Shown here: positions 1 to 33,443 of the stretch, in pieces
Position numbering within the stretch: position 1 is the stretch's first letter
How the letters are laid out: each line of letters opens with the position of its first letter
Assembly: GCA_902505605.1 (NCBI GenBank)
Contig: CABWKN010000008.1
Location: forward strand, 1 to 33,443
Direction of reading: 5' to 3'
Length of the DNA stretch: 33,443 nt
From: Candidatus Guanabacterium sedimentis
GTDB lineage: Bacteria; Acidobacteriota; B3-B38; Guanabaribacteriales; B3-B38
Made by a program: the position numbers and the translations under genes
Notes under the pieces: model-generated
Database searches by the model: none
Told to the model about the DNA's origin: nothing
Seen by the model: only the letters and a program-made list of their open reading frames with translations

Positions 1-857
1 TGCACCGATATGCATATCTGACCGGCAAAGCTAAACCCACCAATCACACAGCGGTCGGCGGCAAAATCGAGGTCGGCATCTTTATGGACGATGACTCCGG
101 CATTTCCTCCCAACTCCAGTAGGGTGCGCTTCTTCCCCGCGATTCCTTTGAGCCTCCAGCCTACATCGGAGCTTCCGGTAAAGGTCAATAGCTTAAACCT
201 ATCGTCAACCACAATCTTTTCCGCCAGGACGGGGCGGCAGGGGAGCACGCTGAGCGCCTGGGGAGGTAAGCCCGCTTCCAGCACTATCTCCGCCAGCATC
301 AGGGCGGTGAGGGGCGCGGCGGAGGAGGGCTTGAGGACCATAGAATTACCCGAGGCGATGCAGGGAGCCATCTTATGGGCAATAAGATTGAGGGGAAAAT
401 TGAAGGGAGATATGGCAATCACGGGACCAAGAGGGTAGCGGCGGGTTACGGAGACCCGGTTCAGTCCACGGGGATGCAGGTCCAGAGGTACAAGCTGGCC
501 CCCTATCCGCTTGGCTTCCTCGGCTCCTATCTGAAAGGTGTTTACCGCGCGGGCGACCTCCATCCGTGCCAGGCTGATGGGCTTGCCCGCCTCCAGGCAT
601 ATGGTTCGGGCTAACTCCTCCTTCCGCTTTTCAATCCCCGAAGAGACATTTTGTAGGATTTCCGCCCTCTTAAACAGAGGCAGCTTTCTGGTTGTCTCCC
701 ACGCCTTTACGGTGGTAGTAGTTGCTTTTTCGATGTCGTCGGTCGTCGCCCTGCAGACTACTCCCACCACTTCGCCATTATAAGGATTTAGTATTTCCAT
801 CTCCTCTGAAGAGATGTGCCACTTCCCGCCTACAAGGAACTTATGCGTGTCAGCCAT
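1..857 (-). CDS. Aldehyde dehydrogenase family protein (3' end truncated by the window edge)
   Basis: My own reverse-strand translation from ATG at 857 gives [34 protein letters not shown]...[55 protein letters not shown]...[11 protein letters not shown]...[40 protein letters not shown]. It has the ALDH motifs FNFPLN, KPS, FTGS, LELGG and the catalytic Cys in GQIC. The frame stays open to the window edge, so the ORF track missed it. Confidence 0.93.
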   Translation of the reverse strand, partial: [285 protein letters not shown]

Positions 858-1100
858 TTTTCACTACCTCCTATTAGTGATGATGATTTTCGCTTCAGCA
901 GAAAGAGAGATACCTATGCTCTTAAAACATACTCCTATTAATATAGCACATATTCCACTATCTCCCGCAAGGGGGAAGATGCCCCAAAAGGTCTTGAGAT
1001 TTTTAAAAATTGCTTAGACACTGAAGGTTGTTTGTGGTATATTTATTCTTCAAATTAGCTTATTTTAGCTATATACAGCCCTTCGAAAGGAGGAGCGGAT

Positions 1101-1271
1101 ATGGATGCCAAGGAAGTAATAGAGTTTGCTAAAGAGAGAAAGGTGGATATGGTTAAACTCAAATTTATGGGGTTTCCGGGCTTCTGTCAACATTTTTTCT
1201 CTGTTACGGTGTGTGAAATGGAAGTTTTAGTCCTTTCTCATGGGAGCAGTAGTTTATCCAGAGGTAGCTGA
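1101..1271 (+). pseudogene. Glutamine synthetase N-terminal (beta-grasp) fragment; catalytic domain absent
   Basis: Translation is MDAKEVIEFAKERKVDMVKLKFMGFPGFCQHFFSVTVCEMEVLVLSHGSSSLSRGS*. It resembles the GS N-terminus (xPKEVxxFAKExxVxxVxLxFxDxPGxxQHFSxPxxEx...GFDGSSIRG). A strong SD (aaaggagg) lies upstream of the ATG. The next gene starts at 1305, leaving no room for the catalytic domain. Confidence 0.6.
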
Positions 1272-1304
1272 CTCATCATGCTATATTATAATTAGGTTGG
1301 GAGA

Positions 1305-1940
1305 ATGAAACTCGTCTACCTTGTCCGTCATGCCGAAACCGAATGGAACAAGGAGAGAAGATACCAGGGGGGTCAGGATATCCCTCTCAGCGATGCCGGC
1401 GTTGAGCAAGCCAGACATCTTGCCCAGCGATTGAGGAAGGTTAAATTCGACCTGGTATACTCCAGCCCCCTGTTGCGCGCCCGCCAGACGGCGGAAATCA
1501 TCATACAAGGTAATTCCCCTCCTATACGCTTGGAACCGGCATTCTGTGAGATTAACCATGGTATGTGGGAAGGTTTGCGGGTGGACGAGATAGCTGAGCG
1601 CTTTCCCCGCGAATTCCGCTTGTGGAAAGAGCAACCCCACCTGGTCAAAATGCCCCTGGGGGAGAGCCTGCATGACTTACAGCAAAGGGTGGTTCCTCGC
1701 TTTCTCGATCTGGTCAACCAGGCGAACTGGGAGAGAATATTGATTATCGGGCATGGGGGAGTAAACCGGGTTATTCTCATGCACTGCCTTAAGATGGAGC
1801 TAAGGGATTACTGGAAGCTTATCCAGAACAGTACCTGTGTGAACCTGATTGAAAAAACCTCGCATGGATTCCAGGTGAAGGTTATAAACGACTTAAGCCA
1901 CCTGGAGACGCCCCCGCCCAGCGGCTACCCTCATTTTTAG
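1305..1940 (+). CDS. Histidine phosphatase family protein (phosphoglycerate mutase / CobC-like)
   Basis: MKLVYLVRHAETEWNKERRYQGGQDIPLSDAGVEQARHLAQRL...DLVYSSPLLRARQTAEII...ILIIGHGGVNRVILMHCL: RHG motif (RHAET) and second catalytic His (GHGG). Confidence 0.9.
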   Translation: MKLVYLVRHAETEWNKERRYQGGQDIPLSDAGVEQARHLAQRLRKVKFDLVYSSPLLRARQTAEIIIQGNSPPIRLEPAFCEINHGMWEGLRVDEIAERFPREFRLWKEQPHLVKMPLGESLHDLQQRVVPRFLDLVNQANWERILIIGHGGVNRVILMHCLKMELRDYWKLIQNSTCVNLIEKTSHGFQVKVINDLSHLETPPPSGYPHF

Positions 1941-2021
1941 CCAGAAAAAAATCTCATTTAGCTGCCCTAAGTCGCTTGATTCCCTGGAGCTTGAAAGGGG
2001 AAAATTGGACTCCTAATTATC

Positions 2022-2051
2022 TTGACACAAAGGGAATGCTTATGTTATTAT
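2022..2051 (+). promoter_or_regulatory. Putative sigma-70-type promoter for the TCA cluster
   Basis: TTGACA at 2022-2027, 18-nt spacer, TATTAT at 2046-2051; about 100 nt upstream of the LeuC-like ORF. Confidence 0.6.
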
Positions 2052-2149
2052 TACACGCTTTTAAAGAGATTTTTCTCTTTCCTCTGCAACTTAGACTTTG
2101 CTTCAATATATAAAGGTCATATTAAAATTAATAGCAAGGAGGGGGTCTT

Positions 2150-3412
2150 ATGGGGAAGACGCTTGCAGAAAAAATCATCAGTGAGCATGTGGATCGAGAG
2201 GTTGTTGCCGGGGAGATAGTGGTAACGCCGGTAGATGTCTGCCTGGTGCAGGATGGAACAGGACCACTGGCTATCAATCAACTGCGAAAGATAAACCTGG
2301 AAAGAGCAGCTATTCCCCAACAGACGGTACTTTTTATCGACCACGCAGCTCCCAGTCCCCGCAAGGAATTAGCCAACGACCACATCACCCTGCGTCAGTT
2401 CGCCCGGAAGACCGGCTGCTGTATCTCCGAGGTGGGCGATGGAGTCTGTCATCAGGTGATTAACGAATCCTTTGTGAGACCGGGGGATATTGTCATCGGA
2501 GCCGACTCCCACACCTGCACCTCGGGAGCTTTAGGGGCTTTGGGCACAGGGATGGGTTCTACCGATGTGGCCATCGGTATCGCTCTGGGGAAGACCTGGC
2601 TAAGGGTTCCCGAGAGCTATAGATTTGTGATGCACGGACGCTTCCAGCCGGGGGTCTTTGCCAAAGACCTTATCCTCCATATAATAGGCATGATCGGAGC
2701 TGACGGGGCTACTTATAAGTCTATGGAGTTCTGCGGAGAGACTATTGAGAATATGGGGATGAGTGAGCGGCTCACCATGTCTAATATGGCAGTGGAAGCT
2801 GGAGCGAAATGCGGCATCATCTTCTCGGACGAAAAAACCAGGGAATTCTTACTAAAGCATGGACGCGGCAAAAGCTATCGGGAGCTGAGGGCGGACGAGG
2901 ATGCCACCTATGAGCGGAGCTTCGAGATAGATGCCAGCAAGATTTTGCCCACCATCTCCTTCCCCCACACCGTGGACAACACCAGAACCATCGAGCACAA
3001 GGACTGCCAGGATGTTACCATAGACCAGGTCTATATCGGCACCTGCACCAACGGGAGACTGGAGGACCTCCGTATCGCTGCACAGATCTTAGAAGGGAAG
3101 AAAAAAAATCCCGATACCCGTCTCATAGTAGTCCCGGCTTCCAGAAAGGTCTATCAGGAGGCTTTGGAAGAAGGGACCCTGTCTATTCTCAACCAGGCCG
3201 GGGCTTCCATCCAGAGCCCCGGATGCGGTCCCTGTGTGGGCATTCACCAGGGGGTGTTAGGGGATGGTGAGGCGTGCCTGTCGACCCAGAACCGGAACTT
3301 CAAGGGGAGAATGGGCAATCCTAATGGCTTCATCTATCTGGCATCGCCGGCCACAGCAGCAGTCACAGCACTTAAAGGAAAAATCGCCGACCCAAGAGAG
3401 GTGATAAGATGA
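2150..3412 (+). CDS. Aconitase / 3-isopropylmalate dehydratase family large subunit (LeuC/HacA-like), probably acting as aconitase here
   Basis: 420 aa: MGKTLAEKIISEHV...FIDHAAPSPRKELANDH...GDIVIGADSHTCTSGALGALGTGMGSTDVAIGIALGKTWLRVPES...VYIGTCTNGRLEDLRIAAQIL...SPGCGPCVGIHQGVLGDGEACLSTQNRNFKGRMGNPNGFIYLASPATAAVTALKG. Fe-S cysteines and LeuC signature are present. Confidence 0.93.
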   Translation: MGKTLAEKIISEHVDREVVAGEIVVTPVDVCLVQDGTGPLAINQLRKINLERAAIPQQTVLFIDHAAPSPRKELANDHITLRQFARKTGCCISEVGDGVCHQVINESFVRPGDIVIGADSHTCTSGALGALGTGMGSTDVAIGIALGKTWLRVPESYRFVMHGRFQPGVFAKDLILHIIGMIGADGATYKSMEFCGETIENMGMSERLTMSNMAVEAGAKCGIIFSDEKTREFLLKHGRGKSYRELRADEDATYERSFEIDASKILPTISFPHTVDNTRTIEHKDCQDVTIDQVYIGTCTNGRLEDLRIAAQILEGKKKNPDTRLIVVPASRKVYQEALEEGTLSILNQAGASIQSPGCGPCVGIHQGVLGDGEACLSTQNRNFKGRMGNPNGFIYLASPATAAVTALKGKIADPREVIR

Positions 3413-3912
3413 CCGCAATGAGAGGGAAGGCTTGGAAATTTGGTGATAGCATTAGCACCGACCACATCGCCCCGGGGAGGCTGTTCCATCTACGCTCGAA
3501 CCTGCCAGAGTTAGCCAAACATGTGCTGGAGGACGCTCGACCGGAATTTGCCTCCAGCATGGCACCGGGGGACTTTGTGGTGGGAGGAGGGAACTTCGGA
3601 CTCGGCTCCAGCCGTGAGCATGCCCCTACTATAATTAAGATAGCCGGAGTTAGTGCTGTATTAGCTAAATCTTTTGCCCGCATCTTTTTCCGTAACTGCA
3701 TCAATGTGGGGCTGCCCGCTATCATATGCGATACCGATAAGATTGATGAAGGAGACGAGCTGGAAGTAGACCTGTTGAAAGGAAAGGTGGTCAATCATAC
3801 GAAAAGTATAGAGCTGAGCTTCCCTTCCCTGCCACCGGTAATGACTAAAATTCTCCAGGAAGGAGGCTTGGCCAACTATATCCATAAGTACGGCGACTTT
3901 AAATTGGAATGA
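3409..3912 (+). CDS. Aconitase / 3-isopropylmalate dehydratase family small subunit (LeuD-like)
   Basis: 167 aa: GKAWKFGDSISTDHIAPGRLFHLRSNLPELAKHVLEDARPEFASSMAPGDFVVGGGNFGLGSSREHAP; overlaps the large-subunit stop codon (ATGA). Confidence 0.92.
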   Translation: MTAMRGKAWKFGDSISTDHIAPGRLFHLRSNLPELAKHVLEDARPEFASSMAPGDFVVGGGNFGLGSSREHAPTIIKIAGVSAVLAKSFARIFFRNCINVGLPAIICDTDKIDEGDELEVDLLKGKVVNHTKSIELSFPSLPPVMTKILQEGGLANYIHKYGDFKLE

Positions 3913-3959
3913 GAAGAAATAATTATTAATTCTCAATTGTCGGTAATAGGGAGGAGTAT

Positions 3960-5213
3960 ATGGTCAACTTTGATAAATTAACTATCCCCAAGGAAGGAAG
4001 TAACATAGAGATAGAGGATGGGAGGCTCAAGGTGCCCGATGAACCCATCATCCCCTTTATAGAAGGAGATGGGGTGGGACCGGATATCTGGGCTGCTGCC
4101 AAGCGGGTGCTCGATGCCGCAGTGGAGAAGGCTTACCGGGGAAAGAGAAGGATTGTGTGGCTGGAGATGTTTGCCGGGGATAAGGGGCAGAAGGTTTACA
4201 GTGAGGTTCTTCCGAGTGACACCTACGAGGCTATTCGGCACTTCATTGTCGCCATCAAGGGTCCTCTGACTACTCCCATAGCCGGGGGCTACCGAAGCCT
4301 CAATGTCACCCTGAGGCAGACCCTCAACCTCTACGCCTGTGTCCGACCGGTGCGCTATTTCAAGGGAGTACCCAGCCCGGTGAGACATCCCGAGCGGATG
4401 AATATGGTTATCTTCAGGGAGAACACCGAGGATGTATATGCGGGGATCGAGTGGGCAAAGGGCACACCCGAGGTGAACAAGGTCATTCAGTTCCTCAATC
4501 AGCAGATGGGGTGCTCCATCAAAGAGGATTCCGGCATTGGCATCAAACCCATCAGCGAGACGGCTACCAAGAACCTGGTGCGGAAAGCCATTCGCTATGC
4601 TCTTGACAGGAAGCTCCCCAGCGTTACCTTGGTTCATAAAGGAAATATTATGAAGTTCACCGAAGGGGCTTTCCGCGACTGGGGATATGAGATAGCTAAG
4701 GATGAGTTCGGGGACTACACCGTTACCGAAAGCGAGCTGACCGAAAAATACGGAGGCGAGGTGCCCCCTGACAAGATTGTGATTAAAGATAGAGTAGCTG
4801 ACTCCATGCTCCAGCAGATCCTCACCCGCACTGCGGAATACAGCGTCATCGCTTTGCCCAATCTCAACGGCGACTACCTTTCCGATGCCTGCGCTGCCCA
4901 GGTGGGAGGACTCGGTCTGGCTCCGGGAGCCAATATCGGAGACTACATAGCTCTCTTTGAGGCTACCCATGGTACCGCTCCCAAGTATGCGGGGCTCGAT
5001 AAGGTCAACCCGAGTTCCCTCACCCTTTCTGGGGTGATGATGTTGGAATATATGGGCTGGCAGGAAGCCGCCGATATCATCGTCAAAGCCTTGGAAAAAA
5101 CCATCTTGGCGAAAATGGTCACCTACGACCTGGAGCGGCTGATGGAGGGTGCCACCAAGCTGAAGTGCTCTGAGTTCGGCACCGCTATCATCAGCCACAT
5201 GGAGGGAAGTTAA
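3960..5213 (+). CDS. icd: Isocitrate dehydrogenase (NADP-type)
   Basis: 417 aa: [29 protein letters not shown]...[52 protein letters not shown]...[29 protein letters not shown]...[35 protein letters not shown]. Confidence 0.97.
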
Positions 5214-5322
5214 CAGAGAGACCATCTCAAGCTCCCTTTTTGTTTAGTTGGAGGGAGGATGGTTAAGACAGAAAGTTGTGCTTCTCCCTTGTTAACTCAT
5301 CTTAACTACAAGGAGGTAGGCA

Positions 5323-6261
5323 ATGCCTAAAAGGTATAAAATTGCGGTAATAGGTGGAGGGCAAGTTGGTGGGATTACAGCATTGATGATTGCCCAAAGA
5401 GAGCTGGGCGATGCCGTAGTGTTCGATATTCCCGAAAAGGAGGGATTAGCCAAGGGGAAAACCCTTGATATGATGGAGATGACCCCCCACTACGGCACCG
5501 ATGTCAATCTTGAGGGAACCAGCGATTTTTCCCAGTTAAAGGGCTCCGATGTCGTAATCATCACCGCCGGGGTTCCCCGCAAACCCGGAATGACCCGCGA
5601 AGACCTCCTCAATGTGAACCTCAAGATCATCACCAGTGTAGCTGAGAATATCAAGAAGCACTGTCCCGATGCCTTCAACATCGTCATCACCAACCCTTTA
5701 GATGCCATGATTTACGCCTTTTACAAACTGACCGGCTTCCCCAAGAACCGGGTAGTGGGGATGGCGGGGGCTCTGGATACCGGACGCTACCGGTCTTTTG
5801 TCGCCATGGAGACCGGATACTCGGTGGAGGATATCAGTGCTATAGTTATGGGGGGTCATGGACCCACTATGGTTCCCCTCCCCAGGCTAACTACCGTGGG
5901 GGGTATTCCTCTTACAGAGATTCTCCCCAAGGAAAAAATTGACGCCATCGTAGAGCGCACCCGGGAGGCAGGTACTGAGATTGTCAAACTGCTGGCTGAT
6001 GGCAGTGCCTACTTCAGCCCAGCCGCCTCAGTGCTGGGGATGGTGGAATCCTATCTGAAGGACAAGAAGCGGATTATCCCCTGCTCATCCTTCTGCGAAG
6101 GGGAGTATGGCGTCAATGGCTACTTCATCGGCGTGCCAACAGTTATCGGAGCAGGTGGGGTAGAGAAGATTCTGGAAATAAAACTAACCCCCGATGAGAA
6201 GGAAGCCTTAAAGAATACCCTGGAGGCGGTCAAAAAAGCGGTGGCGGATACCAGGCTCTGA
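5323..6261 (+). CDS. mdh: Malate dehydrogenase (LDH-like type)
   Basis: 312 aa: KIAVIGGGQVGGITALMIAQRELGDAVVFDIPEKEGLAKGKTLDMMEMTP...VVIITAGVPRKPGMTREDLLNVN...VITNPLDAMIYAFYKLTGFPKNRVVGMAGALDTGRYRSF...VMGGHGPTMVPL. Confidence 0.96.
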   Translation: MPKRYKIAVIGGGQVGGITALMIAQRELGDAVVFDIPEKEGLAKGKTLDMMEMTPHYGTDVNLEGTSDFSQLKGSDVVIITAGVPRKPGMTREDLLNVNLKIITSVAENIKKHCPDAFNIVITNPLDAMIYAFYKLTGFPKNRVVGMAGALDTGRYRSFVAMETGYSVEDISAIVMGGHGPTMVPLPRLTTVGGIPLTEILPKEKIDAIVERTREAGTEIVKLLADGSAYFSPAASVLGMVESYLKDKKRIIPCSSFCEGEYGVNGYFIGVPTVIGAGGVEKILEIKLTPDEKEALKNTLEAVKKAVADTRL

Positions 6262-6370
6262 ATGTAGCTGAGGCTCCTATCTAAATTGATAAAGCACTGA
6301 GGAAGGGGTTGAAATTACCCTTGCTCTTTTTAAAGAGTGAGAGTGTCTATTTTTCAGAAAAGGAGAGAGT

Positions 6371-7213
6371 ATGCGGGAGATTGAAGCCAAAACCATTACC
6401 GGGGCGGTCAAAAAGCTCTGCATAGATGCCAATTATTATCTTAATGACGAGGTGCTGGAAGCTTTCCGAAGTTACAAGGAGAAGGAGGAGTCCCCTGTAG
6501 CAGTAGATATTTTAAGCCAACTGGAGGAGAACGCCCGGATTTCCCAGGAGGGGCAGTTTCCCCTCTGCCAGGATACCGGCTTTGCGGTGTTCTTTGTGGA
6601 GCTGGGCTCCGAGGTGACCATAAAAGGAGGAACCCTCCCCGACGCTATCAACGAAGGGGTACGGCAGGGCTACTCCGAGGGATATCTGCGCAAGTCGATT
6701 GTCTCTGACCCGCTGGAGAGGAAGAATACCGGTGACAACACCCCAGCCATTATACATTTAGAGATTGTCCCCGGTGATAAGCTAAAGATAACCATCCTCC
6801 CCAAAGGGGGAGGGAGCGAGAATATGAGCGAGGTGCGCATGCTCAAGCCAGCCGATGGAGCCAAGGGAGTAATCGACTTCGTGCTGGAAAGGGTGAGCAA
6901 GGCGGGTCCTAACCCTTGCCCACCGATTGTAGTAGGAGTAGGAATTGGAGGCACCTTTGAAACTGCAGCCTTCGTGGCTAAGAAAGCCCTCCTCAGACCC
7001 CTGAAGAGTAAAAACCCTAAGCCCCATCTGGCAGCTATTGAGGAGGAGCTTTTGGAGAAGATTAACCAGATGGGAATCGGTCCCCAGGGCTTCGGCGGGC
7101 GTTGCACCGCGCTGGCAGTCCTTGTGGAGGCTTTCCCATGCCATATTGCCAGTCTGCCGGCAGCGGTGAACATTGAGTGCCACTCCCATCGACACAAAGA
7201 GGTAGTTTTATAG
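6371..7213 (+). CDS. Class I fumarate hydratase (Fe-S), alpha subunit
   Basis: 280 aa: MREIEAKTITGAVKKLCIDANYYLNDEVLEAF...FPLCQDTGFAVFFVELGSEV...NTGDNTPAIIHLEIVPGDKLKITILPKGGGSENMSEVRMLKPADG...VGVGIGGTFETAAFVAKKALLRPL...GPQGFGGRCTALAV. Confidence 0.95.
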   Translation: MREIEAKTITGAVKKLCIDANYYLNDEVLEAFRSYKEKEESPVAVDILSQLEENARISQEGQFPLCQDTGFAVFFVELGSEVTIKGGTLPDAINEGVRQGYSEGYLRKSIVSDPLERKNTGDNTPAIIHLEIVPGDKLKITILPKGGGSENMSEVRMLKPADGAKGVIDFVLERVSKAGPNPCPPIVVGVGIGGTFETAAFVAKKALLRPLKSKNPKPHLAAIEEELLEKINQMGIGPQGFGGRCTALAVLVEAFPCHIASLPAAVNIECHSHRHKEVVL

Positions 7214-7293
7214 GGAGAGCCTCCGTATCCTGAGGAAAAAGGGCTTTCAGCCCATAAACATAATCTTTATAGCAGAGAAAAAAGGAGTTCTTT

Positions 7294-7845
7294 ATGGCAG
7301 AAGCAAAACTCACCACACCCCTCACCGACAAGGATGTGGAGTCCTTGAATATAGGGGATAAGGTATTGATTACCGGTTCCATCCTCGTGGGCAGAGATTC
7401 CGCCCACAAACGATTAATAGACCTGTTGGATGCCGGCAAACCCCTCCCCGTGGACCTTAAGGGTCAGCTAATCTACTATGCGGGACCATCTCCGGCTCGG
7501 CCGGGAAATCCCGTCGGTTCAGCTGGTCCCACTACCAGCGGAAGGATGGACCCTTACGCCCCCCGGCTCCTTGCTCTGGGACTGAAGGGGATGATTGGCA
7601 AGGGGTCTCGCTCAGCCGAGGTGATCGAAGCCTGCAAAAAGCACAAGGCGGTCTACCTGGCTGCGGTGGGGGGCGCTGCTGCCCTGATTGCCAAGAGTGT
7701 TAAAAATGCCGAAGTGGTCGCTTATCCCGAACTGGGACCCGAAGCCCTCAGGCTGATGGAGGTGGAAGATTTCCCCGCCGTGGTGATCAACGATACCCGT
7801 GGAAACGACCTCTATGTGGAGGGGCGTGCTAAGTATCAGAAATGA
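7294..7845 (+). CDS. Class I fumarate hydratase, beta subunit
   Basis: 183 aa: KLTTPLTDKDVESLNIGDKVLITGSILVGRDSAHKRLIDLL...GQLIYYAGPSPARPGNPVGSAGPTTSGRMDPYAPRLLALGLKGMIGKGSRSAEV...AVYLAAVGGAAALIAKSVK. Confidence 0.95.
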   Translation: MAEAKLTTPLTDKDVESLNIGDKVLITGSILVGRDSAHKRLIDLLDAGKPLPVDLKGQLIYYAGPSPARPGNPVGSAGPTTSGRMDPYAPRLLALGLKGMIGKGSRSAEVIEACKKHKAVYLAAVGGAAALIAKSVKNAEVVAYPELGPEALRLMEVEDFPAVVINDTRGNDLYVEGRAKYQK

Positions 7846-7870
7846 GAGGGGAATTTTCCTCTTTTTCTTT
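7845..7870 (+). terminator. Possible intrinsic terminator/attenuator after the fumarase beta gene
   Basis: AGAGG GGAATTTT CCTCT stem-loop followed by TTTTCTTTT, starting at the last base of the stop codon. Confidence 0.4.
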
Positions 7871-7930
7871 TAAGGGTAACAGCATTGAAGGGATAACACA
7901 ACCCAGAGTGCTCTAAGGAGGTGTTGAAAT

Positions 7931-8272
7931 ATGTTTTATAGATGGCATGTGGGAACAGTTGCCTGGATTCTCCACCGCCTATCCGGGGTACTGATTGTAG
8001 TTTATCTGGTGCTCCATATATGGGTTATGAGCTTCCTGCAGAAGGGTCCGGAGAGCTTCAACCGGATTATGCGTTTGCTGGAGTCACCTCTGTTTAAGCT
8101 TCTGGAGATAGGGCTACTGGGTGTAGTAATCTACCACGCTTTGAACGGGATACGTCTGGTGATTCTGGACCTCGGTTGGGGAATGGCGCACCAGAAGAAG
8201 ATGTTCTGGGCGGTGGTCGTAGTAGGGATTGTCATTTTTGTTCTGGGAGCCATACCCCTTTACCCCTTCTGA
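7931..8272 (+). CDS. sdhC: Succinate dehydrogenase cytochrome b556 subunit (SdhC)
   Basis: 113 aa: VGTVAWILHRLSGVLIVVYLVLHIWVMSFL...YHALNGIRLVILDLGWG; three hydrophobic segments; precedes sdhD-A-B. Confidence 0.88.
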   Translation: MFYRWHVGTVAWILHRLSGVLIVVYLVLHIWVMSFLQKGPESFNRIMRLLESPLFKLLEIGLLGVVIYHALNGIRLVILDLGWGMAHQKKMFWAVVVVGIVIFVLGAIPLYPF

Positions 8273-8296
8273 GTTGGGGAGAATGAGGAGGAAGCT

Positions 8297-8662
8297 ATGA
8301 GTAATAGAAAGCTCTATATAGCCGGAGGCGGCTGGAGCTGGCTTTTCCAGCGCCTCAGCGGGGCCTATGTTCTGGCAATCATCATTATCCATTTCTGGTT
8401 TATCCATTATGCGGGCAATGGGGAGCTAACCTACCAGAATGTAGCTGCCAGGTTAGCCACCCCCTTCTGGAAGACGCTTGATATAAGTTTTCTCGTTTTA
8501 GCCCTTTACCATGGTTTAAACGGCATGTGGGCAATAACCCAGGACTGGATTAAGAGGGACGGATGGCGGATGCTGATTTACGGTGTCATTGTGGTCGTAG
8601 CCTTGATCTTTGGAGTGCTGGGATTGATCACCGTTATCGGCTTTAGACCAGAAATATTGTGA
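8297..8662 (+). CDS. sdhD: Succinate dehydrogenase membrane anchor subunit (SdhD)
   Basis: 121 aa: [29 protein letters not shown]...[27 protein letters not shown]; three hydrophobic segments. Confidence 0.85.
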
Positions 8663-8676
8663 AGAGGGAGAAAGTT

Positions 8677-10386
8677 ATGATACACCACCAACACGACATC
8701 GTCATCATAGGGGCGGGATTAGCCGGGTTGCGGGCGGCACTGGAGACCAGCCAGGTGGCGGATACTGCTGTGTTGTCTAAGGTCTTCCCCACCCGCTCCC
8801 ATTCAGGTGCAGCTCAGGGGGGGATAGCGGCTTCGTTGGCTAACGCCAGCGATGATAGCTGGGAAGTTCATATGTTCGACACGGTGAAGGGGAGCGACTA
8901 TCTGGGGGACCAGGATGCCATTGAAATACTGGTTAAGGAGGCTCCTGCTACTGTCATTGAGTTTGAGCATATGGGAGTTCCATTCAGCCGTAACCCCGAC
9001 GGAACCATTGCCCAGCGACGCTTCGGTGGACACTCTCGCCCGAGGGCTTGCTATGCCGCCGATTATACGGGACATGTGCTCCTTCACACCTTGTATGAAC
9101 AGTGCATCAAGCACGGGGTTAACTTCTACTCCGAGTTCTATGTGGTCAGCCTTATTATGAACAAGGGGAACTGCTGCGGAGTGGTTGCCCTGGATATCAT
9201 CGGTGGGGAGCTCCACATATTTCACAGCAAGGCGGTTATGTTCGCTACCGGAGGTTATGGGAGGGCTTACAAGATAACCTCCAATGCCCACGCCAATACT
9301 GGCGATGGCTTGAGCATCGTCTATCGGATTGGCATCCCTATAGAGGATATGGAGTTCGTTCAGTTCCATCCCACCGGTCTCTACCAGCATGGTATCCTGG
9401 TTACTGAAGGTGCCCGGGGTGAGGGGGGTTATCTCCTCAATAGGGATGGGGAGAGGTTCATGAAAAGATATGCCCCCGAGAAGATGGAGCTTGCCCCTAG
9501 GGACTTGACCGCCCGCGCCGAGCAAACGGAGATAAACGAGGGAAGAGGAATAGATGGGAAGGACTATATCCTCATCGACCTGAGGCATCTGGGCGCTGAG
9601 AAAATTATGGAACGCCTTCCTCAGATCCATGATTTAGCCCTAAGTTTTGTCGGGGTGGACTGCATCAAAGAGCCGGTCCCCATCCAGCCCACTGCCCACT
9701 ACTCCATGGGGGGCATCCCCACCAATAAGCATGGGCAGGTGGTTATTGATAAGGATAATACCCCTGTTAAGGGGCTTTATGCCGCTGGGGAGTGCGCCTG
9801 TGTGTCGGTCCACGGGGCTAACAGACTGGGGACCAACTCCCAGCTGGAAGCCAGCCTCTTCGGGCGGCGGACAGGAAAGACCATGGCGGAGTTCCTTCAG
9901 CGAGAGGAGGGGTTCACACCATTACCTGAGGATGCAGCTAAGCCAGCCGAGGAGGAGATAGCCGCCATTTTGGGAAACGAGGGAAAAGAGTCGGTGGCTC
10001 AAATCAGAGAAGAGCTTCAGGTCTCTATGATGGATAACTGCGGAATCTTTCGAGATGAAAAGAAGCTTCAGAAGGAGCTGGAAATCATCAAGGGCTTGCA
10101 AGAGCGTTATAAGCACATCCATATAGACGACAAAGGGAAAAGATGCAATACTGACCTGATTGATGCTCTGGAGCTGGGTCATTTACTTGACTTCGTCGAG
10201 GTAATTGTGGCTGGTGCCCTCAACCGTACTGAAAGCCGTGGTTCTCACTACCGCACTGACTACCCCAAGAGGGACGATGAAAATTGGCTGAAGCATACCC
10301 TGGCGTATAGAACTGATAAGGGCCCCCGTTTCGATTATAAGAAGGTAGTTATCACCAGGTATCAGCCCACTGAAAGGAAATATTAG
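8677..10386 (+). CDS. sdhA: Succinate dehydrogenase flavoprotein subunit (SdhA)
   Basis: [18 protein letters not shown]...[21 protein letters not shown]...[27 protein letters not shown]...[12 protein letters not shown]...[21 protein letters not shown] (approximate)...[15 protein letters not shown]...[26 protein letters not shown]. The ORF track starts at 8659 (GTG). ATG at 8677 has a better SD (gagggagaaag). Confidence 0.96.
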
Positions 10387-10400
10387 GGAGAAAGAAGACC

Positions 10401-11102
10401 ATGGAGATAACTTTCAAGATATTGAGGTTTGATCCCGATAAGGATAAGAAACCCTATTACCGGAAATATACCGTTAAAGTCGAGCCCGGCATGACGGTGC
10501 TTGATGGTTTGAACGAGATAAAGTGGAGGCAGGATGGCACCCTCTCTTACCGCCGCTCCTGCCGGAGCGCCATCTGCGGCTCTTGCGCTATGACCATTAA
10601 CGGAGTGAACAGATTGGCGTGCAACACCCAGATTCTCCTCCTGAAGAGGAAGACCATCGTGGTGGAGCCCCTTCGCCGCTTTCCCGTTATCAAAGACCTG
10701 ATTGTCGATATGGACGACTTCTTTGAGAAGATAGCCATCATCAAACCCTATTTGATTGCGAATTCCCCTGCTGGACCACGGGAGAGGTTTCAAAGCCCCG
10801 AAGACCGGAAACTCCTCGATGAAGCGGTGATTTGCATCTTATGTGGCGCCTGCACCTCTTCCTGTCCCTCATACTGGTATAACAAGAATTACTTAGGTCC
10901 TGCGTCTCTGTTCAAAGCCTACCGCTTCATATTCGACAGTCGTGATGAAGGGACAGAGGAGAGGTTGAGGATAATCAGCGACCGGGATGGGCTGTGGCGA
11001 TGCCACTCCATATTCAACTGTGTGGAGGCGTGCCCCAAGTCTTTGAATCCTACCTACGCCATAGCGGAACTGAAGAAGAAAATAGTTACCACCAAGCTGT
11101 GA
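10401..11102 (+). CDS. sdhB: Succinate dehydrogenase iron-sulfur subunit (SdhB)
   Basis: 233 aa: VLDGLNEIKWRQDGTLSYRRSCRSAICGSCAMTINGVNRLACNTQI...CILCGACTSSCPSYWYN...LWRCHSIFNCVEACPKSLNPTYAIAELKKKI; [2Fe-2S], [4Fe-4S] and [3Fe-4S] ligands. Confidence 0.96.
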   Translation: MEITFKILRFDPDKDKKPYYRKYTVKVEPGMTVLDGLNEIKWRQDGTLSYRRSCRSAICGSCAMTINGVNRLACNTQILLLKRKTIVVEPLRRFPVIKDLIVDMDDFFEKIAIIKPYLIANSPAGPRERFQSPEDRKLLDEAVICILCGACTSSCPSYWYNKNYLGPASLFKAYRFIFDSRDEGTEERLRIISDRDGLWRCHSIFNCVEACPKSLNPTYAIAELKKKIVTTKL

Positions 11103-11124
11103 GCCTAAGGTAGTTGATTATTTA

Positions 11125-11159
11125 TTTCCCCTTGAGCCCCCAAAGCTGAAGGGGGGAAA
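11125..11159 (+). other. Intergenic stem-loop between sdhB and ndk
   Basis: TTTCCCCTT...AAGGGGGGAAA with inner AGC/GCT pairing; no U tract, so a processing or attenuation hairpin is as likely as a terminator. Confidence 0.4.
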
Positions 11160-11190
11160 ACACTTATATGAGGAGGCGGTGGGGAAGTAT

Positions 11191-11631
11191 ATGGCTGTGG
11201 AGCAAACCCTCACTATTATCAAGCCCGATGCGGTTGCCCGCGGGCTCATGGGAAAAGTTCTGGAGACCCTGGAAATGGAAGGGATGAAGATAGTGGGGAT
11301 GAAGATGGTCCAGTTGACCAAAAGAGGGGCAGAGGGGTTCTATCAGGTCCATCGGCTTCAGCCTTTTTTCGACAGCCTTACTACCTATATGTCTTCGGGA
11401 CCGGTGATGGTGGCCGTGCTGGAAGGGGAGGGGATTATTGAGCGATTGCGTCGGCTGATGGGGGTAACAGATCCCCAAAAAGCAGCTCCCGGCACCCTTC
11501 GCCACCGCTACGGGATTTCGGTGCAGGAGAATGTGATTCATGGCTCTGACTCCCCCGAGACCGCCCAATGGGAGATTGGCTATTTCTTCAGCCAGATGGA
11601 AATCCACAGCCGCCCCGTGAATTCCGGTTGA
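11191..11631 (+). CDS. ndk: Nucleoside diphosphate kinase
   Basis: MAVEQTLTIIKPDAVARGLMGKVLETLEMEGMKIVGMKMVQLTK...NVIHGSDSPETAQWEIGYFF. The ORF track starts at 11179; ATG at 11191 fits the family N-terminus and the gaggagg SD. Confidence 0.96.
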   Translation: MAVEQTLTIIKPDAVARGLMGKVLETLEMEGMKIVGMKMVQLTKRGAEGFYQVHRLQPFFDSLTTYMSSGPVMVAVLEGEGIIERLRRLMGVTDPQKAAPGTLRHRYGISVQENVIHGSDSPETAQWEIGYFFSQMEIHSRPVNSG

Positions 11632-11634
11632 GAT

Positions 11635-12765
11635 ATGAGCGAAGTCTTATCCTATTTCCAGCAAAACAGGGAGAGGATTGTTGAGCTGCTGGAGGAGCTG
11701 GTAAAATTGGAGTCTCCCAGTTGGTACAAGTCCTCCTGCGATAAGCTGGCCATCTTCCTCTGGGACCAGTTTACCTCTTCGGGAATCAAGACTACCATCC
11801 TGGAACAGCAGAAGGTGGGGAACTTCCTGCGGGTTGAGTTTGGTCAAGGTGAGGAGCAAATTCTTGTTCTCTGCCACCTGGACACAGTGTGGTCTTTGGG
11901 GGAAGTGAAGCGGCGTCCGGTGAGACGCCAAGGGGAGAAGCTCTACGGACCTGGTGCCTATGATATGAAAGGGGGCATTTGCCTGGCTCTTTTTAGCCTG
12001 AGAGCGATAAAAGAGCTGGGGCTCAGTCTTGATAACAGGGTGGTTATCATCATTAACTCTGACGAAGAGATCGGAAGCCACTCCTCCCGCACCCTGATAG
12101 AATCCGAAGCCAGGGCGAGCAAAGCGGTGCTCTGCCTGGAGCCAGCGCTGCCGGGTGGGAAGCTGAAGACTTCTCGCAAAGGGGTCGGCGTTTTTACCCT
12201 CAAAATCAAAGGAAAAGGAGCTCACGCTGCGGGCGATTATAAGCAAGGTGTAAGTGCTATTCATGAATTAGCCCATCAAATCCTCAGGATTCATAAGCTA
12301 TCTAATCCTCGCCGGGGCTTAACCCTTAATGTGGGAACGGTAGAAGGGGGAACCTTATCAAATGTAGTCGCCGCCACCAGTGAAGCGGAGATCGACCTTC
12401 GCTTTATTGAGCTGGCAGATGGGGAAAAGGTTGCCCGTCAGCTTCATAATTTAAGACCGATATTGCCGGGTATCAGCTTGGAGATATCGGGGGGTATAAA
12501 CCGCCCTCCTCTGCTGAGCACCTCTCAGAACAAGAATCTCTTCAAAAGGGCGCAAGAGATAGCCTTGCGTGAGCTTAACCTTCGGCTGGAGGGAGGTATG
12601 AGCGGTGGGGGGAGTGATGCCAATTTTACCTCAGCTCTCGGCATCCCTACTCTGGATGGGCTGGGGGTCGATGGAGACGGAGCCCATTCGGTGGATGAGT
12701 TTGTCCTGCTTCCCAGTCTTGTTGAGCGGGGAACACTTCTTACTGCGCTTCTTGTAAAGCTATAA
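11635..12765 (+). CDS. M20 family metallopeptidase (glutamate carboxypeptidase/CPG2-like)
   Basis: 376 aa: ILVLCHLDTVWSLGEVKRRPVRRQGEKLYGPGAYDMKGGICLALFSLRAI...VIIINSDEEIGSHSSRTLIE...GVFTLKIKGKGAHAAGDY...GGMSGGGSDANFTSALGIPTLDGLG; metal-ligand motifs HLDT, YDMKGG, DEEIGS. Confidence 0.93.
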   Translation: MSEVLSYFQQNRERIVELLEELVKLESPSWYKSSCDKLAIFLWDQFTSSGIKTTILEQQKVGNFLRVEFGQGEEQILVLCHLDTVWSLGEVKRRPVRRQGEKLYGPGAYDMKGGICLALFSLRAIKELGLSLDNRVVIIINSDEEIGSHSSRTLIESEARASKAVLCLEPALPGGKLKTSRKGVGVFTLKIKGKGAHAAGDYKQGVSAIHELAHQILRIHKLSNPRRGLTLNVGTVEGGTLSNVVAATSEAEIDLRFIELADGEKVARQLHNLRPILPGISLEISGGINRPPLLSTSQNKNLFKRAQEIALRELNLRLEGGMSGGGSDANFTSALGIPTLDGLGVDGDGAHSVDEFVLLPSLVERGTLLTALLVKL

Positions 12766-12862
12766 AGTCTCTTCCCATATCTCCATATATTGCAGCTCTA
12801 CTTAGGCGAGAGTATAAATGATGCTCCACCTTTGGCTTAAAGGTAAGGGGGGTAGGTTTTGT

Positions 12863-14071
12863 CTAATGTTCAAATGCAGATTTTTTTATAAGCTTAGCTG
12901 AGGAGCGGATCTTCTTATTATACATAGCCTGATATCTCTTGAGGTTCGACTTCGCTTGGGCGAACTGAGGGTCAATCTGCAGTGCTTTCTGAGCTTCCAG
13001 AATGGCTTCCTCGTATTTCCCTTGCTGGAAATAGACCATGCCTAACAGGTTATGAGGTTCGGCATATTCTTTATTGAGTCTTGTCGCTTTTTGGAAGTGC
13101 TTAATAGCATCGGAATAGTCTTTATTATAGTAATAGACAAGTCCTATGGCGTAATGGGTATAAGGGTTATTCTTCTTTAATTTAAGCGCTTTTTTCAGAT
13201 TTTGGATTGCCTTATTATAATCACCTTTAAGATAGTAAACATTGCCCAGATTGCTGAAAGGAGCGGAGAGTTTTGAGTCTAAGAGTATGGCTCTGTTATA
13301 CTGCGCAATGGCGAGGTCGTAAAGCCTCCGTCTCTGGTAGGCAATCCCCAGATTGTTGTATGCCTTGGCGAAGGTCGGCTTAATTCTGATGGCCATTCTA
13401 TACAATTTAATATCGATTTGAGCATCTAAGTTTTCGGCTGAGAGATCGATCTGGTTGCTGGAAAGAACCCCCTGGGAGTTGATGAAATTAGCCAGGGCTT
13501 CCAGGTCGTCTATTACCTTATAGAATTTATAACCGATACGAGGGTGCTCGGCAAAATCTATCAGAGTTATCTTGCTGTTGATCTCTATTCCCGCACAGAT
13601 ATGCCCGCTATTCACAACCAGCTCCCCTTCCCGTTTTAGTTTGCTGACCTCGGTTACATCAACATAATAAACAGGAAGCCCTACTGCTCGCGCCATGCCG
13701 ATGAAGAGGTTGGTATAGGCTATGCAGTTTGCCTCTCCTTCTACAAACACTTCTATGGCGTTAAGGGCTTTGTATTCGTTATATTTTACATCCAGCTTTT
13801 TTCTATCAATAATAGCCCGCACCAATGCGTTCACCTTGCCCTTCTCGTAATAATAAGGTCCGGCTATCTCCTGGGCGTATTTTTTTATCTCGTCGGTTAT
13901 GTAAAAAGGAACCATCGCTTTGGAGACTTCTTCATCTATAATCCTATTCTGTAACACAGCCACCAGTTCGTCTTCGGTATAAATAATCTTTGGGGAATGG
14001 GTAATACAGCCACTTAAAGCTGCCAGTGACAGAAGGGGAAGGAAAAACTTGGAAAAAGATTTGGTTTTCAT
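12863..14071 (-). CDS. Predicted lipoprotein with transglutaminase-like region and C-terminal TPR array
   Basis: 402 aa: lipobox LLSLAALSGC; VEGEANCIAYTNLFIGMARAVGLPVYYVDV (Cys), NSGHICAGIEI (His), ITLIDFAEH (Asp), then repeated TPR units such as AKAYNNLGIAYQRRRLYDLAIAQYNRAILLD, APFSNLGNVYYLKGDYNKAIQNLKKALKL and AEPHNLLGMVYFQQGKYEEAILEAQKALQIDP. Confidence 0.85.
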   Translation of the reverse strand: MKTKSFSKFFLPLLSLAALSGCITHSPKIIYTEDELVAVLQNRIIDEEVSKAMVPFYITDEIKKYAQEIAGPYYYEKGKVNALVRAIIDRKKLDVKYNEYKALNAIEVFVEGEANCIAYTNLFIGMARAVGLPVYYVDVTEVSKLKREGELVVNSGHICAGIEINSKITLIDFAEHPRIGYKFYKVIDDLEALANFINSQGVLSSNQIDLSAENLDAQIDIKLYRMAIRIKPTFAKAYNNLGIAYQRRRLYDLAIAQYNRAILLDSKLSAPFSNLGNVYYLKGDYNKAIQNLKKALKLKKNNPYTHYAIGLVYYYNKDYSDAIKHFQKATRLNKEYAEPHNLLGMVYFQQGKYEEAILEAQKALQIDPQFAQAKSNLKRYQAMYNKKIRSSAKLIKKSAFEH

Positions 14072-14513
14072 AATAAACTTACTATACGGTTTTGGATTAC
14101 TACACCATAGCCCTTTTATATGTTAGTATTTTCCTCTTCGTTAAAACTGTGCTTTAACTTACACAATAAGAATTTTTAATATTACTATTATGATGTTTCT
14201 GACTACATTATATGCTTTATTGAAGACAAAAGCAAGTTTAAATACCTAATAGTTGTTCTCAGCGAGAAGGTGGTGTTGAGCTGGGAGCGGATAACTCATT
14301 TTCTGAAGTTACCATGAGGAATCTCTGTGAGTTAATCCTGATAATGCTCTGACTATGAGTGGGAGATTGGCTTAGCCTTAACACAAGAGGAGAGATTATT
14401 CATCTATCTGTAAGCTCCCTCCGGAGTTTTAAACCTGATGAGGAAGCTAAGGTGGCAGGTTTTTTTGGATTTAATACTTATTAGAGGTTATTGGAAAAAT
14501 GGTGGGTGGAGAG

Positions 14514-14531
14514 AAAAGGGATTTTTCCCCT
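14514..14531 (-). terminator. Candidate intrinsic terminator at the end of the dcw cluster
   Basis: On the minus strand, AGGGG AAAAA TCCCT followed by TTTCTCT, about 50 nt downstream of the ftsZ stop codon. Confidence 0.35.
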
Positions 14532-14577
14532 ATTCCCCTTCAAGAGGCAGCTGGCTTTACTCTCACCTCGAGAGATT

Positions 14578-15777
14578 CTATCTTTTCTCCCTGATGAAGG
14601 TGGGAACATCAAATTTGTCTTCCAGTGGCTTGTTGGAGATAGTTCCCTTTTGTTGATTGTCCAGCGGCTTATTCATGGATTTTCCTCTTCGGTAGAAGCT
14701 GTCGGAAAGGGGAATAGTCTGTGAGGAATGGAATCGGTCGAACTTGATCATCTTCTTCTCCAGGTCGCTTTCCATTTCCCTATTTTCCCTTTCGAATCCG
14801 GTTGCGATGACGGTTAGTTTTATCTCATCCTTCATATCCTCATCTATGACTGCTCCAAGGATGATGTTCGCATCTTCATGAGCTGTCTCGTAGATGAGGG
14901 TGGAAGATTCTTTAACCTCGCGAAGGGTTAAGTCTGTCCCGCCGGTGATGTTAATCAATACCCCTTTAGCACCATCAATGGATATATCTTCCAACAGAGG
15001 GCTGGAGATGGCGTGGCGAGCGGCCTCTATAGATTTGTTTTCTCCCTGGGCAATGCCGGTTCCCATGATTGCCATCCCCATGCCTGCCATCACCGCTTCA
15101 ACATCAGCGAAGTCGAGGTTTATCAGCCCCGGGACATTAACCAGGTCGGAGATTCCCTGAACCCCCTGACGCAGGATGTCGTCGGCGATGAGGAAGGCAT
15201 CGATGAAGGAAGTATCTCTTCCTGCGGTTGACAAGAGCTTATCATTGGGTATGGCGATGACTGTGTCTACGCACTCCCTCAACTCCCTCAATCCCAGCTC
15301 CGCCTGAAGGTATCTGCGCCTCCCCTCAAAGAAGAAGGGCATGGTAACAATGGCTACGGTTAGGGCTCCCAGCTCCACTGCCAGGCTGGCAATAACGGGG
15401 GAAGCCCCGGTACCGGTGCCCCCTCCTAACCCTGCAGTGATGAAGACCATATCGGCTCCTTCCAGCAATTCTATAATCTTCTCGGTGTCTTCCAGGGCAG
15501 CCTGTTTCCCAATCTCCGGATTAGAGCCCGCTCCTCTCCCTTTGGTTAGCTTGCTTCCTATCTGAAACCTGATGGGCGCCTGGGATAATTTCAGAGCCTG
15601 AGCATCGGTATTGACTGCAACGAATTCAACCCCTGTGAGTTTGGAGGAGATCATACGATTAATTCCGTTTACACCTCCTCCTCCCACCCCGATTACCTTG
15701 ATCTTGGCTCCACAGGAGAACTTTTCGTCGAGGGAGAAGTTTATTTTTCTTGCTTTATTGTTCTGAGCATCTGCCAT
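14578..15777 (-). CDS. ftsZ: Cell division protein FtsZ
   Basis: 399 aa: [19 protein letters not shown]...[13 protein letters not shown]...[18 protein letters not shown]...C-terminal peptide [11 protein letters not shown]. Confidence 0.99.
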
Positions 15778-15815
15778 TTATTTCTCCTTATCTAAGAAGC
15801 TTGAGTATCCTTTTC

Positions 15816-17051
15816 TTAAATGATACCGGCCAACCAACGCCAGAGTTTGGTGGTGGTTCTGTCCCACAGCCCGAGGGAGGCAATCTGCCAGTTCTCTCTG
15901 GCCACCTTATTTCGATAGGGATACAAAAGCAGTCCCACAGCAGTGGAATAGATAGGATTGTTGACCACTTCTTTTAATCCTCCTATTCCCATGGGCGACC
16001 CAATTCTCACCGGCAGGTTGAAAAGCTCCTCGGCGGCCTCTGCTATCCCAGCAAGATTTGAGCCGCCACCTGTCAAGACAATACCCGAGTTGAGGTTTTT
16101 CCCGTAGCCCTCCTTTCTTATCTCCTCATAAGCGAGGTTGAGTATCTCTTTTGCGCGCGGCTGAATAATCTCGCACAGCAGGCTTCTGGGAAGGATGCGG
16201 GGCTTCAATCCGCCCATACCGGGAACTTCAATAATCTCATCCTCCTCTACCATTGCCGGTGAGACGCAACCGTATTTCCTCTTAATATTTTCTGCCTCTG
16301 GTATTGGGGTTCTGAGACCGACTGCAATGTCGTTGGTGAAATGGTCACCTCCTAAAGCAAGTACCCCCGTATGCCACACATTCCCTTTCTTGAAAACCGA
16401 TAGATTGGCTGTTCCTCCTCCTATATCTATCAGAGCCACACCGAGCTCCCTCTCGTCGGGTGGTAGAACCGCCTCGCTACAGGCCAGGTGCTGCAAAATG
16501 GTGTCTATAACCTCCACTCCCGCTTTGTTGGCGCAGGCTACTATGTTCTGAATGGAGGAAATCAATCCGGTGATAAGGTGGACGCATACCTCTATTCGGG
16601 ATCCGTAGATTCCGGTGGGGTCGACAATCCCATCCTGCCCGTCAATGATGAACTCTTGTGGAAGGAGATGAATAATGGTTCTGTCTGTTGGAATGGATAT
16701 GGCGCGAGCAGCATCTATCACCCGATAAATATCTTCTTTTCTGACCTCACGAGTTTTGCTGCCGACCGCAATTGCCCCCCTGCTATTAATACCCTTGATA
16801 TGCCCTCCAGCAACTCCCACATAAGCAGATTCGATGTTAACCCCTGACATTAGCTCCGCTTCCTCAACAGCTCTTTTGACCGAGTTGACCGCCTCCTCCA
16901 GGTCGATGATCACACCCTTTTTCAGACCTTTCGACTCGCTCTGCCCCATTCCCACCAGCTCAAGCTCATCGGATTCATTGACTTCAGCTATAAGCACACA
17001 GGTCTTGGTGGTGCCGATATCTATGCCAGTCAGATATCTCCCTTTTTTCAT
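15816..17051 (-). CDS. ftsA: Cell division protein FtsA
   Basis: 411 aa: YLTGIDIGTTKTCVLIAEV...GVAGGHIKGINSRGAIAV...ALIDIGGGTANLSVFKKG...GIVLTGGGSNLAGIAEAAEELFNLPVRIG; C-terminal amphipathic tail LWDRTTTKLWRWLAGII. Confidence 0.98.
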   Translation of the reverse strand: MKKGRYLTGIDIGTTKTCVLIAEVNESDELELVGMGQSESKGLKKGVIIDLEEAVNSVKRAVEEAELMSGVNIESAYVGVAGGHIKGINSRGAIAVGSKTREVRKEDIYRVIDAARAISIPTDRTIIHLLPQEFIIDGQDGIVDPTGIYGSRIEVCVHLITGLISSIQNIVACANKAGVEVIDTILQHLACSEAVLPPDERELGVALIDIGGGTANLSVFKKGNVWHTGVLALGGDHFTNDIAVGLRTPIPEAENIKRKYGCVSPAMVEEDEIIEVPGMGGLKPRILPRSLLCEIIQPRAKEILNLAYEEIRKEGYGKNLNSGIVLTGGGSNLAGIAEAAEELFNLPVRIGSPMGIGGLKEVVNNPIYSTAVGLLLYPYRNKVARENWQIASLGLWDRTTTKLWRWLAGII

Positions 17052-17061
17052 TCTCTCCCGT

Positions 17062-17898
17062 TCACCTCCTTTCCTGTTTAGTTTTAATTACAATCTGGTC
17101 AGCGAATTTCAAATCTATGTATTCTATGTTTTCATATCCACCTGTTAGGTCCGCCATTACAAAGCTAAGTTTCTTCCAATTATCCAGGAAGTCATTTGCC
17201 AATAATTTGATAGGAACCGGACACCCTTTGAACCGAACTTGCAAAGAGGGGGATTCCGAGACCTCTATTAAGGTTATTTCAGACAACAGATCAGGCTCCT
17301 TTCTTGCCAGCAAGTTAATGAAACGGACGGAGTCCATAATCCCCCATTTCCACTGACTGAGTGATAGATTCCGGTGTCCGGAGATTAAGGGAAGGGAGAG
17401 ATGCTGATAAGGAGGCCCATATCGGTCGATGAATTTCGCCTCCTCACTTATGAGATAGGTTTGACCTTGGTAATTGACCATAGCTACCGGCTTCTCCTCA
17501 TAGACCACCACCGTAATGGTGGAGGGGAGCAGCCTCTTTATCGTACAGTGGTTCAACCAGGGATGGCTCTCCACTACTACTGTCTGGATGTCGGAGAGTT
17601 TTACAGAAAATATGTTCTGACCCCTAAGGGTATCAATGGTGTCCCTTATGGATTTTTCCGAAGCGAAGTGATTTCCCGTAATCACAATGGATGTGATGTT
17701 GAACCTTGGGGTATGAGTTGCATATTGATAGCCAGCCCTGCCAAGATAGAGCATTCCTGCAAGAATCATCAGGCTGAGGAGAACTTTCATAGCCCGGCGA
17801 ACCCTCTTTTTGCGGGACTTTCTCAGTGGGCTTTTTCTTGGCCGCCGCAGATAGTAGCCTTCGCTGTGTTGATACTCCTCTTCCTTTTCTCTCACCAT
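17062..17898 (-). CDS. ftsQ: Cell division protein FtsQ/DivIB (POTRA domain)
   Basis: 278 aa: single N-terminal TM segment (VLLSLMILAGMLYLG) and POTRA region FNITSIVITGNHFASEKSIRDTIDTLRGQNIFSVKLSDIQTVVVESHPWLNHCTIKRLLPSTITVVVYEEKPVA; lies between murB and ftsA. Confidence 0.92.
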   Translation of the reverse strand: MVREKEEEYQHSEGYYLRRPRKSPLRKSRKKRVRRAMKVLLSLMILAGMLYLGRAGYQYATHTPRFNITSIVITGNHFASEKSIRDTIDTLRGQNIFSVKLSDIQTVVVESHPWLNHCTIKRLLPSTITVVVYEEKPVAMVNYQGQTYLISEEAKFIDRYGPPYQHLSLPLISGHRNLSLSQWKWGIMDSVRFINLLARKEPDLLSEITLIEVSESPSLQVRFKGCPVPIKLLANDFLDNWKKLSFVMADLTGGYENIEYIDLKFADQIVIKTKQERR

Positions 17899-18824
17899 AT
17901 AATAACCTCTTCTTCCAGCTCTACCCTCAGAGCCTTATAGACTTTTTCTTTAATAAGCTCTATTAAAGCCAGTACTTCCTTAGCGGTGGAACTGTGCCGA
18001 TTGATAATAAAATTGCCATGCTTTTTAGAGACCACCGCGCCACCAAAAGCGAGCCCTTTCAGTCCCAGTGCGTCGATCAGGTGACCGGCAGAAATTCCTG
18101 GAGGATTCTTGAAAATGCAACCCGCTGTTTTTTGCCCTATAGGCTGTCTCTCCCTCCGGAGTTTCTGGAGATAGGATATCTCTTTCTGTATCTTCCAAGA
18201 GGAGGAGGGCTTGAGGGTTATGGTTGCACTCAATATAACTTCATCTTTTCCCAGCGAGGTGCTCCTGTAAGCGAAGCCTATCTCTGATTTTTTTCGCTTG
18301 ATAACCCCTTTACCAGGAGAGAAGAGAGTTACCTCGGAGACAACCTCCTCCATGCAACCCCCAAAGGAGCTGGCATTGAGCCTAACCGCACCCCCCACGC
18401 TCCCTGGTATACCAATGGCGAACTCTATCCCGCTAAGACCCTTAGCCGCCGCCTCCCGGACGAGTCTGCTGATGGGATAACCCGAGGCAACCGATACTCT
18501 ATTGCCGGAAAACCTCGGAGCCGTTGGGAGCTTGCTCAGGCTGATAACGATATCCTTCACCCCCTCATCACGAACAATGAGTTTGGTTCCTCTTCCCAGA
18601 ATGCGCCGGGGGAGATTCTCTCCGGCAAGCTGGTTAAGAAGCCCTTCCATACTTTTCATCTCCTTGAGGAGGAGCATAAAGGGGGCTTTTCCCCCAATGC
18701 CGATGGAGGTGTAATCCGCCAGCAGGGGCTGGCTGAGAACCTCGCAGTGGTAGTCTCTCCCTATCTGCATCACAGTTTTTTGCTTTAAGAGGCTTCTTTT
18801 CATTGCCAAATTCTCCGATGTCAC
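17892..18824 (-). CDS. murB: UDP-N-acetylenolpyruvoylglucosamine reductase
   Basis: 310 aa: TSIGIGGKAPFMLLLKEMKSMEGLL...ILGRGTKLIVRDEG...GLSGIEFAIGIPGSVGGAVRLNASSFGGCMEEVV...QPIGQKTAGCIFKNPPGISAGHLIDALGLKG...HGNFIINRHSSTAKEVLALI. Confidence 0.97.
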   Translation of the reverse strand: MTSENLAMKRSLLKQKTVMQIGRDYHCEVLSQPLLADYTSIGIGGKAPFMLLLKEMKSMEGLLNQLAGENLPRRILGRGTKLIVRDEGVKDIVISLSKLPTAPRFSGNRVSVASGYPISRLVREAAAKGLSGIEFAIGIPGSVGGAVRLNASSFGGCMEEVVSEVTLFSPGKGVIKRKKSEIGFAYRSTSLGKDEVILSATITLKPSSSWKIQKEISYLQKLRRERQPIGQKTAGCIFKNPPGISAGHLIDALGLKGLAFGGAVVSKKHGNFIINRHSSTAKEVLALIELIKEKVYKALRVELEEEVIIW

Positions 18825-20203
18825 CTCTTCTGGCTCGTTTTCATAAGTTGCAAGAAGGCTTCGCCAGCCTTATATACATCCCCCGCCCCCAGGGTGAGGA
18901 GGATGTCTCCCGGTTGCACGACCTCTTTCAGATAACCGGGTATATCTGTCAGCTCGTTTATAAATATCACCCTTTTATGACCGAAGTTCTTAATCGCCTG
19001 AGCGACAAGCTCGCCATTGACTCCCTCCAAAGGGTCTTCTCCGGCGGGGTAGATTTCGGTTACCACCAGGAGGTCAGCTTGGTAAAATGAGCGGGCAAAC
19101 TCCTGAAGGAGGTGCTTTGTCCGGCTATACCGGTGTGGCTGAAAGATGACCACCATCCTTCGGTTCCAGCAGGTCTTCAGAGTGTTCAGGGTGACCTGGA
19201 TTTCAGTAGGGTGATGCCCATAATCATCGACCACCATTATGTCGTTGAGGGTTCCCTTCAGCTGTATCCTCCGTTCGGTCCCCTGGAACTCCTTCAGAGC
19301 TTTTCTGATGGTGGGAAAGTCTACATCCAGATCAAGAGCAACCCCGATAACTGCCAGAGAGTTTAAAATATTATGTTCTCCTGGCAGGTTGAGTCTGATC
19401 TGCCCCAGTCTGTTCCCCTTGAAAAGGACCTCAAAATCGGAGTGGAATCCCTCCATTTTCAGCTCGGTGGCTACCAGGTCAGCCTGACTGCAGAAGCCGT
19501 AGGTGATAATACGCCGCTCTATCTTGGGAATGATGCTCTGGATATTGGGCTGGTCTAGGCAGAGGATGACCGTTCCGTAAAAGGGGACCTTGTTGACAAA
19601 ATCTACAAAAGCGTCCTTGATGTCCTCAAGGTCTCGGTAGTGGTCGAGATGCTCCCGGTCGATGGAGGTGACCACTGCCATTGTGGGGGAGATTTTGAGG
19701 AAGGTTCGGTCGCTCTCGTCCACCTCGGCTACCAGTATCTCTCCCTGTCCCAGACGGGCGTGTCGGCTGGGAACCATCAGCCTGCCCCCAACAACAAAGG
19801 TAGGGTCCAGGCCCGCTTCGTCCAATACCATGGCCACCATTGCCGTGGTGGAGGTCTTCCCATGGGCGCCGGCTATAGCGATGCTGAACTTCATGCGCAT
19901 CAGCTCTGCCAGCATCTCCGCCCGGGGGATTACCGGTATCTTGCGCCGTTTCGCCTCTTGCAGCTCAACATTATCGTTGCGCACCGCTGAGGAGTAGACG
20001 ACTACGTCGGCCCCTAAGATGTGGTTGGGGTCATGACCCTTGTATATCTTTAATCCCGACTTTTGCAGTCGGCGGGTGAGCTTCGATTCTACCAGGTCGG
20101 AGCCAGAAATCTGATAGTTCATATTGAGGAGCACCTCGGCTATCCCGCTCATGCCGATGCCCCCGATGCCCACAAAATGGATATGATTAAACTTCCTTAT
20201 CAC
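18821..20203 (-). CDS. murC: UDP-N-acetylmuramate--L-alanine ligase
   Basis: 460 aa: NHIHFVGIGGIGMSGIAEVLLNMNYQISGSDL...IAIAGAHGKTSTTAMVAMVL...LPGEHNILNSLAVIGVAL...VVDDYGHHPTEIQVTL...FQPHRYSRTKHLL. Confidence 0.98.
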   Translation of the reverse strand: MIRKFNHIHFVGIGGIGMSGIAEVLLNMNYQISGSDLVESKLTRRLQKSGLKIYKGHDPNHILGADVVVYSSAVRNDNVELQEAKRRKIPVIPRAEMLAELMRMKFSIAIAGAHGKTSTTAMVAMVLDEAGLDPTFVVGGRLMVPSRHARLGQGEILVAEVDESDRTFLKISPTMAVVTSIDREHLDHYRDLEDIKDAFVDFVNKVPFYGTVILCLDQPNIQSIIPKIERRIITYGFCSQADLVATELKMEGFHSDFEVLFKGNRLGQIRLNLPGEHNILNSLAVIGVALDLDVDFPTIRKALKEFQGTERRIQLKGTLNDIMVVDDYGHHPTEIQVTLNTLKTCWNRRMVVIFQPHRYSRTKHLLQEFARSFYQADLLVVTEIYPAGEDPLEGVNGELVAQAIKNFGHKRVIFINELTDIPGYLKEVVQPGDILLTLGAGDVYKAGEAFLQLMKTSQKR

Positions 20204-21339
20204 TGTATCTCCTTCCCTGAGGAGTTATGAATAGACTTGTTTCCCATGAGCTCCAAAGCCAGCTTGGCAATTACCTCTGCCGCTTCTCTTTGTCCTAACT
20301 GATGGCTGTTGTGCTCCATTTGCTGCAGGCGGGTGGGGTTCTTCATCAGGGAGATTATCTGCTCCGCCAGCAGCCTGCCGCTGAGCTCTTGCTCCTCAAT
20401 AACAATGGCAGCTCCCGAGCTTGCCAGGCTTTGGGCATTGCGAAGCTGATGCTCCCCTGCTGAAACGGCAATCGGTATGAGGACAGAGGCTTTGCCAGCC
20501 GCAGTGAGCTCAGCAATGCTGGTCGCCCCCGAGCGACAGACAACCAGGTCTGCCTGATCATAGTGCGGGATAATATCATAGATATAAGGTTCTATCCTGG
20601 CTTTGAATCCCATCCTTTGGTAGGATTCGGCTACATTTTGGTGCTCTCTTTCCCCCGTCTGGTGAACAATCTGTATTAGAGAGCGATAGTCTTTGAGATA
20701 GGCTAAAGCCTCCACCATATTTTTATTTATAATGCGAGCCCCCTGAGAGCCGCCAAAAATGAGGAGGTGGAATCGTCCCTTTTCTTTTATCCCTCTTTTT
20801 ATTCCATAGAAGCCCGGACGCACCGGGTTGCCGGTTACTATTGTCTTACCTTTAAGATATCTCCTGGTCTCCTCAAAGGAGACCGCGCTTATTCTGGCAA
20901 ATCGAGACAGAATCCGATTGGTTGCTCCGGGAGAGACATTTTGTTCTTGAATCATGGTGGGGAACCCCAACAGCGCGGCCAGGAGAATCAGCGGACCCGA
21001 GGCATACCCTCCCACTCCAATAGAAAGGTGGGGTCGGAAAACCATAAGAAGCCATAAGGACTGAATCATTGCCAGTGGGAGGTAGAGCAGGCTTTTCAGC
21101 CTCTCGGCGGCCGATTTTCTGGCTAAACCGCTCACATAAAGGGAACGATGGGGAATACCCTCTCGGGCGAGTATCCTCCGGTCCAGGCTCGCTCGCGAGC
21201 CCACGAATACGATGCGGAGCTCGGGGTCCTTTTCAAGCAATTTTTTAGCCACCGCTATGCCGGGGTAAATATGCCCTCCGGTGCCGCCTCCGGCTATGAT
21301 GACCCTCCTCTGTTGGGTTTTTCTTTTTTTTACCTTCAC
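20200..21339 (-). CDS. murG: UDP-N-acetylglucosamine--N-acetylmuramyl-(pentapeptide) transferase
   Basis: 379 aa: VIIAGGGTGGHIYPGIAVAKKL...GVGGYASGPLILLAALLGFPTMIQEQNVSPGATNRIL...LLIFGGSQGARIINKNMVEAL...DLVVCRSGATSIAELTAAGKASVLIPI. Confidence 0.98.
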   Translation of the reverse strand: MKVKKRKTQQRRVIIAGGGTGGHIYPGIAVAKKLLEKDPELRIVFVGSRASLDRRILAREGIPHRSLYVSGLARKSAAERLKSLLYLPLAMIQSLWLLMVFRPHLSIGVGGYASGPLILLAALLGFPTMIQEQNVSPGATNRILSRFARISAVSFEETRRYLKGKTIVTGNPVRPGFYGIKRGIKEKGRFHLLIFGGSQGARIINKNMVEALAYLKDYRSLIQIVHQTGEREHQNVAESYQRMGFKARIEPYIYDIIPHYDQADLVVCRSGATSIAELTAAGKASVLIPIAVSAGEHQLRNAQSLASSGAAIVIEEQELSGRLLAEQIISLMKNPTRLQQMEHNSHQLGQREAAEVIAKLALELMGNKSIHNSSGKEIQ

Positions 21340-21348
21340 TATCTTTTT

Positions 21349-22440
21349 TCAAGTTGAGTATTGCGATATGTTAAGTAATATTCCCACTGCCATAAGGCTT
21401 ACAATAAGTGCCGACCCTCCGTAGCTGATGAAAGGTAGAGGAAGCCCCTTGGTAGGGAGCAGGGTCAGGGCAACGCTGATGTTTATCAGTGCCTGCAAGG
21501 TTATCATAAGGGTCAATCCCGATGCCAGGAGGGTGCCAAAATGGTCGGGTGCATTCACCGCCGCTTTTATTCCCCTTGCCATTAAGATGCCAAAAGTAAC
21601 GACCGCCAGAGAGGCTCCAATTAGCCCCAGCTCTTCTCCAATGACAGAGTAGATGAAATCGGTGTGAGGAGCAGGGAGATAGAATAGCTTCTGCTTGCTC
21701 TGACCAATCCCCAGGCCTGTGCCTCCTCCGGAGGCGATAGCGATAAGAGATTGAATGGGCTGAAAGCCGTAACCAAGGGGGTCCTTCCATGGGTTGACAA
21801 ACGCCAGAAGCCTCTCCCAGCGGTAAGGGACTCTGACAATAAGCCAGTAAAACAGAAGGGAAGCAGAGAGAAAGATTCCTCCCAGGTATTTCCAGTTCAC
21901 CCCGGCGATGAACATCATCACCACAGCGATGAGCACTACGAAGATGGCGGTTCCCAGGTCTGGTTGCATCATAATCAAAATCACCACGGTTCCTACCACT
22001 GCTAGGAGGGGGAAAACGGTCTGATAGGCATTGTTAAGCTTCTCTCTGTTTCGGTCAAGATAGAAAGCCAGAAATATCACCAGGCAGAGCTTACCCAGCT
22101 CGGAAGGTTGAAAGGATATGCTCTTCCATCGGAACCATCGACTGAAGTTTTGCGCCGGATTTGTTACCGCCAGGTAAGCCAGCATTCCCAGGGATAGAGC
22201 CAACAAGGTATAGACGATGGTAGGCTTTGAGAAAATGCGGTAATTAGTATTCAGAAGCGACATCATCAGCACAAGTCCGATGGCCATACTTACAACTTGC
22301 TTGATGAGAAAGTAAGAGGTGCTGTGGAAGTGCTCCAGGGCAACGGCAGCGGAGGCACTGTAGACCATCCCTATCCCGAACAGCACCAATATAATGACCA
22401 CGCAGAAGAGGACCTTGTCGGGAGATAGCTTCTTAGGCAT
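21349..22440 (-). CDS. ftsW: Lipid II polymerase / division protein FtsW (SEDS family)
   Basis: 363 aa polytopic protein: GIGMVYSASAAVALE...FQPSELGKLCLVIFLAFYLDR...MMQPDLGTAIFVVLIAVVMMFIAG...PHTDFIYSVIGEELGLIGA...TLLPTKGLPLPFISYGGSALI. Confidence 0.96.
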   Translation of the reverse strand: MPKKLSPDKVLFCVVIILVLFGIGMVYSASAAVALEHFHSTSYFLIKQVVSMAIGLVLMMSLLNTNYRIFSKPTIVYTLLALSLGMLAYLAVTNPAQNFSRWFRWKSISFQPSELGKLCLVIFLAFYLDRNREKLNNAYQTVFPLLAVVGTVVILIMMQPDLGTAIFVVLIAVVMMFIAGVNWKYLGGIFLSASLLFYWLIVRVPYRWERLLAFVNPWKDPLGYGFQPIQSLIAIASGGGTGLGIGQSKQKLFYLPAPHTDFIYSVIGEELGLIGASLAVVTFGILMARGIKAAVNAPDHFGTLLASGLTLMITLQALINISVALTLLPTKGLPLPFISYGGSALIVSLMAVGILLNISQYST

Positions 22441-23833
22441 TTCCCTCCCTTTGCTGCAATCGGTTTACCTCTTGTTTAAAAATTCTACCTCGCTCCTCAA
22501 AATCGGCGAACATATCAAAGCTTGTGCATCCCGGCGCCAGCAGAAATACATCGCCCGCCTCCCCGCGGGAGAAGCCGGTCTCCACCGCCTCCCTCATATC
22601 CCTGCAGGGGAGCAGGGGAGCAGTCCCCCGGAGTGAGGCGGTAATCTTATCCCTGGCTTCTCCGATAACCAGAATGAGCTTTACCCTCTCTCTGACCAGC
22701 TCCCTCAGCCGGGTGAAATCTCCTCCTTTATCCCTTCCACCCAAAAGGAGGATGATGCTTCCTGGGAAGCTCTCCAACGATTTATAAACCGCCCCAATGT
22801 TGGTGGCTTTGGAATCGTTGTAAAATGCTACTCCTTTGACAGTGGTCACATATTCCAGCCGGTGCTCCAGCCCTCGGAAGCTCCTCAGTGAATCTGCGAT
22901 GATACGGGGCTCAACTCCGCAGAGTATCCCCACAGCGGCAGCTGCCATGGCGTTTTCCAGATTGTGGCTTCCCCGGATTCCTATCTCATCTGTTTTGATG
23001 ATTTCTCCGTCTTCGCCATTCTGGTATATCATGAGGTCTCCCTTGAGGAAGATGCCTCTGCCTTCCAGCTTTTTCTGTCTGCTAAAGAGAAATGTTTTCA
23101 AAGAAAGCCTCTTTATCAAAGGTTGTGATAGAGGGTCGTCAGCGTTCAAAATAGCGTAGTCGTGGTCGGTCTGATTCTCGAAAATCCTCTCCTTTGCCCT
23201 GATGTAATCTTGGAAACTGGGATAGCGGTCCAGGTGGTCGGGAGTAATGTTCAGCAGAATACTGATATAGGGTCGGAAGGCAACGATAGTCTCCAGCTGA
23301 AAGCTGCTCAGCTCAACCGCATAGTAATCTACCCCCTTGTTGTTTACCACCCCGCAGAGGGGATTACCTATATTCCCTGCCACCACGGCTCTGAATCCAC
23401 CACGGTTGAGGACATATCCGATGAGAGTGGCGGTGGTGCTTTTGCCGTTGGAGCCGGTGACTCCGATTACCTTCCCCTTGAGGAAGTGGTAAGCCAGCTC
23501 TACCTCGCTGATAACCGGAATGCCCCTTCTCATTGCCTCCTGCAATGGCTCAATGGTCAGAGGAATTCCGGGGCTCAATATAATAAGCTCAGAGTTTAGA
23601 AAGGTCTCCAGACGGTGTCCTCCATTCTCCACTTCCACGCCCTCCTTGCGTAAAGGGCTCAGGGAGCTTTCCAGCTCGGCTTCGGGCTTGGTATCGGTGA
23701 GGGTCACCCTCGCCGCGTGCTTCAGCAGGAGTTCTGCTGCCGCCTCCCCGCTGCGGGCTGCTCCCACCACTAACACCTTTTTCCCTTTCAGGCCTGAAGC
23801 CTCAATTTTGAATCTTCTCTGTTTCGGGCTCAT
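22433..23833 (-). CDS. murD: UDP-N-acetylmuramoyl-L-alanine--D-glutamate ligase
   Basis: 466 aa: GKKVLVVGAARSGEAAAELL...LSPGIPL...VIGVTGSNGKSTTATLIGYVL...AVVAGNIGNPL...LLNITPDHLDRY...GSHNLENAMAAAAV...HRLEYVTTVKGVAFYNDSKATNIGAVYKSL...LLLGGRDKGGDF. Confidence 0.97.
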   Translation of the reverse strand: MSPKQRRFKIEASGLKGKKVLVVGAARSGEAAAELLLKHAARVTLTDTKPEAELESSLSPLRKEGVEVENGGHRLETFLNSELIILSPGIPLTIEPLQEAMRRGIPVISEVELAYHFLKGKVIGVTGSNGKSTTATLIGYVLNRGGFRAVVAGNIGNPLCGVVNNKGVDYYAVELSSFQLETIVAFRPYISILLNITPDHLDRYPSFQDYIRAKERIFENQTDHDYAILNADDPLSQPLIKRLSLKTFLFSRQKKLEGRGIFLKGDLMIYQNGEDGEIIKTDEIGIRGSHNLENAMAAAAVGILCGVEPRIIADSLRSFRGLEHRLEYVTTVKGVAFYNDSKATNIGAVYKSLESFPGSIILLLGGRDKGGDFTRLRELVRERVKLILVIGEARDKITASLRGTAPLLPCRDMREAVETGFSRGEAGDVFLLAPGCTSFDMFADFEERGRIFKQEVNRLQQREGNA

Positions 23834-23836
23834 CTC

Positions 23837-24925
23837 TTACCTCAACTTGAGGGTGCTCAGGCTCAGAAGCGCAAAAATCATGGCGATAATCAGGAAGCGG
23901 ATGATAATTTTGGACTCCTTCCAGCCCAGAAGCTCAAAATGATGGTGCAGAGGAGCCATTTTAAATACCCTCTTCCCATAAAAGCGGAAAGATATGACCT
24001 GAATAATGACCGAGAGGGCTTCCATAACAAACAATCCTCCCACCAAGAGGAGCAATATTTCCTGCTTTATTAAGACAGCAACGGTCCCTATAGCGGCCCC
24101 CAAAGCAAGGGAGCCCACATCCCCCATAAATATCTGGGCAGGATGACAGTTAAACCAGAGGAAGCCGAGCCCTGCTCCCACAATACCACCGCAGAATACG
24201 GTCAGCTCTCCCACTCCACGGACATTGGTTACATTGAGGTAGTCAGCAACTATGGCGTGTCCAGCCACATAGGCGAGGATGGTAAAGGTAGCCGATGCAA
24301 TTAATACTGACCCGATTGCCAACCCGTCAAGTCCATCGGTCATATTGACCGCATTGCTTGCCCCCACGATAACCACAATCACCAGAGGCACGTAAAACCA
24401 CCCCAGGTCGGGGGTTAGCGTCTTAAAGAAGGGGAAGCTCAGTTCGGCTGTGTACATCCCCTTACTTATCAACCACTCAAGGATAACAGCGACTGCTCCC
24501 GCAATAGCTATCTGGCAGAGGAGTTTTGTCTTTATGTTCAGCCCCCGGGAGCGGGAGCGCCTTAGTTTAAGGTAATCGTCCACAAAACCCAAAAGACCAA
24601 AAAGAATGATGACCAGCATCAAAATCCATATAAATATATTCTTGATGTCTGCCCACAAAAGGGTAGGCACCACAATGGCTGTCAGGATAAGCAGCCCGCC
24701 CATAGTGGGAGTTCCCTCTTTTCCCCGATGGGTCTCAGGAACTACATCCCTGATGGTCTGCCTTATCTGAAACTCCTTTAATTTACGGATCAGCCAGGGA
24801 CCCATGGCAAAGCTTATTATCATTGCGGTCAGAGTAGCTAAAGCGGCGCGGAAGGTAATATATCTGAACACATTAAAGGGAGAAATATATTCATGCAGGG
24901 AATAAAGGAGATAATAAAGCATCAA
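23837..24925 (-). CDS. mraY: Phospho-N-acetylmuramoyl-pentapeptide-transferase
   Basis: 362 aa: QTIRDVVPETHRGKEGTPTMGGLLIL...GFVDDYLKLRRSRSRGLNIKTKLLCQ...ASNAVNMTDGLDGLAIGS...WFNCHPAQIFMGDVGSLALGAAIG...APLHHHFELLGWKESKIIIRF. Confidence 0.98.
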   Translation of the reverse strand: MMLYYLLYSLHEYISPFNVFRYITFRAALATLTAMIISFAMGPWLIRKLKEFQIRQTIRDVVPETHRGKEGTPTMGGLLILTAIVVPTLLWADIKNIFIWILMLVIILFGLLGFVDDYLKLRRSRSRGLNIKTKLLCQIAIAGAVAVILEWLISKGMYTAELSFPFFKTLTPDLGWFYVPLVIVVIVGASNAVNMTDGLDGLAIGSVLIASATFTILAYVAGHAIVADYLNVTNVRGVGELTVFCGGIVGAGLGFLWFNCHPAQIFMGDVGSLALGAAIGTVAVLIKQEILLLLVGGLFVMEALSVIIQVISFRFYGKRVFKMAPLHHHFELLGWKESKIIIRFLIIAMIFALLSLSTLKLR

Positions 24926-26331
24926 TCTCCCTCCGGGTTAAAGTGTTTTATTAAATAATCGACAATCAGCTCCATTTTCATCGCCCTGGACCCTTTCACC
25001 AATATGAGGTCCTTATCCCTGAGTAGGGAGGATAAAAAAGGACCTACCTGCGAAGAGTCCGTGAAGTGGAATAAGGAGTCGGGGGACATGCCCAGTTTTT
25101 GTGCCTCCTCGATGGATTTTCGGGAGAGGTTTCCCACCCCGATTAAAAGGTCAATCCCTCCATTGGCTATCAATCTGCCAGCCTCCCGATGGGCTTCCTC
25201 GCTCCACTCCCCCAGCTCCAGCATATCGCCGCTGGTGACTATCTTGCGACCGTCGGTAGTCAAGGCTCTAAAGTGGTCCAGAACCAGCTCAAGGGCTCGG
25301 GGGTTAGAGTTGTAAGTGTCGTCAAGTAGGGTAAATCCTTCCTTGAACTGAAGCACCCGGCTGCGCATGGGCATCCCCTTATATCGGACAAGCCTCTCCC
25401 TGATGGCAGAAAGGGGTACCTGGAAATGATAGGCTACCGCAATGGCAGCCAGAGCATTGTAGAGGTTGTAAAGACCGACAAGAGGAATGAAAAGCTGCTC
25501 TTCCTCTTTCTTATTGACCACCACGGTAAAGCTGCCCCCTTCTAATCCCTTCCAAGCTATATCCTTCCCCATAATGTTACTGCTGCTTTTAATACCGAAG
25601 GATATGATTTTACCCTTAAAACGAGCCAGGATATTCTCCGTCCAGGGATCATCGTTGTTGACAATGGCTACTCTTTCACTCCTCAGACCCTCCAGCAGTT
25701 TTCCCTTCTCCACCGCGATTTCCTCTACCGAGGAGAAGAACTCCAGATGGACCGGATTGACATTGGTGATAACCCCCACATCTGGCTGGGCAATCTTTAC
25801 CAGCTTCTCCATTTCCCCTGGCTCGCTTATTCCCATTTCTCCCACAAATACCTCATCCTTTTCCTCCAGGCTAAGCATCCCTAAGGGGAGCCCGTAGAGG
25901 TTGTTGTAATTGCCGGGGGTTTTCTTAATTCTGTAGTTTCCCTGTAGGAGGGCGAAGATTATCTCCTTGGTGGTGGTCTTGCCGGAGCTTCCTGTTACAC
26001 CAATTACTTTAGCTTTCCATTTGCGGCGGAAGTGGGTAGCCAGGTCAATCAGCGCCTGATGCGTGTTGCCAACCATAATGAGATTTGCTTTTCTTAGCTC
26101 CCGAGGAAGCTCAATCTTTCTGCTTATTATCGCTGCCTTAGCCCCTCGCAGAAGGGCTTCGGTGACAAACTGGTGCCCATCGCGGTGTGCTCCCTGGATA
26201 GCGAAAAAGAGGTCGCCCGGCTTGAGTGTTCTGGAATCGATGGAGTAGCTGTCCAGCCAGGTGGAGCTATCACCCGATATAAGGTTCCCCTTGACCACTT
26301 CTACTATCTCAGCCATCTGAACAATAGCCAT
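24922..26331 (-). CDS. murF: UDP-N-acetylmuramoyl-tripeptide--D-alanyl-D-alanine ligase
   Basis: 469 aa: YSIDSRTLKPGDLFFAIQGAHRDGHQFVTEALLRGAKAAII...VIGVTGSSGKTTTKEIIFALLQ...NYNNLYGLPLGMLSL...TNVNPVHLEFFSSVEEIAVEKGKLLEGL...DDTYNSNPRALELVLDHF. Confidence 0.97.
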   Translation of the reverse strand: MAIVQMAEIVEVVKGNLISGDSSTWLDSYSIDSRTLKPGDLFFAIQGAHRDGHQFVTEALLRGAKAAIISRKIELPRELRKANLIMVGNTHQALIDLATHFRRKWKAKVIGVTGSSGKTTTKEIIFALLQGNYRIKKTPGNYNNLYGLPLGMLSLEEKDEVFVGEMGISEPGEMEKLVKIAQPDVGVITNVNPVHLEFFSSVEEIAVEKGKLLEGLRSERVAIVNNDDPWTENILARFKGKIISFGIKSSSNIMGKDIAWKGLEGGSFTVVVNKKEEEQLFIPLVGLYNLYNALAAIAVAYHFQVPLSAIRERLVRYKGMPMRSRVLQFKEGFTLLDDTYNSNPRALELVLDHFRALTTDGRKIVTSGDMLELGEWSEEAHREAGRLIANGGIDLLIGVGNLSRKSIEEAQKLGMSPDSLFHFTDSSQVGPFLSSLLRDKDLILVKGSRAMKMELIVDYLIKHFNPEGD

Positions 26332-26334
26332 TGG

Positions 26335-27816
26335 CTAATTCCCCTTTTTCCTGGAGATTAATTGCCGGGCGACCTCCCGGTCGTCGAAAGGAATAGTCTT
26401 GTTTCCTATAATCTGATGCCTCTCATGCCCCTTGCCGGCGATGACCACCATATCTCCCGGATGAGCTTCATCTATGGCTCTCTTGATAGCCTCTTTTCGG
26501 TCGGGGATGACCAGGTGGGCTCCTTTCCTCACTCCGACACTTTCGATGCCCACCTCAATCTCTCTTATTATCTGCAAAGGGTCTTCAGTGCGAGGGTTAT
26601 CAGAGGTCACAATGGCGATGTCGCTCAATTTCATGGCATGTGCTCCCATGAGGGGTCTTTTGCTGGGGTCCCTGTCTCCACCGCAGCCGAAAACGGTGAT
26701 AACTTTCCCTTTGGTAACTTCCCTTACGCTTTCCAGCAGGTTTCTCAGGGCATCGTCGGTATGGGCATAATCGACGATAACGGTGAAATCCTGTCCTTCA
26801 TTCACCTGCTCGAACCTTCCGGGTATGGGGCTTACGCGAGCTATCCCCTGGGAGATGTCGGAGGGGGAGATACCCGCAGCTATGCCCACCCCTACCGCGG
26901 CTAATATGTTGGATAAATTCCCCCTGCTTATCAAAGGGGAGCTGACCTGCAGCTTGCCTTCAGGAGTTTTTATGGTTGCCTGAAGACCCTGGAGAGACAG
27001 CTGATAGCTTTCTATAGTAATATCAGCCGAGGATTGCCATCCGTAGGTTATCCTTCTGACATTCAAGCCTCGCGACAGCTCCTTCCCCTTGGGGTCGTCA
27101 AGGTTTATCACCGCTACTGCTTCCTTTTTGTTTTCTAAGTATTCGAAGAGCTTCTTTTTAGAGGAGAAATACCTCTCCATGCTCAGGTGAAAATCTAAAT
27201 GGTCCCGGGTGAGATTGGTAAACACCGCCACATCGAAGTCGCAGCTATAAACCCGCTCCATATCCAGCGAGTGGGAGGATATCTCCATCACACATGCCTG
27301 GCAGCCGTTTTCTACCATCTCTGCCATGTAGAGGTTGATGTCAGGAGCTTCTGGGGTGGTTCGCTCGGCTTCCACCAAGCGTTTGCCAATGCGGTAATCT
27401 ATAGTTCCTAACCGACCTATTTTTCTCTCTCCCTGCTGGAAGACCGATTCTACCAGATAAGTCACTGTGGTCTTCCCGTTGGTGCCGGTTACTCCAATGA
27501 GATACAACCTCCGACTCGGCTGATTATAGAAATTGCTGCTTATGATAGCCAGTGCCCGTCGGGCATTGTCTACTATTGCCCAGCTTAGCTTCGACCCTAT
27601 GGGGATCGCCTTTTGCTCCGATACAATGGCTACCGCTCCTCGCTTAATAGCTTCCGGTATGAAGTCGTTGCCATCGAAGTTATCCCCTCGAATAGCTACA
27701 AAGAGATGCTCCTTGCCAATCTTTCGAGAGTCGTAGCTTATTCCCTTTATGGAGATATCAAAATTCCCTGCTAAATGGAGACAGGATACACCTTTCAGGA
27801 GTTCCTCTAATTTCAT
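26335..27816 (-). CDS. murE: UDP-N-acetylmuramoyl-tripeptide synthetase; DNPR motif suggests meso-diaminopimelate-adding MurE
   Basis: 493 aa: GISYDSRKIGKEHLFVAIRG...LIGVTGTNGKTTVTYLVESVF...TTPEAPDINLYMAEMVENGCQACVMEISSHSL...VFTNLTRDHLDFHLSMERYFSSKKKLF...FGCGGDRDPSKRPLMG...VTSDNPRTEDP. Confidence 0.97.
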   Translation of the reverse strand: MKLEELLKGVSCLHLAGNFDISIKGISYDSRKIGKEHLFVAIRGDNFDGNDFIPEAIKRGAVAIVSEQKAIPIGSKLSWAIVDNARRALAIISSNFYNQPSRRLYLIGVTGTNGKTTVTYLVESVFQQGERKIGRLGTIDYRIGKRLVEAERTTPEAPDINLYMAEMVENGCQACVMEISSHSLDMERVYSCDFDVAVFTNLTRDHLDFHLSMERYFSSKKKLFEYLENKKEAVAVINLDDPKGKELSRGLNVRRITYGWQSSADITIESYQLSLQGLQATIKTPEGKLQVSSPLISRGNLSNILAAVGVGIAAGISPSDISQGIARVSPIPGRFEQVNEGQDFTVIVDYAHTDDALRNLLESVREVTKGKVITVFGCGGDRDPSKRPLMGAHAMKLSDIAIVTSDNPRTEDPLQIIREIEVGIESVGVRKGAHLVIPDRKEAIKRAIDEAHPGDMVVIAGKGHERHQIIGNKTIPFDDREVARQLISRKKGN

Positions 27817-29597
27817 CGTTTCTCTTCTTGAGGGTTATTTGGCCACCCGACTTCTTCCCCCTCTCTTCCTGCAAGGATGTTGGCAGCCACCCGGTGGGTT
27901 TGGTCCCTCTGCTGAGGCGGTATACGGAGATATTTGACCAGCTGTTGGGCGATTCGCTTGAACAGAGGAGCGGCTACCTCTCCGCCGTAATAGCTTCCAT
28001 GGGGCTCGTCAATTACTACAAGCATGGCTATCGCCGGGTCATCTGCAGGGAGGAATCCGATGAAAGAAGCGATATATTTATCAGGTCCGTAGCGTTGGGC
28101 AACAGAGTCGAACTTTTGGGCGGTTCCTGTCTTACCGGCTATTATGTAGCCAGGGATTTTAGCAGCGGTGCCGGTTCCCCTTTCTACCACGGCTATCATT
28201 ATGTTAAGGAGCTGTCGAGCGGTCTGAGGGGAGATTATCCGTCGCATATGTGATGGTGAGAACTCCTTGAGCAGCTCCCCCCTGCGGGAGAGGACCTTGT
28301 TGACTACCAGGGGCTTCATCACATATCCCTCGTTGGCAATGGCGGAGGCGATGGTGAGCAGTTGCAGAGGGGTGACACTTATCTCCTGCCCGATGGATAT
28401 GGAACCGACCGATACCCCTGACCATTTCCTCAGAGGAAGAATTATCCCACCGCTCTCGCCTGGAAGGTCAATTCCGGTTTTTTCTCCGAAACCGTAGCGC
28501 TGGAGATGATGGGAGAGCTTCTGCTTTCCTATTCTGCTTCCGATAATGATGGCGCCAACATTGCTGGAATATTCTATTATCTGCCTGGTGGAGAGAACCC
28601 CATAAGGCTTATGGTCTCTTATAAAAGAGCCCGCCACCTCGATTCCTCCCTCACCGCAGTAGAAATGGTCGTCAAGCCCTACCACTTTTTCCTCTAACGC
28701 CATGGTTAAAAGCAAGATTTTGAAGGTCGAGCCCGGCTCGTAGACATCGGTGACCGCCCTGTTTCTCCAGGAGTTCTCAGGGGAGCGGGCGAAATTGTTG
28801 GGGTCGTAATCAGGTTGATTGGCTATAGCCAGGACCTCCCCGGTGCGGGGGTTCATTATCACCACGCTCCCTCCCTTAGCCTCGGTGGCACGAACTTTCT
28901 CTGCCAGCTCCTTTTCGGCGATGTACTGGATTATGGCATCAATGTTCAGTACGATATCGTTGCCATAAGTAGCCTCCTTGCGGGCGATACCTTCGGGGAG
29001 GAAGTCTCTCCTTTTCGCATCAATAAGGGTGAACTCCATACCGGGCTCCCCCTTTATCTCCCGGTCGTAGAGATGCTCCAGGCCGTTCAGTCCCTGACTG
29101 TCCATTCCTGCAAAGCCTATCACATGCGAGGCTAACTTCCCCTGGGGATAATACCTCTTGTCCTCTTTGAGAAACCCTATGCCCGGCAGCTTCAGTTCCC
29201 TTATCTGCTGGCTGAGCTCGGGCTCTACTTTCCTCTCTATCCACACGAAGCTCTTATTACTGCGGAGACGCTTTTCCAGGATAGTCCGCTTTACAGGAAG
29301 GACCTTTGCCAATTTTGACGCCGTCTGTGAGGGATTGGTGATTTCAGTGGGGAGGGCATAGACGGAGGACATCTCTACATTAACCGCCAGCTCCTTCCCG
29401 TTGCGCTCGTAGATGCGTCCCCGCTTTGGATTGAGCTTTATAGTCCGTTCCCGCTGGATTTTCCCCCTCTGGGCTAATTGGTCTCGCTGGTAAACTTGCA
29501 ACGACACCAGTCTCCATAATATCACTCCCATCCAGATAAAAACCACCAGTATCAGGAGCGAGATTCTTATGTAGGTCTTTCTTTCAATAAGGTTCAT
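27813..29597 (-). CDS. ftsI: Class B penicillin-binding protein, division transpeptidase FtsI/PBP3-like
   Basis: 594 aa: N-terminal TM; KRGRIYERNGKELAVNVE; YEPGSTFKI (SxxK); EYSSNVG (SxN); AGKTGTAQKF (KTG); lies between ftsL and murE. No C-terminal PASTA-like extension seen. Confidence 0.96.
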   Translation of the reverse strand: MNLIERKTYIRISLLILVVFIWMGVILWRLVSLQVYQRDQLAQRGKIQRERTIKLNPKRGRIYERNGKELAVNVEMSSVYALPTEITNPSQTASKLAKVLPVKRTILEKRLRSNKSFVWIERKVEPELSQQIRELKLPGIGFLKEDKRYYPQGKLASHVIGFAGMDSQGLNGLEHLYDREIKGEPGMEFTLIDAKRRDFLPEGIARKEATYGNDIVLNIDAIIQYIAEKELAEKVRATEAKGGSVVIMNPRTGEVLAIANQPDYDPNNFARSPENSWRNRAVTDVYEPGSTFKILLLTMALEEKVVGLDDHFYCGEGGIEVAGSFIRDHKPYGVLSTRQIIEYSSNVGAIIIGSRIGKQKLSHHLQRYGFGEKTGIDLPGESGGIILPLRKWSGVSVGSISIGQEISVTPLQLLTIASAIANEGYVMKPLVVNKVLSRRGELLKEFSPSHMRRIISPQTARQLLNIMIAVVERGTGTAAKIPGYIIAGKTGTAQKFDSVAQRYGPDKYIASFIGFLPADDPAIAMLVVIDEPHGSYYGGEVAAPLFKRIAQQLVKYLRIPPQQRDQTHRVAANILAGREGEEVGWPNNPQEEKR

Positions 29598-29956
29598 TTT
29601 TTATTCTCGGTATCCACGATTATGACTTGACTTTCTGCGGGTTCCTTCATATGGAGCCGCTCCCGGGCTATCTTCTCAATCCTGGCTGGAGACTGGAGGG
29701 AATCCTTCTCCAGCCGGAGGCGTTTGTTGGTCTCTAACAGCTCCTTCTGCATATCCTTCTGTTCGTTGATCTTGTAGCCGTAGTTCAGGGCTTCCATCTG
29801 GAACCAGAGGTAAAAAAGAAAAAACATCAGCACCAGAAGCCCCAGCAGGAGGAATTTGGTCATGTCCCTCTTCCGCCGGGTATCTTTCTCTTTCACCACC
29901 GGGATGTTGTAAACATAGTTGTTCATGGCTGGCGTCTCTTTGGGTTTGTTTCTCAT
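29594..29956 (-). CDS. ftsL: Cell division protein FtsL-like
   Basis: 120 aa: one TM segment (FLLLGLLVLMFFLFYLWF) then a coiled-coil-like QKELLETNKRLRLEKDSLQSPARIEKIARERLHMKEPAESQVIIV; position rsmH-ftsL-ftsI. Confidence 0.85.
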   Translation of the reverse strand: MRNKPKETPAMNNYVYNIPVVKEKDTRRKRDMTKFLLLGLLVLMFFLFYLWFQMEALNYGYKINEQKDMQKELLETNKRLRLEKDSLQSPARIEKIARERLHMKEPAESQVIIVDTENKK

Positions 29957-29980
29957 TGGATTAAACCTTTAGTCCCCGGG

Positions 29981-30919
29981 CTAAATCCTTTCCCCCACCC
30001 GCAGTCTGGCACTGCGGCATGGGGGGTTTTCCTCTATCTCCTCTGGCGATGGTCGGATAGGCTTGGAGGTAAGGATTCTGAGTATATTCTTCGCCCCGCA
30101 GCGACACTCGGGAAGCGAAGGGGGGCAAATGCAGCGACCACTCAAGCTCCGGAAAGCCTCTTTCACTATCCTGTCCTCCAGAGAGTGATAACTCAGAATG
30201 ATAAATCTGCCCCCCTTCGCTAATAGGGGAGCGGAGCTGAGGATAAACTCTCTCAGTCCTTCCAATTCTCTGTTTACCGCTATACGAAGCGCCTGAAAGG
30301 TTCGGGTCGCCGGATGTATGCGGTAAGGGGGAGAGGTGGGTACTACCCTGGTTATGATGTCACGAAGCTCTGAGGTGCGACTTATTCTCTCTTTCTTCCG
30401 ATGCTGGACAATAGCTCTGGCAATCCTGTTCGCCCACCTCTCCTCCCCAAATTGACGCAGTATCTTTGCCAGCTCTCCCTGAGAGCGGAGATTTATCAGC
30501 TCCTCGGCAGTCTCCCCGCTGCTGGTATCAAACCGCATATCAAGGGGTCCGTCCGCCATAAAGCTGAAACCCCTCCGGGGGGAGGCTAACTGGTAAGACG
30601 AGAGTCCGAGGTCAACCAGGACCCCATCTACCTGAGCGATCTTCTTCGCCTTAAGAATCTCTGGCAATTGCTTGAAGTCCGCGGCTAAAAGCTCTCTCCT
30701 ACCAGAAAAGCTCTTCAGCCTCTGTTCGGCAATCGCAAGCACTTCCTTGTCTTTGTCCACACCTATGAGCCTCCCCCCGGGGGATAAAAGCTTTAAAATG
30801 CCTTCGCTGTGTCCTCCTTCCCCGACTGTGCAGTCAATATACAGACCATCCCCCTTCCAGACCAGTAGCTCCAGCACCTTTTCCAGCAATACGGGATGAT
30901 GTACCGCCTGGTCAAACAT
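29981..30919 (-). CDS. rsmH: 16S rRNA (cytosine(1402)-N(4))-methyltransferase
   Basis: 312 aa: HHPVLLEKVLELLVWKGDGLYIDCTVGEGGHSEGIL...VDGVLVDLGLSSYQLASPRRGFSFMADGPLDMRFDTSSGETAEELINLRSQGELAKILRQFGEERWANRIARAIV...HPATRTFQALRIAVNREL...FIILSYHSLEDRIVKEAF. Confidence 0.98.
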   Translation of the reverse strand: MFDQAVHHPVLLEKVLELLVWKGDGLYIDCTVGEGGHSEGILKLLSPGGRLIGVDKDKEVLAIAEQRLKSFSGRRELLAADFKQLPEILKAKKIAQVDGVLVDLGLSSYQLASPRRGFSFMADGPLDMRFDTSSGETAEELINLRSQGELAKILRQFGEERWANRIARAIVQHRKKERISRTSELRDIITRVVPTSPPYRIHPATRTFQALRIAVNRELEGLREFILSSAPLLAKGGRFIILSYHSLEDRIVKEAFRSLSGRCICPPSLPECRCGAKNILRILTSKPIRPSPEEIEENPPCRSARLRVGERI

Positions 30920-30972
30920 AGGGGACTTTCCTCCTTGAATGGGGACTATAAGCTGACTTTTCGTCCCAGCTA

Positions 30973-31413
30973 TTAGATGTTCAGCTCAGCCAGACGAGCC
31001 ATATCTTTATCGGTAAGGGGATGGGCTTTGATGTACTCCTCATAGCGCTTCTTGTTCCACACCTCCAGATGCCTGACACTACCGAGCACCGCTACCTCTC
31101 CATCCATCTGAGCACTCTCCCTCAGCAGTTGCTGGATCAGCACCCGACCCTGCTTGTCCATGGAGGCCATCTGACCGAAGTAGTTGGTGCGACTGAGGAA
31201 CTTTATCTTCACCGGCTCCATTGAGGGCAGCCTGGCCATCCTTCGCATAAGCTCCATCCAGACCTCTCTGGGGTAAATCAGCACATTATCGCCGCTAAGA
31301 CTGGTCACATAGAGCTCGGTGCCGTACTCCTTCTCAATAAACTGCCGAAAGGCAGTGGGGATTTTTATCCTCCCCTTATCGTCTACCTTGGTGGGAAAAT
31401 TTCCCGTGAGCAT
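30973..31413 (-). CDS. mraZ: MraZ family transcriptional regulator, copy 1 (rsmH-proximal)
   Basis: 146 aa: MLTGNFPTKVDDKGRIKIPTAFRQFIEKEYGTELYVTSL...SMDKQGRVLIQQLLRESAQMDGEVAVLGSVRHLEVWNKKRYEEY; two DxxxR-type repeats (DDKGR, DKQGR). Confidence 0.96.
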   Translation of the reverse strand: MLTGNFPTKVDDKGRIKIPTAFRQFIEKEYGTELYVTSLSGDNVLIYPREVWMELMRRMARLPSMEPVKIKFLSRTNYFGQMASMDKQGRVLIQQLLRESAQMDGEVAVLGSVRHLEVWNKKRYEEYIKAHPLTDKDMARLAELNI

Positions 31414-31473
31414 TAACCCTTCTCCATTAACAAGTCTGTTCCCGCAATCAGAGAGGCGGAATCAGGGACGAAA

Positions 31474-31488
31474 GTCCACTTCAGTCCA
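31474..31488 (-). promoter_or_regulatory. MraZ-box-like direct repeat upstream of mraZ copy 1
   Basis: Minus strand reads GTGGACTGAAGTGGACT: two TGGAC units with exact 10-bp period, just downstream of the putative -10. Confidence 0.5.
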
Positions 31489-31494
31489 CAATCA

Positions 31495-31524
31495 ATGGTA
31501 GTATATCTTTTCCTCCTTTGTCAA
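31495..31524 (-). promoter_or_regulatory. Putative promoter of mraZ copy 1
   Basis: Minus strand TTGACA (31519-31524), 18-nt spacer, TACCAT (31495-31500). Confidence 0.55.
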
Positions 31525-31527
31525 GAG

Positions 31528-31553
31528 AAAATATTCATCAAATTGAATATTTT
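31528..31553. repeat. Perfect 10-bp inverted repeat with 6-nt spacer upstream of the mraZ copy 1 -35 element
   Basis: AAAATATTCA-TCAAAT-TGAATATTTT. Confidence 0.8.
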
Positions 31554-31624
31554 ATCTCCTCTCTTTCACCGCCGAGAGGGTCACGGGGTCACCTCATTGC
31601 TCGCTGCCGCAGTACCAGCTGCGC

Positions 31625-32071
31625 TCAGGTCTTCTGGCTGAGTTCCAGTAGCTGGGCAGAGAAGCTGTCCATGAGGGTTTTGGAGTCTGTCAGGAACTTC
31701 TCCCATCGCTCCTTGTTCCAGATCTCTATGCGGTTGGAAACCCCGATGATGACCACCTCTTTGTCGAACTGGGCGTATTCCCGTAAATGCAAGGGGATAA
31801 GGATTCTCCCCTGCCTGTCTAATGAGCACTCGCTGGCGCCCGAGTAAAAGAACCTCATGAAGTTGAGAGTTTTCTCTTTGAGGATGGAGAGCTGCTGGAG
31901 CCTCTCTTTGAGCAGGTCCCATTCTATCATCGGGAACGCCACCAGACAGAGGTCGAAGTTGGTCACTATCAGCCGGTCGTCATAATGGGACTGGAGCACC
32001 TCCCGGAAGGTGGGCGGGATGTTGACCCTTCCCTTGGAATCGATCTTATAAATATACTTCCCTTTGAACAT
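31625..32071 (-). CDS. mraZ: MraZ family transcriptional regulator, copy 2 (first gene of the dcw cluster)
   Basis: 148 aa: MFKGKYIYKIDSKGRVNIPPTFREVLQSHYDDRLIVTNFDLCLVAFPMIEWDLL...SLDRQGRILIPLHLREYAQFDKEVVIIGVSNRIEIWNKERWEKF; two DxxxR-type repeats (DSKGR, DRQGR). Confidence 0.96.
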   Translation of the reverse strand: MFKGKYIYKIDSKGRVNIPPTFREVLQSHYDDRLIVTNFDLCLVAFPMIEWDLLKERLQQLSILKEKTLNFMRFFYSGASECSLDRQGRILIPLHLREYAQFDKEVVIIGVSNRIEIWNKERWEKFLTDSKTLMDSFSAQLLELSQKT

Positions 32072-32124
32072 AAAGGAGAACCCCCTGTAATGATGTAATG
32101 CACATTACCGACTTCAATTATTAT

Positions 32125-32143
32125 CTCCCACTTTTCCCCACTC
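32125..32143 (-). promoter_or_regulatory. Candidate MraZ operator (TGGGN direct repeats, 10-bp period)
   Basis: Minus strand GAGTGGGGAAAAGTGGGAGA: TGGGG at 32136-32140 and TGGGA at 32126-32130 in + coordinates, separated by 5 nt; matches the E. coli-type TGGGN-N5-TGGGN signature. Confidence 0.65.
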
Positions 32144-32150
32144 AAGCTAT

Positions 32151-32179
32151 ATGTTACCCTCTCTCACACCCCTTGTCAA
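32151..32179 (-). promoter_or_regulatory. Putative sigma-70-type promoter of the dcw cluster
   Basis: Minus strand TTGACA (32174-32179), 17-nt spacer, TAACAT (32151-32156). Confidence 0.6.
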
Positions 32180-32274
32180 GTATTTTTTTGCAAAATCACT
32201 ACATTTTTCCCACTCCCGGCGCCTATTATGGTAAAAATGGTTAATCCGTCGCCACCTTCCTCACCTCTTTCGGC

Positions 32275-32303
32275 TTGTATATCCCTTTCGCTCGGGCTAT
32301 AAT
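32275..32303 (+). promoter_or_regulatory. Putative promoter of the YchF-like gene
   Basis: TTGTAT (32275-32280), 17-nt spacer, perfect TATAAT (32298-32303), about 94 nt upstream of the ATG. Confidence 0.5.
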
Positions 32304-32396
32304 GGAGGAAAATAAATGCCGAACGCCGGAGATATCTGAGTGGAGGCGGTTTATTTTTCCTAATCCCCGCGGTCATTTCGGCAGAGGGAGGCAGCC

Positions 32397-33440
32397 ATGA
32401 AGATGGGCATCCTCGGCTTCCCCAAGGTGGGGAAGACCACCCTGTTCAACCTCCTCACCAGCTCGCAGGTGGTCACCACCAAATACACCTCCGGGCTGGT
32501 GGAGCCGAATGTCGGCATCATCAATGTCCCCGACCCGCGCCTGGCGAAGCTCACCGAGCTCTTCCAGCCCAAGCGCACCATACCCGCCCAGATTGAGTAT
32601 GTTGATATTATGGGCGCCGCCGGCGGCGAGCTGAGGAAGAGCGCCTATTTAGCCAGCCTGCGGCTGAGCGATGCCCTGACCCATGTGGTGCGTGCCTATG
32701 AGGATAAGGAGATAGTCCACAGCGAGGGGGAGATTGAGCCCCAACGGGATGCCGCCCGGATGGACGCCGAGCTGATATTAGCCGACCTCATGGTGCTGGA
32801 GGGTCGGCTGGAGCGGCTGGAGAAAGACATGAAGAAGGTCAAGAGCAAGGAGGATGAGCAGGAGCACGCACTGCTGCTGCGGTGCAAGGAAGCGCTGGAG
32901 AAGGAGACCCCGCTGCGGGAGGTGGAGTTCTCGCCCGAGGAGGAGAAGATGCTGCGGGGGTTCGGCTTCCTCAGCGAGAAGCCGCTGCTGATTGTGGTCA
33001 ACCTGGGGGAGGACGACCTCTCGCATTACGACGATTACCTCGAGCACTTCGGGCTGCAGGGCTGGACGGGGAAGAAGAGGGTGGCGCTGTGTCCGGTCAG
33101 CGGCAAGCTGGAGATGGAGCTGTCGCAGCTGGAGGATGAGGAGCGGGGGGAGTTCATGAAGGAGATGGGGGTCAAGGAGCTCAGCACCGAGCGGATAATC
33201 CGCACCTCCTACCGCCTGCTGGAGCTGGTCTCGTTTTTCACCTACGCCGGGGAGGAGGTCAAGGCGTGGACCATAAAGCAGGGCACCGAGGCACTGAAAG
33301 CCGCCGGGCAGATTCATACCGACATCGAGCGGGGGTTCATCCGGGCAGAGGTGATTCCCTACGACGAGCTGATAGCCCTGGGCTCCCTGCGCGAAGCCCG
33401 CCAGAAAGGGCTCCTGCGATTAGAAGGGAAGACATACTAG
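32397..33440 (+). CDS. YchF-like P-loop ATPase/GTPase with C-terminal DUF933/TGS-like region, apparently ending early
   Basis: 347 aa: MKMGILGFPKVGKTTLFNLL (P-loop) ... EPNVGIINVPDPRLAKLTELFQPKRTIPAQIEYVDIMG...HVVRAYEDKEI...C-terminal SFFTYAGEEVKAWTIKQGTEALKAAGQIHTDIERGFIRAEVIPYDELIALGSLREARQKGLLRLEGKTY*. Confidence 0.9.
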   Translation: MKMGILGFPKVGKTTLFNLLTSSQVVTTKYTSGLVEPNVGIINVPDPRLAKLTELFQPKRTIPAQIEYVDIMGAAGGELRKSAYLASLRLSDALTHVVRAYEDKEIVHSEGEIEPQRDAARMDAELILADLMVLEGRLERLEKDMKKVKSKEDEQEHALLLRCKEALEKETPLREVEFSPEEEKMLRGFGFLSEKPLLIVVNLGEDDLSHYDDYLEHFGLQGWTGKKRVALCPVSGKLEMELSQLEDEERGEFMKEMGVKELSTERIIRTSYRLLELVSFFTYAGEEVKAWTIKQGTEALKAAGQIHTDIERGFIRAEVIPYDELIALGSLREARQKGLLRLEGKTY

Positions 33441-33443
33441 GTG

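Follow-up and report, generated by a model that had tools for sequence, protein, structure and literature searches.

The dcw cluster of a candidate-division-B38 acidobacterium opens with two mraZ genes of different ancestry, each behind a promoter and a pair of MraZ boxes of its own. Copy 1, the proximal gene, together with its TGGAC operator, is the inherited acidobacterial mraZ with its ordinary operator, and copy 2, together with its TGGGN operator, is an additional unit of general-bacterial type placed between ychF and the native mraZ. The explanation that we regard as the best, and as probably correct, is a cluster head of two ancestries, in which an inherited copy 1/TGGAC pair and an added copy 2/TGGGN pair form nested, autorepressed promoters. 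Few bacterial transcription factors are as highly conserved as MraZ, and little is understood of its biological role. To our knowledge the gene is nearly always single, and we found no mention of a tandem or second mraZ in the literature within the library searched. Proteins and boxes are both of the known MraZ kind; the novelty lies in the two-type, two-operator arrangement. By combining two types of MraZ with two operators that can be separated, this cluster head represents a natural experiment on the purpose of MraZ regulation, as well as one on the co-evolution of box sequence and protein.

We analyzed a window of 33,443 nt. The two adjacent ORFs that the earlier note had placed at the start of the dcw cluster are indeed full-length MraZ genes, and a profile search found two PF02381 repeats in each (73.9 bits for copy 1 and 108.2 bits for copy 2). 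The pair stands first in the cluster, upstream of rsmH, and the order on the minus strand is mraZ copy 2, mraZ copy 1, rsmH, ftsL, ftsI, murE, murF and mraY (Table 1). Residues D11, K13, G14 and R15, as well as D85, Q87, G88 and R89 (copy 2 numbering), are invariant in both copies; the hairpins read DSKGRVNIP and DRQGRILIP in copy 2, and DDKGRIKIP and DKQGRVLIQ in copy 1. Copy 2 exceeded the TIGR00242 cut-off of 98.35 bits (132.2 bits), whereas copy 1 fell just below it (87.1 bits), which fits its membership in a divergent acidobacterial type of MraZ. The MraZ fold was assigned to copy 1 by a predicted structure (pLDDT 87.2) that matched solved MraZ structures with TM 0.71-0.81 and E 2.6e-11, and to copy 2 by its sequence. 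It is the same fold as that of the M. genitalium and M. gallisepticum MraZ proteins (PMC8475190; PDB 9qlg, 9r4j and 9sz7).

Table 1. Genes, promoters and operators at the head of the dcw cluster, with positions in the window.
Feature	Position	Strand	Remarks
mraZ copy 2 (distal, first gene)	31625-32071	minus	general-bacterial-type MraZ, 148 aa
mraZ copy 1 (proximal)	30973-31413	minus	acidobacterial-type MraZ, 146 aa
rsmH (mraW), next dcw gene	29981-30919	minus	used for synteny
ychF GTPase, divergent, upstream of both mraZ	32397-33440	plus	PF06071
ftsL, ftsI, murE, murF, mraY, after rsmH		minus	names from sequence, without family scan
Promoter P2, TTGACA-17-TAACAT	32179-32151	minus	consensus match only
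Promoter P1, TTGACA-18-TACCAT	31524-31495	minus	consensus match only
Operator 2, GTGGGGAAAAGTGGGA, two TGGGN boxes, 10-bp period	32141-32126	minus	9 nt past the P2 -10
Operator 1, GTGGACTGAAGTGGAC, two TGGAC boxes, 10-bp period	31489-31474	minus	5 nt past the P1 -10

The earlier note had also described a separate TTGACA promoter for each mraZ gene and a box pair with a 10-bp period downstream of each -10, and both descriptions held. The promoters are consensus matches of a kind for which 1.1 was the chance expectation in a scan of the region, and direct GTG-core repeats with a 10-bp period are present at both of them. Loosely defined arrays, TGGR-N6-TGGR, were not unusual (9 in the window vs 8.2 expected); the strict array, GTGGRNNNNAGTGGR, occurred twice in the window, each time at a mraZ promoter, vs 0.06 expected. 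Measured against shuffles of each 300-bp upstream region, the array scores yielded p = 0.001 and 0.0025. The conserved core of operator 1 reaches as far as position 31465 (CGTCCC). Beyond the two mraZ sites, GTGGRNNNAAGTGGR had one match genome-wide, inside a nadB-like coding sequence. Likewise, a search of two genomes for a wider regulon returned, in each, the two mraZ promoters and a nadB-like coding site as strict arrays, and outside coding sequence neither genome has a strict array besides those at the mraZ promoters. Reversed-pattern controls were as frequent as strict-array matches, which leaves no basis for targets outside the dcw head. The outcome of the strict-array scan would fit a regulon restricted to dcw, like the one described for M. 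genitalium MraZ (PMC8475190).

By sequence, the RsmH of the window is nearest among named records to that of the MAG 'candidate division B38 B3_B38' (NJBL01000004.1, 93%), and a named locus identical to one of the group members (L038 = L127) points to Acidobacteriota as the wider group. Both mraZ genes (93% identical for copy 2 and 92% for copy 1), both promoters and both arrays are kept in a congener (G002), in which the -10 elements are TACTAT for P2 and TAACAT for P1. Persistence of the TGGAC pair and its 10-bp spacing in relatives, which the earlier note had set as a test, was thus borne out in the congener, and the TGGAC core also occurs in a more distant genome of the same order (G003). 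Neither mraZ nor rsmH was detectable in a third genome of the genus (G001); since rsmH is absent as well, this assembly probably misses the region and is uninformative, and the two-mraZ locus of the genus is represented by two genomes. We considered whether copy 2 might be a redundant or decaying acquisition without a distinct role, as a sister family manages without it. Nevertheless, its conservation in the congener, where the operator 2 core is identical, its score above the MraZ equivalog cut-off and the recurrence of two-MraZ heads in two other families render this quite unlikely.

The earlier note had viewed TGGAC as a changed form of TGGGN. Instead, we found TGGAC at a locus with a single mraZ of the copy 1 type in the same-order genome, which belongs to another family and has the gene order ychF / single mraZ / rsmH / ftsL / ftsI. 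Its MraZ shares 57.5% identity with copy 1 and 30% with copy 2. Its operator, TGGACAAAAGTGGACCACCGTCCC (GTGGAAAAATCTGGACAAAAGTGGACCACCGTCCC), is identical to operator 1 at 19 of 24 positions and to that of P2 at 13, compared to a mean of 11 and a maximum of 17 matching positions when P1 was shuffled. The stretch that it has in common with operator 1 is TGGAC-N2-AAGTGGAC-N3-CGTCCC, and its promoter retains TTGACA. This single-copy locus equals copy 1 in protein type, in the TGGAC-N5-TGGAC and CGTCCC core and in ychF/rsmH synteny, but differs from the B38 locus in having no second mraZ and three boxes, not two.

MraZ-type arrays were present upstream of 142 of 180 mraZ genes, vs 1.8 expected, and the 78 arrays found at 95 acidobacterial-type mraZ genes gave AAGTGGACTRAA as the box matrix of the phylum. 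The copy 1 boxes scored 14.5 and 12.3 with this matrix and the copy 2 boxes 10.6 and 8.2, the median of the phylum boxes being 10.4. Base 4 of the acidobacterial boxes, which follows TGG, is A in 61%, T in 21%, G in 9% and C in 8%. Since TGGAC is the phylum consensus and stands at a single-mraZ locus, the direction of change had been reversed: judged from these boxes, TGGAC is the ordinary flavour in the phylum and TGGGN a less usual one. Divergence of the operator after duplication was rejected on the strength of the sister locus with its single copy and of the tree discussed below. The survey further indicates that the MraZ box consists of GTGG and a next base that is only loosely fixed, TGGGN being one flavour and not the rule. 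Three boxes are present in 64 of the 78 acidobacterial arrays vs two perfect ones in each focal array, so the affinity of the focal arrays may be lower.

Phylogenetic analysis separated two sides with a support of 100/100: one holds copy 1, the single MraZ proteins of Acidobacteriota and the proximal genes of the other tandem loci, and the other holds copy 2, MraZ proteins of other phyla and the distal genes of those loci. A recent tandem duplication within the lineage, followed by divergence of operator and protein, was implied by the earlier note and would account for two genes that are adjacent, homologous and 36% identical. However, forcing copy 1 and copy 2 to be sisters was rejected under the model used (dlnL 84, p-AU 0.0001), copy 1 has closer relatives than copy 2 in the single MraZ proteins of G003 and other families, and the TGGAC operator occurs in G003 at a locus that lacks copy 2, leaving a recent duplication with hardly any probability. 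Placement of copy 2 with Myxococcota/Thermodesulfobacteriota-like MraZ gave p-AU 0.51. Since placement at the base of the acidobacterial clade (p-AU 0.39) was not rejected either, transfer of copy 2 is not proven; its origin may possibly lie in horizontal transfer or in a very old duplication that was lost elsewhere and of which it is a relic. The nearest relatives of copy 2 are distant (about 1.3-1.5 changes per site), and TGGG arrays stand upstream of some copy-2-like MraZ genes (L030 and L048).

Our survey covered 396 genomes of the phylum and, more densely sampled, one class. It revealed mraZ genes side by side in two B38 genomes, in 11 genomes of family f38 and in one genome of family f85, the f38/f85 tandem loci being L105-L108 and L165-L172. 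In every tandem pair the general-type MraZ (MF-) comes first and the acidobacterial-type MraZ (ML-) second, and rsmH was the next gene in 6/6 f38/f85 loci checked by alignment. The f38/f85 loci thus resemble that of B38 in the order of the two types, in having their own arrays and in their position before rsmH, but differ from it in a GTGT/GTGG distal array close to the ATG and in three-box proximal arrays with a mixed base 4. Their distal copies group with copy 2 with weak support (80/43), and a common origin with copy 2 is supported as weakly. The promoter of the f38 proximal gene reads TTGACA...TAGACT (TATGCT in one case), with three GTGG boxes after it, and the f38 distal array near the ATG, GTGTGGAAAAGTGGAAGAAAGTGTGGAA, is almost constant in most genomes. 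With GTGT/GTGG units in a 10-bp period, the f38 distal arrays resemble the Mollicutes type, in which direct repeats of AAAGTG[T/G] occur at the mraZ promoter (PMC8475190); Mycoplasma differs in that its mraZ is single and its box may carry T at the position after GTG, which is G in both focal arrays. Although distal and proximal operators differ in each tandem lineage, they do not differ as TGGG vs TGGA, and 14/76 acidobacterial arrays hold both forms, so TGGG/TGGA does not amount to a stable distal/proximal code.

Several side observations emerged from the survey. The distal mraZ of f38/f85 carries a nearly invariant array of three units, GTGTGGAAAAGTGGAAGAAAGTGTGG, located ~20-45 bp before the ATG; it varies far less than these genomes' proximal arrays. 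Besides its dcw mraZ, a distant acidobacterium encodes two extra short MraZ-like proteins of ~122 aa (L008 and L009, G059:C20), which are similar to each other in sequence and lie on a contig other than that of the dcw mraZ. Second MraZ genes are also present on other contigs in family f27 (L110 in G253, with N17 and a TGGG array, and L112 in G198); since the estimated contamination of G253 is 7%, these may be foreign contigs. Some complete acidobacterial genera (e.g. g34 of f20 and g69 of f31) had zero MraZ match in the phylum scan.

Co-divergence of the C-terminal hairpins (LIQ vs LIP), which the earlier note had associated with the two operators, turned out to be ordinary variation. LIQ, LIH and LIP are all present among single-copy acidobacterial MraZ proteins, G003 has LIP with TGGAC boxes, and copy 1 of the congener has LIH with the same TGGAC array; as Q, H and P occur freely, the C-terminal Q/P was rejected as a specificity change. 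When each protein column was compared with the proportion of G at base 4, residue 17 (hairpin DxKGRxXxP; K in copy 1 and N in copy 2) displayed the top raw association (R2 0.37). Base 4 is G in 7/7 boxes of N17 proteins, four of these boxes belonging to the two B38 genomes and the other three to a single further protein, and in 18/229 boxes of K17 proteins. After phylogenetic regression, residue 17 ranked 8 of 137 (p 0.0024 before multiple testing); with 3 supported independent pairs, its association with base 4 was not significant after correction for both the tree and multiple testing. A residue-17 code was suggestive in the raw data and was not upheld by the phylogenetic regression. Base 4 is mixed in 48/76 acidobacterial arrays.

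A strict division of labor, in which copy 2 would read TGGGN only and copy 1 TGGAC only as insulated loops, with residue 17 and not Q/P discriminating between the boxes, draws support from the rank of that residue before correction, from the retention of both protein/operator pairings in the congener, and from the f38/f85 loci, whose distal and proximal operators differ too and whose distal array is near-constant in most genomes. We nevertheless consider it an improbable, if serious, possibility: residue 17 loses its leading rank once ancestry is corrected for, the arrays that hold TGGG together with TGGA are each presumably read by one protein, and K17 proteins of f38 are located behind both GGG and AGG arrays. 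It is doubtful that Acidobacteriota have repeatedly set a foreign-type MraZ and its cognate operator before the native mraZ as a two-tier division switch, with the box flavours read via residue 17.

Autorepression by each copy is predicted because it has been shown for single MraZ proteins elsewhere. For M. genitalium, MraZ is reported to repress through repeats of this sort (PMC8475190), and that paper cites the same for E. coli. The E. coli protein (Eraso et al. 2014, via PMC8475190) is reported to be a dcw-head autorepressor acting at TGGG-type direct repeats with a 10-bp period, and as such resembles copy 2 and operator 2; E. coli is cited as having one mraZ and one promoter with repeats, whereas the B38 locus has two MraZ types and two arrays. 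The genes and arrays of this locus, with their conservation, ancestry and recurrence, are established by the analysis; binding, repression, co-transcription and the degree of cross-talk are inferred, as follows. Each MraZ would most likely bind the box pair past the -10 of its own promoter, in the early transcribed region, and block initiation there. P2 is expected to drive mraZ2-mraZ1-rsmH and onward, and P1 mraZ1-rsmH and onward. Since a search between the mraZ genes revealed no convincing terminator, transcription from P2 probably runs on into copy 1 and rsmH, and the cluster would be fed by two nested autorepressed promoters. Some cross-binding between copies and arrays would be expected, given the GTGG core and the 10-bp period common to the two arrays. 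An arrangement of two promoters and two repressors at the dcw head is thus plausible.

Alternatively, copy 1 and copy 2 might co-assemble in mixed rings, such that the two operators would serve as docking sites of one hetero-oligomeric regulator. Solved MraZ structures are oligomers, with many chains in each entry, and both copies probably derive from one transcript; the two MraZ types are, however, ~30-36% identical, and we regard mixed rings as unlikely. Our preferred reading remains that of two nested promoters, each repressed by its own MraZ.

Two further elements were noted near the operators. Upstream of P2, AGTGGGAAAAATGTAG (32214-32199, minus strand; AGTGGGAAAAATGTGG in the congener) begins ~72 bp upstream of operator 2 and could offer copy 2 an additional half-site; because the whole region is conserved, its conservation is no evidence for such a role. 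At the end of operator 1, GGACTTTCGTCC (31476-31465, minus strand) could fold into a small mRNA-leader hairpin, and its CGTCCC half is kept in G003.
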